DNA of 64,000 bases from Epilithonimonas zeae (GTDB lineage: Bacteria; Bacteroidota; Bacteroidia; Flavobacteriales; Weeksellaceae), in NCBI RefSeq assembly GCF_900141765.1, contig NZ_FSRK01000001.1, forward strand, positions 682,001 to 746,000, written 5' to 3'. The notes beneath the pieces were generated by a model. It was not told where the DNA came from. It saw only the letters and a program-made list of their open reading frames with translations, and did no database searches. The translations under genes were made by a program, and so were the position numbers. Below, piece by piece: positions 1-64,000 of the stretch (position 1 is the stretch's first letter; each line of letters opens with the position of its first letter).

Positions 1-951
1 AGAACTTATCCTTTGACTTTGCAGGTTGAAAGTAACGGAACGACTACAACTTACACCTCAAAAATCATTGTCAACAAAGAATCGGTTTCTTACAGTAAAT
101 ACATTTCGAATGTTTTCGATTTCCGTCCTGCTGTTGGACAATTTATGAATGAGATTCCGGAATATTCTGCTGGAAATACATCGGAACAGATGATTCAGAA
201 AGCGAAACAATCATTGGTTGGTTCCAATTCTTCGATGATTTCGTTGGGTGGATTTGGAGGTTATGTCACTTTTGGATTTGACCACACCATCCCAAATATG
301 AATGGCAAAGATTTCAAGATTCTGGGCAATGCATTTTGGGGCGATTTGTCTGCGGAAGAACGTTCGGGCTCTTGCGAACCGGGAATCATTCTGGTAGCTT
401 ACGACAAAGATAAAAACGGAAAACCCGATGAAGACGAATGGTTCGAAATTGCAGGAAGCGAATATTTCAAAAATACAACCGTAAAGAATTACACAATTAA
501 TTACTTCAAACCCAACGAATCCAAACCGCCAGTTCCTGGAATAGAATATTGGGAAAACGATGTAGAATATATCAAGTGGACAGATAATCTGGGAAATTCA
601 GGATTCAAAACAAAAAATGTTTTCCACATTCAAAGCTATTATCCGTTGTGGATTTCTGATGCTTCTTACAATTTTACGGGAACTAAGTTGGCTAATAATT
701 ACTACGACCAGAGTGGAAGCGGAACGTATTGGGTCGGAAAGTCTTATGCCTTCGGATACGCAGACAACGCACCGAATAACGACGAAGCTTCCAATATTGA
801 TATTTCTTGGGCTGTTGACAAGAACGGCAATTACGTCAAACTTCCCGGAATCGATTTCGTGAAAGTCTATACGGGAGTCAATCAGGAAGCGGGCTGGCTG
901 GGCGAAGTTTCTACAGAAGTTGCCGGCGCTTACGATTTACACTTAAAATAA
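1..951 (+). CDS. Surface protein, 5' end cut off by the window edge
   Basis: The frame is open from base 1, so the true start lies outside the window; about 316 codons are visible and no convincing start codon is seen. The visible part has a beta-rich segment with FGFDHTIPN, then a stretch rich in acidic residues (DKDKNGKPDEDEWFEIAGSE) that could bind calcium. No T9SS sorting domain is evident at the C terminus. From memory, similar proteins sit in Bacteroidota clusters next to TonB-dependent cobalamin receptors and BtuG-like propeller proteins; the following gene, 34 bases downstream, fits that picture. A role in B12 capture at the cell surface is inference only; the receptor and any cobalamin riboswitch would lie left of the window. 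Confidence 0.6.
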   Translation, partial: RTYPLTLQVESNGTTTTYTSKIIVNKESVSYSKYISNVFDFRPAVGQFMNEIPEYSAGNTSEQMIQKAKQSLVGSNSSMISLGGFGGYVTFGFDHTIPNMNGKDFKILGNAFWGDLSAEERSGSCEPGIILVAYDKDKNGKPDEDEWFEIAGSEYFKNTTVKNYTINYFKPNESKPPVPGIEYWENDVEYIKWTDNLGNSGFKTKNVFHIQSYYPLWISDASYNFTGTKLANNYYDQSGSGTYWVGKSYAFGYADNAPNNDEASNIDISWAVDKNGNYVKLPGIDFVKVYTGVNQEAGWLGEVSTEVAGAYDLHLK

Positions 952-985
952 AATTCAACAATAATATTCTTTAAATCAATTAAAA

Positions 986-3262
986 ATGAAAAAGTTTTAT
1001 CTTTTCACATTGCTGTTGTTCTTTGCATTTTTTACCAATGCACAAGTCACAGTTCAGGGAGTTCCGAGAAATGACCTCAAAACGAATTCCATTAAAAAAA
1101 CTCAATCTAAAAAAGCAGATTTCACAATGGATGATATCATCTATTGGGTGGGAACAGGTTCTAACAAAGCAGCTTTCGTCGTTCAATGGAATGATGCTAA
1201 AAATCCAGATGCTTTGGTATGGGGTTTTAAATGGGACGGAAATGCAACCGGCGAAGATATGCTGAAAGCGATTGCAAAAACCGATAAGCGTTTTTTTTCA
1301 TTATTATACCAAGGAACACAATACGGAAGTGCAATTGGCGGACTTGGTTTTGACCTTGACGGAAAAGGAACAATCGGGCTTTACAATAATGGAAACACAA
1401 CTTATCCACTATATCCGGTAGATGGATTTGTTAATACAACTGCTTATGATTTTGACAATTATACAGCGATTGATCCTAATGATCATTGGGGAGCTGGCTG
1501 GTACACCGGTTATTGGTCGTATTGGGTAAAAGATCCTACAGATACGGATTTCGGGTATTCTGGTTTAGGAGCAAGTAGCAGACAATTGCAGAATGGTTCC
1601 TGGGATATCTGGAATTTCAACCCAAATTTTGAAAGCTTTGATATCTCATCAACGATGACGCCTGTTTCCGCTTATTCTGCACAGGCAGATTTTACCAAAG
1701 GTTATTTTATGGTAAATGAAGATTGGTTTGGTCACACAAACGGTTCTGTGAACTTTGTTGGTGATAATAACCAAATCTATTATAGAGTTTACAGCGAGAA
1801 GAATAATAATCAGGCATTTGGAGCGACGACTCAGTTTGGAACAATCTACGGAGACAAATTCTATTTCATTTCCAAACAAGCAGCTGATGGTGGCGATACA
1901 CAATACACACCTGGCGGAAGATTAGTAGTTGCGAATGCCACCACGATGGAGAAAATCAAAGGCTTTGACAACATCGGTGGAGGAGACGGACGTTCTTTCC
2001 TTGGTGTGAATGAAAAATTAGGCTACATCGGCGCATCCAACGGAATCTATACTTTCGATATCGAAAATCTGCAGGTTGGAACTTTGATTACGGGAACTGG
2101 CGGTGGAAGCCAATATGCTGGACAAATCGGAAATATGGTGAGAACTTCGCAGTATGTTTTTGCGGTTAAACAATCGACTGGAATTCTAATAATTGACCCG
2201 AAAACCAATACTTTGATTCAGACGATTTCCGGAGCTTTCCATTCTATTGTTCAGGCGAAGGACGGAAGTGTTTGGGCGATTCAAAATCAGAAATTGATTA
2301 ATATTAATCCAACCACTTTTGCAACAACTGAATATGCGCTTTCTACTGCAACTCAATATCTTGGTTCTTGGGGAGCTTGGAATGCAGGAAGTTTCACTTA
2401 TAGTAACCAGCAAAATGCTTTGTATTGGATGAACTCCGTGAATGCTTTTACATCTGGAACTAAGGTTGTCAAATTTGATGTAACGACAAAAACACTTGAT
2501 GGTAATTTTATAACAATTCCTGGTCAGGAAGGAACTTACAAGCAAATTCCTTACGGTGCAGCGTTGAGAGTTAATCCTGTTTCTGACGAATTAATCCTTA
2601 ACACAACAGAAAGTGGTTATGGTGCGCATTATCAGAAAAACTGGATTCATACTTACAGCAATACAGGAGCTTTACTGAATACTAAAACCTTGAATGATTA
2701 TTATTGGTTTCCAGCGGTAACAGTATTTCCAGACAATACTTTGCCTGTTGTGAGTTCTACTTTCCCTTCAGAAATCAATCCAAGTGGAATTACAAAGATT
2801 GACCTGAAAACGATTGTGACCGATGCGGATAATCTTTCGGTTTCGATTTTGAAAACAATCAAATCCAATAGCAATACCAATGCGATTTTGGCAGAAATCA
2901 ATGCTGATGAAGAGTTGGTTTTAACACCACAAAATGCAGGAACGGCAAACATCGTTGTCAGCTTTAATTCTAATGGAAAAGTGGTTGACAAAACCTTGAC
3001 TGTTATCTCATCATCATTGGCTGTGAATGATAATGTTAAGAAAATCAATTTGAGTATCTATCCAAATCCAACAACCGATGTCTTGAATATCAAAACTCAG
3101 GATAAGATTGTTGAGGTTTCTGTATTTGATGTTACAGGAAAAGCTATTAGTACCAAGTTGATGGATGGAAAAATCAATGTCTCTCAATTATTGAAAGGTA
3201 ATTATATCTTAAGAGTGACGACCGATAAAGCAATTTATCAGGAGAAATTTATTAAGAAATAA
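986..3262 (+). CDS. T9SS-exported surface protein with DUF5074/YncE-like beta-propeller (BtuG-like)
   Basis: 758 residues. A signal peptide (MKKFYLFTLLLFFAFFTNAQ) is followed by an N-terminal domain of about 200 residues (DDIIYWVGTGSNKAAFVVQW, then WGFKWDG), a middle part of about 300 residues with repeated short strands of propeller type (GRLVVANATT, GIYTFDIEN, GILIIDPKTN, QKLININPTT), a possible Ig-like segment near residues 600-670, and a C-terminal type A T9SS sorting domain (IYPNPTTDVLNIK). BtuG proteins of Bacteroides are surface propellers that hand cobalamin to BtuB; this protein resembles them in fold type and context but carries a T9SS tail and not a lipobox. It probably forms an operon with the preceding gene. 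Cobalamin binding is inferred, not shown. Confidence 0.65.
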   Translation: MKKFYLFTLLLFFAFFTNAQVTVQGVPRNDLKTNSIKKTQSKKADFTMDDIIYWVGTGSNKAAFVVQWNDAKNPDALVWGFKWDGNATGEDMLKAIAKTDKRFFSLLYQGTQYGSAIGGLGFDLDGKGTIGLYNNGNTTYPLYPVDGFVNTTAYDFDNYTAIDPNDHWGAGWYTGYWSYWVKDPTDTDFGYSGLGASSRQLQNGSWDIWNFNPNFESFDISSTMTPVSAYSAQADFTKGYFMVNEDWFGHTNGSVNFVGDNNQIYYRVYSEKNNNQAFGATTQFGTIYGDKFYFISKQAADGGDTQYTPGGRLVVANATTMEKIKGFDNIGGGDGRSFLGVNEKLGYIGASNGIYTFDIENLQVGTLITGTGGGSQYAGQIGNMVRTSQYVFAVKQSTGILIIDPKTNTLIQTISGAFHSIVQAKDGSVWAIQNQKLININPTTFATTEYALSTATQYLGSWGAWNAGSFTYSNQQNALYWMNSVNAFTSGTKVVKFDVTTKTLDGNFITIPGQEGTYKQIPYGAALRVNPVSDELILNTTESGYGAHYQKNWIHTYSNTGALLNTKTLNDYYWFPAVTVFPDNTLPVVSSTFPSEINPSGITKIDLKTIVTDADNLSVSILKTIKSNSNTNAILAEINADEELVLTPQNAGTANIVVSFNSNGKVVDKTLTVISSSLAVNDNVKKINLSIYPNPTTDVLNIKTQDKIVEVSVFDVTGKAISTKLMDGKINVSQLLKGNYILRVTTDKAIYQEKFIKK

Positions 3263-3282
3263 TATTGATTAATTCAGTTGTT

Positions 3283-3313
3283 AAAACCTTTAGACTTCTC
3301 TAAAGGTTTTTTT
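3283..3313. terminator. Bidirectional intrinsic terminator between the surface-protein gene and lplA
   Basis: A perfect 12-bp inverted repeat (AAAACCTTTAGA / TCTAAAGGTTTT, 3283-3294 and 3299-3310) with a CTTC loop is followed by a T run. It lies between two convergent genes and can serve both. Confidence 0.8.
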
Positions 3314-4292
3314 ATTTGAATAATTCCAAAATCTCATCAACAGTCACTTTTCCGAAATAATCTGTGAGATTGATTTTAGAAAGAACTTGGTTTAAACTTT
3401 CAATCTCGTGTTTTTCATCGATTAATAAATCTTCCAATTCCTCAATCGGTTTGGAAGCGAAGAAATCTCCGAATATTTTAGCTTTTTTGATGATTCCTTT
3501 TTCAACGTCCAAATGAATTTCGATAAAACCTGCTGGGATTTTAATCGCCTTTTTGAAGTTGTAATTCGGGGAGGAACCGAAGTTCCAATCCCAAGTCTCA
3601 TATTTTTCTTTGGTTAATTTCTCGATTTCTTGGATGTCTTCATCTGTAAGGTTATAAACTTTTCCGGCAAAATCTTTCAGGATTTCATCAATCAGTTTTT
3701 GTTTCAGTACTTCTATCGTTGCTCCGGTTGGTAGAAAATCAATAAGGTTTGTAACTCTTTGACGATTGGATTTTGTAGCTTTATCAAGGAACTTTAGAGG
3801 GTTGACTTTCAAAGCATCACTAAGAACACTCATTTCTGAATTGAACAAAATTGTTCCGTGCTGAATCATCTTTCCGCCTTTGGCCAATTTTGCATTCCCA
3901 CTGAATTTCTTTCCGTCCACCAAAAGGTCATTTCGCCCTTCCAGATTAGCATTGATATTCCAATCCTTTAAAATCTTAATTATAGGGCTTGTAAACTCTC
4001 CAAAATCCAAAAAGTCATTGGTTCCCAGAAGTGTATGAAATGAAAAATTAAGATTGCCCAAATCGTGATAGACTGCCCCGCCACCAGACAACCTCCTTAC
4101 CACTTTGATATTGTTGTCGTTCACATAATCCAGATTGATTTCTGCCAATGTATTCTGAAATTTCCCAACAATAATCGAAGGTGCATTGATGTAAAGAAGA
4201 AAAATGTCTTCGGTCGGAAATTTAGTCAGCAGATATTCTTCGGAAGCAATATTAAAAAAAGCGTTGTGAGAAGGGGAGTCTATGATGAGCAT
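3312..4292 (-). CDS. lplA: Lipoate-protein ligase A
   Basis: 326 residues. It activates free lipoate with ATP and attaches it to lysines of 2-oxoacid dehydrogenase E2 subunits and GcvH in the cytoplasm. The family hallmark RRLSGGGAVYHDLGNLNFSF is at about residues 66-85, and the catalytic-lysine region (FSGNAKL) and QHGTILF follow near residues 130-150. The remaining ~75 C-terminal residues match the accessory domain of full-length LplA. Length is typical. The gene is on its own, convergent with the surface-protein gene. A -7 type box (TAATTTTG on the minus strand, 4310-4317) sits about 20 bases upstream of the ATG. Confidence 0.93.
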   Translation of the reverse strand: MLIIDSPSHNAFFNIASEEYLLTKFPTEDIFLLYINAPSIIVGKFQNTLAEINLDYVNDNNIKVVRRLSGGGAVYHDLGNLNFSFHTLLGTNDFLDFGEFTSPIIKILKDWNINANLEGRNDLLVDGKKFSGNAKLAKGGKMIQHGTILFNSEMSVLSDALKVNPLKFLDKATKSNRQRVTNLIDFLPTGATIEVLKQKLIDEILKDFAGKVYNLTDEDIQEIEKLTKEKYETWDWNFGSSPNYNFKKAIKIPAGFIEIHLDVEKGIIKKAKIFGDFFASKPIEELEDLLIDEKHEIESLNQVLSKINLTDYFGKVTVDEILELFK

Positions 4293-4309
4293 ATCGTTCT
4301 ATTTTCTAA

Positions 4310-4317
4310 CAAAATTA
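4310..4317 (-). promoter_or_regulatory. Probable -7 box of lplA
   Basis: TAATTTTG on the minus strand matches the Bacteroidota TAnnTTTG consensus exactly and lies 18 bases before the lplA start codon. No clear TTG at the expected -33 distance was seen. Confidence 0.45.
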
Positions 4318-4365
4318 CTGAGTTTTTGCCGTTAATAAAATTGATTTTATTCAGAACTTTCCTAG

Positions 4366-4407
4366 GTAAAAAAAGAGCACTCTTCAAAAAAGAAGAAATG
4401 CCCTTTA
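4366..4407 (-). terminator. Intrinsic terminator at the end of the uronate operon
   Basis: On the minus strand, a stem of about 14 bp with one bulge (AAAGGGCATTTCTTC pairing with GAAGAGTGCTCTTT) and a six-T loop runs into seven T residues. It lies 29 bases past the uxaA stop and closes the ten-gene leftward operon. Confidence 0.7.
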
Positions 4408-4435
4408 AAAATAAAAACCTTAAAAATTCAAATAT

Positions 4436-6049
4436 TTATAATGATACGCCTCGTTTCCAAGGAATAAATACATCCTGTTTCAGTTGGTCTGCTTTTGTTT
4501 CTACGTTGCCGCTCGCCAGTTCAATAATATAATCTACAATCTCCTCACCAACTTCCTGAATGCTTTTTTCGCCCGTAATTACGGTTCCGGCATTCACATC
4601 GATAATGTCCGACATTCTGTTAATCAATGCCGTATTGGATGAGATTTTCACAACCGGAGCGATTGGATTTCCCATTGGATTTCCTAAACCTGTAGTGAAT
4701 AAAACGACTGTTGCGCCGGATCCTACCAATCCTGTGGTACATTCGGCATCATTTCCTGGTGTGTTCAATAGATTCAGACCTGGTTTTGAAATGTATTCGC
4801 CATAATCCAAAACATCTACAATCGGTGCAGTTCCTCCTTTTTTAGAAGCGCCGGCAGATTTCATAGCATCGGTAATCAGTCCATCTTTGATATTTCCCGG
4901 TGATGGATTCATATCAAATCCTGAACCTGCATCCACAACGGATTTTTCAAAAGCTTTCATTAGAGATAAGAACTTATCTGCTTTTTCTTCATCCACACAT
5001 CGATTCATCAATTCCTGCTCTACACCGCACAATTCTGGGAACTCAGCCAAAATTGTTTTTCCACCCAACGCCGCAAAAATATCCGAAACAATTCCTAAAG
5101 ACGGATTCGCAGAAATCCCTGAAAATCCATCAGAACCACCACATTCCAGACCGATGCTCAATTTTGAAACCGGTGCAGGTTTACGTTCTATTTTGTTGGC
5201 TCTTTTTATCGCTTCGAAAGAATCTTTGATAACCATTTGGAACATTTTATCCGTAGTTCCGATTTTTTGCTGTTCAAAGATTAGAATCTCTTTATCACTG
5301 TTCGGACTCATTTCCTTCAAAGCATTTTGAAAAATATCAACCTGAAGATTTTGACATCCTAAACTTAAAACCGTTGCACCGGCTACATTCGGATTATTTA
5401 CATAACCGGCAAGTAATTTTGCCAACAGTTCCGAATCTTGACGAATTCCGCCACAACCACCTTGATGATTGATGAATTTGACTTCTATATTGTCCAGAAG
5501 ATTCTCATTTCGAGATTTATCCTCTACTTCTTCCACGCTTTTCTCTTCAATTAATGAGCGTAGAAAATTCTTATAGGAAACTTCCTTCTTAGGTAATAAT
5601 TCGTTTTCGAAAATGTCTTTCAGCTTCTCGATATTCTTGTTTTCACAAAACACCAATGGGAAAAATAACCAAACATTTTTGGTTCCCACTTGTCCGTCAG
5701 CACGATGATATCCATTGAAGGTCTTATCTTTCCATTTATCCACATTGGGTGGCGTCCAACCCAAATCTCCGGTCTTTTTGAAAACCTCTTCACTCTCGTG
5801 TTTTACGTTTTCAGTCGTGATAACTTCGCCTTTTTTGATAGGTTGATTCGCTTTCCCCACGATTACGCCATACATAATGATATGGTCGCCATTCTCAAAA
5901 TCTTCCGCCGCGAATTTATGTTTTGCTTTCGTATCTTTCAGAACCGTGTAATCTGCACCGTCAAGATGCACGATTTCTCCGGCAGGCAAATCCGTCAGCG
6001 CAACAATGATGTTGTCTTTCGGGTTTACTTTTAATACTTTCTTTTGCAT
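4436..6049 (-). CDS. uxaA: Altronate dehydratase
   Basis: 537 residues. It dehydrates D-altronate to 2-keto-3-deoxygluconate (KDG), the last step of the isomerase branch of galacturonate breakdown. The N-terminal ~95 residues match a SAF domain, followed by the large UxaA/GarD catalytic domain. Conserved Gly/Cys motifs for the metal site are visible: GGCGGIRQ near residue 198, LECGGSDGFSG near 300 and DAECTTGLVGSGAT near 435. Length is usual for the fused form. It is the last gene of the operon, separated from uxaB by a 182-bp gap containing a dispersed repeat, so its expression may depend on readthrough of that element. Confidence 0.95.
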   Translation of the reverse strand: MQKKVLKVNPKDNIIVALTDLPAGEIVHLDGADYTVLKDTKAKHKFAAEDFENGDHIIMYGVIVGKANQPIKKGEVITTENVKHESEEVFKKTGDLGWTPPNVDKWKDKTFNGYHRADGQVGTKNVWLFFPLVFCENKNIEKLKDIFENELLPKKEVSYKNFLRSLIEEKSVEEVEDKSRNENLLDNIEVKFINHQGGCGGIRQDSELLAKLLAGYVNNPNVAGATVLSLGCQNLQVDIFQNALKEMSPNSDKEILIFEQQKIGTTDKMFQMVIKDSFEAIKRANKIERKPAPVSKLSIGLECGGSDGFSGISANPSLGIVSDIFAALGGKTILAEFPELCGVEQELMNRCVDEEKADKFLSLMKAFEKSVVDAGSGFDMNPSPGNIKDGLITDAMKSAGASKKGGTAPIVDVLDYGEYISKPGLNLLNTPGNDAECTTGLVGSGATVVLFTTGLGNPMGNPIAPVVKISSNTALINRMSDIIDVNAGTVITGEKSIQEVGEEIVDYIIELASGNVETKADQLKQDVFIPWKRGVSL

Positions 6050-6114
6050 AATTTTCAGATTATAACTTTATTCTTTTTAATAATTTGACTTCGTCGAACC
6101 TCTTTGTTAGGTTT

Positions 6115-6201
6115 GGGCAGCTATTTCCGTCCTCCGTTCCCGCTATTTTTTGCCAAGCTTTTCCCAAGCAAAAAATGAGCTCCACTCAGGCCGGGCTGCT
6201 G
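6115..6201 (+). repeat. Dispersed intergenic repeat, divergent copy (copy 1)
   Basis: The left end GGGCAGCTATTTCCGTCCTC and right end CTCAGGCCGGGCTG correspond to the ends of the copies at 11881-11988 and 50389-50475. The element is more GC-rich than its surroundings and has an inner inverted repeat (TTTTTTGC / GCAAAAAA). It fills the uxaB-uxaA gap. This copy is clearly the most diverged of the three. Confidence 0.55.
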
Positions 6202-6231
6202 TGATTCAACGTTTAATTATTGAACCAAAAA

Positions 6232-7689
6232 TTACTGAATGAAACTTTTATACCCTTCCTCAATCCCATTGGAATCGATTGCACGCAAAGCTTTCGTAAC
6301 AGATTCAGTTAGTCCATTAATCTGAGTCAAATCTGTATCCCAGAAACTCACTTCTGACAAAGCATTTTTTGCCACTTCACCAAGGTCGTTAGTTGACCAG
6401 ATTTCTTTGAATCTCTCCAAAACCGGTGCGTCATCGCTTACAGGAAGTTGTTTTCCGTCAAATTCACCTTGATAGAATCTAATCAACGCTGCTAATGCAA
6501 AAGTCAAATTAATTGGTAATTCATTCTTGATTTCAACATATTTCAACAAGCTTGGCAACACTCTCACTTTGAACTTCGAAACCGAATTCAGTGCAATACT
6601 GGAAAGCAAATGCTTCAAGAACGGGTTTCTGAATCTGTCAAAAACTTCATCCGAAAATGCAGTCAATTCTTCTGTTGATAAGTCTAGAGTAGGGATGATT
6701 TCGTTATAAACCGTCTCGGAAATCCATTTTCCTGCAAAGTCTGCATCAATAGCTTCTTTTACAGTTTCTTTTCCGTCAAGGATAGAGAACGCTAACATTG
6801 CTGTGTGAGCGCCGTTCAGGATTCTAACTTTTCTGGTTCTGTAAGGCGTGATGTCATCCACAACCAAAACTTGGTCATCGATTTTATCAAACGGAATCAA
6901 AGCTTTCAATTTCTCATCACCTTCGATAACCCAAAGTAAGAAGGCTTCACAAACCACCATTAGATTATCATCATAATCCAATTTAGCTTCGTATTCGTCT
7001 TTTTCTTCTCTTGGATAACCCGGAACAATTCTGTCCACTAAAGTATTATGGAAATAGTTGCTGTTTTCTATCCAATTAGAAAATTCTGAACCTAAATTCC
7101 AAAGCAAAGCATATTTTAGAATATATTTCTTCAATGTCAAAGCATTGTTTTCAATCAATTCGCAAGGAATAATGTGAAGGCCTTTCTCTGAATTTCCATT
7201 AAAATGCTTGAATCTCTCGTAAAGAAAAGCAGTCACTTTAGCTGGGAAATTCTTGTGAGGGCCTGAAGCTAAAGACGTTTCAGACTCATCAAAAGCAATT
7301 CCTGCCTCAGTTGTATTAGATAAAATGAATTGTAAGTCTTCGCCTTTTGCAAGTTCAAGATATTCAGCATAATTATCATAAGGACTGAATGAACGCTGGA
7401 TTGCAGAAATCACTCTCTGGTCATCTACGATTTGTCCTTTTTTTACACCTCTTACGAAAAGTGTGTAAAGATTATCTTGCTCTTCCAACATATCGACAAG
7501 ACCACCAATAGTTGGCTGAACAACAGCTACACCAGCATTGAAACCAGCTTCTTTGTTCATCTTGTCGATAAGATAATCTACAAACGCACGAAGGAAATTA
7601 CCTTCCCCGAACTGTAAAAATTTGATTGGAAGTTTCTCAGTTGAACCTGAGTTTTCACGGTTAAGTTTTTGTTTAGTTTGATATTCCAT
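6232..7689 (-). CDS. uxaB: Tagaturonate reductase (altronate oxidoreductase)
   Basis: 485 residues, a member of the polyol-specific long-chain dehydrogenase family. It reduces D-tagaturonate to D-altronate with NADH in the cytoplasm. The N-terminal dinucleotide-binding region begins KFLQFGEGNFLRAFVDYLID (residues ~23-42), and the family motif around VRILNGAHTAMLAFSILDG (residues ~288-306) carries the conserved lysine-asparagine-histidine neighbourhood of the mannitol dehydrogenase C-terminal domain. The start lies only 4 bases after the exuT-like stop, so the two are probably translationally coupled. Length fits UxaB. Confidence 0.94.
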   Translation of the reverse strand: MEYQTKQKLNRENSGSTEKLPIKFLQFGEGNFLRAFVDYLIDKMNKEAGFNAGVAVVQPTIGGLVDMLEEQDNLYTLFVRGVKKGQIVDDQRVISAIQRSFSPYDNYAEYLELAKGEDLQFILSNTTEAGIAFDESETSLASGPHKNFPAKVTAFLYERFKHFNGNSEKGLHIIPCELIENNALTLKKYILKYALLWNLGSEFSNWIENSNYFHNTLVDRIVPGYPREEKDEYEAKLDYDDNLMVVCEAFLLWVIEGDEKLKALIPFDKIDDQVLVVDDITPYRTRKVRILNGAHTAMLAFSILDGKETVKEAIDADFAGKWISETVYNEIIPTLDLSTEELTAFSDEVFDRFRNPFLKHLLSSIALNSVSKFKVRVLPSLLKYVEIKNELPINLTFALAALIRFYQGEFDGKQLPVSDDAPVLERFKEIWSTNDLGEVAKNALSEVSFWDTDLTQINGLTESVTKALRAIDSNGIEEGYKSFIQ

Positions 7690-7693
7690 TTCT

Positions 7694-9220
7694 TTATTCT
7701 TTAATGATTTTATATTTCGGAACCAATGATTTCATTACGAACCACGCAATGAGATAAGCTACTGCGCAGATTGAGAAAATAATCATATATCCTTTATCGA
7801 TACCGTCTGAAATGACAGCACCGGAATTTTTCAATTGAACCAACAAATCATCAGGAAGCCTTGTATCCTTGAATTCAGGATATTTTTCTAAAAGTGGAAT
7901 GCCGTCAATAGTTGTCCAAGCTTTGTGGGCGTGGTCAAACAATAATCCAGAACCTTTATTGATAAGGAAAGAACCGATTCCACCAGCCATTCCTCCGATT
8001 CCTGTAATCGTAGCAATTGCTTTTTTAGGGAACATATCGCCAACCGTTGAGAAAATATTAGCTGACCAAGCCTGATGCGCTGCACCTGCAACTCCGATAA
8101 TCAAAACCGGAAGCCAATAGGAAATAGTTCCTGCAGGTTGTGCAACCAAGGCCAATAATGGAAAGAAAGCGAAAATCAGCATCGCACGCATTCTTCCTGC
8201 ATAAGGATTCATTCCTTTTTTGTCTACAAAATATTTTGGAAGCCAGCCTCCGACAATGGAAACCAAGGTTATCATATACAAAACGAACAATGGTAATGCA
8301 CTTTGCGTACTGTCCATTCCGTAAACTGAACTTAGGTAAGCCGGAGTCCAGAATAAGTAGAACCACCAAACGCCGTCTGTCATAAATTTACCGAAAATAA
8401 AAGCCCAAGTCTGTCTGTATCCAAAAGCTTGTTTTAAGCTCATTTTTTTCTGAGGTTCGTCTGCATTTTCTACAACATCGTCTTGGTCCTGTTGAATGTA
8501 AGCCAATTCGTGTTCATTAACTTTCGGGTGCTGATGAGGTTTTTTGTAAACAAAAATCCAAAGTCCCATCCAAACAAATCCAAGCGCACCAATGATGATA
8601 AACGCCATTTCCCAACCCATCGATTTAGCAATAAAAGGAATGGTAACTGGCGCTGCTAAAGCTCCAACAGTCGCTCCAGCATTGAAAATACTTGTAGAAA
8701 ATGCTCTGTCTTTTTTAGGGAAATACTCCGCAGTGGTTTTAATCGCTGCAGGGAAGTTTCCAGCTTCTCCTACTGCTAAAACAAATCTTGCAAAGATGAA
8801 AAGCGTCACACTTGTGCTTGTAACCAGCGAAATATTATTAACTGTACTAATAATTTCCTTTGATTCTGCAAATCCTACAAACCAGTTTCCAGTTAAGATT
8901 CCGGAAGTTGCAATGCCGCAAAATGCGTGTAAAATAGCTCCAATCGACCAAATGAAAATTGCCCAAAGAAATCCTTTTTTCGTATCCATCCAATCCACAA
9001 ATTTCCCGGCAAATAACATACTTATTGCATAGAAAATTGAGAATAATGCCGTGATGTTTCCATAATCATTATTATTCCAATGGAACTCGGGTTGTATGAA
9101 ATCTTTCCAGGTCAAAGAAAGAACCTGCCTGTCAAGATAATTGATGGTCGTAGCAATGAACAGAAGTCCACAAATTGACCATCTGAAATTACTCGGTTTT
9201 AAGGATTTGACTGAACTCAT
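7694..9220 (-). CDS. exuT: Hexuronate transporter, MFS (ExuT-like)
   Basis: 508 residues with about 12 hydrophobic segments; anion:cation symporter branch of the major facilitator superfamily. Visible signatures are NYLDRQVLSLTWKDFIQPEF in helix 1, the loop motif GKFVDWMDTKKG, and GEAGNFPAAIKTTAEYFPKK, typical of ExuT/GudP-like carriers. It should bring galacturonate and short uronates across the inner membrane after periplasmic digestion. It is about 70 residues longer than E. coli ExuT, partly in extended loops near residues 115-135 and 430-475. It sits between eda and uxaB in the operon. Exact substrate is inferred from context. Confidence 0.9.
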   Translation of the reverse strand: MSSVKSLKPSNFRWSICGLLFIATTINYLDRQVLSLTWKDFIQPEFHWNNNDYGNITALFSIFYAISMLFAGKFVDWMDTKKGFLWAIFIWSIGAILHAFCGIATSGILTGNWFVGFAESKEIISTVNNISLVTSTSVTLFIFARFVLAVGEAGNFPAAIKTTAEYFPKKDRAFSTSIFNAGATVGALAAPVTIPFIAKSMGWEMAFIIIGALGFVWMGLWIFVYKKPHQHPKVNEHELAYIQQDQDDVVENADEPQKKMSLKQAFGYRQTWAFIFGKFMTDGVWWFYLFWTPAYLSSVYGMDSTQSALPLFVLYMITLVSIVGGWLPKYFVDKKGMNPYAGRMRAMLIFAFFPLLALVAQPAGTISYWLPVLIIGVAGAAHQAWSANIFSTVGDMFPKKAIATITGIGGMAGGIGSFLINKGSGLLFDHAHKAWTTIDGIPLLEKYPEFKDTRLPDDLLVQLKNSGAVISDGIDKGYMIIFSICAVAYLIAWFVMKSLVPKYKIIKE

Positions 9221-9249
9221 ATTGGTTTTAGGAATTTAGTTTTCAATAA

Positions 9250-9909
9250 TTATTTGATGGATTGGATGATGTCCAATACTTTTTTCGTTTCGTTTTCGAT
9301 GGTAGCGTAATCTTTGGAAGCCATTAATTCTTTGCTTACCAATTTGCTTCCCATTCCAACCGCAGAAACGCCTGCTTTAAACCAGCTTTCGATGTTTTCT
9401 TTGGTTGTGTCAACACCACCTGTTGGCATAAATTTCAAGTTTGGAAACACATCTTTGATGGCGCTCATAAATCCAGTTCCTAAAGCATTTCCAGGGAATA
9501 ACTTTACGAAGGTCACACCTGCATTTTCAGCTTCGATGATTTCTGTTGGTGTCATACAACCCGGACTGTACAACACATCTTTCGGAATCAGGAATTCTGC
9601 AACTTCAGAAACAATTCCAGGACTGATAAAGAAGTCTGCACCAACATTATAATACTCTTCTGCTTGCTTTTGATTCTTAATTGTTCCGATTCCAAGCAAC
9701 ATATCCGGCATTTCTACATTTCGGATTTCTACCATTTTTGTGAAATTGCTCAATGCAGCTTCGCCTCGGCTTGTGTATTCTACCGCTCGGATTCCTGCTC
9801 TGTAAAGCGATTTCAGTATTTCTAAAGTTACCGTTTCATCAGCATTATAATACAAAGGCAAAAGTCCTTGCTTGATGATGGCGTTCGTAACTAATTGAAT
9901 CTTTGTCAT
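9250..9909 (-). CDS. eda: KDPG/KHG aldolase
   Basis: 219 residues, class I aldolase of (beta/alpha)8 fold. It splits 2-keto-3-deoxy-6-phosphogluconate into pyruvate and glyceraldehyde 3-phosphate. Visible family elements are the VEYTSRGEAAL segment (residues ~41-51), GIGTIKNQKQAEEY, FFISPGIVSEV, the Schiff-base lysine in VTFVKLFPGNALG (residues ~132-144), and the phosphate-binding end LKFMPTGGVDTTKEN. Its start is 5 bases after the stop of the YhcH-like gene. It is the final enzyme of both uronate branches. Confidence 0.95.
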   Translation of the reverse strand: MTKIQLVTNAIIKQGLLPLYYNADETVTLEILKSLYRAGIRAVEYTSRGEAALSNFTKMVEIRNVEMPDMLLGIGTIKNQKQAEEYYNVGADFFISPGIVSEVAEFLIPKDVLYSPGCMTPTEIIEAENAGVTFVKLFPGNALGTGFMSAIKDVFPNLKFMPTGGVDTTKENIESWFKAGVSAVGMGSKLVSKELMASKDYATIENETKKVLDIIQSIK

Positions 9910-9914
9910 TTTTC

Positions 9915-10364
9915 TTAAATTTTTACTTTAAAAACTATTTTTCTGATGAAACCATTTCCAATCATTGGTGCGTGGACATCATTTGGATAAAAAATAGCAA
10001 ACTGATTATTGTTTAATTGGAAAAACATATCCGGATTATCATTGTAAAAAAGAACATCTTTTTCTGCATTGTATTCTCCGATTGGATTTGTGCATTTTTG
10101 CCTTGATTTCCAACCAATATTTTCTATTCCCTTCAGACAAATTTGAATATCAATATTTTGATTATGACATTCGAATTTGGAAAGACTTTCTTCTTTTGTT
10201 TTGGCCATTTCATCAAAAACAATCATTCGAAGACCTTCTTCAATCTCTGTAACTCCAACTTCTAAAGAATCTAAATTTTTGTCTTTTAAATAGTCGAAAG
10301 CTTTTTCAAATAATGGATTTAGCAAAGAATATTGAGAAGCATTTTCTAATGTATCTATAATCAT
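9915..10364 (-). CDS. YhcH/YjgK/YiaL family protein (DUF386, cupin-like)
   Basis: 149 residues. The family is a single cupin-like barrel often encoded with sialic-acid or uronate genes; E. coli members are thought to be anomerases or sugar isomerases. Motifs visible are the start IIDTLENA, the metal-binding-type stretch FECHNQNIDIQICLKGIENI (residues ~64-83) and the late FYPNDVHAPMIG (residues ~127-138), giving candidate metal ligands His, Glu/Asp and His. The position between kdgK and eda suggests it speeds interconversion of anomers or open-chain forms of a uronate or keto-sugar intermediate. That role is inference. Confidence 0.85.
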   Translation of the reverse strand: MIIDTLENASQYSLLNPLFEKAFDYLKDKNLDSLEVGVTEIEEGLRMIVFDEMAKTKEESLSKFECHNQNIDIQICLKGIENIGWKSRQKCTNPIGEYNAEKDVLFYNDNPDMFFQLNNNQFAIFYPNDVHAPMIGNGFIRKIVFKVKI

Positions 10365-10375
10365 TTTTTTCTAAA

Positions 10376-11380
10376 TTATCTTTTAATTCTTCCTCCTGAA
10401 TTGCCGTTCATTACTTCCAAAATATCGTTGGCACTGCTCAAATTCACATCGCCTAAAATTGTATGTTTGATAGCACAGGCTGCATTGGCAAACTTCAAAG
10501 CTTTCTCGTCATCGAAGTTGATTAAACCATAAATTAATCCTGCTGCAAAAGCATCTCCAGTTCCGATTCTGTCAACAACGGGATTCACTTCCAGACTTTC
10601 TGTTTCGAAATATTGTCCGTTAACTAAAGCTCTTCCCTGAGTTGCTTGATTACTTGCTGTCACACCAATTCTGGTTTTATCAAATACTTTTTTGATGGAA
10701 GGAATTTCTTTCATTAATGTTTCTGCAGCTTGGATAAAACTGTCTTTATCATAACCGAAAGATGTTCCTAGGATTTCATTGATTTCGTTTACGCCACCAA
10801 TGAAAATCGTAGAGTAGGAGATGAGTTCCTTAAGAACTGCAAATCCTTCTTTTCCATATTTCCAAAGATTGGAACGATAGGCTGGGTCAGCTGTAATTTC
10901 GATTCCTTTTGAATAGGCTAATTGTAAGCCTTGCTTCAAAGTTTCGTAAGCACCTTCCGAAATCCCGGGAGAAATGCCTGTCCAGTGGAAATATTCTGCA
11001 CCTTCGAGAGCCTTTTCCCAATCTACTTGTTCGGGTTTGATGTTGGCAAAAGAACCGTTTAATCTGTTGTACGAAATTCTGCTGGCGCGCATTGCTGAAC
11101 CAACTTCCAAGAAATATAAACCAATTGGATGTTCTATTCTGTTGACGAATTGTGTATCAATTCCGTAACTTTTCATTGTTGCAATGGCTGATTCTCCGAT
11201 GAAACAATCGGAAACATTGGTGATGTGTCTGGTTTCGCATCCCATAATTGCTAAAGACGCACCGACATTCATTTCTGTTCCTCCGAAAAAGAATTCCATT
11301 TCGCGGCTTTGTCTCAGCATTCTGCTGTCGGACGGAGACAATCTCATCAATACTTCGCCAAAGGTTACAACTTTGCTCAT
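10376..11380 (-). CDS. kdgK: 2-keto-3-deoxygluconate kinase
   Basis: 334 residues, PfkB/ribokinase fold. It phosphorylates KDG at O6 to give KDPG with ATP. The N-terminal VVTFGEVLMRLSP and substrate-loop GGTEMNVGASLAIMG (residues ~33-47) are typical, and the C-terminal PfkB signature DRIGTGDAFAAGLIYGL (residues ~279-295) holds the catalytic Asp after GTG. Length is usual. It lies upstream of the YhcH-like gene with an 11-base gap and downstream of kdgF. Confidence 0.94.
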   Translation of the reverse strand: MSKVVTFGEVLMRLSPSDSRMLRQSREMEFFFGGTEMNVGASLAIMGCETRHITNVSDCFIGESAIATMKSYGIDTQFVNRIEHPIGLYFLEVGSAMRASRISYNRLNGSFANIKPEQVDWEKALEGAEYFHWTGISPGISEGAYETLKQGLQLAYSKGIEITADPAYRSNLWKYGKEGFAVLKELISYSTIFIGGVNEINEILGTSFGYDKDSFIQAAETLMKEIPSIKKVFDKTRIGVTASNQATQGRALVNGQYFETESLEVNPVVDRIGTGDAFAAGLIYGLINFDDEKALKFANAACAIKHTILGDVNLSSANDILEVMNGNSGGRIKR

Positions 11381-11418
11381 TAATTTTTATTTTTTCTAAA
11401 CCTCGAAGGTTTGAGTTT

Positions 11419-11766
11419 TTACTTTATAAAATCTTCTCTAAACGGACTGAAAACATCAACCAAAATTCCGTCTTCCAGACATTCGACACCGTGAAGAACA
11501 TTGGAAGGGACGAAGAATGAATCGCCTTTTTTCAAAATTGAAATATCTTCTCCGATGTTGACTTCAAATTTTCCTTCTGCAACATAAGTCACCTGAATAT
11601 GAGGATGTTTGTGCTTGTAGCCAATTCCACCTTTTTTGAAACGGACGTTTACCATCATTACAGATTCGTCGTAGCCGACAATTTGGCGGTCGATGTATTC
11701 ATCTATTTTTTCCCATTCTGTTGAATCGGATTTGTAATATATTTTGGATGTTTGTTTTGTTTCCAT
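11419..11766 (-). CDS. kdgF: Pectin degradation protein KdgF (cupin)
   Basis: 115 residues, one cupin barrel. KdgF turns the 4,5-unsaturated uronate released by lyases and GH105 enzymes into the linear 5-keto-4-deoxyuronate that KduI uses. Metal ligands are visible in the first cupin motif KHKHPHIQVTYVAEGKFEV (residues ~53-71, two or three His plus Gln) and the second motif FFVPSNVLHGVECLEDG. The neighbours kduI, kduD and kdgK support the name strongly. It is separated from uxaC by a 263-bp gap filled largely by repeat sequence. Confidence 0.9.
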   Translation of the reverse strand: METKQTSKIYYKSDSTEWEKIDEYIDRQIVGYDESVMMVNVRFKKGGIGYKHKHPHIQVTYVAEGKFEVNIGEDISILKKGDSFFVPSNVLHGVECLEDGILVDVFSPFREDFIK

Positions 11767-11794
11767 TTTTTATTCTAATTCTTTTTTGAACGCA

Positions 11795-11860
11795 AAGTCC
11801 GCAAAGATTTTTTATTTAATTCAATGCTTTTAAAGTCGCAAAGCCACTTCGCTTAAGTAA
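11795..11860. repeat. Short degenerate CGCAAAG-type repeat
   Basis: The motif CGCAAAG occurs at 11801 and 11811 as AACGCAAAGTCCGCAAAG and again as GTCGCAAAGCC near 11834. Such strings recur between genes in many Flavobacteriales. It adjoins the larger repeat that follows. Confidence 0.35.
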
Positions 11861-11880
11861 GCTTTTTATCCGTTGAATCA

Positions 11881-11988
11881 CTCGCAGCCCGACTTGAGCG
11901 GAAATCCTTTTTTGCTTGTACTTTAGTTCTATTTAAACTGAAATGTTCTGCAAAAAAGATTGGGAGCGGAAGGCGGATTAAGCTGCCC
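11881..11988 (-). repeat. Dispersed intergenic repeat (copy 2)
   Basis: Read on the minus strand it runs from GGGCAGCTTAATCCGCCTTC and CTCCCAATCTTTTT to AAAGGATTTCCGCTCAAGTC and GGGCTG, with a spacer of about 45 bases in the middle. The same end sequences, nearly identical, occur on the plus strand at 50389-50475. It lies between uxaC and kdgF inside the operon. Confidence 0.75.
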
Positions 11989-12029
11989 TAATTATTCTGA
12001 AATCCTTCGAGAGCCTCAGGATGACAATA

Positions 12030-13439
12030 TTAAAAGTTGAAATATTCCTTAGCGTTAAAATAACAAATATCTGCCACAACTTTTCCTACCAAATCCAAAT
12101 CCTCAGGAAGTTCGCCAGACTCGATTTCGTTTCCTAAAAGGTTACACAATACACGTCTGAAATACTCGTGTCTTGGGAACGAAAGGAAGCTTCTTGAATC
12201 GGTCAACATCCCAACGAATGTGCTGATGAGTCCCATATTGGAAAGCGCATTCATCTGTTTTTCCATCCCGTCTTTTTGGTCCAAAAACCACCAGCCAGAA
12301 CCGAATTGAACTTTTCCTTTTACTGAACCATCATTGAAATTTCCAATCATTGTTGCCATAATTTCGTTATCGGCAGGATTCAGATTGTAGATGATTGTTT
12401 TAGTCAACTTGTCCTTTGAGTCCAATGTGTTAAGAAATCTCGAAAGGTTCGCAGCCTGACTGAAATCGCCTATGGAATCCCAACCTGTATCTGGTCCCAG
12501 AACCTTCAACATTCTTGCATTATTATTTCTCAACGCACCCAAATGATACTGTTGAACCCAGCCCAAAGAATGGTAAGTCTCACCCAAAAACAACAAAATT
12601 GCTGTTTTGAATTGCTCAATCTGATGTGGCGTTAGGGTTTGTCCTTTTCTCTTAATTTCAAAAATTGAGTTGATTTCTGAATCGGTGAACGTTTCAAAAG
12701 AAATGTTATTCAATCCGTGGTCACACAATCTGCATCCGTTGGCGTGAAAGTATTCTATTCTTTTGATCAGCGCATCCTGTACATCCTTGTAAGAATTAAT
12801 TTCGATTCCTGCAGATTCGCCTAATTTATCGATGTAAGAATTATAATCCTCGTTATCAATCAAAATCGCTTTGTCAGGACGGAAAGCTGTGCTAACTGTG
12901 ATTCCGATGTTGTTTTCTTTGATTGTTTGATGATATTCTAAAGTGTCAATCGGGTCTTCTGTCGTACAAACCGTTTCCACATTTCTCATTTTCAACAATC
13001 CACGAACAGATTTCTCAGGCGTTTGAAGCTGAGCTGATACATTTTCGTAAACTGCATCTGCATTTTTTTCGCTCAATAAATCATAAACATCGAAATATCT
13101 TGCTAATTCCAAATGTGTCCAATGGAATAACGGATTTCTCAAAGTATTCGGAACTGTTTTTGCCCAAGCTGCGAATTTTTCTTTATCAGAAGCATCTCCG
13201 GTAATGAATTTTTCGTTCACACCCATTGTTCTCATTGCTCTCCATTTGTAATGGTCGCCACCAATCCACACTTGAGTAATATTCTCAAACTGACGGTTTT
13301 CTGCAATCTCTTTTGGAGGCAGGTGGTTATGATAATCGATGATTGGTTGGTTTTCAGCAAATCTGAAATACAACTCTTCAGCGAATTTGTTCTTTAATAG
13401 AAATGTATCTGTGATAAATGGTTTTGTAAGTGTACTCAT
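12030..13439 (-). CDS. uxaC: Uronate isomerase
   Basis: 469 residues, amidohydrolase-like barrel. It converts D-galacturonate to D-tagaturonate (and glucuronate to fructuronate). The N-terminal metal-binding motif is in IIDYHNHLPPKEIAEN (residues ~34-49), and VCTTEDPIDTLEYH and GSGWWFLDQKDGMEKQMNAL (residues ~378-397) match UxaC. Length equals that of E. coli UxaC. It starts 37 bases after the kduD stop. First enzyme of the branch for saturated galacturonate released by the GH28 enzyme. Confidence 0.96.
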   Translation of the reverse strand: MSTLTKPFITDTFLLKNKFAEELYFRFAENQPIIDYHNHLPPKEIAENRQFENITQVWIGGDHYKWRAMRTMGVNEKFITGDASDKEKFAAWAKTVPNTLRNPLFHWTHLELARYFDVYDLLSEKNADAVYENVSAQLQTPEKSVRGLLKMRNVETVCTTEDPIDTLEYHQTIKENNIGITVSTAFRPDKAILIDNEDYNSYIDKLGESAGIEINSYKDVQDALIKRIEYFHANGCRLCDHGLNNISFETFTDSEINSIFEIKRKGQTLTPHQIEQFKTAILLFLGETYHSLGWVQQYHLGALRNNNARMLKVLGPDTGWDSIGDFSQAANLSRFLNTLDSKDKLTKTIIYNLNPADNEIMATMIGNFNDGSVKGKVQFGSGWWFLDQKDGMEKQMNALSNMGLISTFVGMLTDSRSFLSFPRHEYFRRVLCNLLGNEIESGELPEDLDLVGKVVADICYFNAKEYFNF

Positions 13440-13476
13440 TTTTAATTATTAATGATAAATTATTAATTATGAATGT

Positions 13477-14262
13477 TTATTCGTTTGAAGGTTTTCCGAT
13501 AGTTGCTAAAATTCCGCCATCAACGTAGATGATTTGTCCGTTGATGAACTGACTTGCTTCGGAAGCCAAGAAAATAGCTGTTCCTGCCAAATCTTCTGGA
13601 TTTCCCCAACGTCCTTCCGGTGTTCTGCTGATAATGAATTCGTTGAAAGGATTTCCGTCCACACGGATTGGTTCTGTTTGAGATGTTGCAAAATATCCGG
13701 GACCAATCCCGTTCACTTGGATGTTATGTTTTGCCCATTCTGTCGCCAGATTTTTTGTCAGCATTTTCAGTCCGCCTTTTGCAGAAGCGTAAGCCACGAC
13801 GTTGTCACGACCCAGCTCGCTCATCATAGAACAGATATTAATAATTTTACCCGATTTTCTGGCAATCATACTTTTTGCGACTAACTGAGACATAATGAAA
13901 GGCCCCGTTAAATCCACATCAATTACTTTTCGGAAATCAGAAATTTCCATTTCCAGAGCTGGAATTCTTTTGATGATTCCGGCATTATTAATAAGGATAT
14001 CGATTTGTTTATGATTCGTTTCTATTTCTGCTACTTTTTCAGCAGCAATTTTCTCATCGGTCACGTCAAAAATATAACCTGTTGCTTTGAAACCTTTTGA
14101 TTGATAATATTTGATAGCTTCTTCCAATTTGGAAGGCGTAGTGCTGGTGACAACCAATTCTGCTCCAGCTGAAGCCAAACCTTCTGCCATCGCCAAGCCT
14201 AAACCGTGCGTTCCACCAGTTACAAGAGCTACTTTTCCAGTTAAGTCAAATAAATTTTTCAT
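13477..14262 (-). CDS. kduD: 2-dehydro-3-deoxy-D-gluconate 5-dehydrogenase
   Basis: 261 residues, short-chain dehydrogenase. It reduces 2,5-diketo-3-deoxygluconate, the KduI product, to KDG with NAD(P)H. Seen: the nucleotide-binding GGTHGLGLAMAEGLASAG (residues ~17-34), NNAGIIKR, and the catalytic SMMSELGRDNVVAYASAKGG with the Tyr-X3-Lys pair (residues ~145-164). Length and context fit KduD. It follows kduI across a 116-bp gap containing a short repeat. Confidence 0.94.
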   Translation of the reverse strand: MKNLFDLTGKVALVTGGTHGLGLAMAEGLASAGAELVVTSTTPSKLEEAIKYYQSKGFKATGYIFDVTDEKIAAEKVAEIETNHKQIDILINNAGIIKRIPALEMEISDFRKVIDVDLTGPFIMSQLVAKSMIARKSGKIINICSMMSELGRDNVVAYASAKGGLKMLTKNLATEWAKHNIQVNGIGPGYFATSQTEPIRVDGNPFNEFIISRTPEGRWGNPEDLAGTAIFLASEASQFINGQIIYVDGGILATIGKPSNE

Positions 14263-14302
14263 TTTTAAATATCTTTAGATAGAATATTTCAAATATTTTG
14301 TT

Positions 14303-14365
14303 TCTCGCTGATTTAGCAGATTGTGCTGATTTTAAATTTGCTTGATTTGCTCAATCTGCGAGAAT
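14303..14365. repeat. Short intergenic repeat with inverted ends (kduI-kduD gap)
   Basis: Ends TCTCGCTGATTTAGCAGATT and CAATCTGCGAGA form an imperfect inverted repeat. A related unit lies at 29223-29277 between the CE12 and GH28 genes (TCTCGCAGATTTTATTGATA to TTTAATCTGCGGGA). Confidence 0.55.
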
Positions 14366-14378
14366 TTATATTCTTCTT

Positions 14379-15215
14379 TTATTTTAATTCGTCAGTTTTT
14401 ACAGCATCCATATCGCCGTAGTCCATATTTTCTCCTGCCATTCCCCAAATAAAGGTATAGTTGGAAGTTCCAACGCCAGAGTGAATAGACCATTCCGGAG
14501 AAATGACTGCATCTCGATTTTTAAGAAAAATATGTCTCGTTTCCTGAGGTTGTCCCATAAAATGTGAAATCGATTGGCCTTCTTCCAAATCGAAGTAGAA
14601 ATAAGCTTCCATTCTTCTGGTGTGCGTGTGAGAAGGCATTGTATTCCAAACACTTCCTTCGTGCAGTTCGGTCATTCCCATTTGTAATTGGCAAGTTTCC
14701 AGAACACTGTTTACCAATAATTTATTGATGGTTCTTCTGTTCGCATATTTGGAATCTCCTAATTCTACGATTTCAGCTTCATTTTTTGTAATCTTTTTTG
14801 TTGGGTAAGAATGATGAGCTGGTGCAGAGTTGATGTAGAAATAAGCTTGTTCACCATCAACGCTTTCAAAAGTTACGTCTTTGTTTCCTTTTCCTATATA
14901 TAATGCTTCCTTATTATTAAGTTCGTAAACTGTTCCGTCAACTGTTACTTTTCCTTTTCCACCAACGTTGATGATTCCGATTTCTCTTCTGTCAAGGAAG
15001 TTTTCGGATTTCAGTTCATCAATTGTTTCAAGCTTTAAAGCTTTGTCAGTTGGCATTGCTCCACCAACAATTAATCTATCATACATTGTATAGATTAATT
15101 TGATTTGTCCGTCTTGGAATAAATTGTTAATTAGGAATTCTCTTCTAAGATCTTCTGTTGTGTATTTTTTTGCATCATCCGGATGATGAGCGTATCTGAA
15201 CTCTGAAGTTGTCAT
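14379..15215 (-). CDS. kduI: 5-dehydro-4-deoxy-D-glucuronate isomerase
   Basis: 278 residues, bicupin fold. It isomerises 5-keto-4-deoxyuronate to 2,5-diketo-3-deoxygluconate. The start TTSEFRYAHHPDDAKKYTTE is highly characteristic. The zinc-site region WNTMPSHTHTRRMEAYFYFD (residues ~190-209) shows His-X-His and Glu ligands, and the last ligand His lies in SPEWSIHSGVGTSNYTFIWG. Length equals the usual 278. First gene of the leftward operon, with an operator palindrome 37 bases upstream of its ATG. Confidence 0.97.
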   Translation of the reverse strand: MTTSEFRYAHHPDDAKKYTTEDLRREFLINNLFQDGQIKLIYTMYDRLIVGGAMPTDKALKLETIDELKSENFLDRREIGIINVGGKGKVTVDGTVYELNNKEALYIGKGNKDVTFESVDGEQAYFYINSAPAHHSYPTKKITKNEAEIVELGDSKYANRRTINKLLVNSVLETCQLQMGMTELHEGSVWNTMPSHTHTRRMEAYFYFDLEEGQSISHFMGQPQETRHIFLKNRDAVISPEWSIHSGVGTSNYTFIWGMAGENMDYGDMDAVKTDELK

Positions 15216-15251
15216 TTCTTTATTATATAAATGTTAACTAAAAATTAATTG

Positions 15252-15265
15252 TGTAATCGATTGCA
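15252..15265. promoter_or_regulatory. Operator palindrome upstream of kduI
   Basis: TGTAATCGATTGCA, one mismatch from the perfect palindrome TGCAATCGATTGCA, with the central CG typical of LacI-family operators. It lies 37 bases upstream of the kduI start codon, where a bound repressor would block the operon. The likely binder is the LacI-type protein encoded at 39674-40705. Confidence 0.75.
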
Positions 15266-15864
15266 TTGATAAATGCTCTTTTTGGCACAATAAATAATTC
15301 CTGTAAATATATATATAAATATTAACCAAGAAAGAAAAATTTAAAATAAATTTTAATTATTTCAATATCAGTAGTTTGCGCTAGTTTTATAATACTTTTT
15401 TAATATTATTTATGCCTATTTTTGTGCTTTATTTTGCACTGTAATGTAAAATTTGTGCAATTTTTTGCATTTTATCAACTTTTATTACTTAGTATATTGT
15501 TGTTTGGTTTGTTTAATTTTAACTTGTTGAAAATTAATTAATTATGATTATTTTTGAGTAATATTTGTCAAAAAAAATATTAGCTACAAAAATTTTGATT
15601 TTGTGTAATAAAAATGTATCATTTTTCAAAAATGACTTCTTCAAGTTAAATTTTGGTTAATTAAAAATTGATGATATCTGTCATTTTTTGGTTTGATTAA
15701 TTGAATTATGTTATTAAATAAAAATTATTTTAGAAAATTTTAAAGATTTATTTTTAACTTAAATATGATTTTAAATGTTTGAAAATGAATTATTTGTATA
15801 TTATTTTTAATTATGAATAATTGCTATGTTAAATTAATATTAATAAAAATTTGTTTTTTTTTAT

Positions 15865-15893
15865 TTGCCAATTGAAAAATAATCTTAGTTTAG
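15865..15893 (+). promoter_or_regulatory. Probable susC promoter
   Basis: TTG at 15865-15867, an 18-base spacer, then TAGTTTAG at 15886-15893, close to the Bacteroidota pattern TTG-N19-TAnnTTTG. The operator begins 29 bases past the -7 box, just after the expected transcription start, as in the two later promoters of this arm. Confidence 0.45.
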
Positions 15894-15922
15894 TCGAGTT
15901 AAGAAAAGTCTAAAATTTTAAG

Positions 15923-15936
15923 TGCAATCGATTGCA
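15923..15936. promoter_or_regulatory. Operator palindrome upstream of susC
   Basis: TGCAATCGATTGCA is a perfect 14-bp palindrome and the best example of the site in the window. It lies 71 bases upstream of the susC start and downstream of the predicted promoter, a position suited to repression. Confidence 0.8.
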
Positions 15937-16007
15937 TTTTTAACATAATTTTCAAGACAATTTTGAGTAAAAAACATTACTAAAATTATAAAAACTAAAA
16001 AATATCT

Positions 16008-19000
16008 ATGAGTGGTTTAAAATTAGGTATTCAAAGTGCTTTTATAAAAACGACAATTGCTTCGGTCTTTTTATTACCAGCCTTTGGATTAGCTCAAGAA
16101 TTAATTAAAGTTTCAGGAAAAATTACTTCTGATCAAAACAAACCTGTACAAAATGTAGAAGTTACTGTAAGAAACTCCAAGTTTTCTACAATGACCAACA
16201 AAGCAGGGCAGTATGAGCTTAACGTTCCAAAGAACGCAACGCTTGTTATTCGTTCCAAAGGTTTTGAAGAACAGGAAGTAGAAGTTAATGGAAGGACTAG
16301 CATTAATGTTTCCTTAGCAAAATTTGATGGCAGTAAAGAGAAGGCTATTGACGAAGTAGTTTTGGTTGGTTATACAACTGTATCTAAAAAAGATGTTACC
16401 AATTCTGTTGCCTCTGTAAAAGGAGATCAATTGAATGATATGCCTGTGAACAGTGCTGCAGAAGCTATCCAAGGTAGAATGGCCGGTGTTCAAGTCACAT
16501 TTGGAGAAGGTTCGCCAGGTTCTGATCCGGAAATCAAAGTGAGAGGTGGAACTTCTATCACCCAGGATAATGCGCCTCTTTATATTGTGGATGGAATCCA
16601 AATGGACAATGCATTATCGTTAATCTCTCCAAAAGAAATAGAATCTATCGAGGTTCTTAAAGATGCATCTTCAACTTCTATCTATGGGGCAAGAGGAGCA
16701 AACGGTGTTGTTTTAATTACTACAAAAAGTGGTAGAAAAAATGCCAAAACTACTGTGAATTACAATGGTTATACAGGAGTAAGAACTATTGCAAAAAAAT
16801 TGGACGTCATGAGTCCTTATGACTTTGTGCTTTATCAATATGAACTTTATAATAGAGATGGCGATTCTCAGCTCCATGATAAGTTTATTAGTTTATACGG
16901 TAATTATGAAGAAATAAGAGATGCTGAAGGAAGGATAATAGATCCGGGAATCAATAGATACAAAACCATCCAGACAAGAGATTGGCAGGAAGAAGTTTTC
17001 GGAAAAGAAGCGTTCAACTTTACTCATAATTTGAACATCTCTGGAGGTAATACTAATTCTGCTTTCACATTATCATTAAACCATGTTGAGGAAGACGGAA
17101 TTATGATTAATTCTGGCTATAAGAGAAATATGGCCAATTTCAAGTATGATTTTGATATCAGCAAAAAATTGAAAGTAGGAGTGACAGCAAGATATAGCCA
17201 AACTTTCATCAATGGTGCTGGAACTGCAACTGCAGGCTCTCAAAGTACAAACAGACTTAGAAACGTTATCCGATACAGACCTTTTGAAAATGGATTAGGT
17301 ACTGGAACAGGTTCAGACGAATTTGATACAGACGACTTCGCAGTGACTAACTTGGTAAATCCTGTGTTGCTTTCTAATAACGAGATCAAATATAATAATG
17401 CCGATAACTTATTCTTAAACGGAGTTATTACGTATAATATCTCCAAGGATCTGACTTTCAAAAGTGTCATTGGATATGTGCAAAATGATCAGGAGATTCA
17501 GCAATTTTCTGGTCCTAAAACATACTTGTCTAGAATCTACTCTGATATGTCTGTTGTTCAGTTAACAAGCAATCAAAGTAGAAGAATAACTAATACCAAT
17601 ACGCTAGCATATAAGAAAAAAATAGGCAATCATAAAATGGATTTCCTGTTAGGTCAAGAAATTGTAAAGACAGATGGTAATAAAACAGATATGACTATCA
17701 GATGGTTGCCAACTTCTATGGACGCTAACCAAGCTTTTGCAAACATTATTCTTGCGGCTCCGCCAGCAGGAATGGTTCAAGATGCTCCTTATGCAGGTGT
17801 TTTACCTCCATATAGACTAGCATCTTTCTTTGCAAGAGCCAATTATATTTATAACAACAAGTATATCGCAACTTTATCTATAAGAAGAGATGGATCTAAC
17901 TCATTTGGACCAGCTAACAGATGGGCTAATTTCCCATCGGCATCATTGGCTTGGAAAATTGGAGAAGAGAACTTTCTGAAAGATTCTAAAATAGTTAATG
18001 ATCTTAAACTACGTGTCGGTTATGGTCAATCTGGAAATGATAGAATTGCAGCATTCTTGTTCGATACATTCTACAATCCTTCCAGCACGTATGGATATAC
18101 AGGCGGAGTTGGAATCATTACAGGAGCGGCGGCAGGAAACATTAAGGCAAATAAGAATATCAAATGGGAAGCAACGGTTTCTAAAAATGCAGGTTTAGAT
18201 TTTACACTTTTCAATAAGAGAGTTTATGGAGCAATTGATGCTTATATTACAGATACAAAAGATTTGTTATTACTAGCAAAAATCCCTCAGACTTCTGGTT
18301 ACGAGTATGAATATCAAAACTCTGGAAAAACTCAGAACAAAGGCTTGGAATTCAGTCTAGGAGCTATTATTGTTGGTAATGAAAACTTTACTTGGAAAAC
18401 AGATTTCAACCTTGCCGCTAACAGAAATATGATCAAAAGTTTAGGTTCAGTGACACAGTCTGGAACAGATTTTTATTTACAACCTTCAGGATGGGTTAAT
18501 AACTTATTCGATTTCAAAGTTCAGATTAATCAGCCGGTTGGGATGTTCTATGGTTATGTAACGGAAGGTAGATATGAGGTTAGCGATTTTGATTTCAATC
18601 CGACTAATAACACCTATAAATTAAAAGATGGGATCCCGACAACCAGTTCTGTAGCTTTAGGAAACAGAGCAGCACAACCAGGAGATCTTAAATTGAGAGA
18701 TATTAACGGAGATGGTATAATCGATAACAAAGATCAAACAGTCCTGGGAAATGCTCAGCCAAAATTCTACGGTGGTTTTAACCAAACTTTCAAATACAAA
18801 AATTTTGATATGAGTTTGTTCTTCAACTTCTCTGTTGGAAACAAAGTTTATAATGCTAACAAAATTGAATTCACGACCAAATATCAGTACACAGACCAAA
18901 ATATGCTGGGCGATATGGCCAACAGATGGAGATGGTTTAATGATGAGGGTATGAAGGTTACAGATCCTACTGCATTAGCAGCACTTAATGCTAATACTAC

Positions 19001-19298
19001 AATGTGGACACCAACAGGAGGTAACTATTTCTTACATTCGTACGCGATAGAAGATGGATCTTTCCTGAGATTGAATAACGTAACAATTGGATATTCATTA
19101 AGCAAAGATGCGCTTAAGGCTATTGGTATTACCAATTTGAGATTATATGCTACGGCAAATAATGTATTTACAATTACCGGTTATTCGGGATATGATCCAG
19201 AGGTAAGTACTAGAAAAAGTACACTTACTCCTGCTGTAGATTATGCAGCATTTCCACGAAGCAGATTTTTCTTAACAGGTATTGATGTAACTTTTTAA
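16008..19298 (+). CDS. SusC/RagA-family TonB-linked outer membrane protein
   Basis: 1096 residues. It forms the 22-stranded outer-membrane channel that imports oligosaccharides with the SusD lid and TonB energy; here the cargo is probably pectic oligogalacturonide. Order: signal peptide (residues 1-29, ending FGLAQ), CarboxypepD_reg-like domain (ISGKITSD-type start, residues ~33-110), TonB-box region (DEVVLVGYTTVSKKDV), plug domain with IQGRMAGVQV and IEVLKDASSTSIYGARGANG, then the barrel ending SRFFLTGIDVTF with a terminal Phe. Its gene is 11 bases before susD. Controlled by the operator at 15923. Confidence 0.95.
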   Translation: MSGLKLGIQSAFIKTTIASVFLLPAFGLAQELIKVSGKITSDQNKPVQNVEVTVRNSKFSTMTNKAGQYELNVPKNATLVIRSKGFEEQEVEVNGRTSINVSLAKFDGSKEKAIDEVVLVGYTTVSKKDVTNSVASVKGDQLNDMPVNSAAEAIQGRMAGVQVTFGEGSPGSDPEIKVRGGTSITQDNAPLYIVDGIQMDNALSLISPKEIESIEVLKDASSTSIYGARGANGVVLITTKSGRKNAKTTVNYNGYTGVRTIAKKLDVMSPYDFVLYQYELYNRDGDSQLHDKFISLYGNYEEIRDAEGRIIDPGINRYKTIQTRDWQEEVFGKEAFNFTHNLNISGGNTNSAFTLSLNHVEEDGIMINSGYKRNMANFKYDFDISKKLKVGVTARYSQTFINGAGTATAGSQSTNRLRNVIRYRPFENGLGTGTGSDEFDTDDFAVTNLVNPVLLSNNEIKYNNADNLFLNGVITYNISKDLTFKSVIGYVQNDQEIQQFSGPKTYLSRIYSDMSVVQLTSNQSRRITNTNTLAYKKKIGNHKMDFLLGQEIVKTDGNKTDMTIRWLPTSMDANQAFANIILAAPPAGMVQDAPYAGVLPPYRLASFFARANYIYNNKYIATLSIRRDGSNSFGPANRWANFPSASLAWKIGEENFLKDSKIVNDLKLRVGYGQSGNDRIAAFLFDTFYNPSSTYGYTGGVGIITGAAAGNIKANKNIKWEATVSKNAGLDFTLFNKRVYGAIDAYITDTKDLLLLAKIPQTSGYEYEYQNSGKTQNKGLEFSLGAIIVGNENFTWKTDFNLAANRNMIKSLGSVTQSGTDFYLQPSGWVNNLFDFKVQINQPVGMFYGYVTEGRYEVSDFDFNPTNNTYKLKDGIPTTSSVALGNRAAQPGDLKLRDINGDGIIDNKDQTVLGNAQPKFYGGFNQTFKYKNFDMSLFFNFSVGNKVYNANKIEFTTKYQYTDQNMLGDMANRWRWFNDEGMKVTDPTALAALNANTTMWTPTGGNYFLHSYAIEDGSFLRLNNVTIGYSLSKDALKAIGITNLRLYATANNVFTITGYSGYDPEVSTRKSTLTPAVDYAAFPRSRFFLTGIDVTF

Positions 19299-19309
19299 TT
19301 CAAAAAAAA

Positions 19310-21133
19310 ATGAAAAAACATAGACTTTTAATTGCAATATTGAGTTGTACACTTACTTTATCTACAGTTACTTCTTGTGATAATTTCTTAGATGCAGAAA
19401 ACATTTCTAACTCTAATGAAGAGCAGCAGTTTGATAGTACTGCAGATACCTTCACAGCATTGATTGGTGTTTACAATCAGGTTATTGGTGATGATGGATA
19501 TGGACAGAGAATTAGTTTATATTTTCCTCAATCAGGGGACGATTTCAAAACGTCCGGAGATTATAACTGTAATGATAGAAGAGGACTGAGTACTTATGGC
19601 GCTTGTACTTCAAATCCAGATCTTAATAAGCCTTTCTTAAAATTATATTCAGGGATAGAAAGAGCCAATCTTGTTATCAAAAATATTCCATTATCAAAAG
19701 TAATGCAATCTGGCTCTGAAGCTGATAAAAAGCTAATGAATCGTTATCTGGGAGAAGCTTATACTTTAAGAGCATTATTCTATTTTGACTTGATCAAAAA
19801 CTGGGGAGATGTTCCAATGCAAATGGTACCTTCTTCAGATTTGGAGTCGGTTTATTTACCAAAAACAGACAGAGATGTCATCTATGACAAAATCATTGCT
19901 GATTTGGAAACGGCATCTAATCTAGTTCCTTGGAGATCAGAAGCTAACAGTAGTAATACAAGAATTACGAAGGCAGCTGTGAAAGGACTTAGAGCAAGAA
20001 TAGCTTTGGCTAGGGCAGGCTATTCTTTGAGGAGAGAACCAAGAATTATGGCTAAAGGCTCCAATTCTCAAACTTATTATCAGATTGCTTACGATGAGTG
20101 CAAATCGATTATTACAGAAGGACAACACGGTTTGAATGGAAACTTCGAAGCAACTTTCAGAGCATTACACGACAATACAGAAGATGCAGCGCACGAAGTG
20201 ATTTTCGCAGTCGGAGCTTTTGGCGGTAACGCAGCAACAGATAGTAAAATAGGTTACTACAATGGGATGAGACACGGTGATGGTTCTAACTGGAAAAGTA
20301 GTGGTGGGATCAATGCTATCGCAACTTATTTTTATGAATTTAGCAAATACGACGTTAGAAGAGATATTACAGTAGCATCAATGCAGATTAATGATGCCAA
20401 CCAAGCGATATTAGCAACAGGAGCTGTTTGTACCGATGGAAAATTCAGAAAGTCTTGGACCGGTGTTACAGGAACAGCGCAACAATTGTCAATTGACTGG
20501 CCGTTACTTAGATATTCTGACATTTTATTAATGTTTGCAGAAGCTGATAATGAACTGAATGGTTCTCCTTCTGCTGAAGCTGTAAACGCAGTGAAGCAAG
20601 TAAGAGATCGTGCATACGTGGGGAACTTAGGACAAGCTGGAACCATTCCAACTGATAAAACTGGATTTTTCAACTACATTGTTCACGAGAGATTGTTAGA
20701 GTTTGGAGGAGAAGGTCTTAGAAAATATGATTTAATCCGTTGGAATCTTTTAGCAACAAAAATCGCTGAAACAAAGCAAAAGTTAACAGACTTATTGAAT
20801 GGAACAGGACAGTATTCATCAGTCCCTTCTTATTTATACTACAAAGCTTCGCCTTACGACAGAACAAAAACTGCTCAGGCAGCATTGCAAGCTATAGATG
20901 TATATGTTCAGCCAGGGACAACCAGAGAAGATGTTTATTATACGCCTTCTGTAGCAAGTACACCAACTGGTTATACAAGAGTCAACTGGAGAGTTGCGGT
21001 TACTGCAGATTATATCAGCAGTCCTTTGAAAGGTTATGCTCAGTATTTTGAAGCGAACAGAAAAGAATTGTTCCCGATCTACGATGATATTATACTATCA
21101 AACTATAATCTGAAACAAGATTACGGTTACTAG
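19310..21133 (+). CDS. SusD/RagB-family outer membrane lipoprotein
   Basis: 607 residues. A lipoprotein signal ends TLSTVTSCDNF (lipobox Cys at about residue 23), so it is anchored at the outer membrane as the substrate-binding lid over the SusC channel. The family features GIERANLVIKNIP (residues ~111-123), YLGEAYTLRALFYFDLIKNW and WPLLRYSDILLMFAEADNEL are clear, as is the helix HERLLEFGGEGLRKYDLIRW of the C-terminal SusD domain. Pectic oligomer binding is inferred from the surrounding enzymes. Confidence 0.95.
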   Translation: MKKHRLLIAILSCTLTLSTVTSCDNFLDAENISNSNEEQQFDSTADTFTALIGVYNQVIGDDGYGQRISLYFPQSGDDFKTSGDYNCNDRRGLSTYGACTSNPDLNKPFLKLYSGIERANLVIKNIPLSKVMQSGSEADKKLMNRYLGEAYTLRALFYFDLIKNWGDVPMQMVPSSDLESVYLPKTDRDVIYDKIIADLETASNLVPWRSEANSSNTRITKAAVKGLRARIALARAGYSLRREPRIMAKGSNSQTYYQIAYDECKSIITEGQHGLNGNFEATFRALHDNTEDAAHEVIFAVGAFGGNAATDSKIGYYNGMRHGDGSNWKSSGGINAIATYFYEFSKYDVRRDITVASMQINDANQAILATGAVCTDGKFRKSWTGVTGTAQQLSIDWPLLRYSDILLMFAEADNELNGSPSAEAVNAVKQVRDRAYVGNLGQAGTIPTDKTGFFNYIVHERLLEFGGEGLRKYDLIRWNLLATKIAETKQKLTDLLNGTGQYSSVPSYLYYKASPYDRTKTAQAALQAIDVYVQPGTTREDVYYTPSVASTPTGYTRVNWRVAVTADYISSPLKGYAQYFEANRKELFPIYDDIILSNYNLKQDYGY

Positions 21134-21200
21134 AATATAAGAAATTCTGGACTAGAATTTTTTAAGTTATTATATTTTTAATTTTTTTTTGAAGAATCAC

Positions 21201-21227
21201 TCTGTCAGGGTTTTATGCCCTGACGGA
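21201..21227. other. Strong hairpin between susD and the pectate lyase gene
   Basis: TCTGTCAGGG (21201-21210) pairs with CCCTGACGGA (21218-21227), ten pairs including one G-T, with a seven-base loop. No T run follows, so it is not a standard terminator; it may stabilise the susCD message or mark an RNA processing point. Confidence 0.6.
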
Positions 21228-21380
21228 GCTGACTCTAAGGACTTCTTTGTCCAAATTTTTAAACAAAAACTTCTGATATTATTTAAAATTAGTTAATGAG
21301 ATGGGTTCGTTGAGGTTCAACACTAATTATAATAATTACTTTTTATAAAAACTCGTAAAAACTCATTTAATAAATTTTAT

Positions 21381-23945
21381 ATGAATAAACTGAAACTACT
21401 TTATGTATTCTTTTTACTTGCATTTATGCAGGTATCAGGACAGTCTGTTACGTTCAACGAATCAGCAGGCTGGATAGAAACTGCCTTTGTAAAATGGCAA
21501 CCGGTGGAAAATGCCGGAAGATATAATGTTTACTATTCCGGAGAAGGTGTGGTAAACAAGCAGGTCGATGATTATTTGATTCGTAGCTACGGATCATATC
21601 TGAGAGCTGATGTTTTGGGATTAAAAGCAGGAAACTATACAATTACTGTTAAGCCTGTGATTCTGGGAATCGAAGGTTCTGGCTCTACAACTGGTACTTT
21701 GACCGTTTTATCCCAGGACAGAAATGGTTTTGCTTTCCACGGTGGAAGAGTTCCAGGAGGATACAAAGCTGACGGAACACCAAAAGATAATGCAGTCATT
21801 CTTTACATCACTGAAAAAAGTAAAAACACCATTTCTTTCAATGTAATTACGAATAACAACGGAAATACAACTAATTATGTTGGCTTCCAGAATATCTTTT
21901 CCGGAATCAAAAAAGGAATTGATAAGAGACCATATATTTTCAGACTGGTAGGTAATATCACAGATTTTACCGATATGGAAGGTGGAGATCTTGTGGTTGA
22001 AAATAAGAATAACGATTTAAGTTATATCACTGTAGAAGGTGTTGGGGACGATGCAACAGCCAACGGTTGGGGAATTCGTGTTAAGAATGCAACCAATATT
22101 GAGATTGCCAATCTTGGATTTATGAATTGTGACAGCAGCGAAGGTGATAATATTGGGATGCAGCAAAACAATTCTTACATCTGGGTTCATAACAACGATT
22201 TGTTCTACGGACACGCAGGTAGCGACGCAGATCAGATCAAAGGAGATGGCGCATTGGATAACAAAGGGACATCTTATGCAACGTATTCTTACAACCACTT
22301 CTGGGATTCTGGAAAAGCAAGTTTATTAGGCCTAAGTGAAAATACAACTGCTGGTTTGTACGTGACTTACCACCACAATTGGTTTGATCATTCAGATTCC
22401 AGACATCCAAGGGTTCGTTATTATTCAGCTCATATTTATAACAATTATTTTGACGGAATTGCTAAATATGGTTCTGGCTCTACAGAAGGTTCATCTTTAT
22501 TTTTAGAAGGAAACTATTTCCGCAATGCAAAAAATCCAATGATGATCTCGCTTCAGGGAACAGATGTTTGGAATCCTTCAAAACAAATGAATGATCCAAC
22601 TAATCAGGGAACTTTCTCCGGCGAAGATGGAGGTATGATTAAGGCTTTTAATAACTTGATGGACGCTGATATTGCAACCAATTCTATGCGTTTTGTAGCT
22701 TATGCAGACCCTAATCCTTTATATAATATCGAAGGGAAAATCAGTTCATTGACAGATTTTGATGCTTACTTAGCAGCAACTCGTGGCGAAACTGTTCCGG
22801 CAACTGTGAAGTCGAAAGTGGGTGCAAAAACCTATAATAACTTTGATACAGATGCTTCGCTTTACGTGAAAAATTTATCAATTGAAGAACCAACTGTAGC
22901 GAGAGACAAAACTAAACTTTATGCTGGACGTGTCCAAGGTGGCGATTTCAAATGGACTTTCGACAACGCTGTGGATGACAAATCGTACGCTGTAATTACA
23001 GGTCTTAAATCTGCGTTGACCAACTATGGGACTTCTATGGTTTATATTCAGGCAGAAGGCAGTTCTCAGACTTTGGTTAATACTTCTGGAAACAAAGATC
23101 AAACGGTTGCTACAGGTGCGGCAGTTGCTCCAATTGTCTTCACTTGGGGTGGAGATGCGACAGATGTTACATTAACTGGTGTCACAAATGGTCTTACTTT
23201 CACAAAAGATACAATGGCAAAAACTGTTACAATTACTGGAACGCCAACTCAAAATACTTCTTACACGGTTACAACTGTTGGCACTTCAGGAACTTCAGCT
23301 TCTATCAGTGGAACAGTAACAGTTGGTACACCTGGAAATCCGGGATCAACAGATGGAATGATTCACAACTTCACAACATCTGGAAAAATAAGTACATTCT
23401 ATGCAATTACAGGTAATATGAACTCTACGGATGGTTCTCAGTCTTACGACGGATTAACGTTGACAAAACGTTTCAAAATGGAATCTTCTACAAGCATCAA
23501 ATACACTACAACAGCAGAATCTACATTAACTTTGGTTTTCGATGCTGATTTTGCTAAAGTGGTTAAGTTTGATGGCGTGAATTATACAGCAAACAACGGT
23601 ATTGTTACAATTCCTAATGTTGCAGCTGGAGAACACACGATTACAAAAGGAGATACAACCAACTTGTACTATATCAAGACGGTTTATTCAACAATGGCAA
23701 CATCCGATATTAACAAAGCCCAGGTCACTTTATATCCAAATCCGGTATCAGATCATTTATATATCAACACCGCTGGACAAAAAGTTCTGAGCGTTAAAGT
23801 TTACAATTTTGCAGGTGCTTTGGTTAAGAACATTTTTGATGCAAAAGCGGATTCAGTTGACTTGAGAAACCTTGTATCAGGTAATTATATCATCAGCATC
23901 ACAACTGATAAAGGAACAATTACCAAAAAGATTATCAAAAAATAA
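21381..23945 (+). CDS. Pectate lyase, PL1 family, multidomain, T9SS-exported
   Basis: 854 residues. It cleaves polygalacturonate by beta-elimination outside the cell. Order: signal peptide (ends MQVSGQS), fibronectin-like segment (~25-110), PL1 parallel beta-helix (~115-480) with IWVHNNDLFYGHAGSDADQI and YHHNWFDHSDSRHPRVRYYS (Arg of the active site in RHPRVR), an Ig-like segment (~575-650), a beta-rich module (~660-775) with KRFKMESSTSIKYTTTAEST and a GDTTNLYYIKTVY end, then a T9SS type A domain (LYPNPVSDHLYIN). The beta-rich module resembles the small proteins at 33263 and 34520. It is 247 bases after susD. Confidence 0.93.
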   Translation: MNKLKLLYVFFLLAFMQVSGQSVTFNESAGWIETAFVKWQPVENAGRYNVYYSGEGVVNKQVDDYLIRSYGSYLRADVLGLKAGNYTITVKPVILGIEGSGSTTGTLTVLSQDRNGFAFHGGRVPGGYKADGTPKDNAVILYITEKSKNTISFNVITNNNGNTTNYVGFQNIFSGIKKGIDKRPYIFRLVGNITDFTDMEGGDLVVENKNNDLSYITVEGVGDDATANGWGIRVKNATNIEIANLGFMNCDSSEGDNIGMQQNNSYIWVHNNDLFYGHAGSDADQIKGDGALDNKGTSYATYSYNHFWDSGKASLLGLSENTTAGLYVTYHHNWFDHSDSRHPRVRYYSAHIYNNYFDGIAKYGSGSTEGSSLFLEGNYFRNAKNPMMISLQGTDVWNPSKQMNDPTNQGTFSGEDGGMIKAFNNLMDADIATNSMRFVAYADPNPLYNIEGKISSLTDFDAYLAATRGETVPATVKSKVGAKTYNNFDTDASLYVKNLSIEEPTVARDKTKLYAGRVQGGDFKWTFDNAVDDKSYAVITGLKSALTNYGTSMVYIQAEGSSQTLVNTSGNKDQTVATGAAVAPIVFTWGGDATDVTLTGVTNGLTFTKDTMAKTVTITGTPTQNTSYTVTTVGTSGTSASISGTVTVGTPGNPGSTDGMIHNFTTSGKISTFYAITGNMNSTDGSQSYDGLTLTKRFKMESSTSIKYTTTAESTLTLVFDADFAKVVKFDGVNYTANNGIVTIPNVAAGEHTITKGDTTNLYYIKTVYSTMATSDINKAQVTLYPNPVSDHLYINTAGQKVLSVKVYNFAGALVKNIFDAKADSVDLRNLVSGNYIISITTDKGTITKKIIKK

Positions 23946-24005
23946 CCATACATAACTTAATGTCTATCTGTAGTTTTCAGATCACATTATTTAATTGTTA
24001 AATTC

Positions 24006-24043
24006 ATACAGGTTTTCATCCCGAAAGGGGTGGAAACTTGTAT
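24006..24043. other. 17-bp hairpin with GAAA tetraloop between pectate lyase and pectinesterase genes
   Basis: The arms 24006-24022 and 24027-24043 pair over their full length with a few G-T pairs and close on the loop GAAA, a stable GNRA tetraloop next to a C-G pair. It is followed by TTTAAAAAAA and not by a T run, so it is a poor terminator but a strong RNA structure. It lies 61 bases past the pectate lyase stop. Confidence 0.7.
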
Positions 24044-24174
24044 ATTTAAAAAAAGATAAGCTCAATTTCATAATTGAAATATCAACGAAGTCAAAATCTT
24101 AGTGACCTTAAAAACATTAATTATTAAAATAAAACTTAGTGACTTTTGTGTTTAAAATAAGTTCAAAAATTTCA

Positions 24175-25197
24175 ATGAAGATGTCAAAAACCAAAAATCT
24201 ATTGTTGTTTTTTTCTTTCATTCTTGTTTTGATTGTTATTAATTCTTTCAGCGTTATTCATAATTCTGAAAAAGTTTATACAGTTTCAAAAGACGGAAGA
24301 GAAGATTTTAAAACAATTCAGGAAGCGGTCAATGCAGTTGAAGATAGGTTTGAATCTAAAACTAAAATCATCATAAAAAAAGGAATTTATAGAGAGAAAA
24401 TTACAATTCCAGCAACCAAAGGTGCTATTTATTTTCAAGGCGAAAGTTTGGCAGAAACCATTATTGTGAATGATGATTTTGCATCTAAGAAAAATGCTGA
24501 AGGAAAAGAAATGGGAACGACAGGTTCTTCTACGATTTTCATTTTTTCAGATAATTTCTCAGCAAAGAATATCACGTTTCAAAATGATGCCGGAAAAGTA
24601 GGACAAGCTGTTGCCGTTTTGATTACAGGCGATAGAGCCATTTTTGAGAATTGTAGATTTATAGGATTTCAGGATACTTTATATTTGAAAGGCGAGCAGG
24701 ATGTTCCCACACCAAAAAGAGAAATCCGGCATTATTTCAAAAACTGTTATATAGAGGGAACAACAGATTTCATATTCGGTGCAGCAACAGCAGTTTTCAA
24801 AGATTGTACAATCTATGCGAAAGAAAGCGCAACATATCTTACAGCAGCTTCAACACCGGAAAATACCAAATATGGTTTTGTTTTCATCGATTGCAAAATC
24901 AAAGGCGAGGCGAAACCAGAATCTGTTTATCTGGGAAGACCTTGGCGACCTTTTGCTAAAACAGTTTTTATCAATATAGACATTTCGAATGTCATAAAAC
25001 CGGAAGGTTGGCACAATTGGAAAAAACCGGAAGCTGAAAAAACAACTTTTTATGCAGAATTCAATTCGAAAGGAGTTGGAGCTAATTCAGAAAAAAGAGT
25101 CGCTTGGTCTCATCAATTAACCAAAGAGCAATCCAAAGAATATTCGATTAAAAATATTCTTTCAGGAAAAGATAACTGGAATTTTAAAATGAAATAA
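24175..25197 (+). CDS. Pectin methylesterase, CE8 family
   Basis: 340 residues from the ATG at 24175; an in-frame GTG at 24139 would add 12 residues but spoil the signal sequence, and an ATG at 24181 is equally possible. It removes methyl esters from homogalacturonan. An N-terminal hydrophobic segment (LLLFFSFILVLIVINSF) is a signal peptide or anchor. Catalytic motifs of the beta-helix are present: GQAVAVLITGDRA, GFQDTLY (Gln, Asp), CYIEGTTDFIFGAA (second Asp) and YLGRPWRPFAKT (Arg). Single domain without T9SS tail, so it may stay in the periplasm. 31 bases before the GH105 gene. Confidence 0.92.
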   Translation: MKMSKTKNLLLFFSFILVLIVINSFSVIHNSEKVYTVSKDGREDFKTIQEAVNAVEDRFESKTKIIIKKGIYREKITIPATKGAIYFQGESLAETIIVNDDFASKKNAEGKEMGTTGSSTIFIFSDNFSAKNITFQNDAGKVGQAVAVLITGDRAIFENCRFIGFQDTLYLKGEQDVPTPKREIRHYFKNCYIEGTTDFIFGAATAVFKDCTIYAKESATYLTAASTPENTKYGFVFIDCKIKGEAKPESVYLGRPWRPFAKTVFINIDISNVIKPEGWHNWKKPEAEKTTFYAEFNSKGVGANSEKRVAWSHQLTKEQSKEYSIKNILSGKDNWNFKMK

Positions 25198-25228
25198 AAG
25201 TTAGTATTAAAAAGTAAAAGTAATTAAA

Positions 25229-26473
25229 ATGAAATTCAGCAAACTCAAAATATTAACCATCGCAGCTTTAGCTTCAGGATTATTTTTTTCCTGTGCACAA
25301 CAACCGAAGCAAACCAATCAACAAGTTTCGAAAGTTACAAGACAAACGATTTCTACAAAATTACCTTGGTCAGAAAGAATGATGCAATCCGAGATGAAGC
25401 GTTTCCCCGAAGCCTGGATGCTGGATTTTCACAAATCGCCGAAATGGAGCTATCCCAACGGATTGGTTTTGAAAGGCGCGGAACAACTATTCAAAAAAAC
25501 GGGGAAAAGAGAATATTACGATTATATCAAAGCTTATGCAGACGAATTAGTCAATGAAGATGGAACCATCAAAACCTATGATATCAACAAGTACAATCTC
25601 GATATGCTGAATTCCGGCAATGTTTTAATCTATCTTTTCCTTTCAACCAAAGACGAAAAATATCTGAAAGGCGCTCAATTGTTGAGATCGCAATTGAATA
25701 ATCATCCAAGAACTTCGGAAGGTGGATTCTGGCACAAGAAAATTTACCCGAACCAAATGTGGCTAGACGGTTTATATATGGCGGAACCTTTTTATGCGAT
25801 TTACACAAGATTGTTTAATGAAGGTGCAGAAGCTGATAAAGCTTATACTGATATTGTGAATCAGTTTGATGTGATTCAGAAACATATGGTTGATTCTAAA
25901 ACAGGATTGTTGTATCACGGTTGGGATGAGAGCAAGGAACAACAATGGGCGAACAAAGAAACCGGACTTTCTCCAAATTTCTGGGGAAGAGCAATGGGTT
26001 GGTACGGAATGGCAATCGTAGATGTTTTGGATTATTTGCCAGAAAATCATCCGGGAAGAACAAAATTGATTGGTTATTTGAAATCTTATTCAGAAGCTTT
26101 ACTGAAAGTTCAGGACACAAAAACCGGACTTTGGTACCAGGTTTTGGATAAAGGCGGACAGAAAGGAAATTATTTGGAAGCTTCAGCTTCATCAATGTTT
26201 GTTTATACGTTTGCAAAAGCAGCCAGAAAGAAATATCTTCCAACTTCTTATAAAACAGTTGCAAAAAAAGCCTACGCTGGAATACTTAAAAATCTAATTA
26301 CAGTAGAACCTAACGGAGTTGTTAACCTCAATAAAAACTGTGCAGTGGCAGGATTAGGCGGAACACCTTATAGAAGCGGAACTTACGATTATTATGTGAA
26401 TGAAGAAATCCGTTCCAACGATCCAAAAGGAACCGGGCCTTTTATCCTTGCCAGTTTAGAATTGGAAAAATAG
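25229..26473 (+). CDS. GH105 unsaturated (rhamno)galacturonyl hydrolase, lipoprotein
   Basis: 414 residues. GH105 enzymes hydrate and release the 4,5-unsaturated galacturonate from the non-reducing end of lyase products, feeding KdgF/KduI. A lipobox ends LASGLFFSCAQQ (Cys about residue 22), so it is membrane-anchored, probably periplasmic. The (alpha/alpha)6 barrel shows family motifs WLDGLYMAEPFYAIY (residues ~176-190, catalytic Asp), LLYHGWDES and NFWGRAMGWYGMAIVDVLDY (residues ~250-269). Length is typical of the YteR/YesR group. Whether it prefers galacturonyl or rhamnogalacturonyl ends cannot be told; no rhamnogalacturonan lyase is in the window, which favours the former. Confidence 0.92.
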   Translation: MKFSKLKILTIAALASGLFFSCAQQPKQTNQQVSKVTRQTISTKLPWSERMMQSEMKRFPEAWMLDFHKSPKWSYPNGLVLKGAEQLFKKTGKREYYDYIKAYADELVNEDGTIKTYDINKYNLDMLNSGNVLIYLFLSTKDEKYLKGAQLLRSQLNNHPRTSEGGFWHKKIYPNQMWLDGLYMAEPFYAIYTRLFNEGAEADKAYTDIVNQFDVIQKHMVDSKTGLLYHGWDESKEQQWANKETGLSPNFWGRAMGWYGMAIVDVLDYLPENHPGRTKLIGYLKSYSEALLKVQDTKTGLWYQVLDKGGQKGNYLEASASSMFVYTFAKAARKKYLPTSYKTVAKKAYAGILKNLITVEPNGVVNLNKNCAVAGLGGTPYRSGTYDYYVNEEIRSNDPKGTGPFILASLELEK

Positions 26474-26519
26474 AATTACAAAAACGATATTAAAATTTTT
26501 GCGTTAAGCAAATTATAAT

Positions 26520-26676
26520 TTCGGGCGTTAAGAAAAGTTCACTGTTTGAGCGAAGCGAGTTTGAACTTTTTAGAACTAAATTTCAATTTGTAGCTAAAAG
26601 TTTACAGTCTTGAATTTTTGGTTCTTTTGTTTCAAGAAACCTAACGAAGTGGTTCGACGAAGTCACAAAAGAACAT
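26520..26676. repeat. Intergenic repeat with inverted arms upstream of the GH43 gene
   Basis: Two inverted repeats are seen: AAAAGTTCA near 26534 with TTGAACTTTT near 26561, enclosing GAGCGAAGCGAG; and GTTCTTTTGT (26621-26630) with ACAAAAGAAC (26665-26674), enclosing AACGAAGTGGTTCGACGAAG. The composition differs from the neighbouring genes and resembles dispersed intergenic elements of Chryseobacterium; no second full copy is in the window. Confidence 0.5.
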
Positions 26677-26694
26677 AATTGAAAAAATGGAAAT

Positions 26695-28338
26695 TTGAAA
26701 ACAATCAAAAAACATATTATCCTTTCCTTATTGACATTAGCAATTAATCCAATCATTGCTCAAAAAACAAAACCTTATGCTTCAGAAGTCTGGGTTTCGG
26801 ATCTAGGAAACGGAATGTATAAAAATCCGGTTTTGTATTCGGATTATTCTGACCCAGATGCAATAAGAGTTGGAGACGATTATTTTATGACTGCTTCCAG
26901 CTTCAACGAAATGCCGGGTTTACCGATTCTTCATTCGAAAGATATGATCAATTGGAAGTTGGTGAATTATGCAGTTACCGATTTAATTCCAAAAGAACAT
27001 TTTAATCAACCAAGACGTGGCGACGGTGTTTGGGCCCCAAGTATCCGTTTTCACAACAATGAATATTATATCTATTGGGGAGATCCTGATTTTGGTATCT
27101 ATATGGTGAAAACTAAAAATCCTTTCGAAAAATGGGAAAAACCTGTTTTGGTAATGGAAGGAAAAGGTCTTATAGATTCTTGTCCGTTTTGGGATGATAA
27201 TGGCGAAGCTTATCTAGTTCACGGTTGGGCAGGAAGTAGAGCAGGAGTCAAGAGTATTTTGACCATCAATAAAATGAATCAGGAAGGAACAAAAGTTCTT
27301 GACAAAGGTATTCACGTTTTCGACGGACACGATGCGAATCCAACCGTTGAAGGTCCAAAGATGTACAAACGAAATGGTTATTATTACATTTTTGCTCCGG
27401 CTGGTGGCGTGGCGACAGGCTGGCAATTGGCATTGCGTTCGAAAAGCATCTATGGACCTTATGAAGAGAAAATTGTTTTAGAAAAAGGGTCAACCAAAAT
27501 CAACGGACCACATCAAGGCGCGTGGGTGGATACGCAGAATGGCGAAGATTGGTTTTACCATTTTCAGGATGTCGATGCAGGTGGAAGAATCGTCCATCTT
27601 CAACCGATGAAGTGGGAAAAAGACTGGCCAGTTATTGGAATTGATACTAATAAAAATGGAATTGGAGAACCAGTTCTGACATTCAGAAAACCGAATGTCG
27701 GAAAATCATACCCAATAGAAACACCTGCAGAATCGGATGAGTTCAATGATGATAAGATTGGTTTGCAATGGCAATGGAGTGCGAATGAAAATATAGTTTG
27801 GTCAGCCAAACTTCCTGATAAAGATTATCTCAGATTATTCTCAATCAAAATTCCGGATGGCGAAAAAAATCTTTGGAATGTTCCGAATCTTCTAACTCAG
27901 AAATTCCCAGCTCCAAATTTCGTAGCCACTACAAAAGTTAAGTTATTTCCCGAAGATGTAAAAGAAGGAAAAACCGCCGGGATTTTGGTAATGGGAATGG
28001 ATTATCAGTCATTAGTGATTACAAACAAACCTGACGGATTTTATCTTCAGCTGAGGAAAGCTCAAAAAGCGGATAAAGGTGGCGAAGAAAAAATTCTGAA
28101 CGAAATCAAATTAAAATCAAACGAGGTTTACCTAAAAGTCAATGTCAACGAACCTAATGGAATCTGTACATTCAGTTACGGCGAAAATGGGAAAAAATTT
28201 GAAAATATTGGCGAGACATTTCAGGCAAAACCAGGAAAGTGGATAGGCGCAAAAGTCGGACTTTATTCTGTGAGCGACCCAAAAGTTTCGAGAGGTGGTT
28301 ATGCAGATTTTGACTTTTTCAGAATTACAAAAAATTAA
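26695..28338 (+). CDS. GH43-family glycoside hydrolase
   Basis: 547 residues from a TTG start; an ATG at 26687 is out of frame and stops after four codons, and the protein from TTG begins with a good signal peptide (KTIKKHIILSLLTLAINPIIAQ). The five-bladed propeller shows catalytic residues: base Asp in DYSDPDAIRVGDDYFMTASS (residues ~51-70), pKa-tuning Asp in GLIDSCPFWDDNG, and acid Glu in TVEGPKMYKRNGYYYIFAPA. A C-terminal concanavalin-like sandwich (~350-547) matches the beta-xylosidase C-terminal domain. It probably trims xylose or arabinose side chains from pectin; exact linkage is unknown. Confidence 0.88.
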   Translation: MKTIKKHIILSLLTLAINPIIAQKTKPYASEVWVSDLGNGMYKNPVLYSDYSDPDAIRVGDDYFMTASSFNEMPGLPILHSKDMINWKLVNYAVTDLIPKEHFNQPRRGDGVWAPSIRFHNNEYYIYWGDPDFGIYMVKTKNPFEKWEKPVLVMEGKGLIDSCPFWDDNGEAYLVHGWAGSRAGVKSILTINKMNQEGTKVLDKGIHVFDGHDANPTVEGPKMYKRNGYYYIFAPAGGVATGWQLALRSKSIYGPYEEKIVLEKGSTKINGPHQGAWVDTQNGEDWFYHFQDVDAGGRIVHLQPMKWEKDWPVIGIDTNKNGIGEPVLTFRKPNVGKSYPIETPAESDEFNDDKIGLQWQWSANENIVWSAKLPDKDYLRLFSIKIPDGEKNLWNVPNLLTQKFPAPNFVATTKVKLFPEDVKEGKTAGILVMGMDYQSLVITNKPDGFYLQLRKAQKADKGGEEKILNEIKLKSNEVYLKVNVNEPNGICTFSYGENGKKFENIGETFQAKPGKWIGAKVGLYSVSDPKVSRGGYADFDFFRITKN

Positions 28339-28363
28339 AACGAAAAAATTATAATTATCAAAA

Positions 28364-29200
28364 ATGAAAATATCCTTCAAAAATATCTCAACAGTATTTT
28401 TTATCACAGGTTCTGTGATGACTTTTGCTCAGACAGAACAGGATAATCAAAAAGAAAAAATTGTAAAGCCTTCAACAGATAAGAATACGACCAATATTTT
28501 TCTGGCTGGCGATTCTACGTTGACAGATTATACTTTGGAAAGCAATTATCAGGAAAAACGTTATCCACAGCAAGGTTGGGGCGGTGTTTTTCAGGAGTTT
28601 TTTGTAACAGATAGTCTCAAAACTTTCAAATCTCCATTAGCAAAAAATGTTTTAGTAGTTGATAAAGCCAAAGGCGGAAGAAGCACAAGAACGTTTTTTC
28701 AGGAAGGCAGATGGCGTTATATTTTTGAAAATCTAAGACCGAAAGATTGGGTTTTGATTCAGTTTGGTCACAATGACGAATCGGAGAAAAAAGTCGACCG
28801 TTATGTAGATGTTGCTGGTTATAAGGAATATTTGAGATTATACATTCATCAGGTTCGTGAGAAAGGAGCAACGCCGATTTTGGTAACGCCTGTTTCCAGA
28901 AATTATCCTTGGAAAGACGGCGTTTTGGGCGACAGTCACGTAGATTATGCAAAAGCGATGATAGAAGTCGGGCAGGAACAAAAAGTTGACATTATCGATT
29001 TGAATAAACTTTCCAGAGAATTCTTCACACAAAAAGGAAAAGATTTCGTGACTACAACTTACTTTATGAATCTTCCCGAAGGCAAATTCACAGCTTATCC
29101 GAATGGACAAAAGGATGACACACATTTCCAGCCAGAAGGAGCAAAAGCAGTCGCTCAGCTGGTTTACAATGAATTCAAAAAAATAGTAAGCAAGAAATAA
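28364..29200 (+). CDS. Rhamnogalacturonan acetylesterase-like SGNH hydrolase, CE12
   Basis: 278 residues. It removes acetyl groups from pectic backbones. A signal peptide (ends VMTFAQT) precedes the SGNH core: block I IFLAGDSTLTDY (nucleophile Ser, residues ~46-57), block II AKGGRSTRTFFQEGRW (Gly), block III VLIQFGHNDESEKK (Asn), and block V DTHFQPEGAKAVA with the Asp and His. The GWGGVFQEFF segment is typical of YesT-type CE12 enzymes. It lies 25 bases after the GH43 gene. Confidence 0.92.
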   Translation: MKISFKNISTVFFITGSVMTFAQTEQDNQKEKIVKPSTDKNTTNIFLAGDSTLTDYTLESNYQEKRYPQQGWGGVFQEFFVTDSLKTFKSPLAKNVLVVDKAKGGRSTRTFFQEGRWRYIFENLRPKDWVLIQFGHNDESEKKVDRYVDVAGYKEYLRLYIHQVREKGATPILVTPVSRNYPWKDGVLGDSHVDYAKAMIEVGQEQKVDIIDLNKLSREFFTQKGKDFVTTTYFMNLPEGKFTAYPNGQKDDTHFQPEGAKAVAQLVYNEFKKIVSKK

Positions 29201-29222
29201 TTTTTTAAATACTTAAATTTTA

Positions 29223-29277
29223 TCTCGCAGATTTTATTGATATAGCAAATTTTAAAATCAGTTTAATCTGCGGGAAT
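29223..29277. repeat. Short intergenic repeat with inverted ends (CE12-GH28 gap)
   Basis: TCTCGCAGATTTTATTGATA at one end and TTTAATCTGCGGGA at the other pair imperfectly; related to the unit at 14303-14365. Confidence 0.5.
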
Positions 29278-29291
29278 TTAAAAAGATAATA

Positions 29292-30959
29292 ATGAAGAAA
29301 ACGATTAAAATTTTAGCTTTAAGCTTAGCAACATTAGTTTCAGGAAATGCTTTTGGACAGAACATTTCTGATATTTACAAAAATGTAGAATTCAAAATGC
29401 CGACAGTTGCAGAAACGTCTTTTCCCGCAACTTCTGTCAATATCAAAAATTTTGGTGCTGTTTCTGGCGGAATTGTAAAAAATACCGAAGCTTTTAGAAA
29501 AGCCATTGACGAAACATCTCAAAAAGGTGGCGGAACAGTTGTCATTCCAAGAGGAATCTGGTTAACGGGACCAATTGTTCTGAAAAACAACATCAATCTG
29601 CATTTGGAAGACGGCGCTTTGATTATGTTCAGCAGAGATTTTGCAGATTATCCTTTGGTTGATGTAAGTTTCGAAGGCCTGAATACAACCCGTTGCCAGT
29701 CTCCGATTTCTGCAAAAGGTGCTACCAATATTGCAATTACAGGAAAAGGTGTGATTGACGGAAATGGCGACGCTTGGAGATATGTGAAAAAAGGTAAAAT
29801 GACTGATGGACAATGGAAAGAATTATTGTCAAAAGGTGGCGTTTTGTCAGTTGATAAGAAGATTTGGTTCCCAAGTGAAAGTTCGAAAAGAGGTTTCGAA
29901 AGCACAGGAAATTTCAATATTCCTGAAAAGTTGACAACAAGAGAGCAATTGGAAACTGTGAAAGATTTTCTTCGTCCGGTTATGGTAAGTTTAGTCGGTT
30001 GTGACAAAGTACTTTTGGACGGACCAACGTTCCAAAATTCCCCGGCTTGGAATCTTCATCCATTGATGTCAAGTAATTTGATTTTAAGAAATTTAACAGT
30101 TAGAAATCCTTGGTATTCTCAAAATGGCGACGGTTTGGATTTGGAATCTTGTAAGAATGTTTTGATTTATAATAATACTTTCGATGTTGGAGATGATGCG
30201 ATTTGTATCAAATCCGGAAAAGATAAAGACGGACGAGACAGAGGAATTCCAACAGAAAATGTCATCATCAAAAATAATACAGTTTACCACGCACACGGCG
30301 GAATTGTTATCGGAAGCGAAATGTCCGGCGGTGTAAAAAATCTCCACGCATCGGATTGTACGTTTATCGGAACGGACATTGGACTTCGTTTCAAAACGAC
30401 GAGAGGAAGAGGTGGTGTTGTCGAGAATATTTGGATTAGCAATGTTGATATGACTGGGATTCCAGCTCAAGTGATTGGTTTCAATATGTTCTATGAAGGC
30501 AATTCGCCAATTATCGAAGAAGACCAAAATGCAGATGACGAAAAGAGAGTCGTAAAGGATATTCCTGTGACAGACGAAACTCCGATTTTCAGAAATGTGT
30601 TCTTCAAAAATATCACAGCTTCCAATTCTTACGAAGCTCTGTCACTAAACGGTTTATCTGAAATGAATCTTAAAAATATTATTGTTGAAGATTCTTATTT
30701 CGATACCAAGAAAGCTTTAACCATCGTGGATGCGGACGGAATTACATTAAAAAATGTCAAAATAAAATATACCGATGGAATAGGTGCAACAATCTATAAC
30801 AGTAAGAACGTGGACATCTCCGGATTGACTTTGGAATCTTCTAAAACACCTTTGATAAGGGTTATCGGAAGTAAAACTAAGGCTATTAAATTACCGAAAG
30901 GAATTACAGGCGATAAATTATCTATCTCCAAAGATGTTCCGAAGAATACAGTAAAATAA
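29292..30959 (+). CDS. Polygalacturonase, GH28 family
   Basis: 555 residues. It hydrolyses alpha-1,4-galacturonosyl links of homogalacturonan, giving saturated galacturonate for UxaC. Signal peptide ends SGNAFGQN. The start of the beta-helix, VNIKNFGAVSGGIVKNTEAF (residues ~46-65), is typical. Catalytic motifs: SQNGDGLDLESC and DVGDDAICIKSGKD (three Asp, residues ~277-305), HAHGGIVIGSEMSGG (His) and GLRFKTTRGRGG (the RIK position is Arg-Phe-Lys). An insert at ~160-215 lengthens it relative to simple exo-enzymes. Without a T9SS tail, it is probably periplasmic. Confidence 0.93.
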   Translation: MKKTIKILALSLATLVSGNAFGQNISDIYKNVEFKMPTVAETSFPATSVNIKNFGAVSGGIVKNTEAFRKAIDETSQKGGGTVVIPRGIWLTGPIVLKNNINLHLEDGALIMFSRDFADYPLVDVSFEGLNTTRCQSPISAKGATNIAITGKGVIDGNGDAWRYVKKGKMTDGQWKELLSKGGVLSVDKKIWFPSESSKRGFESTGNFNIPEKLTTREQLETVKDFLRPVMVSLVGCDKVLLDGPTFQNSPAWNLHPLMSSNLILRNLTVRNPWYSQNGDGLDLESCKNVLIYNNTFDVGDDAICIKSGKDKDGRDRGIPTENVIIKNNTVYHAHGGIVIGSEMSGGVKNLHASDCTFIGTDIGLRFKTTRGRGGVVENIWISNVDMTGIPAQVIGFNMFYEGNSPIIEEDQNADDEKRVVKDIPVTDETPIFRNVFFKNITASNSYEALSLNGLSEMNLKNIIVEDSYFDTKKALTIVDADGITLKNVKIKYTDGIGATIYNSKNVDISGLTLESSKTPLIRVIGSKTKAIKLPKGITGDKLSISKDVPKNTVK

Positions 30960-30986
30960 TTTTTCTTATATTTTTTCTTAAAACGG

Positions 30987-31931
30987 ATGAAACCTACCAA
31001 ATCTAACTTGAATCACAATAGTCATCTGCGGAAGATTTTCATCCGTTTTTCTATTATTTTGATTTCGATTTCAAAGATTTATTCTCAGGAAATTGAAAGA
31101 CCAAAAGCACAGCCTTACACCATTGAAGGAACTTATGAAAAGCTGATAAAGAAATATCCTTTCATTCAGCCTTTGAATCTGGAATTTCCGAAAAACATCA
31201 AAGTCAAAAAAGACGTCGAATACAAAACCAGAAACGGAAAATCACTTTTAGCAGATATTTATTATCCTGAAAATTCGGCTCAGAAATATCCCGCGATTAT
31301 TCTGGTTCACGGTGGTGGATGGATTTCAGGAAGTAAAGAAAATGAACGATTTCTTGCTCAGGAATTAGCTTCAAAAGGTTATGTTGCGATGGCAATCAAT
31401 TATAGTTTAAGCGACGATGCAAAATATCCTGCAGCAGTTGAAGATATCGAAGATGCTTTGAAATTTTTGAAGAAACATCACAAAGAATTTACTGTTAATA
31501 AAAAGAAAATTGCAGTTGGTGGAAACTCTGCCGGAGCGCAGCTGGCAACTTTGGTCGGTGTGAAAAACAAAGTTCAGGCGATTGTCAATATCGATGGAAT
31601 CGTTTCTTTCATTCATCCCGACTCGGAAGAAGGTACTTATGCTGCTTATTGGTTTGGAGCGACAAAAGCCCAAAATTTCCAAATCTGGAAAGAAGCTTCA
31701 CCTTTGGAATATGTTGGGAAACGTACGCCGCCAACATTGTTTATCAACAGTTCCCAATCTAGATTTCACGCTGGAAGGGATGATATGATGAAGCTATTAA
31801 AAAATTATAATATCCCGACAGAATTTCACGAAATCAAAGATTCGCCGCATTCGTTTTGGTTGGTTCAGCCTTGGTTTGATGAGACTTTGAAATATACTGT
31901 TGATTTTCTGGATAAAGTTTTAAAAAATTAA
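30987..31931 (+). CDS. Alpha/beta-hydrolase esterase, likely acting on pectin
   Basis: 314 residues. N-terminal ~35 residues contain a signal or anchor segment (FIRFSIILISISKIYSQ). The hydrolase core shows the oxyanion motif VHGGGWISGSKEN (residues ~108-120), nucleophile elbow VGGNSAGAQLA (Ser, residues ~176-186) and the late HSFWLVQPWF with the catalytic His (residues ~290). This is the hormone-sensitive-lipase/carboxylesterase-like layout. Placed 4 bases before a methylesterase and just after GH28, it probably removes acetyl or methyl groups from pectic sugars. It does not obviously match CE8, CE12 or CE13 by motif; its substrate is unknown. Confidence 0.8.
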   Translation: MKPTKSNLNHNSHLRKIFIRFSIILISISKIYSQEIERPKAQPYTIEGTYEKLIKKYPFIQPLNLEFPKNIKVKKDVEYKTRNGKSLLADIYYPENSAQKYPAIILVHGGGWISGSKENERFLAQELASKGYVAMAINYSLSDDAKYPAAVEDIEDALKFLKKHHKEFTVNKKKIAVGGNSAGAQLATLVGVKNKVQAIVNIDGIVSFIHPDSEEGTYAAYWFGATKAQNFQIWKEASPLEYVGKRTPPTLFINSSQSRFHAGRDDMMKLLKNYNIPTEFHEIKDSPHSFWLVQPWFDETLKYTVDFLDKVLKN

Positions 31932-31935
31932 TCCA

Positions 31936-32907
31936 ATGAAAAAATTATTTTCTTTTCTTGGTTTTCTATCATTAATTTTGTCTTTTGCACAATCGCCTTA
32001 TATCACGATTACAGTTGCTAAGGATGGTTCTGGGGATTTTACTACAGTTCAGAATGCGATTAATTCGATTCGAGATTTAGGTCCTGCTGAAGCTTTTATT
32101 AAGATTAAATCAGGGATTTATAATGAAAAAATTGTGATTCCTTCTTCAAAACATTTGATTACAATTGAAGGCGAAGACAAAGAAAATACAATCATTACAA
32201 ATGATGATTTCTCCGGAAAACTGAATCCTTTGACTAATGAAAAGCTCAATACTTTTAATTCTTACACATTTTTAGTTGTTGGAGATAATATTAAGGTTTC
32301 GAATTTAACGATTAAAAATTCGTCGTGTAATCAAGGACAAGCCGTTGCACTTCACGTGGAAGGCGACCGGTTTGTAATGAAAAATTCTAAAATTTTGGGT
32401 TGTCAGGATACACTTTACGCAGCAACAGACCACAGCCGGCAATATTATGAAAACTGTTATATAGAAGGAACTACGGATTTTATTTTCGGTCAGGCGACTG
32501 TGGTTTTCAAAAATTGTGAAATCAAAAGTTTAGCGAATTCTTACATTACTGCTGCGGCAACAAGTAAAGACAATCAATTTGGTTTTGTTTTTATCGATTG
32601 TCATTTGACTGCAAAAGAAGACATTACCAAAGTTTATCTTGGGCGACCTTGGCGACCATTTGCAAAGACAGTTTTCATTAATACAACTATGGAAAGTCAT
32701 ATTTTATTAGAAGGCTGGAATCCTTGGAAAGGTGATAAAATGTTTCCGGATAAAGAAAAAACGGCTTTCTATGCAGAATTTGGAAGTAAAGGAAACGGTT
32801 CAAATCCCGACAAAAGAGTTGAATGGTCTCATCAGCTTTCTGGAAAAGAATTGAAAAACTATTCGATTGAAAATATTTTCAAAAAGTCGGATAATTGGAT
32901 TCCATAA
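31936..32907 (+). CDS. Pectin methylesterase, CE8 family (second copy)
   Basis: 323 residues. Signal peptide ends ILSFAQSPY. The CE8 motifs are GQAVALHVEGDRF, GCQDTLYAATDH, CYIEGTTDFIFGQA and YLGRPWRPFAKTVF, so all catalytic residues are present. It starts 4 bases after the esterase stop, suggesting coupling. It is similar across the whole length to the copy at 24175 and has no T9SS tail, so both may be periplasmic and finish short oligomers. It is the last gene before a 355-base gap with two candidate operators. Confidence 0.93.
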   Translation: MKKLFSFLGFLSLILSFAQSPYITITVAKDGSGDFTTVQNAINSIRDLGPAEAFIKIKSGIYNEKIVIPSSKHLITIEGEDKENTIITNDDFSGKLNPLTNEKLNTFNSYTFLVVGDNIKVSNLTIKNSSCNQGQAVALHVEGDRFVMKNSKILGCQDTLYAATDHSRQYYENCYIEGTTDFIFGQATVVFKNCEIKSLANSYITAAATSKDNQFGFVFIDCHLTAKEDITKVYLGRPWRPFAKTVFINTTMESHILLEGWNPWKGDKMFPDKEKTAFYAEFGSKGNGSNPDKRVEWSHQLSGKELKNYSIENIFKKSDNWIP

Positions 32908-32980
32908 GATTGTTGCACAAAAAGAAATTTTAATCGATTCAAAAATTTTGACTTTTCAGTTAAGATTTTGGGAATTTTTA

Positions 32981-32994
32981 TGCAATCGATTGCT
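32981..32994. promoter_or_regulatory. Operator palindrome, distal site
   Basis: TGCAATCGATTGCT, one mismatch from the perfect palindrome. It lies 230 bases from the next operator; together they could allow DNA looping. Confidence 0.65.
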
Positions 32995-33154
32995 TAAATT
33001 TTGCGTTGTTTTTCTTTATTTATTATATTTTAAGGATAAAATGCTCAATAAATAATTAAACAATTATTTAATCCATAAGTTCTTTATTTAAAGCAAATTT
33101 TAATTATTTATTAATTTAAATTAAACCCGATTCTAAAAATTTTTCAGAAAAATA

Positions 33155-33184
33155 TTGGATGACATAGAAATAATTTTATATTAG
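33155..33184 (+). promoter_or_regulatory. Promoter of the first small T9SS protein gene
   Basis: TTG at 33155-33157, a 19-base spacer and TATATTAG at 33177-33184. The 25 bases at 33169-33193 recur without change at 34426-34450 upstream of the paralogue, which supports a functional promoter. Confidence 0.6.
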
Positions 33185-33210
33185 AACCGTCGATTAATTA
33201 TAATAAATAG

Positions 33211-33224
33211 TGTAATCGATTGCG
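33211..33224. promoter_or_regulatory. Operator palindrome at the first small T9SS protein gene
   Basis: TGTAATCGATTGCG lies 26 bases past the -7 box, exactly the same distance as at the paralogous promoter. It lies 38 bases before the ATG. Confidence 0.75.
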
Positions 33225-33262
33225 CAACTAAGATGAAACAAACAACTATAAACTCATTTATT

Positions 33263-34054
33263 ATGAAAAAACTATTATTTTCTTTAATGTTTGCGGGGAT
33301 TTCTGCAGTTACATTCAATGCTCAAAGTAAAACCTGGGACTTTAGTGATACTTCAAAATTTCCTGCTGGTGCCATTGCGACTGATAAAACTGTAGATGGT
33401 TTGTCCTTTGTTACAGGAGGCAGCAGCCTTACTATAGCGACTAACAGTCTTGCGACGTTTGACGACGGTTATGCTCCAACTCAACGTTTACAATTTGGCG
33501 GTAACAGTTATAGCGGTTCTACGAATCCTGCTGTAGGAACGACTTCTATGCCAACAAGAAGGTATTTGCAATTTGCTGTATCTAACAATGCTGTGATTAA
33601 GTTTTGGGCAAGAGGTGGAGGAGCTAACAGGTCAATTCTGATTTCGGACGAAACTGGAAAAGTGCTGAGTTCAACAACATTTGCGGGAAATACAACTGCT
33701 GATATAGCTATTGCGACTTACACTTATACAGGTGCTGCTGGAAACATCTTGATTACGACTGGAAGTGGTGATAATAGTTTGTACAAAATAGAATATACTG
33801 ATAATGCTACAATGGCTGTTGGTGATGTGAAGTCTAAAAATAAACTAAATGCCTTCTCTGCAGGAAACAAAATTTACATCAAAGATTTAGACGCTAAGAA
33901 TACTCAAATTAATGTGTATTCTGCTAATGGTACGTTGGTCAAATCTTTGAAAACGACTTTTGATACTGATTTTGTGATCGATACTAAAGGTGTTTATGTT
34001 GTAAATATGAAATCTGAGGCTGGAGTAAAATCTGTAAAGGTTATGATTAAATAA
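33263..34054 (+). CDS. Small T9SS-exported protein of unknown function, possible pectin-binding module
   Basis: 263 residues from the ATG at 33263, chosen over the upstream in-frame ATG (33233) because it opens the signal peptide (KKLLFSLMFAGISAVTFNAQ) and aligns with the start of the paralogue at 34520. A beta-rich domain of about 165 residues starts KTWDFSDTSKFPAG and holds PTRRYLQFAVSNNAVIKFWA and RSILISDETGKVL, and the C-terminal ~75 residues form a T9SS-type tail (KIYIKDLDAKNTQINVYSAN to KSVKVMIK). No catalytic motif is seen. Similar strand patterns occur in the pectate lyase at 21381, so a carbohydrate-binding role is inferred. Confidence 0.8.
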   Translation: MKKLLFSLMFAGISAVTFNAQSKTWDFSDTSKFPAGAIATDKTVDGLSFVTGGSSLTIATNSLATFDDGYAPTQRLQFGGNSYSGSTNPAVGTTSMPTRRYLQFAVSNNAVIKFWARGGGANRSILISDETGKVLSSTTFAGNTTADIAIATYTYTGAAGNILITTGSGDNSLYKIEYTDNATMAVGDVKSKNKLNAFSAGNKIYIKDLDAKNTQINVYSANGTLVKSLKTTFDTDFVIDTKGVYVVNMKSEAGVKSVKVMIK

Positions 34055-34098
34055 AAAGTTAAGTTATAAATATTTTTCATATTATTTTTTTAAGAAAG

Positions 34099-34127
34099 CC
34101 CTTGGAATCTTTATTCTAAGGGTTTTT
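34099..34127 (+). terminator. Terminator of the first small T9SS protein gene
   Basis: A 10-bp stem (CCCTTGGAAT / ATTCTAAGGG, one G-T pair) with loop CTTT, followed by five T residues; 45 bases after the stop codon. Confidence 0.8.
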
Positions 34128-34413
34128 GTTTGATTTCAAACGATTTAATATTAATATTTTTATTTGAAACAATGTAAGTCTGTTATTATGATATTGATAA
34201 TCGATTTTTTTTTAAAATTTAATTATTTCAAGAACTTGGCTATGTTTTTAGTTAAATTAAGACAACCGATTGCACAGATTTTAATTCAAAAAAATACTTT
34301 TTCAAGATTTTAATATCAAAATTTTCATTAATTATTTTATTCTAAAACTACTATTAATAAAGACTTTCTGTCTAGTGTTAAAGAAAATTAATATTAAATT
34401 AAAAAAAAATATC

Positions 34414-34441
34414 TTGGAATTGAATAATAATTTTATATTAG
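34414..34441 (+). promoter_or_regulatory. Promoter of the second small T9SS protein gene
   Basis: TTG at 34414-34416, a 17-base spacer and TATATTAG at 34434-34441. Shares 25 identical bases (34426-34450) with the first copy. Confidence 0.6.
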
Positions 34442-34467
34442 AACCGTCGAATTATTACAAATACTTG

Positions 34468-34481
34468 TGTAATCGATTGCA
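34468..34481. promoter_or_regulatory. Operator palindrome at the second small T9SS protein gene
   Basis: TGTAATCGATTGCA, identical to the kduI site, 26 bases past the -7 box and 38 bases before the ATG. Confidence 0.75.
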
Positions 34482-34519
34482 TTGAAAACTTAAACAAACA
34501 ATTAATAAATCATTTTATC

Positions 34520-35299
34520 ATGAAAAAATCATTACTTCTTTTAGCATTTGCAGTTGTTGCTACTGTAGGAAACGTAAAAGCACAAACTACTTGGGACTTT
34601 TCATCTGCTGCGTGGCCAATAATATCCGGTGAAACTGCAAAAGTGAAAAATAATCTGGCATTGGTTCCTGGACCAGAAACTGTTGTTAATTTTGGAGCTG
34701 TGGAAGCTAATACTGCTACTTTTTCAGATGGCTATTCTGCATCAAAACGTTTCAAACTGAATGGAGGAGGTTATACTTCAACAGGAGTTAACACAACACC
34801 TACACAACGTTACATATACTTTAAAGCAAATGGTAATTCATCCATTACTATCTGGTATAAAAACGGTGGCGCAGGAGATCGTACTTTATACATAGGTACA
34901 GGAACTGCTGTTTTAGCTTCTAAAACTTATTCTAATTCGCAAGATGGTATTATCTATACTTATGATTATGCTGGACCTGCAAGAGATATTTATATCTACG
35001 GAGATCAGTCTCTTAATATTTATAAAATTACAGCTACTAACGTTGGAAACACAGTTCTTGGTGTAAATGATGTGAAGAAAGATATGAAAGCTACAGTTTA
35101 CACCAATGGAAACAAAGTAGTAGTTTCTAATCTTGAGTCTAAAAATACAGAGGTTAATGTTTTCAATGCGAACGGATCTTTGGTAAAATCTATGACGACT
35201 TCTACTGATGCTAACTTTGAATTGAGTACTAAAGGTTTATATATCGTAAATCTTAAATCTCAGGCAGGTGAAAAGTCTGTGAAAGTTTTAATTAGATAA
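34520..35299 (+). CDS. Small T9SS-exported protein of unknown function, paralogue of the 33263 gene
   Basis: 259 residues: signal peptide (KKSLLLLAFAVVATVGNVKAQ), a beta-rich domain starting TTWDFSSAAWPI with DGYSASKRFKLNGGGYTS, PTQRYIYFKANGNSSITIWY and IYIYGDQSLNIYKITATN, and a T9SS-type C-terminal tail (KVVVSNLESKNTEVNVFNAN to EKSVKVLIR). The end of the beta-rich domain is close in pattern to the pectate lyase module ending GDTTNLYYIKTVY. It has its own promoter, operator and terminator, so it is a monocistronic unit. Tandem duplication of gene plus control region is clear; function is unknown, with ligand binding the best guess. Confidence 0.8.
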   Translation: MKKSLLLLAFAVVATVGNVKAQTTWDFSSAAWPIISGETAKVKNNLALVPGPETVVNFGAVEANTATFSDGYSASKRFKLNGGGYTSTGVNTTPTQRYIYFKANGNSSITIWYKNGGAGDRTLYIGTGTAVLASKTYSNSQDGIIYTYDYAGPARDIYIYGDQSLNIYKITATNVGNTVLGVNDVKKDMKATVYTNGNKVVVSNLESKNTEVNVFNANGSLVKSMTTSTDANFELSTKGLYIVNLKSQAGEKSVKVLIR

Positions 35300-35362
35300 G
35301 ACTATTTCTACAGCATATAGAGAATCAATAAAAATTTAACTGAATTAAATTTTTCATTAATT

Positions 35363-35400
35363 AAAGTTTGATGAAACCTGTTTTTATCAAACTTTTTTTT
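35363..35400 (+). terminator. Terminator of the second small T9SS protein gene
   Basis: A perfect 10-bp stem (AAAGTTTGAT 35363-35372 / ATCAAACTTT 35386-35395) followed by a run of T residues. Confidence 0.8.
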
Positions 35401-35504
35401 GCCTTAATTAAAATAATTTTGATATTTAAATTACTGTTAATCAATTATATGTGGTTTAGATCAACTTTAATCTTCTTATCAATTTTTACACATTTTTATT
35501 TCTA

Positions 35505-36812
35505 ATGAAAAGAATATTTTTAATACTCACATTTCTTACATCAGCTATTATTACCCATCTAAATGCACAATGTCCTGTTTCCGGTTGGGCTTCAACCAAT
35601 GGTGTTACAGGAGGCGGTTCAGCAACTCCTACTGTTGTTACGACTTATGCTGAGTTAAGAGCTGCTGTAAACAGCACATCGGTAAAAGTAATCCACGTTT
35701 CGGGGCAAATTACTTTTCCTGCTGCCGGACGTTTGACGTTGAATAATCAAACCAACAAATCCATTCTAGGTTTAGCCGGCGCTAGATTGATTTCTACAGA
35801 TCTTACGGCTGGCGGTTCAGGAATTCTGACCTTGAAAAGCAGTTCCAATATTTTGATAAAGAATATCACGTTTGAAGGTCCTGGTGCTTATGATGTAGAT
35901 GGAAATGATAATATGACCATTGATAACTGTACCAATGTTTGGGTGGACCATTGTACATTTCAGGATGCTTTGGATGGTAATCTTGATATCAAAAATGCTT
36001 CTGATCTGATCACTATAACCTGGACAAAATTTGAATATCTGAAAGCTCCGATTCCTGGCGGTTCTGGCGGAAGCAACGATCACCGTTTCTCTAATCTTTT
36101 TGGTTCCGGAGATGATGCGACTCAAGACGAAGGAAAATTGAGAATTACGATGCAATATTGTTGGTGGGCCAATGGTGTAAGAGAAAGAATGCCTAGAGTA
36201 CGTTACGGAAAAGTTCATCTTTTGAATAATTATTTTAATAGTTCTGTAAGTAATTACTGTATTTATGCAGGTTATAAAGCAGATTTGCTAATAGAAGGTA
36301 ATTATTTTGAGGGCGTGAAAAATCCAATCCGTTTAGAAACCGGGAATTTCACTGCAGCTCAATCTGTTGATAATACATTTGTCGGAACATCGGGAACAGC
36401 AGTAGGTTCAGGAACAGCTTTTACGCCGCCTTACTCGATTAACAAAATTGCATCTCAGGATGTAAAACAAACGGTAATGACTGGAGCAGGCGCAGTTTTG
36501 TTACAACCAACCGATTGTGTTTTTTTAGCTACTAACGAAATTAATTCCAAGTCAAAATCTGAATTTCTACTTTTCCCAAATCCGGCTTCGGAAGAGATTT
36601 CTTTAAAAGCTTTTTCTGAAAATAATCAGCTGGTAAAAATTAACGTGACAGATATTTCAGGAAAATCGGAAGGAACAATTTATCAGGGAAATATTAATAA
36701 AGGGAATAATACAATCCATTCAATTTCAATTAAAAAATTGAGTAAAGGTGTAAAACTTTTTGAAGTAAAAACTGATAAAGGTTCTTACACCCAAAAAGTG
36801 ATTGTAAAATAA
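35505..36812 (+). CDS. Pectate lyase, PL1 family, T9SS-exported
   Basis: 435 residues. Signal peptide ends ITHLNAQ. The beta-helix carries NVWVDHCTFQDALDGNLDIK (residues ~144-163, calcium-binding Asp residues), ITITWTKFEYLKAPI, NDHRFSNLFGSGDDA and RERMPRVRYGKVHLLNNYF (catalytic Arg, residues ~226-244). The last ~80 residues are a T9SS type A domain (LFPNPASEEISLKA to SYTQKVIVK). It is compact compared with the lyase at 21381 and lacks the extra module. 44 bases upstream of the large CE8 gene, probably one transcript. Confidence 0.93.
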   Translation: MKRIFLILTFLTSAIITHLNAQCPVSGWASTNGVTGGGSATPTVVTTYAELRAAVNSTSVKVIHVSGQITFPAAGRLTLNNQTNKSILGLAGARLISTDLTAGGSGILTLKSSSNILIKNITFEGPGAYDVDGNDNMTIDNCTNVWVDHCTFQDALDGNLDIKNASDLITITWTKFEYLKAPIPGGSGGSNDHRFSNLFGSGDDATQDEGKLRITMQYCWWANGVRERMPRVRYGKVHLLNNYFNSSVSNYCIYAGYKADLLIEGNYFEGVKNPIRLETGNFTAAQSVDNTFVGTSGTAVGSGTAFTPPYSINKIASQDVKQTVMTGAGAVLLQPTDCVFLATNEINSKSKSEFLLFPNPASEEISLKAFSENNQLVKINVTDISGKSEGTIYQGNINKGNNTIHSISIKKLSKGVKLFEVKTDKGSYTQKVIVK

Positions 36813-36856
36813 ATTAGAATCAAATTACTACACTTAACTACTAACTTTAACTACTC

Positions 36857-39493
36857 ATGAAAAAAAGTCTAATTTTGCCAATTGTGCTGTTCAGTACAGC
36901 TACGATTTTCGGAATCGGAAAGAGCATTTCTTTTTTCTCAGATTCTGTCTATAATGATTCAAAACCATCTTTTTCTTCAATAAAGGAAATTACGAATAAA
37001 ACAGAATCTTCAAAAAAATATTCAAGACTATTTGAAGCTACGCCAGCCTCTGTCAACTGGCCTTTGATTGCAGATGTTACAACAAAATCTTTAGAAGGTA
37101 ACCTGGAATCAGCAGTAAGTTATCCAACGACAATATTAAAAACAGAAGTCAATTCCAAAGTTGATTTTACAGGTGATGGAACAGCTGATAGTAATGTCGA
37201 TTTCTATCAATATACGGGAACCAATACCAATAGTTGGACGGGAACCGGAAGTACAGCGGTTGTGGATGAAACCAAATATGTTCAGTTTGAGGTTAACGCG
37301 ACTAATAGCGGCACTTTTACCATCAATAGAGTAGAAGCTCAGGTTGGAGCTGGTGGAACTAGTAATATGTATTATCAGGCATTTTATAGTTTGAATGCTG
37401 ATTTCTCGGACAGAGTTCAGATCAAAAGTGCGACTCAGTTAACACCTAGCGGAAAAGCGTTAACTCTGGATGTCACTCTAGCAACATCGGTTGTAATCTC
37501 TGGAAGTCAAAAATTTTATCTTAGATTCTATCCTTACATAGCTTCTGCAACTACAGGGAAACAATTTGCACTTAGAAATGTAAAAATATCCGGAACTATG
37601 GAAGGCTCTGTTGCTAATCCTGCGACAGTTTCTACAACAGCAATCTCATCTATTTCCACAACAACAGCGGTTACAGGAGGAACAATTTCCAGCAACGGCG
37701 GTGGTGCTATCACAGTAAGTGGTGTTGTTTACAGTACTAATGAAAATCCAACAATCGCAGATTCTAAAACGACTGAAAATGCGACTTCAGGCTCGTATGT
37801 AAGTAATTTATCAGGATTGTTACCGGCAACAACTTATTTTGTTAAGGCTTACTCAACCAATTCTGCAGGAACATCTTACGGAAGTCAGGTTAGTTTTACA
37901 ACATTAGCCAATATTATTGCACCGACAGTAACAACAACTTCTCAATCTCAGGTTACCAATAAGTCTTTTGTGGTTTCTGGAAACGTTACAGATTGGGGTG
38001 GTGCCAATGTAACAGAGAGAGGAATCGTTTATTCAACAGCGGAGAATCCAACAATTAATAATGCCACAAAAGTTTCTACAGGAACGGGTCTTGGCGCTTT
38101 TTCATCTTATGCTTATGGTGTGATGCCTTCTACATTATATTATGTTAGAACATTTGCAACCAATTCTGCTGGAACTTCTTATGGTTCTCAAGCTACCGTT
38201 AATACAAAAGCTACTGAACCAGATGTAATCAAAACAATTGCTAAAGACGGTTCTGGAGATTATACAACTGTACAGGCAGCTTTTGATGCAGTGCCGGATA
38301 ATTACACAGGAAGATGGATTCTTCATATCAAACCTGGAACTTACACAGAAAGACCGACGCTTTTAGCTAATAAGATTAATGTCTTTCTGGTTGGAGATAA
38401 TGCGGATACAACTGTTATTACCAATAATATTTCTGCTGGAGACATTAATCCTGATACAGGATCTGCTTACGGAACTTCTCTATCACAAACGATGGCGATT
38501 TTCGGAAGTGATTTTACAGCGTCCAAAATTACAGTTGCCAATACATTTGTCAATTCAACAGCTAATACTCAAATCAATTCATCTACTCAGGCTGTAGCGC
38601 TTAAAACACAGGGCGATCGTCAGGCTTTTTACGATTGTAAGATTTTAGGTTATCAGGATACATATCTAGGTAACAGTATTGGAAGAGCTTACTTTAAGAA
38701 TTGTTATATCGAAGGAAATGTGGATTTCATATTTGGACGCCAAACGGTTGTCTTTGACCATTGTACAACTTATATTAATCGTAACAATAGTGTTGTAACA
38801 GCACCTTCTACAGAAGCGACTACGAAATACGGATTTGTTTTTTTGGATTGTAATTTGACTGTACCAGCAGCCGGAACAACTGACTTTAATGGAACAGTAA
38901 TCAGCAATTTCCATTTTGGAAGAGCTTGGCAGAATACACCAAAATCAGCTTTCATCACATGTGAAACACCTTCTATGCTGAATGCAACAGGTTGGACAAC
39001 ACCAATTAATGGGGCGCTTCCAGTAACGTTTGTAGAATATGGAAATACCGGAGCTGGAGCGACGCCTGACAGATTAGCACAGAGAGCCAATGGTGGAGTA
39101 GTTTTAACGCCAACTGAATCTCAGGTTTACACTGTTTCTAACGTTTTCAAAAAAGATACAGATCCTTCATTCGTTTTCGATTGGATGCCGGAAGCTTCGG
39201 TTAATATAGACTTTGAAACTTTAGCAGTAAATGATATCAAAAACAGTAAGCTTTTGGTTTACCCAAATCCGTTTGCAGATCAGGTCACCATTGCATTTGA
39301 TTTGAAATCTAATTCTGACGTTAATATTAAAATTTATGATGTGAACGGAAGAGTTGTGAAAACAATCACAAGCAACGAAAAGAAAGGACTGAATAATTTG
39401 ACAATCGATACAAAAGATTTGAGAACCGGAATCTATTTTTACAATTTGAAAACCAATTCTGGAGAATCAACTGGTAAACTTATTAAAAAGTAA
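36857..39493 (+). CDS. Large multidomain pectin methylesterase, CE8, T9SS-exported
   Basis: 878 residues. Order: N-terminal signal or anchor segment (~1-30), a beta-rich domain (~70-250), two fibronectin-like repeats (~255-350 and ~355-450; both contain the STNSAGTSYGSQ/ATNSAGTSYGSQ ending), a CE8 beta-helix (~455-785) and a T9SS type A domain (VYPNPFADQVTIAFDL). Catalytic motifs QAVALKTQGDRQAFYDCKIL, GYQDTYLGN and CYIEGNVDFIFGRQ are intact, while the usual LGRPW appears as FGRAW (Arg kept, Pro lost). Probably cell-surface, acting on long methylated pectin before the lyases. Confidence 0.92.
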   Translation: MKKSLILPIVLFSTATIFGIGKSISFFSDSVYNDSKPSFSSIKEITNKTESSKKYSRLFEATPASVNWPLIADVTTKSLEGNLESAVSYPTTILKTEVNSKVDFTGDGTADSNVDFYQYTGTNTNSWTGTGSTAVVDETKYVQFEVNATNSGTFTINRVEAQVGAGGTSNMYYQAFYSLNADFSDRVQIKSATQLTPSGKALTLDVTLATSVVISGSQKFYLRFYPYIASATTGKQFALRNVKISGTMEGSVANPATVSTTAISSISTTTAVTGGTISSNGGGAITVSGVVYSTNENPTIADSKTTENATSGSYVSNLSGLLPATTYFVKAYSTNSAGTSYGSQVSFTTLANIIAPTVTTTSQSQVTNKSFVVSGNVTDWGGANVTERGIVYSTAENPTINNATKVSTGTGLGAFSSYAYGVMPSTLYYVRTFATNSAGTSYGSQATVNTKATEPDVIKTIAKDGSGDYTTVQAAFDAVPDNYTGRWILHIKPGTYTERPTLLANKINVFLVGDNADTTVITNNISAGDINPDTGSAYGTSLSQTMAIFGSDFTASKITVANTFVNSTANTQINSSTQAVALKTQGDRQAFYDCKILGYQDTYLGNSIGRAYFKNCYIEGNVDFIFGRQTVVFDHCTTYINRNNSVVTAPSTEATTKYGFVFLDCNLTVPAAGTTDFNGTVISNFHFGRAWQNTPKSAFITCETPSMLNATGWTTPINGALPVTFVEYGNTGAGATPDRLAQRANGGVVLTPTESQVYTVSNVFKKDTDPSFVFDWMPEASVNIDFETLAVNDIKNSKLLVYPNPFADQVTIAFDLKSNSDVNIKIYDVNGRVVKTITSNEKKGLNNLTIDTKDLRTGIYFYNLKTNSGESTGKLIKK

Positions 39494-39515
39494 ACAATTT
39501 AATTTTCATAATAAG

Positions 39516-39546
39516 AGCCGTCTTCATTTTGATGGGACGGCTTTTT
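39516..39546 (+). terminator. Terminator at the end of the pectin enzyme cluster
   Basis: Stem AGCCGTC (39516-39522) / GACGGCT (39536-39542) with five T residues, 22 bases past the CE8 stop. Confidence 0.8.
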
Positions 39547-39616
39547 ATCTGATAGGAAATTAGGAATTGTAAAACTGAAAAAAGAAATCAAAAGATTATT
39601 TTGATTCCGGAAGCAG

Positions 39617-39645
39617 TTGTGACGGGTATTATTTATATATTTACA
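39617..39645 (+). promoter_or_regulatory. Possible promoter of the LacI-type gene
   Basis: TTG at 39617-39619, an 18-base spacer and TATTTACA at 39638-39645, 28 bases before the ATG. No copy of the operator palindrome is nearby, so autoregulation through that site looks unlikely. Confidence 0.4.
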
Positions 39646-39673
39646 ACAAACGAATATTCATCAAAAAGAATAT

Positions 39674-40705
39674 ATGACCAAGAAAAACACGACGATATAT
39701 GACATTTCCAAAAAACTGAATGTAAGTGTAGCGACTGTTTCCAGAGCGCTAAACGACCATCCAAGAATTAGTCAGGAAACCAAGGAATTGGTCGCTGCTA
39801 CGGCTAAGGAAATGAATTATAAACAGAACAATTTGGCAAAAGCCCTGCAAAGTGGAGAGACCAAAACTGTGGGTGTGATTGTGCCTTATATCAATACCAA
39901 TTTTTTCTCATCCGTCATTAGAGGAATAGAGGAAGAACTGTCTCCTCACGGCTATCGTGTGATTATTTGTCAAAGTCACGATGATGCTGCAATAGAAAAG
40001 AAACAACTCAATACGTTGTTGCACACTCAGGTAGATTGTATTTTTATTTCGATATCAAGAAACACGACTGATATGGATTATGTAAGAAAAATCCTAAGCA
40101 CAACCAACACACCAATTATTCTTTTTGATAGAAAAAAAGATATCCCGGGCGTGAGTACAATCACGATTGATGACCACAAAGGCGCTTATCAGGCAACAGA
40201 ACATTTGATTAACCAAGGTTATAAAAACATTTGCCATTTTTCTGGAGATCAGAATCTGGAAATTTATCAAAACCGTTTGAATGGCTATATTGATGCTTTG
40301 AAAGATCATAATTTACCTATCCTTAAGGAAAATATTATCAATACAGGAAGTTCTATCGAGGAAGGAATCAGTGCTATGAAAAGTCTTTGGAAACGCAGAG
40401 TGAAACCGGATGCTATTTTCTCTGCCAGTGATTTTACAGCTTTAGGTGCATGCAAAGAAATCAAAAATCTTAAACTTAAAATCCCTCAGGATATTGGCGT
40501 AATTGGTTTCAGTAATGAGCCCTTTACTCAATTTATGGAGTTATCAATAAGCTCTGTTGACCAAACACCTGTTTTGATGGGGAAAATCTCAGGAAATGTT
40601 TTTCTGGAAAGTATCAGAGACAATTCTTCCGGAATCAGTATCGAGAAAAAATTGGTTTTGACACCAACGCTTCATATTAGACAATCGTCCAGCAGAAAAA
40701 AATAA
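39674..40705 (+). CDS. LacI-family transcriptional regulator of the pectin locus
   Basis: 343 residues. The N-terminal helix-turn-helix TTIYDISKKLNVSVATVSRA and hinge region NYKQNNLAKALQSGETKTVG (residues ~55-74) are standard LacI/GalR, followed by a periplasmic-binding-protein-like ligand domain (GVIVPYINTNFFSSVIRGIE to SSVDQTPVLMGKISG). It probably binds the TGYAATCGATTGCA palindromes in the locus and releases them when a uronate intermediate such as KDG is bound. The regulator-site link rests on location and on the LacI-type central CG of the site; the effector is unknown. Confidence 0.9.
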   Translation: MTKKNTTIYDISKKLNVSVATVSRALNDHPRISQETKELVAATAKEMNYKQNNLAKALQSGETKTVGVIVPYINTNFFSSVIRGIEEELSPHGYRVIICQSHDDAAIEKKQLNTLLHTQVDCIFISISRNTTDMDYVRKILSTTNTPIILFDRKKDIPGVSTITIDDHKGAYQATEHLINQGYKNICHFSGDQNLEIYQNRLNGYIDALKDHNLPILKENIINTGSSIEEGISAMKSLWKRRVKPDAIFSASDFTALGACKEIKNLKLKIPQDIGVIGFSNEPFTQFMELSISSVDQTPVLMGKISGNVFLESIRDNSSGISIEKKLVLTPTLHIRQSSSRKK

Positions 40706-40707
40706 AA

Positions 40708-40733
40708 AAACTCCCGAATTTTGGGAGTTTTAT
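40708..40733. terminator. Bidirectional terminator after the LacI-type gene
   Basis: AAACTCCC (40708-40715) pairs with GGGAGTTT (40723-40730), flanked by A and T runs; serves the LacI-type gene and the opposing GIN-domain gene. Confidence 0.8.
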
Positions 40734-40762
40734 CTTTCTACTTTTACTAAACTATCAAACTG

Positions 40763-41428
40763 TTAACGGTAATTGATTTTACCTCCTACTAATTTTTTCT
40801 CATTTTTCATCTGTGGTTTTCCATAAACATCTATTACACCGCCGGCTCTGGTTGTAGCATCTACAGATTTAGAAGCGTATACGGACGCATTTCCGCCAGC
40901 GTTGGTTGTTATTTTTGTAATTTCTGTTTTCAGATTTTGTCCGTCGTATTGTCCGCCTGTGTTCACAACTACGGTTTGGGATTCCACATCGCCGGATAAT
41001 TTTAAAATTCCGCCTGTGTTGACTTTTCCTTCAAGAACATCAGCATCAATATTAAGATCAATCTGAGAACCTTCATTGGAAGTGACTTCTAATTTGGTGA
41101 ATTTCACGGGATCACTTGAAGTGATTTTTGCACCCTGGCTGGCTTGGATCTGATTAATGTCTTTATAGTAAAGAATAACTTTGACATCATCGCCTTGCAA
41201 TAATTTGGTTGCTTTCATTTTCACTTTCAGTTCATTTCCAGAGCTAACCAATTCAACTTCATTGGCTTTTGTTCCGCTTAATTCTGCTTTGTAAGAAGTG
41301 GATGAAACCAATTCTACAGGTATTTTATCAAAGACTTTGAGTGATGTGAACGCCGCCACATCTTTTGTCTGCGCAAATGAAAACTGAGAAAACAGAAATA
41401 CAGAAGCTGCAACAATTATACTTTTCAT
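40763..41428 (-). CDS. GIN-domain (DUF2807) exported protein
   Basis: 221 residues from the ATG at 41428, which opens a clear signal peptide (KSIIVAASVFLFSQFSFAQ); an in-frame start 14 codons upstream adds a stretch unlike a signal. The rest is the repetitive beta-helix of the DUF2807/GIN family: FTSLKVFDKIPVELVSSTSY, SGNELKVKMKA, SQGAKITSSDPV, NEGSQIDLNIDADVLEGKVN. Such proteins are exported in Bacteroidota, with unclear function (putative adhesins or surface sensors). It is a single gene facing the LacI-type gene. Confidence 0.85.
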   Translation of the reverse strand: MKSIIVAASVFLFSQFSFAQTKDVAAFTSLKVFDKIPVELVSSTSYKAELSGTKANEVELVSSGNELKVKMKATKLLQGDDVKVILYYKDINQIQASQGAKITSSDPVKFTKLEVTSNEGSQIDLNIDADVLEGKVNTGGILKLSGDVESQTVVVNTGGQYDGQNLKTEITKITTNAGGNASVYASKSVDATTRAGGVIDVYGKPQMKNEKKLVGGKINYR

Positions 41429-41543
41429 TATTAATTTAAATTTAATTGTAAGCAACAAATTTAAAACCACTTTATGTTAGAATATGTTAAATTTCATTCT
41501 GCAATTACTGTTGTGTGATTTAATAATCTTATTTTTATTCATT

Positions 41544-43091
41544 ATGAGAAAAGCTTTATTCTTATTGGTATTTATTTTTCTAATGTCTTGTCAGTCTGTC
41601 AGGAAAAACAACTTGTTACTTGAGAAAAGAATACCGGTTTCTGAACTTAAAAAAGATATTGATTTCACTTATAATAAACTGAAAAAATTCCATCCGGAAC
41701 TTTATTGGTACATCTCTAAAGAAGATTTGGATTATAAATTCGATAGTCTGAAAACCAGTCTTAAAGACCCAATGACGCCTAATGAATTTTATTTCCAACT
41801 GTCACCTGTCATCGCAAGCATTAATGAAGGTCATCTCCGACTGAGAGCGCTTTCCAGAAGATATACAAAGGCAGAACAAAAAGCCTTTAAGAATAAGCGC
41901 CCTCTCTTTTCTTTGATGGATTATCAAGTGGTGGATGATAGGCTTTTTATTAAAGAAAATAAAGAGAACATCAAGGATTTAAAAGTTGGAACAGAGATTT
42001 TGAAAATCAATGGAGAAGATGTATCAGCCCTGATCAAAAAATACAGAAAGCTCATCAGTTCAGATGGTAAGAATCAAACCTACCAAAAATATTTTCTTAA
42101 TCTGGCTTTCCTGAATTATTATACGTTGGAGAAAGGCTATTTGGACAGTGTTACTTTGCAGACCAAATATGATAATAGGATTGCAGATATTTCTATCAAA
42201 AGACAGAGTAAAACCGATAAAGAACTTGTTACAGATAAAGTGCAATCAAAGGTAACTGCCGAACAAAAAGTTCAGGATTATGATATTAATTCCAAAACTT
42301 ATAACAGAAGCTTTAAGTTCATAAAAGCTGACAGCAGTGTTGCTTACATCAAAGTGAAAACTTTTTCTTCAACTTTGGCCAGCAAGTTTTATAAAGAGAC
42401 TTTCGAAAAGATAAAACATAGCAAAGCAGATTATCTGATTTTGGATATCAGGGATAACCTTGGAGGATCGCTTTCGGAAATCAATACGCTCTATTCTTAT
42501 CTTACGGATAAAGAATTTGTATTGGTAAAAACACCGGAAATGACTTCCAAAACCTCTAGCATGCATCAGAATTACTTCAGAGGAAAGACGTTTTTTTCAA
42601 AAATTTATATTGCTGTTACTTATCCATTCTTTTTGGCTGGCAATTATTTTATGTCTTCTAAAAAAGATGAAAAGTATTACTTCCGAGAATTTGCTTCTAA
42701 ACCGACCAAACCGAAGCATAATGCTTTCAGGGGTAAAATTTATGTCCTGGTGAATGGTGCCAGTTTTTCAGCATCATCAGTGATTTCAGCAAAATTGAAA
42801 TACGAAAAAAGAGCAACCATCGTAGGCGAAGAAACAGGCGGTGCCAATGACGGAACAGTTGCCGGCGTGAGTAATACCGTCATTTTGCCACATTCTAAAT
42901 TAGCTTTACCAATCGGACTTTTACTAATCCGTCCGAATATCGAGTTTGATAATCAGCACAGAGGTGTTATCCCAAATGTAGAAATAGATCCAGATTTCGG
43001 AAATCTAACTGATACCGAAGATAAAACAATGAAGTGGGTGATGGATGATATTGATTTTCGGACTTCAATTACAGGTAAAGTAGTGCGGTAA
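41544..43091 (+). CDS. S41-family C-terminal processing peptidase, lipoprotein
   Basis: 515 residues from the ATG at 41544; the lipobox LVFIFLMSCQS puts the lipidated Cys at about residue 15, while a start at 41484 would bury it. A TSP-like protease: N-terminal helical domain, PDZ-like segment (LKVGTEILKINGEDVSALIK, residues ~145-164) and the S41 core with DYLILDIRDNLGGSLSEI (~290-307) and NGASFSASSVISAKLKYEKR (nucleophile Ser, ~408-427), then ETGGANDG. It may cleave cell-envelope proteins from their C termini; target unknown. Divergent from the GIN gene. Confidence 0.88.
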   Translation: MRKALFLLVFIFLMSCQSVRKNNLLLEKRIPVSELKKDIDFTYNKLKKFHPELYWYISKEDLDYKFDSLKTSLKDPMTPNEFYFQLSPVIASINEGHLRLRALSRRYTKAEQKAFKNKRPLFSLMDYQVVDDRLFIKENKENIKDLKVGTEILKINGEDVSALIKKYRKLISSDGKNQTYQKYFLNLAFLNYYTLEKGYLDSVTLQTKYDNRIADISIKRQSKTDKELVTDKVQSKVTAEQKVQDYDINSKTYNRSFKFIKADSSVAYIKVKTFSSTLASKFYKETFEKIKHSKADYLILDIRDNLGGSLSEINTLYSYLTDKEFVLVKTPEMTSKTSSMHQNYFRGKTFFSKIYIAVTYPFFLAGNYFMSSKKDEKYYFREFASKPTKPKHNAFRGKIYVLVNGASFSASSVISAKLKYEKRATIVGEETGGANDGTVAGVSNTVILPHSKLALPIGLLLIRPNIEFDNQHRGVIPNVEIDPDFGNLTDTEDKTMKWVMDDIDFRTSITGKVVR

Positions 43092-43288
43092 ATTATTTTC
43101 CTTTACTCATCCAAACAGACTGTATTTATCCGAGCGATTAAAGCTTCTTTATAAAAAAAATAAAGATACTCAAGCCACTCAAACTTCCAAACCCAATTAT
43201 ACCCCCAATCAACCCCAAACTCTGCCTAATTGACAAAAAAACATAATTGGCAAAGGAATTGAAAAAACTACCCTGTAAAATTACCATA

Positions 43289-43828
43289 ATGGAAGAAAAC
43301 AAAGATATACACGAAGAAAACCTGAATACAGAGACTACAAACACTGAAGCTACGGAAAACGTAAATCAGGAAAATGTGTCACAACAACCGACTGCCGAGG
43401 AACTTTTGGCAGAAGAAAAAGACAGATACATCCGTCTGTATGCTGAATTCGAAAACTATAAAAAAAGGACACAGAAAGAAAAAAACGAGTTCTACCTTTA
43501 TGCTTCTAAAGATTTGATGACATCTATGCTTGGTGTTTTAGATGATTTTGAAAGAGCCATCAAAGAAATTTCCAAAAACGGAAACGAAGCAGAGTTAAAA
43601 GGTATCGAATTAATTTACCAAAAACTGAAAAGCAAATTGGTAGAAAAAGGCTTGAAGGTGATCCACGTAGAGCAAGGTGATGCTTTCAATGTAGATTTAC
43701 ACGAGGCTATTACATCTATTCCTTCGCCTTCAGAAGATTTGAAAGGGAAAATCGTTGATGTGATAGAAACAGGTTACGAGCTACACGACAAAGTGATTCG
43801 ATTCGCAAAAGTGGTTACAGGAAACTAA
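43289..43828 (+). CDS. grpE: Nucleotide exchange factor GrpE
   Basis: 179 residues from the ATG at 43289. GrpE releases ADP from DnaK. An acidic, probably disordered N terminus (residues 1-45), then the long coiled coil beginning EELLAEEKDRYIRLYAEFEN (~48-67), and the C-terminal beta domain with GLKVIHVEQGDAFNVDLHEA and GYELHDKVIRFAKVVT. An in-frame start 14 codons upstream gives a non-conserved KELKKLPCK leader and is unlikely. It is followed by dnaJ after 105 bases. Confidence 0.95.
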   Translation: MEENKDIHEENLNTETTNTEATENVNQENVSQQPTAEELLAEEKDRYIRLYAEFENYKKRTQKEKNEFYLYASKDLMTSMLGVLDDFERAIKEISKNGNEAELKGIELIYQKLKSKLVEKGLKVIHVEQGDAFNVDLHEAITSIPSPSEDLKGKIVDVIETGYELHDKVIRFAKVVTGN

Positions 43829-43933
43829 GAATATAAATGATAAAAGATAATGGATAAATGATTTGGATTCTATCATCAATCATTTTTTGTCAATTATAAT
43901 TTATCAACTATCAATCATCATTTATTATCAATT

Positions 43934-45052
43934 ATGAGCAAGCGAGATTATTACGAAGTTTTGGAGGTTTCCAAAAGTGCAAGTGCTGACGAAATAAAAA
44001 AGGCCTACCGAAAAATGGCTATCAAATATCACCCGGATAAAAATCCAGGTGACAAAACTGCTGAGGAGAAATTCAAGGAAGCGGCAGAAGCTTATGAAGT
44101 TCTGAGCGACGACAATAAAAAAGCAAGATACGACCAATACGGTCACGCAGGAATGGGTGGTGCAGCCGGAGGTGGTGGTTTCGGCGGATTTGGCGGCGGA
44201 ATGAATATGGAGGATATCTTCAGTCAGTTCGGTGATATCTTTGGCGGTGGATTTGGTGGCGGTGGCGGTCAAAGACAGCAACAATCTCGTGGTTCTAACC
44301 TGAGAATCCGCATCAAACTGAATCTAGAAGAGATGATTAACGGAACTCAGAAAACCGTTAAAGTTAAGAAGATGAAGTTGGCTGCAGGCGTAACTTCTAA
44401 AACTTGTCCTACCTGTGGCGGTAGTGGTGTTCAGGTAAGGATGATGAACACAATGTTCGGTCAAATGCAGACTCAAACCACTTGCGGAACTTGCCAAGGG
44501 GTTGGAAAAGTGGCAGACAAAATTCCTTCTGGAGCTAATGCACAAGGTTTGATTAAAGAAGAGGAAGAAATCACAATCAATATCCCAGCTGGAGCTAGAG
44601 ATGGCATTCAACTGAATGTAAGAGGAAAAGGAAACGATGCGCCTTTGGGTGGTGTTCCTGGAGACCTTTTGGTTGTAGTAGAGGAGGAAGTAGATAAAGT
44701 AATCAAACGTGAAGGCGATAATCTTCATCAGGAACTATATGTTTCTTTTGCGGAAGCAGCTTTGGGGACTTCAAAAGAAATCAACGTGGTTGGTGGAAAA
44801 GTGAAAATCAAAGTGGATGAAGGTACGCAGTCTGGTAAAATCCTGAGATTAGCTGGCAAAGGTCTTCCAAACATCGAAGGTTACGGTGGAAAAGGCGATA
44901 TGTTTGTTCATATCAATGTTTGGACACCACAAAAATTGACCAAAGAGCAAAAAGAATTCTTCCAGAAACAATTGGATAACGGAGATATGAACGCCGAGCC
45001 AACAGGAAAAGAAAAGACATTCTTTGAGAAAGTAAAAGATATGTTCAACTAA
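43934..45052 (+). CDS. dnaJ: Chaperone DnaJ with a reduced zinc-finger domain
   Basis: 372 residues. Co-chaperone that delivers unfolded proteins to DnaK and stimulates its ATPase. J domain residues 1-70 with HPD at 33-35; Gly/Phe-rich linker ~72-115; then a cysteine region with only two CxxCxGxG units, CPTCGGSG (C158, C161) and CGTCQGVG (C184, C187), in place of four; then the C-terminal substrate domains ([19 protein letters not shown]). The first and fourth units of classical DnaJ are absent, so zinc site 1 is missing and zinc site 2 is kept. From memory, other Flavobacteriia share this form. Confidence 0.95.
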
Positions 45053-45060
45053 GAACAAAC

Positions 45061-45092
45061 AAAAAGAGACTTAATTTTAAGTCTCTTTTTTA
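45061..45092. terminator. Terminator after dnaJ
   Basis: AAAAAGAGACTTAA (45061-45074) faces TTAAGTCTCTTTTT (45077-45090); about 12 pairs can form with a small loop, followed by T residues. Serves dnaJ and the opposing small gene. Confidence 0.8.
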
Positions 45093-45518
45093 TTATGAAA
45101 TATTTTTATAATTCTTTATTATTTCCTTTAATTTTTTACCACTGACATTGAGTTCACTTATTTCAATTTCAAAATCTTTATCAGCTTTGGTTGTCAATGA
45201 TAAAAATTCTACAGAAGTTTTTCCTGTACTTACTTTATCAATATTAATATGATTAATTTGATTCCAACTAAAAAAGCGATTTTTAAGTGTAATCCCCTTA
45301 TTATTAATCTTTAGCTGAACTTTATTATTTGTTATTCGGCTGATGTAATAAATAGAATTTAAAATTCCTATTACTAAAAGGATGATAGCTAATCTCACAC
45401 TATTTTTCTCAAAATACAAATATCCTGCTAATACAAAAGTTGCCAAGACAAATATAGATTCAAAACCTAATAAACTTTTTGAGTATTTGAAATTATATTC
45501 TTTTAATTCGTTATTCAC
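45093..45518 (-). CDS. Small membrane protein, possible PH-like domain
   Basis: 141 residues from a GTG start; no nearby in-frame ATG was seen. Two hydrophobic segments (ESIFVLATFVLAGYLYF and LAIILLVIGILNSIYYI, residues ~19-60) are followed by a cytoplasmic part with NNKGITLKNRFFSWNQINHI, a pattern seen in bacterial PH-like membrane proteins. It lies 12 bases downstream of the DtxR-type gene on the same strand and may be co-transcribed. Function unknown. Confidence 0.7.
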   Translation of the reverse strand: MNNELKEYNFKYSKSLLGFESIFVLATFVLAGYLYFEKNSVRLAIILLVIGILNSIYYISRITNNKVQLKINNKGITLKNRFFSWNQINHINIDKVSTGKTSVEFLSLTTKADKDFEIEISELNVSGKKLKEIIKNYKNIS

Positions 45519-45530
45519 TAACAGAAAATT

Positions 45531-46178
45531 CTATTTCACCAACAATCTATCACAAACCGTTTTACTAAAATTCTCTTCCTGACCATTATAAAAAACTTTT
45601 ATCGATTGGTCAAAATCTTCCTTTTGTAAAACCTTGATTTCAGTTCCAAGACTAAGATTTCTTTTGTTAAGAAAATTCAAGAATTCCTCGGAAGAAGTCG
45701 TTACTGAAGCCAGTTCAACCGTTTCATTTTCTTTACACTTACTCAGTTTCTTCAAATCGGGCTGAATCACATTTCCGTCTTTATCAGGAATCGGTTCACC
45801 GTGTGGATCCACTTTTGGATAATTCAGGATTTCGTCCATTTTATCAAAGAAAATATCAGAGTGGATGTGTTCCAATTGTTCCGCAATTTCGTGAACATTT
45901 TCCCAGCCAAATCCCATTTTTTCTACCAAAAACATCTCTGTTAATCGGTGCTTTCTTACGATAAGCGACGCTTCTTTCTTTCCGGATTCGGTTAATTTTA
46001 TAGGTTTGTAAGACTCATATTTCACCCAATTCTTTTCCGCAAATTTCTTTATCATACTATTCACAGACGGCATTTTGATGTTAAGCTGTCGGCTCAAATC
46101 ATTCACAGAAACTTCATCATTCTCATTCACAAGATGATAAAGCGCTTTAAGATAATTTTCCTCAGTTAAAGAATTCAT
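45531..46178 (-). CDS. DtxR/MntR-family metal-dependent transcriptional regulator
   Basis: 215 residues. N-terminal winged helix (LTEENYLKALYHLVNENDEV, NDLSRQLNIKMPSVNSMIKK, residues ~3-45), then the metal-binding dimerisation domain with HRLTEMFLVEKMGFGWENVH and EQLEHIHSDIFFDKMDEILN carrying the His and Glu ligands, then an FeoA/SH3-like C-terminal domain (GTEIKVLQKEDFDQ). It senses Fe or Mn and represses transport genes, typically; the metal cannot be told here. The promoter lies only a few bases upstream of the ATG, so the mRNA may be leaderless. Confidence 0.9.
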   Translation of the reverse strand: MNSLTEENYLKALYHLVNENDEVSVNDLSRQLNIKMPSVNSMIKKFAEKNWVKYESYKPIKLTESGKKEASLIVRKHRLTEMFLVEKMGFGWENVHEIAEQLEHIHSDIFFDKMDEILNYPKVDPHGEPIPDKDGNVIQPDLKKLSKCKENETVELASVTTSSEEFLNFLNKRNLSLGTEIKVLQKEDFDQSIKVFYNGQEENFSKTVCDRLLVK

Positions 46179-46182
46179 ATTC

Positions 46183-46213
46183 CAAAGATAAGTAAAAGTT
46201 AGATGGAAGTCAA
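46183..46213 (-). promoter_or_regulatory. Promoter of the DtxR-type gene, likely giving a leaderless mRNA
   Basis: On the minus strand TTG (46211-46213), 20 bases, then TATCTTTG (46183-46190), an exact TAnnTTTG. The -7 box ends 5 bases from the start codon, so transcription should begin at or within a base or two of the ATG. Confidence 0.6.
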
Positions 46214-46232
46214 TTTTAAACTAACAATTATT

Positions 46233-46378
46233 CGGGCGTGTCCCTTTGCTGTTTACCTGCCGAGCTAATTCCAAGACTGGCAAACAGCAAGCGGGCCGGT
46301 CTACGGGCAGTCGCTTTCCCGAAAAACCTTGCAAGGTTTTTCGGGAAGAGCTCCAACAATGCCCTTTGCCCTCACGCA
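46233..46378. repeat. GC-rich intergenic element containing a 32-bp perfect palindrome
   Basis: A stretch much richer in G and C than its flanks (GGGCGTGTCCCTTTGCTG at the left, CGGGCCGGTCTACGGGCAGT in the middle). Positions 46316-46347 read the same on both strands around the centre CCTTGCAAGG. TTTGCTGTT near 46250 and AACAGCAA near 46282 also pair. It resembles dispersed Chryseobacterium intergenic repeats and its right edge supplies the TTG of the next gene's promoter. Confidence 0.6.
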
Positions 46379-46393
46379 AAAAGCGTAACTTTA
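46366..46393 (+). promoter_or_regulatory. Promoter of the threonine aldolase gene
   Basis: TTG at 46366-46368, 17-base spacer, TAACTTTA at 46386-46393, 25 bases before the ATG. Confidence 0.5.
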
Positions 46394-46418
46394 CAAACTC
46401 TAAAAAGAAGTAGAAATA

Positions 46419-47450
46419 ATGAAGAAATATTCTTTCAAAAACGATTATTCGGAAGGTTGTCATCCCCATATTTTAGAAGCATTAATCAAAACCAATCTCG
46501 TTCAGCAAAACGGTTATGGTTACGATGATTATTCCGAAGAAGCCAAAGCATTAATCAAACAAAAAATGAACAATCAAAATGTGGATATTCATTTTGTGAG
46601 TGGCGGAACTCAAGCCAATTTATTAGTCATTTCTTCGGTTCTTCGTCCACACGAAAGTGTAGTTTCTGCAGAAACGGGACATATTTTTACCAACGAAACT
46701 GGCGCAATAGAAGCAACCGGACACAAAGTTCACGGACTTGTTACGGAAGATGGAAAACTGAAGCCCGAACATATTCAATCGGTTTTGGATACGCATACCA
46801 ATAAGCCTCATCAAGTCAAACAAAAACTGGTTTACATTTCCAATTCTACAGAAGTCGGAACGATTTATACAAAGAAAGAATTACAAGAATTATCTGCGTT
46901 TTGCAAAGCCAATGATTTGTATCTTTTTATGGATGGCGCAAGATTAGGGCAAGCTTTGACTTCCGAAATCAATGATTTGACATTAGAAGATATTGCTAAC
47001 TTAACGGACATATTTTATCTCGGTGGAACCAAAAATGGAGCACTTTTAGGTGAAGCTATTATCATTACCAACGACAAACTGAAAGAAGAATTTGGTTTTC
47101 ACATCAAGCAAAAAGGAGCAATGTTGGCGAAAGGCAGACTGTTAGGAATTCAATTTTTGGAATTGATGAAAAATGATTTGTATTTCGATTTGGCAAAACA
47201 TTCCAACATTCAGGCAATGAAAATTAAATCTGCTTTTCAGAATAAAGGTTTCCAGTTTTTGTCTGATACATTTACCAATCAGATTTTCCCAATCCTCAAC
47301 AATTCTCAAATCGAAAAGTTATCAGAAAACTTTGATTTCTATGTTTGGAAAAAGATGGATCAAGAAACTTCTGCAATCCGATTGATTACATCTTGGGCAA
47401 CTTCTGATGAGGTTGTGGAAGAATTTGTGAAAAAAATTCAATCATTATAA
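46419..47450 (+). CDS. Low-specificity threonine aldolase (beta-eliminating lyase family)
   Basis: 343 residues, PLP-dependent fold type I. It splits threonine or allo-threonine to glycine and acetaldehyde. Visible: FKNDYSEGCHPHILEAL at the start, the GGTQANLLVISS segment (residues ~66-77), GHIFTNETGAIEATGHKVHG, LYLFMDGARLG (Asp-Gly-Ala-Arg, ~167-177) and the PLP-lysine motif FYLGGTKNGALLGEA (~205-219). Length and motifs are typical. Transcribed alone from a promoter inside or next to the GC-rich repeat. Confidence 0.92.
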   Translation: MKKYSFKNDYSEGCHPHILEALIKTNLVQQNGYGYDDYSEEAKALIKQKMNNQNVDIHFVSGGTQANLLVISSVLRPHESVVSAETGHIFTNETGAIEATGHKVHGLVTEDGKLKPEHIQSVLDTHTNKPHQVKQKLVYISNSTEVGTIYTKKELQELSAFCKANDLYLFMDGARLGQALTSEINDLTLEDIANLTDIFYLGGTKNGALLGEAIIITNDKLKEEFGFHIKQKGAMLAKGRLLGIQFLELMKNDLYFDLAKHSNIQAMKIKSAFQNKGFQFLSDTFTNQIFPILNNSQIEKLSENFDFYVWKKMDQETSAIRLITSWATSDEVVEEFVKKIQSL

Positions 47451-47452
47451 AC

Positions 47453-47480
47453 AAAAAACTCCCAAATCTGGGAGTTTTTT
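47453..47480. terminator. Bidirectional terminator after threonine aldolase
   Basis: AAAAAACTCCC (47453-47463) pairs with GGGAGTTTTTT (47470-47480). Confidence 0.85.
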
Positions 47481-48702
47481 ATTTCAATCTATCTTTATAT
47501 TTTTCCAAAGCATTCCAAATATCATAAAAAGCTTTGTTCCCTTCTTTGTCGGAGAAATTGGTGTTGAAAATCATTATTCTGCCAAGATTGGTTTTAGGAT
47601 CAAAAAACATAATCGACATTGTTCCTGGATCGCCGCCTGTATGACCAATATAACCAGTGTAACCAAAACCCATAAAAATGCCAACATTGTAAGATTCATT
47701 AAACGGATTTTTGGTATTTCTTTCTATGAAATTAGATTCTGAAAGTTGTGGTTTAAAATATTCTTTATAACTTTCTTTTGTAAGAATTGTTCCATTGCCA
47801 TTGTAACCTTTTATGAGCTCTGATAGGTATTTACTTAAGTCATTAACATTGGTTATAAATCCGCCGTCAGGATATGTAATCAGTTCGTAATAGGGAAGAG
47901 GGTTTTTTGGATTTTCATAAAGCCTTGAATATTTCGTCATATTTATTTCTTCTGATTTCCAACCAGACTCTTTCATTTTCAAAGGCTCAAGAATATATTT
48001 TTTAGTGAATTGATTGAATGATTCTCCAGTTGCTTGTTCGATGATAAAGCCTGCCAACGCTGTTCCTACATTAGAATATTCGTAGATTGTTCCGGGTTTG
48101 TGAGAAGTAAAACTGTCTTTGTTCCATTTTCCATTTTCTGTGATAACGTTTTCCAAATATGATCTAAGAGAAATAATAGAATCGGATGGATTGAAAGATT
48201 GTTCATCTTCAAATGTCAGTTTAAGTCCTTTCAGATTTTGATTAGGCTTTAAATAATAATTCTTTGAGGAATAAAATTCGTTATCAGTAATGGATGAAGT
48301 ATGAGTTGCCAATTGACGAATCGTGATTTTCTCCTGTGGGAAATTTGGATTAAGAACTTTAAATGGTAGATATCGATCAATTGGGTCATCAAGTTTTAAT
48401 TGTCCTAATTCCTGAGCCTTTAAAAGTGCAATCCCGACAAACGTTTTGGAAACAGATCCGATATTCTGGATGGTTTCTGTAGTGTATTTTATTTGATTCT
48501 CGACATCGGAAAATCCAAATCCATTTTTATACAAAGTTCCATTTTCATTAACAATCGAAACTGCAAATCCATTGAATTTTTTCTGATTATAAATGGTATT
48601 GATTTCATTCATCAATGCCATTTTATTGTTTTTATTTTCTTTCGAAACAGAGCAGGAAATCAAAATAAAAAATGAAATGAAAAGCAAATATATTTTTGAC
48701 AT
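47479..48702 (-). CDS. Beta-lactamase-fold serine hydrolase, lipoprotein
   Basis: 407 residues. Lipobox FISFFILISCSVS (Cys about residue 17). The class C beta-lactamase/DD-peptidase fold is shown by the SxxK motif IGSVSKTFVG (residues ~76-85), the YxN motif YEYSNVGTALAGF (~202-214) and the HTG triad-like YIGHTGGDPGTM (~345-356). Such proteins range from peptidases to esterases; true beta-lactamase activity should not be assumed. It is flanked by two terminators, so it is transcribed alone. Confidence 0.88.
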   Translation of the reverse strand: MSKIYLLFISFFILISCSVSKENKNNKMALMNEINTIYNQKKFNGFAVSIVNENGTLYKNGFGFSDVENQIKYTTETIQNIGSVSKTFVGIALLKAQELGQLKLDDPIDRYLPFKVLNPNFPQEKITIRQLATHTSSITDNEFYSSKNYYLKPNQNLKGLKLTFEDEQSFNPSDSIISLRSYLENVITENGKWNKDSFTSHKPGTIYEYSNVGTALAGFIIEQATGESFNQFTKKYILEPLKMKESGWKSEEINMTKYSRLYENPKNPLPYYELITYPDGGFITNVNDLSKYLSELIKGYNGNGTILTKESYKEYFKPQLSESNFIERNTKNPFNESYNVGIFMGFGYTGYIGHTGGDPGTMSIMFFDPKTNLGRIMIFNTNFSDKEGNKAFYDIWNALEKYKDRLK

Positions 48703-48768
48703 AAACTTTTTTCAAATTAGACAATTGGATGTGCATTTTTGTTACACCATTGTTTTGCTAAAATAAAA

Positions 48769-48792
48769 AAACTCCCAAATCGGGAGTTTCTA
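48769..48792. terminator. Terminator between the serine hydrolase and lgt genes
   Basis: AAACTCCC (48769-48776) pairs with GGGAGTTT (48782-48789). It lies just past the lgt stop on the minus strand. Confidence 0.75.
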
Positions 48793-48794
48793 TT

Positions 48795-50069
48795 TTATGC
48801 AGTTGCAGTTTCTTCTTTTGGAAGTTTAAATTTCTTAGAATAAATCATAATCACCAAACCGGCAATCATAAACGGAATACTCAAGATCTGACCTGTATTA
48901 AGTCCGGCAAACTGAATAATCTCGTCGCCTTGTGGCTCTTTCAAGAATTCTACAAAGAATCTAATCGCCCATAGCAAAATGAAAAACAATCCGAATAACC
49001 AACCTTGCTGATATTTCTTATCAGTTTTGCGGTACAAGAACCAGAGTAAAACGAAAAGACAAACGTAACCAAATGCTTCAAATAACTGGCTCGGATAACG
49101 TGGAATTGTCACACCGTATTCAGAACTTTGCTGAGGAAAAAGAATCGCAAATGGCGAAGAAGGATCAACAGGTTTTCCTAAAATCTCAGAATTAAAGAAA
49201 TTTCCCATTCTCACAAATGCACCTCCCAAAGCAACCACAATCCCAATTCTGTCATAAACCCAAAGCGGATTTTTCTTGATGATTTTCAAACTGTAGTATA
49301 GTGTAGTTGCAATCACAGCAATCGCAGCACCGTGACTTGCCAAGCCGGAAAATCCTGTAAAATGTAATCCTCCTCTTGTACTGATTGGCAAGAAAACACT
49401 CAAGAAATCTTCTTTAAACAATTCTGGTTGATAGAAAATAACGTGACCTAATCTAGCTCCAAGAATAGTTCCTACCAAAGTCCAAGTAAAAAATGGCTCT
49501 ACAAATTTTTCATCTACACCATCTATTCTATAGATTTTGGTCATAATAACATAACCGAATCCAAAAGCGAAAATGAACATCAAACTATAGAAATGCAGCA
49601 TCACAGGTCCTAATTTAATCCCTTTTATTGGATCCCAAATTTTGAAACCAGTTTCCAATTCTACTTGATCAGTTGGTTTTATAAGGGTTTTAGATTTCAA
49701 AAGATATTTGAAATTCTCAATATTTTTCTGCTCCAGCGTAGCATCTACAGGCTTGAAATCCTTATCCAGAAACTGAAAATTGAATGCTTTATATTTTAAC
49801 AGAATATTCTGGATGCTTCCAAGATGTTCTGCAGATTCCGCTTTGATGTTATCTTCATTCAGAATAACTAATTCGTTAGGAATGTTATTGGATGCTTCAT
49901 CATAAAACTTGGTATTGTTTTGCGTTGCGAAGATTTTCACAGCAACTGTTTCCTTGTTATTGATTTTCAAAGTTCCGTCAGAAAGTCCTGTTGCAGCACT
50001 CTGCGCAGAAATCATTTGGAAAATTCCGGCAAAAAGGATGAGATAAAATCTTAGAAAAATATGGTTCAT
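48795..50069 (-). CDS. lgt: Prolipoprotein diacylglyceryl transferase with an N-terminal extension
   Basis: 424 residues, against about 260-300 for ordinary Lgt. It attaches diacylglycerol to the lipobox Cys of prolipoproteins in the inner membrane. The Lgt core starts near residue 152 (LGPVMLHFYSLMFIFAFGFG) and shows GARLGHVIFYQP, FSGLASHGAAI (H247) and the signature FVRMGNFFNSEILGKP (~285-300; R287, N290, E295). Residues 1-150 have a signal-like start (FYLILFAGIFQMISAQSA) and a soluble part with no motif I recognise, probably periplasmic. It ends 12 bases from yidD. Confidence 0.92.
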   Translation of the reverse strand: MNHIFLRFYLILFAGIFQMISAQSAATGLSDGTLKINNKETVAVKIFATQNNTKFYDEASNNIPNELVILNEDNIKAESAEHLGSIQNILLKYKAFNFQFLDKDFKPVDATLEQKNIENFKYLLKSKTLIKPTDQVELETGFKIWDPIKGIKLGPVMLHFYSLMFIFAFGFGYVIMTKIYRIDGVDEKFVEPFFTWTLVGTILGARLGHVIFYQPELFKEDFLSVFLPISTRGGLHFTGFSGLASHGAAIAVIATTLYYSLKIIKKNPLWVYDRIGIVVALGGAFVRMGNFFNSEILGKPVDPSSPFAILFPQQSSEYGVTIPRYPSQLFEAFGYVCLFVLLWFLYRKTDKKYQQGWLFGLFFILLWAIRFFVEFLKEPQGDEIIQFAGLNTGQILSIPFMIAGLVIMIYSKKFKLPKEETATA

Positions 50070-50081
50070 TGATAATTGATT

Positions 50082-50318
50082 TTAATGTTGTTTCGGCGGA
50101 ACAGGATCGTAGCCTTCGCCTCCCCAAGGATGGCAACTTCCGATTCTTTTCATCGCCAGCCAGCTCCCTTTGATCAGTCCGTGCACCTTCAAAGCTTCCA
50201 AAGTATAATGCGAACAAGTCGGGTCATACCGGCAGTTTTTCCCCAGCCAAGGTGAGATAGCGAGTTGATAAAACTTTATCAAAACCACCAACGGAAAAGT
50301 CAGAATCTTGTTCAACAT
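50082..50318 (-). CDS. yidD: Membrane protein insertion efficiency factor YidD
   Basis: 78 residues. YidD helps YidC insert membrane proteins. The typical pattern [39 protein letters not shown] (conserved Cys pair, residues ~29-47) and [19 protein letters not shown] is complete. It lies just upstream of lgt on the same strand, an arrangement of two membrane-biogenesis genes. Confidence 0.95.
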
Positions 50319-50388
50319 AATTTTGAGCTATGCAAAAATAGTAGAAAAATCAAAACACTGTTAGAATTTAACTAATTATAATACTTTC

Positions 50389-50475
50389 GGCAGCTTAATC
50401 CGCCTTCCACTCCCAATCTTTTTATTTTTTAGCAAAAAAACAAAAAGGATTTCCGCTCAAGTCGGGCTGTGAGAT
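50389..50475 (+). repeat. Dispersed intergenic repeat (copy 3)
   Basis: Ends GGCAGCTTAATCCGCCTTCC and ATTTCCGCTCAAGTCGGGCTG-type right end (right end begins AAAGGATTTCCGCTCAAG) are nearly identical to the copy at 11881-11988 on the other strand; only the middle differs in length. Confidence 0.75.
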
Positions 50476-50589
50476 TTCAGGATAAAATTAGATTTTAACA
50501 TCCGATACACCATTTCCAGTTCTATGTTAACTAGATTTAAACAATAGTTTAATTTAATAACACCATTCGATATTTTGAATCTCTACATC

Positions 50590-50620
50590 TTGATTTTTCT
50601 CGTTAAATTAAAGACTTTTG
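50590..50620 (+). promoter_or_regulatory. Possible promoter of the MFS gene, near-leaderless
   Basis: TTG at 50590-50592, 20 bases, then GACTTTTG at 50613-50620 (one mismatch to TAnnTTTG), ending 4 bases before the ATG. Confidence 0.4.
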
Positions 50621-50624
50621 CAAA

Positions 50625-51776
50625 ATGGATAAAAGGATATTTCCACTGGCATTAGGTGGATTGGGATTAGGCACAACAGAATTTGTAATTATGGGACTTT
50701 TGCCAGACGTTGCAGAATCACTTAAAATCTCCATTCCGCAAGCTGGACATTTGATTTCTTCTTATGCATTTGGAGTAGTTGTAGGTGCACCGATTCTGAT
50801 TGGTTATGCTGCAAAATATCCACCAAAGAAAATCCTTATTTTCTTGATGATTGCCTTTACTTTGTTCAATGCACTTTCTGCTTTTTCGAATGATTATTAT
50901 TCGATGATGGCGATCAGATTTTTGGCTGGGCTTCCTCACGGGGCATTTTTCGGGGTTGGAACTGTGGTTGCAACAAGACTGGCAAAGCCAGGAAAACAGG
51001 CACAAAGTATCGCAATGATGTTCACTGGACTCACATTGGCGAATCTTGCAATGGTACCTTTCGTAACTTGGCTTGGACATCAGCTAAATTGGCGATATGC
51101 TTTTGGAGTAGTTTCAGTCATTGGTTTAATTACAATTGTCGGTCTCAAATTTTTGCTTCCATCAATGAACAGTTTACGAACCACAACATTGAAAAAAGAA
51201 CTGGAGTTCTTCAAAACTGCAAAAGCTTGGCATATCATCGCTATTACAGCAGTTGGATTTGGCGGATTATTCGCTTGGTTCAGTTATATCACACCGTTGA
51301 TGACTACAATTTCTAAATTCCCGACAGATTTTATCGCTTATATTATGATTCTAGCGGGAGCCGGAATGGTAGTTGGTAATTTCCTTGGCGGAATTTTGGC
51401 GGACAAGATGCGTCCTGCTTTGGCTGGAGCAATACTTTTAAGTGCCATGATTCTGGCTTTGATTGGTGTTTTCTTTTTCTCAGAAAATCAAACTATTTCT
51501 TTGATTCTGACATTCATTTGTGGTGCATTATCGATGTCTGTAGGAACGCCTGTTAATATTATGATGCTGCGTTCTGCGAAAAATTCTGAAATGATGGCTG
51601 CTGCTTTTATGCAGGCTGCTTTTAATATTGGTAATTCTGTAGGTGCACTTTTTGGCGGATTTCCTTTAGAATTTGGATTATCATATAATTATCCATCGTT
51701 GGTTGGTGCAGGTTTGGCCGCGCTAGGATTCTTGCTTTGTCTTGCTTTTATCAAGAAATATAAGCCGGTTATTTAG
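50625..51776 (+). CDS. MFS transporter, DHA1/AraJ-like drug or sugar efflux
   Basis: 383 residues with about 12 hydrophobic helices. The start LALGGLGLGTTEFVIMGLLP, the following motif SYAFGVVVGAPIL, and RFLAGLPHGAFFGVGTVVA (residues ~105-123) match the AraJ/YdhP/PbuE-type efflux branch of the major facilitator superfamily. Substrate cannot be told. Its 3' end overlaps the end of the AlkB-like gene by 8 bases on the opposite strand. Confidence 0.9.
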   Translation: MDKRIFPLALGGLGLGTTEFVIMGLLPDVAESLKISIPQAGHLISSYAFGVVVGAPILIGYAAKYPPKKILIFLMIAFTLFNALSAFSNDYYSMMAIRFLAGLPHGAFFGVGTVVATRLAKPGKQAQSIAMMFTGLTLANLAMVPFVTWLGHQLNWRYAFGVVSVIGLITIVGLKFLLPSMNSLRTTTLKKELEFFKTAKAWHIIAITAVGFGGLFAWFSYITPLMTTISKFPTDFIAYIMILAGAGMVVGNFLGGILADKMRPALAGAILLSAMILALIGVFFFSENQTISLILTFICGALSMSVGTPVNIMMLRSAKNSEMMAAAFMQAAFNIGNSVGALFGGFPLEFGLSYNYPSLVGAGLAALGFLLCLAFIKKYKPVI

Positions 51777-52383
51777 ACTTATCAATTGTCCGGAAAGTCA
51801 GACTAATTCTTTGTTTGATGATTCTTGTAGTTGTTGGTAATCTGTGGAGCCAGAATTTCTGAGTCGTATCTTTCATCATCAAAAGACTGCCGTGTTCAAG
51901 AACAAGAGAAACCAATTCTTTCGTAGTTTTATGTTTGAAATTGAATTTCCTTTCAGCACCAAAACTCACAGAGCTTATTGCGCCATTATCCTTTAAATCC
52001 TTTTCGCCGTCACTGTGATAAGCCATTCCTTCGGAACCGTCGTGATAGAGATTAAGTAAACAGGAATTAAAAGTTTCGCCACTTACGTTTTCAATTTTTT
52101 TTTTGATTTCAAGAAGGATTTTGTTCCAAGGCAAAGCTGTTTTCGTCCTTCCTGAATAGGTATAACTGAATTCCTCATTGCCATACCAGGCCACTTTTCT
52201 TTTGGTTTCAATCAGTTTTCCGAAGATGACTGCTTCATCACTTTTCCACTCAACTTCGGTCATTAATCTATTGAAATAATGGTTCGCTTCTTCCTCAGAA
52301 AATATTTTTCCATAGTAAGAAGTTGTTCCATCGTAAGGCAGAATGTTTTCTATGATTTCGAATTGGTCGTCAAAAAGGCTCAT
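51769..52383 (-). CDS. AlkB-like 2-oxoglutarate/Fe(II) dioxygenase
   Basis: 204 residues. Members remove alkyl damage from DNA or RNA bases. The double-stranded beta-helix shows the iron-binding His-X-Asp in GMAYHSDGEKDLKDNGAISS (residues ~127-146), the second His in FWLHRLPTTTRI (~180-191), and the 2-oxoglutarate Arg pair in RIIKQRISLTFR. The YSGRTKTALPWNKILLEIKK segment is common in the AlkB/ALKBH2-3 group. Its start touches the stop of the next upstream lipoprotein gene (shared base 52383). Confidence 0.9.
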   Translation of the reverse strand: MSLFDDQFEIIENILPYDGTTSYYGKIFSEEEANHYFNRLMTEVEWKSDEAVIFGKLIETKRKVAWYGNEEFSYTYSGRTKTALPWNKILLEIKKKIENVSGETFNSCLLNLYHDGSEGMAYHSDGEKDLKDNGAISSVSFGAERKFNFKHKTTKELVSLVLEHGSLLMMKDTTQKFWLHRLPTTTRIIKQRISLTFRTIDKSK

Positions 52384-52838
52384 TATTTAGTTTCGTCAAA
52401 ATTATCGTAATAAGTAAAATCTTTGGTAATTTTTCCATTCTCAATGGTGAAAATAGTACAAATCGGCAATTCAAATTTGGAATTATCCGGCGCAGTCCCT
52501 GTCGAAACAAATTCAACAATAACATTGTTATTGCCAGATACATAAATTGTTTTGATTTCGTCTTTCAGGTCAGGAAACATTTGGTTTAACTCCGAATATT
52601 TCTTGACAAATTCCTGCCGACTTTGCTTTACAATTCCTTTTCCGAAACTTGGATCTTTGAATTCTGCGTTTTCCACATAAAGCTCGGAAAGCGCTTTCCA
52701 TTGATGTTGGTTGAACAGTTGAAAATATTTCTTTACGAATTGTTCATTAGTCGAATTGTCCTTCGAATCAAAATTGTTACAGGCAATTGTCATTACAGAA
52801 ATAAATACTGCAGTTATCAGAATTTGAATGATTTTCAT
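52383..52838 (-). CDS. SnoaL/NTF2-like lipoprotein
   Basis: 151 residues from the ATG at 52838, which opens a lipoprotein signal (IIQILITAVFISVMTIACNN, Cys about residue 19); a longer reading from 52919 would overlap the antiporter gene and has no signal at its front. The rest is one NTF2-like cone domain (FVKKYFQLFNQHQWKALSEL, residues ~34-53; FTIENGKITKDFTYYDNF at the end), a fold used by many ligand-binding or isomerase-like proteins. Function unknown. Translationally coupled to the AlkB-like gene. Confidence 0.85.
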   Translation of the reverse strand: MKIIQILITAVFISVMTIACNNFDSKDNSTNEQFVKKYFQLFNQHQWKALSELYVENAEFKDPSFGKGIVKQSRQEFVKKYSELNQMFPDLKDEIKTIYVSGNNNVIVEFVSTGTAPDNSKFELPICTIFTIENGKITKDFTYYDNFDETK

Positions 52839-52848
52839 ATTATATTTT

Positions 52849-54432
52849 TTAGATGCTCTTAATTCGTTCCTCTTCCAAATCAATCTGATACAATTGCTGG
52901 CGGATGATTTCTTCATCAATTTTCGGATCTTGATTCAATTCTGTCAGGTATTCTCTTTGATTTTCAAGAAGTTCGTAAAATATTTCCTTCGATTCATCGC
53001 TCATCCAGTTGTCGTCATTCGCATTGATTTTTTCTTCCCAATGTTTCATAATCCTATCAAATCCTGCATTTCCGTTCAGACCATTGTCATACTTATATTT
53101 CAATTTGTCATAAATATGGTGTCGCAATCCGTGTTTGATTTTTCGCCTGGTTTCCAATTCGTCTTCCTCATTGTAAATTCCACCAAACAAACCTGTTCTT
53201 TGAATTAACACAGGCAAGGTAAGACCCTGAATCACCAAGGTCAATAAAATTACAATAAATGTGATGAATAAAATCAAATTTCTGTGTGGAAATGCTTCGC
53301 CATTTAAACTCACCGGAATAGCCAAAGCAGCAGCCAGTGAAACCACACCACGCATTCCCGTCCAACCGAGAAGTAATGGCATCAGATAACGTCTACGTCT
53401 GGATGAAGCATTAGGAATGACACTGGGACGGAAAATAATCGTCGCCACCAAAGCCGCATAAGCACTGATAATTCTGGCCAAAATCAAAACAGCTGTTACC
53501 AAAATGCTGTAACCAACTGCCGTTCTTACCTGAACCCCTTCCGAACGGATACCGTCTACAATCTCCGGAAGTTCCAATCCTATCAGCAAAAACACAACAC
53601 CGTTGAGAATGAAAACAAAACTTTCCCAAACGCTGTAACCTTTGATTCGGCTGGCACTGTTAAGAAAAATCAAACGTTTGGAGGACATATACAATCCGCC
53701 GGCAACTACTGCCAAAACGCCGGAACTGTGTAATAATTCTGCAGCGATATACATAAAATAAGGCTCAATCAATGTCAATGCGACATCAGAAGCAGGTTCT
53801 GTATCCAGTAATTTGTGAATCTGAACGAATAACCAGCCCAAAACCAATCCGATTCCAGCACCGCCGATGACCATCCATACAAAGCTGGTAGCTGCTTCCT
53901 GCCAAATAAATTGTCCAGTCCCGACAGCAATCAGTGCAAATCGGAAAATAATTAATGATGAAGCATCGTTCAGGAGGCTTTCGCCCTCAAGAATTGCTGA
54001 TGTTGATTTTGGAATTTTGACGAATTTGGTAATAGCACCCGTACTCACAGCATCAGGAGGCGAAACAATTCCGCCCAAAAGAAATCCCAATCCGATGGTG
54101 AAACCGGGAATAAAATGATTGGCGAAAATAGCCACTGACAATGCCGTGAAAAAAACCACCAAAAATGCAAAACTGCCGATGATTCGCCACCATTTTTTCA
54201 TTTCTTTGAAAGAAATGCTCCAAGCCGCTTCGAACAATAATGGTGGTAAAAAAATGAAAAAGATGAGGTCCGGGTCTACTCTCACCATTGGCAAACCAGG
54301 AACAAAACTGATGAGTAAGCCGGCAACCACCAGCAAAATAGGATAGGCGATTTTCAGTTTATTGGCCAAAATGGTAAGCAAAACTATGGCCGCAACCATA
54401 GCAAGCAAAAAAGGTAAAAGTGTATGCATCAA
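52849..54432 (-). CDS. Na+/H+ antiporter, CPA1 family
   Basis: 527 residues. About 12 membrane helices (residues ~1-400) and a hydrophilic C-terminal tail of about 125 residues. Key CPA1 features: GGIVSPPDAVSTGAITKFVK (residues ~102-121), the ion-binding LEGESLLNDASSLIIFRFAL (Asn-Asp, ~128-147), and GWTGMRGVVSLAAALAIPVS (~332-351). It exchanges Na+ (or Li+/K+) for H+ across the inner membrane. It ends 11 bases before the SnoaL-like lipoprotein, so they may share a transcript. Confidence 0.92.
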   Translation of the reverse strand: MMHTLLPFLLAMVAAIVLLTILANKLKIAYPILLVVAGLLISFVPGLPMVRVDPDLIFFIFLPPLLFEAAWSISFKEMKKWWRIIGSFAFLVVFFTALSVAIFANHFIPGFTIGLGFLLGGIVSPPDAVSTGAITKFVKIPKSTSAILEGESLLNDASSLIIFRFALIAVGTGQFIWQEAATSFVWMVIGGAGIGLVLGWLFVQIHKLLDTEPASDVALTLIEPYFMYIAAELLHSSGVLAVVAGGLYMSSKRLIFLNSASRIKGYSVWESFVFILNGVVFLLIGLELPEIVDGIRSEGVQVRTAVGYSILVTAVLILARIISAYAALVATIIFRPSVIPNASSRRRRYLMPLLLGWTGMRGVVSLAAALAIPVSLNGEAFPHRNLILFITFIVILLTLVIQGLTLPVLIQRTGLFGGIYNEEDELETRRKIKHGLRHHIYDKLKYKYDNGLNGNAGFDRIMKHWEEKINANDDNWMSDESKEIFYELLENQREYLTELNQDPKIDEEIIRQQLYQIDLEEERIKSI

Positions 54433-54537
54433 TTATTGTTGTGTTTTTAAATTCAAAATAATTCTTAAAAATATAAAAATGCCCGAATTTTTCCTATAAG
54501 TTATTTCTGATTTTAGAAACCTTTGTTTGATTATTCT

Positions 54538-54545
54538 TATTTTTG
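54538..54545 (+). promoter_or_regulatory. Probable -7 box of hisS
   Basis: TATTTTTG matches TAnnTTTG exactly, 41 bases upstream of the chosen hisS ATG and inside the longer in-frame reading, which argues against the upstream start. Confidence 0.5.
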
Positions 54546-54586
54546 CAGTCGATTTATCATTTATCAATCATCATTTATTTTATATA

Positions 54587-55936
54587 ATGAAGCCGAGTTT
54601 AGCAAAAGGAACCAGAGATTTTACTGCGAAAGAAGTTTCCAGAAGAAAATATATTATCAATACATTACAGAATAATTTTGAATTATTTGGATTCCAGCCG
54701 TTGGAAACACCAAGTTTCGAAAATCTTTCTACTTTGACAGGAAAATATGGAGAAGAAGGAGATCGTTTGATTTTTAAAATCTTAAATTCCGGTGATTATG
54801 CTTCAAAAACCAATGATGATGACTGGACGAATAAAAATTCTCAGAAACTAATTTCTCAGATTTCTGAAAAAGCACTTCGTTATGATTTAACAGTTCCATT
54901 CGCAAGATTTATAGCAATGAATCACGGGCAATTGGCTTTTCCTTTTAAGCGTTATCAGATTCAGCCGGTTTGGAGAGCAGACAGACCTCAGAAAGGTAGA
55001 TTCAGAGAGTTTTACCAATGTGATGCGGATGTTGTAGGAAGCACCAGTCTTTGGCAGGAAGTTGAATTGTTGCAATTGTATTTTAAATCATTCAAAGATT
55101 TGAAGTTATCGGTTTCGATTCATATCAATAACAGAAAAATCCTTTCCGGATTAGCAGATTATGCAGGAATTGCAGACAAGTTGATTGATTTTACAGTTGC
55201 TTTGGACAAGCTTGATAAAATTGGAAAAGATGGCGTTGTAAAAGAAATGCTGGAAAAGGGAATTTCTGAAGAAGCAATTTCTAAACTGGATTTCCTCTTC
55301 AGCCAAACCAATGATGCTTTGGAAAACCTTCTTAATCTGAAAGAAAAATTTGTCGGAAACGAAATTGGATTGAAAGGCGTTGAGGAATTAGAATTTGTTA
55401 TTACTAATGCTTTGAATCTCGGCATCGATTCTCAAAATTTAGTTTTTGATATCACTTTAGCCAGAGGTTTAGATTATTATACCGGTGCTATTTTCGAAGT
55501 TAAAGCTGATGAAGTTTTAATGGGTTCTATCGGCGGTGGTGGACGTTATGATAATCTGACGGAAGTTTTTGGCGTTAAGGATATTCCTGGAATTGGAATT
55601 TCTTTTGGCTTGGACAGAATTTATCTGGTAATGGAAGAACTTGGAATTTTCCCTGAAGATTCTGTAAATAATGTAAAGTACCTTTTTGCCAATTACGGAG
55701 ATGCTGAATCTATTGAAGCTTTAAAACTGATTGCTGAACTGAGAGAAAGAAATATTTCTGCAGAGTTGTATCCAGAAGCTTCTAAATTGAAAAAGCAGTT
55801 CACTTATGCTGAGAAAAAAGGAATAGAAAATCTGGTTTTTCTTGGTGAGCAGGAAATTAAAGATGGAAATGTTACAGTTAAAAATCTTAATTCCGGCGAA
55901 CAGCAAACTTTAAAAATAGGTGAGTTTCTGAATTAA
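54587..55936 (+). CDS. hisS: Histidyl-tRNA synthetase
   Basis: 449 residues from the ATG at 54587 ([20 protein letters not shown]); an earlier in-frame start lies upstream of the predicted promoter box. Class II synthetase: motif 1 region [20 protein letters not shown], motif 2 [20 protein letters not shown] (residues ~122-141), the histidine-specific [15 protein letters not shown] (~293-307) and motif 3 [13 protein letters not shown]-terminal anticodon-binding domain follows ([20 protein letters not shown]). Length is slightly above the E. coli enzyme. Its stop overlaps the AraC-type gene stop on the other strand. Confidence 0.95.
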
Positions 55937-57714
55937 TTTTCAGAAACTAAACCTTTGATATTCTCAACAGAAGGCTGACTAACTCCTGCTATTTCTTTTT
56001 TTCTGTTTCGTATAAAATCCGTAGGTCTAATGCCGTTGATCTCAAAGAAAAGGTCTGAAAAGTTTTGTCTCGAGGCAATTCCACATTCTTTTGCCAAAGT
56101 ATCAATGGTATAATTGAGGTAGATATTCTTTTCAAAAAGTAATTGAGTGATATGTCTGATTCTCAAGTCGCCCAGGTACTTGTTGAAATTCATTCCTTTG
56201 TTATCATTAATGACGTGAGAAAGATAATTGGAATTGGTGTCCAACTGAGTGGCTAACTTCTGGATAGTCAGTCCTTTCTGAGTGAATTGTTTTTTCTCCT
56301 CAAATACCTTTAGTTTGTGTAACAGTTCTTCTTTTATCGTCTCTGCGATATGAGATCTCTTATCATCATTATTCTCTGTATTATTAACAACCGCAACAGA
56401 ACTTTCAGGACGTGTATAATTATGAGTTTGCAATTTGTCCTGCAAAACAAAATATTTTTGAAGGATATCTTTTTCTTTTTTAAACTTTTTGAACAGAGTA
56501 ATGATGAGAAAAGTGGCCAATCCCGCTAACAAAATGATAAATACTCCACCCCAAATATTAACTTTTTCCAATTTACCTTTTTCTTCAAGAAGTGCATTCG
56601 TATCGTATTCTCGATGAACTTTAGGGGACAAATAAGCAAAATCTCTTGAGATAATACTGTCAGCTTTTAATAATTGTGTTGTGTAATACAATTGTTGCTG
56701 AGCATCATTCTTGCCTTTATAATAATTGATGAGAAGTTCATAATTTTCTCTTAATTCAGGTAATAAAAATTCTTGTTTTGTAAAGATAGAATCAATTTTC
56801 TTAAAATTAGAAATAGCTAAATCTTCTTTTTTAAGAGCCAAATAACTTTTTCCAATGTAGAAATAATCAACAGATTTCCAAGCAAAATCTTCTTTCATCA
56901 AATCCAAAGACTGAGTAAGATAGTCGATTGAAGACTCGTATTTACTATTGGAAAATTCAGATAGTCCTTTGCTTTTCAAGAAATAGCCTCTCTCTTGGGA
57001 AAAATCTGGCTCGTTGAAAGTTTTTAGTAATCCAATATTGATTAAAGAATCCACTTTAGCAAAATCTTTCTTATTTCTGTAACAGATAATCATTTGATGT
57101 AGACTGTTCAGATAACCTTTTTGATTATTAAAGATTTGAAATTTATGAGCTTTTGTGTTATTAGCCTCAGTCTCAAAAAAGTTGACGCATTCTCGGAATA
57201 GATCTAAAGCTTCATCATTATAACCTAAATAGTTTTTTACAACTCCTAAATGGTAAGAAACCTTGTTTTTAAGATATAAATCTCCTGTATTTTTAGAATA
57301 TTTATAAGCCATCAGATACTCATCTAATGCAGGCTTATATTTTTTCATTTTTGCATAATATATACTGCCCTTTAGGACATAAGCTGTAGAAATTCTGTCC
57401 TCACTTGTAGATTTATAAGCTGCATCCAAACAGCTATCGGCATACTTTATTTTTTTATCTACAGATTTGGAGTAGAAAACCGCATCTCTGTATGCTTGGA
57501 ATAGTTCGGGATATTTTTTTTCTCTTTTTGCTTTCTGAATATAAGGATTGATGTAAGAAAAAGCTCGAATATCATTTTCCGAATAACTTTCATATCCCTT
57601 TCGAAGGTCTTCATAGCTTTTTGGATTAATGTCTTTGGAAAAAACAAAACCGAAAAACAGGACGAATATGATAAAGAAAAAATTTTTCATTTCAAATTTT
57701 AAAAACTTCATCAT
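55933..57714 (-). CDS. Membrane-bound TPR/AraC-type transcriptional regulator
   Basis: About 593 residues from the ATG at 57714; an ATG at 57690 that opens the signal segment ([19 protein letters not shown]) is also possible, while a start at 57726 lies upstream of the likely transcription start. Order: signal peptide, periplasmic TPR repeats (~60-340, e.g. [20 protein letters not shown]), one membrane helix ([20 protein letters not shown], ~370-390), a linker, and a C-terminal AraC HTH (~480-575: [40 protein letters not shown]). Such one-piece sensors are common in Flavobacteriia. Target unknown; a small lipoprotein gene lies divergently next to it. Confidence 0.88.
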
Positions 57715-57723
57715 TTGTGTCCA

Positions 57724-57731
57724 CAAAAATA
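57724..57731 (-). promoter_or_regulatory. Probable -7 box of the TPR/AraC-type gene
   Basis: TATTTTTG on the minus strand, an exact TAnnTTTG match, ending 9 bases before the ATG at 57714. This favours the 57714 start. Confidence 0.45.
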
Positions 57732-57985
57732 CGGAATTATCAAATATTATTGAAAATTATTTATTAAGAAAAGGTTATGGATTGGAATAACATAATTTAT
57801 CATTTATATAATTGAAAATCAGTTGTTTGGTTTGGTCGTTATTTGTGAATTAGGACGTCATGATTTCCCAATCGTGACCATGATTTCTTTCACGTATCAA
57901 AATTAGGATATAATTTCGTCACAGAAAATGAGAAGAAAACCTTTGTTTTGCATCTCAATAAAATTTATAAAAATTATTACTCAAT

Positions 57986-58207
57986 ATGAAAAAATTCATT
58001 TCAATCTTAGCAATTGCTTTTGTGTCTTTAAACTTTGTATCTTGTAGACAAGACGATTCAACTTCTGATATGGAAGTTAATTCTCCTCAGGACAATGTAA
58101 GCTTTAAAAAAGGCGGTGATAGTACAGAGACAGACACAGTAACAGTAACAGCAAATAAAAGACCTGTTGATCCAGATCCACCTGTGAAAGATGGAACTAG
58201 CTGGTAA
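57986..58207 (+). CDS. Short lipoprotein of unknown function
   Basis: 73 residues. Lipoprotein signal KKFISILAIAFVSLNFVSCR with Cys at residue 20, then a short polar tail rich in Asp, Ser and Thr (DSTETDTVTVTANKRPVDPD) ending in PPVKDGTSW. No known domain. It is divergent from the TPR/AraC-type regulator, 271 bases away, with an inverted repeat between (GTCATGATT 57857-57865 / AATCGTGAC 57870-57878, one mismatch), a candidate binding site. Confidence 0.7.
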   Translation: MKKFISILAIAFVSLNFVSCRQDDSTSDMEVNSPQDNVSFKKGGDSTETDTVTVTANKRPVDPDPPVKDGTSW

Positions 58208-58247
58208 TCTATAGTAGATTTAAAAACATTCATTCAAGCACTATAAA

Positions 58248-58279
58248 CTGCCTCAATTTATTCAATTAGATTGAGGCAG
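58248..58279. terminator. Hairpin after the short lipoprotein gene
   Basis: CTGCCTCAAT (58248-58257) pairs perfectly with ATTGAGGCAG (58270-58279). The T run that follows is weak (ATTTG), so termination may be partial. Confidence 0.5.
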
Positions 58280-58357
58280 ATTTGAAAATAGACATTTGAA
58301 ATGAATATCGGTATGTTATAAAACTGAAATTTGATTTCTTACTTACTTTTTAAAGCG

Positions 58358-59182
58358 ATGAAAAACATCCACACAATTATTTTAGTTTTATTAATGGGTA
58401 ACATCAATGCCCAAATCGGAATCAATACTTCTAATCCGTTAGCAACTTTGGAAGTACATAAATCCAGATCTTCTAAAATTCCGGAAGGGATTATTCCACC
58501 AAGAATCACGGCAGATTCTCTTCAAATGAAAGATCATCTTTATGGTCCGGCACAAAATGGAGCGATGATTTATATTACAAAACCTGTTTCAAAAACATCA
58601 AGTAGAACGCAACAAGTTACAAGTTCCGGCTATTATGTTTACGATGCAGGATATTCTAATCAAGATAAATCCAGAGGGACTTGGAAGAAAATGTTCAGCG
58701 ACCCAAATGCGTTTGCAGCAAAGAGTATTTCTCCAGTTTCTTTTGCTTCAATGGGCTTAAGTTCTTCTAAACTAAATTTTCAAGCTATCAGATTTGATTC
58801 TGCAATTGAAAACGAAATTGGATCAGAATATATCGCAGATAATCAATATGTAGTTCCGGAAACCGGATTGTATGTTATTAATTATTATATCACATTTGAT
58901 AATAGTAATGATAAGACCGTTACCCAAAGACCAAGTGTCGCGATTGTAAAATCAAATTCCAATGCTACGAATCGTATTGTTTTAAGCTCAAAAATGGTTG
59001 ATGGTATTTTGGCTGAAAATTCAAAAAGTGATAGAATTTCACTTTCTCCACAAGCAGGAATCAATCATATTTATAATCTTAAACAAGGAGAGAAACTGAA
59101 CTTTGGTTTGATGACAGAAAATGAATCTTTATCATCCTTCGGACAGATTTCTACAGAAATATCAATTTATAAAATAAGATAA
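58358..59182 (+). CDS. Exported protein of unknown function
   Basis: 274 residues from the ATG at 58358, which opens the signal peptide (KNIHTIILVLLMGNINAQ). The mature start IGINTSNPLATLEVHKSRSS is a hallmark of a group of secreted flavobacterial proteins resembling tail-fibre or C1q-like surface proteins. The rest is beta-rich (NQYVVPETGLYVINYYITFD; LKQGEKLNFGLMTENESLSS), reminiscent of a jelly-roll C1q/TNF-type C-terminal domain. No T9SS tail is evident. Function unknown; could be co-transcribed with the short lipoprotein. Confidence 0.75.
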   Translation: MKNIHTIILVLLMGNINAQIGINTSNPLATLEVHKSRSSKIPEGIIPPRITADSLQMKDHLYGPAQNGAMIYITKPVSKTSSRTQQVTSSGYYVYDAGYSNQDKSRGTWKKMFSDPNAFAAKSISPVSFASMGLSSSKLNFQAIRFDSAIENEIGSEYIADNQYVVPETGLYVINYYITFDNSNDKTVTQRPSVAIVKSNSNATNRIVLSSKMVDGILAENSKSDRISLSPQAGINHIYNLKQGEKLNFGLMTENESLSSFGQISTEISIYKIR

Positions 59183-59305
59183 AAACTATGTCTAAATTTA
59201 ATAATCTAATCTTCGTAAAATTTGTCAACTTCAGTTTGGTAGTTTTAAGAATTTGTTTTGGCGACGGAATTTTCCGTAACAGACCAGAATAAAAAAAAGT
59301 TTAGT

Positions 59306-59313
59306 TACTTTTG
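59306..59313 (+). promoter_or_regulatory. Probable -7 box of the CvfB-like gene
   Basis: TACTTTTG matches TAnnTTTG exactly and lies 17 bases before the ATG. Confidence 0.5.
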
Positions 59314-59330
59314 CAGCAAATTCAATTTTT

Positions 59331-60155
59331 ATGAAGCCTGGACAAACTCAAACTCTTACAATTTCTGAACAAATTTCATCCGGATTTATCCTTCGAGATG
59401 AAAATGGTGAAAAAGCTTTCATCCAAAAAGTTTTCGCAGATGATTCTTGGGAAATTGGAGGAGAAGTAAAAGTTTTTGTGTATCAGGAAGAAGGTAACCT
59501 AAAAGCAACCACAGAAAAAGCAAATGCTGAGATAGGGGAATTTGCAGTAATGACGAGCGTACAAAGTTTGCCAAGTGGTGCTTTTATGGATTGGGGAATT
59601 ATCAAAGATCTTTTTATTCCATATAAGCAACAAAAATCCAAAATCATAGAAGGAAAGCGTTATCTGGTATATGTCTATATCGATGAAACTACTGGACTGA
59701 TTACGGGAACAACCAAATTCAAACGCAATCCTCAATACGAAAATTTACCTTTTAAAAATGGCGATAAAGTAGATTTGATTGTAATGAACGAGTCTGAGCT
59801 AGGTTGGAATGTCGTTATCAACAAGCAATATATAGGATTAATATACGCTTCTGATGTTTTCAAAAAACTGTATCCGTTGTCAGAAGAATCTGGTTATATC
59901 AAAACCATTCGTGAAGATGGTAAAATAGATGTGACTTTGCAGCCTCAAGGTTTTGAAAATGTAGATGAGTTCAAACAAAAAATCATTGATAAACTGAATG
60001 ATAACTACGGATTACTTTATTTATCCGACAAATCTTCTCCTGAAGAAATCAAAGATGCGTTGCATATGAGTAAGAAAAACTTCAAAAAAGCAATTGGAAG
60101 TCTTTATAAAGATAAAGTCATCGAAATTTTGGACGATAAAATCAGATTGCTTTAA
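59331..60155 (+). CDS. CvfB-like S1-domain RNA-binding protein
   Basis: 274 residues. CvfB/YitL proteins have tandem S1-like RNA-binding domains and a C-terminal winged helix, and affect gene expression post-transcriptionally. The three S1-like units are visible as repeated beta stretches (SSGFILRDENGEKAFIQKVF; GAFMDWGIIKDLFIPYKQQK, residues ~82-101; ESGYIKTIREDGKIDVTLQP), and the winged helix is at LYLSDKSSPEEIKDALHMSK (~227-246) to VIEILDDKIRLL. Length fits the family. It is transcribed alone from a good promoter. Confidence 0.9.
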   Translation: MKPGQTQTLTISEQISSGFILRDENGEKAFIQKVFADDSWEIGGEVKVFVYQEEGNLKATTEKANAEIGEFAVMTSVQSLPSGAFMDWGIIKDLFIPYKQQKSKIIEGKRYLVYVYIDETTGLITGTTKFKRNPQYENLPFKNGDKVDLIVMNESELGWNVVINKQYIGLIYASDVFKKLYPLSEESGYIKTIREDGKIDVTLQPQGFENVDEFKQKIIDKLNDNYGLLYLSDKSSPEEIKDALHMSKKNFKKAIGSLYKDKVIEILDDKIRLL

Positions 60156-60241
60156 ATCTGTAAATTATCAGCTTTCCGAAAATTAATCCTAATAATTTTT
60201 CATTGGAATCGTTTTTGTTAATAAAGACAAAATAAAAACTG

Positions 60242-61144
60242 ATGAAAAAAATTCTCATAAGTGGTGCAACAGGACTTGTTGGCAAAAAACTCGCCCGAAA
60301 GCTATATGAACGTGGCTACAAAGTTGAGATTCTTGTTCGTTCCAAATCAAAAAAAACAGACTTCAAATCCTATATCTGGGACTATGAAAATGGATTTTTA
60401 GAAGAAGGCGCCTTAGACAATACTTATATTTTTATTCATTTAGCTGGAGCTTCGATTAGTAAGCGCTGGACGAAAGATTACAAAAAAGAAATCTATAAAA
60501 GCAGAATAGATTTGGCGCAGTTCATTTATGAAAAGATGCTGGAGAAAGATATTCATCCAGAGGCAGTTATCTCATCTTCGGCAGTAGGTTTTTATGGACA
60601 AATCACATCGGAACATATTTTTTCTGAAGAGGATTCTCCAGCAGAAGATTTTTTAGGAAGCATTTGTACAGATTGGGAACTCAAAGCTTTGCAGTTTGAA
60701 AGCCTTGGCAGTAGAGTAGTCAGAATCAGAACTTCAACCGTTTTATCAGAAAAAGGAGGTGCTTTGGAAACACTCAAAAAACCAATTGAACTAAATGTTG
60801 GTGCTCCTCTAGGAAGCGGTAAACAATATTTTCCTTGGATTCATATCGATGATTTGGTTAATATCTATTTCAAAGCAGTCGAAGATGTTTCTATGAATGG
60901 TGCTTATAATGCTTCGGCTCCTGATTTCGTAACCAACGAAATTCTGACCAAAAAAATCGCCTATCATCTCAATAAAAAAATATTTCTTCCCAATATCCCC
61001 AAGTTTATTATTAAAACTGTTTTAGGAGAAATGTCGGTTTTGGCTTTGGAAGGCAGCCGGATTTCTTCAAAAAAGATTGAAAATGCTGGTTTCAAATTCC
61101 AGTACAATAATCTCGATAAGGCTTTGAGTGATGTGATTAATTAA
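60242..61144 (+). CDS. TIGR01777-family NAD(P)-dependent epimerase
   Basis: 300 residues, extended short-chain dehydrogenase fold. NAD(P)-binding ILISGATGLVGKKLARKLYE (residues ~4-23), HLAGASISKRWTKDYKKEIY typical of the family, SSSAVGFYGQ (active-site region, ~113-122) and PWIHIDDLVNIYFKAVED (~199-216) are clear. The C-terminal ~50 residues match the DUF1731 domain (GSRISSKKIENAGFKFQYNN). The physiological substrate is unknown; the family is often mis-labelled as cell-division inhibitor SulA. Confidence 0.92.
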   Translation: MKKILISGATGLVGKKLARKLYERGYKVEILVRSKSKKTDFKSYIWDYENGFLEEGALDNTYIFIHLAGASISKRWTKDYKKEIYKSRIDLAQFIYEKMLEKDIHPEAVISSSAVGFYGQITSEHIFSEEDSPAEDFLGSICTDWELKALQFESLGSRVVRIRTSTVLSEKGGALETLKKPIELNVGAPLGSGKQYFPWIHIDDLVNIYFKAVEDVSMNGAYNASAPDFVTNEILTKKIAYHLNKKIFLPNIPKFIIKTVLGEMSVLALEGSRISSKKIENAGFKFQYNNLDKALSDVIN

Positions 61145-61195
61145 TTTCATTTTGATATTTAAATTAGTAATTTTGAAATGAAACTAATTGAATAG

Positions 61196-61438
61196 ATGAA
61201 ATATAAATTAACTTTAAGAAGCTTAGTCTCACTAAGTTTTTTACTCTTTTTTCTTCCGTTTTTGAGGACTTGTTCGGATAGATCGATTGAAAATTTACAT
61301 TCAGAAGAAGTAACCGCAGTTTTAGTTGTAGATTCTGCAAATAAGGTTATCGAAGGAAATGATACAATTAGAACCTTCAAGGCTCCATCAAAGCAAGAAG
61401 AACAAGATTTTTACTACAAGAAAAAGAAAATAGAATAG
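61196..61438 (+). CDS. Small membrane protein, front part of a probably frameshifted gene
   Basis: 80 residues. One N-terminal hydrophobic segment (LVSLSFLLFFLPFLRTCSD) and a polar tail ending in a Lys-rich stretch (YYKKKKIE). The next reading frame is open from about 61375 without a stop and continues into the hydrophobic protein at 61489-61809, which lacks its own ATG near the front. A single-base change in the A-rich run near 61415-61430 would join the two into one protein of about 200 residues with several membrane helices. No family recognised. Confidence 0.55.
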   Translation: MKYKLTLRSLVSLSFLLFFLPFLRTCSDRSIENLHSEEVTAVLVVDSANKVIEGNDTIRTFKAPSKQEEQDFYYKKKKIE

Positions 61439-61488
61439 CAAGGATTCATAAAGCTAAAAAAGAATTTACATTTAATTTCTATACACTT

Positions 61489-61809
61489 TTGGAGAAAACT
61501 TTATTTAAGGATAAATTCGATGAAAATTCCTTTCTTGAAGGGTCATTTTATTCATTGTCAGGATATTTTCTGGTATTGATGTCAACGATAATAATGATGA
61601 TTTTATCATTCTTAAATAAAATAAAAGCAGTTCAAATTTTATCTCTAATTAATTTGATTTTGCTAATTAGTTCAACAATTTTACTCTATTTTTGTGAAGT
61701 TTTGGAAGCAATAGATCAGATTAAAATTGGTTATTATTTAATCATTATTAATTTTATTTTAATTATTATTTTTTGCAGAAAAGTTCTGAAAGAAAAGCCA
61801 ATAGCTTAA
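61489..61809 (+). CDS. Hydrophobic protein, rear part of a probably frameshifted gene
   Basis: 106 residues from a TTG, but the frame is open upstream to about 61375, so the TTG is probably not a true start. Three hydrophobic helices (FLVLMSTIIMMILSFL, ILSLINLILLISSTILLYF, YYLIIINFILIIIF). The upstream open part reads ENRIARIHKAKKEFTFNFYT and continues naturally from the Lys-rich end of the preceding frame. Possibly one gene broken by a frameshift or a sequencing error. It ends 11 bases before the DUF1003-like gene. Confidence 0.5.
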   Translation: MEKTLFKDKFDENSFLEGSFYSLSGYFLVLMSTIIMMILSFLNKIKAVQILSLINLILLISSTILLYFCEVLEAIDQIKIGYYLIIINFILIIIFCRKVLKEKPIA

Positions 61810-61820
61810 AAAAATCATCA

Positions 61821-62366
61821 ATGAGATTGACTGAAGAAAATAAAGAAAAACTATCTGTTTTAGAAAAAATTGCAAACGGAATTATTTGGTGGGTAGGTTC
61901 TATTCAGTCATTGGTTTTTCATACCATTTTTTTCATCGTCAGTTTTGCGTTACCTGTTTTCAATATTGTAGAATTTGAACATATGTTGTTGGTTCTCACA
62001 ACGGTAGTTTCTTTGGAGGCGATTTATCTGGCGATTTTCATCCAGATGTCTGTCAATAAAAGTACAGAGCATATCGAGGATTTGAAGGAAGATGTTAATG
62101 AAATTCAGGAAGATATCGACGAGATTCAGGAAGATATTGAGGAAATTCAGGAAGATGTAGAGGAAATCCAAGAGGATATTGATGAAATCCAAGAAGATGT
62201 GGAGGAAATCAATGAAGATGATGACGACGAAGACCACAGCGAACGTGCCAGAACAGTAATGTTGAAAAGCAAAGTCACCAATAATAAAAATGACATCAAA
62301 AACCTGAAAGATAAAATCAAAGAACTCGAAAGTTTAATTGAAAAAATTAAAAAAGAAGAGGATTAA
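61821..62366 (+). CDS. DUF1003-like membrane protein with an acidic heptad coiled coil
   Basis: 181 residues from the ATG at 61821 (RLTEENKEKLSVLEKIANGI); an in-frame start at 61773 overlaps the previous gene. Two hydrophobic helices (~30-85: VFHTIFFIVSFALPVFNIVE; LLVLTTVVSLEAIYLAIFIQ) match the DUF1003 pattern, followed by six near-exact seven-residue units of the type EIQEDID (DNA 62100-62225), an acidic stretch and a basic coiled coil (NDIKNLKDKIKELESLIEKI). The acidic and basic coils may pair within or between subunits. Function unknown. Confidence 0.75.
   Translation: MRLTEENKEKLSVLEKIANGIIWWVGSIQSLVFHTIFFIVSFALPVFNIVEFEHMLLVLTTVVSLEAIYLAIFIQMSVNKSTEHIEDLKEDVNEIQEDIDEIQEDIEEIQEDVEEIQEDIDEIQEDVEEINEDDDDEDHSERARTVMLKSKVTNNKNDIKNLKDKIKELESLIEKIKKEED
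62100..62225 (+). repeat. Six tandem 21-bp repeats coding for heptads
   Basis: Units of the form GAAATTCAGGAAGATATCGA, each encoding EIQED plus two variable residues (ID, IE, VE, ID, VE; the last is EINEDDD). Synonymous changes between units (CAG/CAA, GAA/GAG) show the array is not recent. Confidence 0.85.
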
Positions 62367-62412
62367 TTAATATTTGCAATTGTCAGTCTGAAGCTCTCGA
62401 AGACCATAAAAA

Positions 62413-63525
62413 CTAAATCTCCAATTTCAGAATCTTCTCCATCTGTTTTTGATTCACAGCTTCCGGAATCATTCTGAAAATAAAATTTCTGATTCCTGTA
62501 AAATTCTCCCACTGTGCTACTTTTCCAAGCGTCCAACTTGTGTTCACAATATGATGAACCTTTTCTTTTCTGATTTTTTCAAACTGAGAAAAAACCTTAT
62601 TCCAATCTTTTTCAGTTTCCAATAATTTCCCAATCACATAAGCATCTTCCACCGCTTGGCAACCGCCTTGTCCCATATTTGGCGTTGTGGCGTGTGCTGC
62701 GTCACCAATCAAACAAAGGTTTTCAGCAGTCCATTTTTCCATTGGTTTTAGGTCGATGATGTCATTCAGAATGATATTTTCCTTTGGAGTTTTAGAAATC
62801 ATTTGCATAACATCAGGATGGAATTCCTTGAAGGTTTCCACTAAATCAATATCTTTAGAATAGAATTTCTCATTCACCAACGCGTACCAATACAAAGTAT
62901 TTTCCTTGATTTTCACAAAACCGAAACGTTTTCCTTTTCCCCACATTTCATAGGCGTTGTGGCTGTATTTTTCTGGGATTTCGGTAGTCAGGATTCCGCG
63001 CCAGCATTTTTGTTTGGCTTCTCGAATCTCGCCAGATCTAAGAATTTGATTTCGAACCAAAGATTTTACGCCGTCAGCTCCGAAGATGATTTCACTTTCG
63101 ATTTCAGTTTTGTCTTCAAACGTCAAATGGTAATTTTCTTTCTTCTCAATTTTCAGAAGGCGCTTATTAAGAATAATATTTTCTAAAATATTTTCACTCA
63201 AGACTTTTTGAAGTTCCGCTCTGTGAATGGCGATGTTGCAAACCTTATATTTAGTTTCAAGCTTTAAAACGTCGGTTTTTGAAACGGTTTTAAGATTTTC
63301 ATCAGTAATAATTAAAGCGTGCATTTTGGTTCCTGCATTCTCGATTTTCTCTTTCAAACCAAGTTTGTCGAAGATTTGCATTGCATTTCCTGCCATTGCA
63401 ATTCCAGCTCCCAAAGGTTTTATTTCTGGTGCACTTTCATAGATTTTGAAATCGATGTTTTGTTGCTTCAGAAAATTACCTAAAGTCAAACCACCAATTC
63501 CGCCACCGATGATTGAGATGTTCAT
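62413..63525 (-). CDS. FAD-dependent monooxygenase
   Basis: 370 residues, group A flavin hydroxylase (PHBH fold). FAD-binding ISIIGGGIGGLTLGNFLKQQ (residues ~3-22), the middle FGADGVKSLVRNQILRSG (~148-165) and the second flavin motif NLCLIGDAAHATTPNMGQGG (~268-287) are all present. Substrates of the family range from aromatic acids and quinones to tetracycline; no motif here selects one. The start codon overlaps by one base the stop of a small open frame upstream, suggesting an operon with the broken gene to its right. Confidence 0.9.
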   Translation of the reverse strand: MNISIIGGGIGGLTLGNFLKQQNIDFKIYESAPEIKPLGAGIAMAGNAMQIFDKLGLKEKIENAGTKMHALIITDENLKTVSKTDVLKLETKYKVCNIAIHRAELQKVLSENILENIILNKRLLKIEKKENYHLTFEDKTEIESEIIFGADGVKSLVRNQILRSGEIREAKQKCWRGILTTEIPEKYSHNAYEMWGKGKRFGFVKIKENTLYWYALVNEKFYSKDIDLVETFKEFHPDVMQMISKTPKENIILNDIIDLKPMEKWTAENLCLIGDAAHATTPNMGQGGCQAVEDAYVIGKLLETEKDWNKVFSQFEKIRKEKVHHIVNTSWTLGKVAQWENFTGIRNFIFRMIPEAVNQKQMEKILKLEI

Positions 63526-63743
63526 TAATTTGATAAAATTGAATTTATATCGAGATTTTTATTTTTAAAGTTTATGGAAATTTTAAAATTCCCTTCAATT
63601 GGACTGTGAAATTTTCCTTCAATTTTTAGAAAATCACTATCCTTTAATTTAGTAGCATAAATGAATTTTTGAAAAACACTAGGGAAGCTTTCTGAACCTT
63701 TTGATATATGTAAAATAGGCTTATTAAAGGTTAATATGAAAAT
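63525..63743 (-). pseudogene. Rear part of a small broken gene upstream of the monooxygenase
   Basis: Seventy-two codons are open on the minus strand with no usable start codon (IFILTFNKPILHISKGSESF to KNKNLDINSILSN), ending TAATG so that the stop overlaps the monooxygenase start. Two readings are possible. (a) It is the continuation, in the same frame, of the small gene to the right, cut by the TAA at 63744. (b) It is a separate gene starting ATGATTAAA at 63751, overlapping that TAA, and broken by loss of one T in the run TTTT (63739-63742). Either way it looks recently damaged or mis-sequenced. Confidence 0.5.
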
Positions 63744-63971
63744 TTAATCATCTAAAAAAAGTATGTCTGATTTTCTATAAACAAGCTTTGAACTAATCTT
63801 AGAATAAGTTTCAATATTCGTTTCAGCCTTTTCTATCAAAATATATTTTCTGTTTTTAATATAATCAAAAAATATTTTTCGCTTCTGCTTAAAATAAAAA
63901 TAAATAATAAGATTAGCCAAAAGACAGAATATAAGTATTCCCCCAATTCCAAAGTATAATTCTGTTTTCAT
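63744..63971 (-). CDS. Small single-span membrane protein
   Basis: 75 residues from the ATG at 63971 (a TTG at 63980 adds three). One N-terminal membrane helix (LYFGIGGILIFCLLANLIIY) then a basic tail (FKQKRKIFFDYIKNRKYILI) and a polar end (YRKSDILFLDD). No family recognised. It is followed directly, in frame after its stop, by the open stretch 63525-63743; see that entry for the possibility that the two were one gene. Confidence 0.55.
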   Translation of the reverse strand: MKTELYFGIGGILIFCLLANLIIYFYFKQKRKIFFDYIKNRKYILIEKAETNIETYSKISSKLVYRKSDILFLDD

Positions 63972-64000
63972 AGTATTCAAAAATACAAAAAAAGCAAGAC

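Follow-up and report, generated by a model that had tools for sequence, protein, structure and literature searches.

What do two small tandem genes contribute to a bacterial pectin locus, and how are they controlled? We examined this question for a pair in a 64,000-nucleotide stretch of the Epilithonimonas zeae genome (the window). Its pectin locus contains a KduI/IolB-family gene, a short-chain dehydrogenase, UxaC, SusC, SusD, two PL1 proteins (one of them with CBM77), three pectinesterases, GH88, GH43, GH28, a GDSL esterase, an alpha/beta esterase and a LacI-family regulator. The original prediction saw in the pair a tandem duplicate that could code for pectin-binding surface proteins of no described family, with separate promoters suggesting high, inducible output. 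The features on which our analysis rests are collected in Table 1.

Table 1. Coordinates of the genes and regulatory sites discussed in the text (positions in the window).
Feature	Position	Strand	Remarks
Operator before KduI/IolB-family gene (14379-15215, minus strand)	15253..15264		Probably same regulon
Operator before SusC-like gene (16008)	15924..15935		Probably same regulon
PL1 pectate lyase with CBM77 and T9SS tail	21381..23945	+	Context
Auxiliary operator GCAATCGATTGC	32982..32993		230 bp upstream of gene-1 operator
25-base upstream block AATAATTTTATATTAGAACCGTCGA of gene 1	33169..33193	+	
Main operator GTAATCGATTGC of gene 1	33212..33223	+	
Gene 1	33263..34054	+	Signal peptide, CBM-like beta domain (~33326-33808), T9SS type-A tail (~33818-34051)
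Terminator-like hairpin after gene 1	34094..34127	+	1 found, shuffles average 0.8
Auxiliary operator-like site ACAACCGATTGC	34262..34273	+	207 bp upstream of gene-2 operator
25-base upstream block AATAATTTTATATTAGAACCGTCGA of gene 2	34426..34450	+	
Main operator GTAATCGATTGC of gene 2	34469..34480	+	
Gene 2	34520..35299	+	Signal peptide, CBM-like beta domain (~34583-35053), T9SS type-A tail (~35072-35296)
PL1 pectate lyase with T9SS tail	35505..36812	+	Directly downstream of the pair; Pfam
Pectinesterase with T9SS tail	36857..39493	+	Pfam
LacI-family regulator	39674..40705	+	PF00356, PF00532; presumed operator binder, from linkage

Architecture and fold of the two proteins

The proteins of gene 1 (263 aa) and gene 2 (259 aa) are 39% identical (BLASTP E 1e-52). 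Each begins with a Sec-type signal, recognised by inspection, continues with a central beta domain of ~160 residues and ends in a type IX secretion system (T9SS) tail. The type-A sorting domain TIGR04183 scored 28.1 and 30.4 bits, so both pass the NCBIfam cut-off of 23; Pfam Por_Secre_tail gave 23.5 and 24.5 bits, slightly under its cut-off of 27. The genome encodes the SprA translocon (2064 bits, cut-off 200). The common design of signal, beta domain and T9SS tail that had been proposed for the pair is confirmed. A search of the own genome found no further copy of either gene at E 10 or better.

Within the window pair the tails share more identity than the domains (0.51 vs 0.40). The tail was the more similar part in all 11 species compared (11 of 13, L013 and L016 being left out), and their paralogous domains display identities of 0.30–0.54. 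Gene 1 is diverging faster than gene 2. A tree of 43 domains places all 12 gene-2 copies in one clade (100/99) and 10 of the 12 gene-1 copies in another (100/100), with the position-1 copies of L011 and L070 outside the main gene-1 clade. These separate clades rule out a recent tandem duplication; the pair must therefore be older than these species, and the promoter block shared by the two genes reflects conserved function rather than a fresh copy. A second genus has a tandem pair of its own, the copies of which fall into two separate clades (sA and sB), which hints at more than one origin of such pairs. A repeated origin is not firm, since the tree was rooted at its midpoint and has long branches and a flagged long-branch join of L010 with L012.

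Neither Pfam nor NCBIfam provides a model for the central domain: in both window proteins only the tail was recognised. The few other matches to these proteins all lie above E 0.01 and are noise. At least 25 Pfam families had matches among 42 relatives. Of the 25 listed, DUF6383, covering the same tail region, occurred in 13 members, and the matches other than the tail and DUF6383 were weak and scattered, with at most 4 members each (best E 0.0048). The original prediction had suggested structure prediction as a check. We built AlphaFold models from 18 aligned sequences (mean pLDDT 76.0 for gene 2 and 82.2 for gene 1), and both match two solved chains, 8x8h and 8wc1 (overall Z 19.4–20.8), each deposited under the title 'A carbohydrate binding domain of a putative pectate lyase'. 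The gene 2 model aligned with 8x8h at Z 20.8 (rmsd 1.8, 143 residues) and with 8wc1 at Z 19.8 (rmsd 2.7, 146 residues), and the gene 1 model at Z 20.7 (rmsd 2.1, 143 residues) and Z 19.4 (rmsd 3.0, 145 residues), respectively. The next-best chains followed at Z 11.0 for gene 2 and 11.7 for gene 1, ~8–10 Z units lower. Foldseek with the gene 2 model likewise found 8wc1 (1.8e-8) and 8x8h (9.8e-8). It also returned beta-glucuronidases and other proteins from E 3.7e-6, with a TM-score of at most 0.4 in nearly all matches listed; we rejected these.

Sequence profiles lead to the same two chains. A profile of the 42 relatives matched 14 PDB sequences at E 10 or better. The first was 8wc1, 'Pectate lyase family 9', at 4.7e-5, and 8x8h, 'Pectate disaccharide-lyase', followed at 0.0022 after gingipain tails. 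A profile from the domain only found them at 0.0025 (8wc1) and 0.005 (8x8h). In single-sequence searches, gene 1 reached 8x8h only at E 0.99 and gene 2 found neither of them. Gene 2 alone also matched LD-transpeptidase (E 0.05 and above) and T-cell receptor chains, neither of which came back with the family profile. Three arginines (gene-2 positions 77, 97 and 121) are fully or almost fully conserved among the 42 relatives and are also present in the HMMER alignments to 8wc1 and 8x8h. These conserved arginines could be structural.

The likeness to 8x8h and 8wc1 thus consists of the same fold across the whole domain (Z 19–21) and a significant profile match; structural identity is just 16–23%. 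The names of both chains place them in pectate lyases, whereas each window domain forms a separate protein that ends in a T9SS tail. No Pfam family was matched by a fragment of 8wc1. A narrow literature search returned no paper on 8x8h, 8wc1 or the domain family, nor any for CBM77 together with pectin and lysine; PMC6247017 deals with other species. From models and profiles, the window proteins are best read as free-standing, T9SS-exported relatives of a pectinase binding module. The absence of a described family therefore stands as far as Pfam and NCBIfam models go, and gives way to two solved relatives in fold and profile. The original prediction was to be given up if the domain confidently matched an enzyme or CBM family already known. 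The match to 8x8h and 8wc1 touches on this point, yet it supports the proposed function.

CBM77 (5fu5; PF18283) is a pectin-binding module. It is present in a PL1 of the same locus, it has a short TKRxK motif in common with the window domain, and 5fu5 ranks third and fifth in the structural comparisons. Its Z values of 11.7 (gene 1) and 10.9 (gene 2) are level with those of other beta-sandwich chains, and CBM77 is a shorter domain. PF18283 gave no match in the window proteins at E 10 or better (2 and 3 Pfam families listed), nor does it figure in the 25 listed with the 42 relatives; a profile-profile comparison with the domain yielded a probability of 13%. Membership in CBM77 is thus not supported, and the models make it only a distant structural neighbour.

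Relatives in other genomes and an enzyme-fused version

Weeksellaceae and a second family of that order have relatives of the pair in their pectin loci. Of 296 genomes sampled across the family, 25 gave a match in single-sequence searches, as did 6 of 395 across the phylum (own genome included); a profile search gave matches in 7 of the 395 phylum genomes. Twelve same-genus genomes (the window's included) had a match, with two copies each, while 11 other listed same-genus genomes had none. For genomic context we used 26 related loci (8 + 18 fetched; one more genome from outside the genus, G085, and the other same-genus genomes left out). A homologue of the window PL1 or PL1-CBM77 lies inside the fetched stretch in 24 of them. 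The 25th (L057) carries a pectinesterase and a PL9-like helix. In L058, the proteins scanned included no recognised pectinase, but SusC/SusD, DUF4957 and DUF5123 proteins. A homologue of the window LacI is encoded downstream in L005–L012, L070, L059, L060 and L066; no LacI was found inside the stretches of the remaining related loci except in L057 and L058, each with a distant member of the LacI family.

All 37 single-sequence matches (258–322 aa) and all nine profile matches (248–298 aa) in whole-genome searches were stand-alone frames, and neither window protein is fused to a pectinase. A weak match (whole-protein E 3.5) in a 1113-aa protein, a pectinesterase, led us to look for a distant fused version. 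Long pectinesterases encoded in related loci (for example L061:12052-15390 and L062:11837-15151) carry an N-terminal 'VWDFGG' region that is a distant homologue of the domain. Eight aligned pectinesterase N-termini matched it with a profile-profile probability of 91% (E 1.1e-6, a single comparison). The best hmmsearch value of the domain profile was 3.7e-7, in a hand-picked set of 11 proteins, nine of them long pectinesterase-type neighbours, for which E-values flatter. The Pfam match of the L061 protein is pectinesterase. These N-termini overturn the notion that the domain is never fused to enzymes, and differ in this respect from the stand-alone window proteins.

Promoter regions and operator spacing

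Upstream of both genes lies an identical 25-base block. It has no other match in the window at up to 3 mismatches, none was found in 100 shuffles, and its 23-base core occurs at just these two places in the 4.08 Mb genome, even at up to 3 mismatches. The Bacteroidetes -7 box is TAnnTTTG; TATATTAG within the block agrees with it at 7 of 8 positions, which suggests a promoter role. Both genes also have the same distances from block start to main operator (43 bp, measured in the window) and from operator to ATG (51 bp), so that the identical block and spacing of the original prediction are confirmed. Among related species, a 19-base core of the block is exact in 13/13 gene-2 and 10/13 gene-1 copies, the full 25 bases in 4/13 and 8/13. 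Judging from these copies and the domain tree, the block is a conserved control element, not a fresh copy.

The main operator is present 44–51 bp before the ATG in all 26 same-genus copies. Outside the genus, 24 of 24 copies carry an operator-like site within 120 bp upstream (50/50 overall), by a pattern written after the sites were seen and with one weaker form added for L034. TAnnTTTG occurs in the same upstream stretch in 18 of these 24 copies, usually right before the operator in the sequences inspected. The pattern GYAATCGATTGC has seven distinct places in the genome, five of them inside the window, and the reversed pattern has one. One GYAATCGATTGC site is flanked by a GH88 gene and, 40 bp downstream, by the gene of a rhamnose symporter of the RhaT family. 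Another lies upstream of an enoyl-reductase gene, which may be chance. That each gene is monocistronic, as originally proposed, is plausible given the hairpin after gene 1; the test is a weak one, as shuffled sequence yields almost as many.

Codon usage differs between the two genes. Gene 2 has the highest codon adaptation (0.706) of 46 window genes hand-picked from the frame list (window median 0.59), while gene 1 is ordinary (0.596, rank 20). The reference (median 0.751) was one 19-kb ribosomal region of 26 frames, at least two of which are probably not ribosomal. The predicted high output thus finds support in gene 2 alone.

The more surprising part of the finding is the regulatory geometry. 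Upstream of each gene there is a second operator-like site, which was not part of the original prediction. The distance between the two sites of gene 2 is 207 bp in 12 species and 206 bp in one (13/13), and that of gene 1 is 229–232 bp in 12 of 13 species, the upstream site being missing in L006; the species in these counts are related and not independent, and L013 is a very near relative. Sites that match the operator consensus at 10 or more of 12 positions, as these do, number just ~0.2 per kb in the window, and recurrence at one distance is therefore unlikely by chance. Additional score-9 sites occur upstream at other distances in three gene-1 regions and one gene-2 region. In nine species the gene-2 distance of 207 bp is equal in 36/36 pairs, whereas the neighbouring distance from the gene-1 stop to the gene-2 upstream site ranges from 128 to 240 bp and is equal in 0/36. 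The distal spacer is modestly more similar than shuffled sequence (median identity 0.60 vs 0.53 for gene 2, 0.63 vs 0.55 for gene 1). With the distance fixed, length is therefore held more strictly than sequence. Such a constraint would be expected if a protein bridges both sites, and suggests repressor looping.

It is quite possible, if somewhat short of probable, that the fixed distance has another cause, either a different factor or conservation of the stretch as a unit for some other reason. The spacers do exceed shuffled sequence in identity, and a part of them is thus constrained. Besides the L006 case, 16 of 18 copies scanned outside the genus have no upstream site within 400 bp, and the other two have it at 226 and 278 bp. 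Against such explanations stand the contrast between the constant two-site distance and its variable neighbour, and the good fit of the upstream sites to the operator consensus.

For looping by a bridging repressor, the operator-binding protein is most likely the LacI-family regulator of the locus, on the basis of linkage. The E. coli LacI tetramer bridges operators, and both lac and gal are repressed by means of a main and an auxiliary operator. The window pair resembles these systems: each promoter has two operator-like sites a set distance apart, and the locus encodes a LacI-family regulator. It differs in belonging to Bacteroidota, where other regulators are usually reported for polysaccharide loci, in that binding and looping are predicted from sequence, and in offering no obvious tetramerisation tail. 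The window LacI protein ends without a long C-terminal extension, and tetramer bridging as in E. coli is therefore not evident.

Proposed function of the pair

We consider it fairly probable that, as a whole, the pair encodes non-catalytic, stand-alone pectin-binding proteins that are exported by the T9SS and controlled by an operator-bound, probably bridging repressor. A repressor, most likely the LacI-family protein, would occupy the operator in each promoter region and probably bridge to the second site 207 or 230 bp upstream. Repression would be lifted once pectin breakdown products appear. The proteins would then exit via Sec and the T9SS, and the beta-sandwich, a module type carried elsewhere by pectate lyases, would hold homogalacturonan on or close to the cell surface, next to the PL1 lyases and pectinesterase that the T9SS also exports and to the SusC/SusD importer. 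Gene 2 is the conserved, codon-optimised copy, and the fast-evolving gene 1 may have moved to another pectin form.

A functional comparison is with the SusE/SusF type, the surface glycan-binding proteins of polysaccharide utilization loci. Like these, the window proteins are stand-alone and probably non-catalytic, adjoin SusC/SusD and are apparently co-regulated; they differ by a T9SS type-A tail, a single module and the lack of a visible lipoprotein signal. By analogy, they are best read as working like surface glycan-binding proteins. Pectin binding itself is likely, judging from models and profiles. The predicted role as pectin-binding surface proteins thus has good, though indirect, support from the structural and profile match, the T9SS tail, the pectin locus and the shared operator.

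It seems unlikely to us that the proteins recognise some other partner (side chains of rhamnogalacturonan, a further wall polymer or a glycan on the cell's own surface) and serve to attach the cell to plant material instead of capturing pectin. The beta-sandwich fold is common to xylan, xyloglucan, galactan and porphyran binders at Z ~10–11, the locus also contains GH43 and a GDSL esterase, the same operator precedes the rhamnose symporter gene, and the paralogous domains differ strongly; but the two structural matches that stand far above all others are pectate lyase domains, and PL1 homologues accompany the relatives in 24 of 26 loci. It is highly improbable that the proteins are small enzymes, for example a new beta-sandwich lyase or esterase, despite the three arginines retained even in 8wc1 and 8x8h. 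The matched structures are titled carbohydrate binding domains, and none of the Pfam matches of the window proteins up to E 10 is to an enzyme family. With the 42 relatives, the best enzyme-related matches in the 25 families listed were a hyaluronate-lyase N-terminal sheet (0.07) and a peptidase (0.095), and lyases, hydrolases and esterases are already present in the locus.

Pectin binding by exported, non-catalytic proteins thus remains our preferred reading. More tentatively, these proteins may represent a family of free T9SS-exported pectin binders that has no Pfam model and that flavobacteria use beside enzyme-fused versions, controlled in one genus by a LacI loop at 207 and 230 bp. The pair shows a pectinase binding module in the form of a free secreted protein, and proteins in which Pfam and NCBIfam recognise the T9SS tail alone acquire a testable function. 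Since the spacing of the two sites is conserved, looped repression can be put to a direct test in Bacteroidota; if true, it would be a case of a LacI switch that acts by looping on a polysaccharide utilization locus of this phylum.

Paired operator-like sites of the tandem genes

In the window and in the related loci L005-L013, L016, L017 and L070, the main operator of each gene, except gene 1 of L006, is preceded by a second operator-like site, 229–232 bp upstream for gene 1 and 206–207 bp upstream for gene 2. Across these loci, the site-to-site distance is nearly fixed for both genes, even though the spacer DNA has diverged. The auxiliary site of gene 2 reads AACCGATTGC in 10 of the 13 species, an identical departure of one base from the main operator; the variants are AATCGATTGC (two species) and AAACGATTGC (one species). 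It looks as if a weaker version had been retained on purpose.

Feature coordinates
Feature	Stretch	Position
Gene 1, auxiliary to main operator	window	32982-33223
Gene 2, auxiliary to main operator	window	34262-34480
Gene 2, auxiliary site	window	34262-34273
Divergent position-1 gene	L011	6001-6816
Divergent position-1 gene	L070	9430-10236
Long pectinesterase	L061	12052-15390
Long pectinesterase	L062	11837-15151
Operator before RhaT-family gene	L077	1501-1512 (G000:C1:1233607)

Divergent and distant copies

The position-1 copies of L011 and L070 fall outside the main gene-1 clade and retain both main and auxiliary operators; here the slot is kept, while its coding sequence differs. A distant version of the domain lies near the N-terminus of long pectinesterases adjoining relatives (L061, L062 and six similar proteins), possibly the source or sister of the free-standing proteins. 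In another family of the same order (L057, L058), distant copies lie within other SusD-bearing loci, with DUF5123 proteins and a different LacI-family regulator; in L057 these are joined by a pectinesterase, a kinase of the pfkB type and a PL9-like helix.

An operator outside the window

Far from the window, an identical operator precedes a RhaT-family rhamnose symporter gene by 40 bp, with a GH88 gene on its opposite side. Given this distant operator, the regulon probably extends past the pectin locus.
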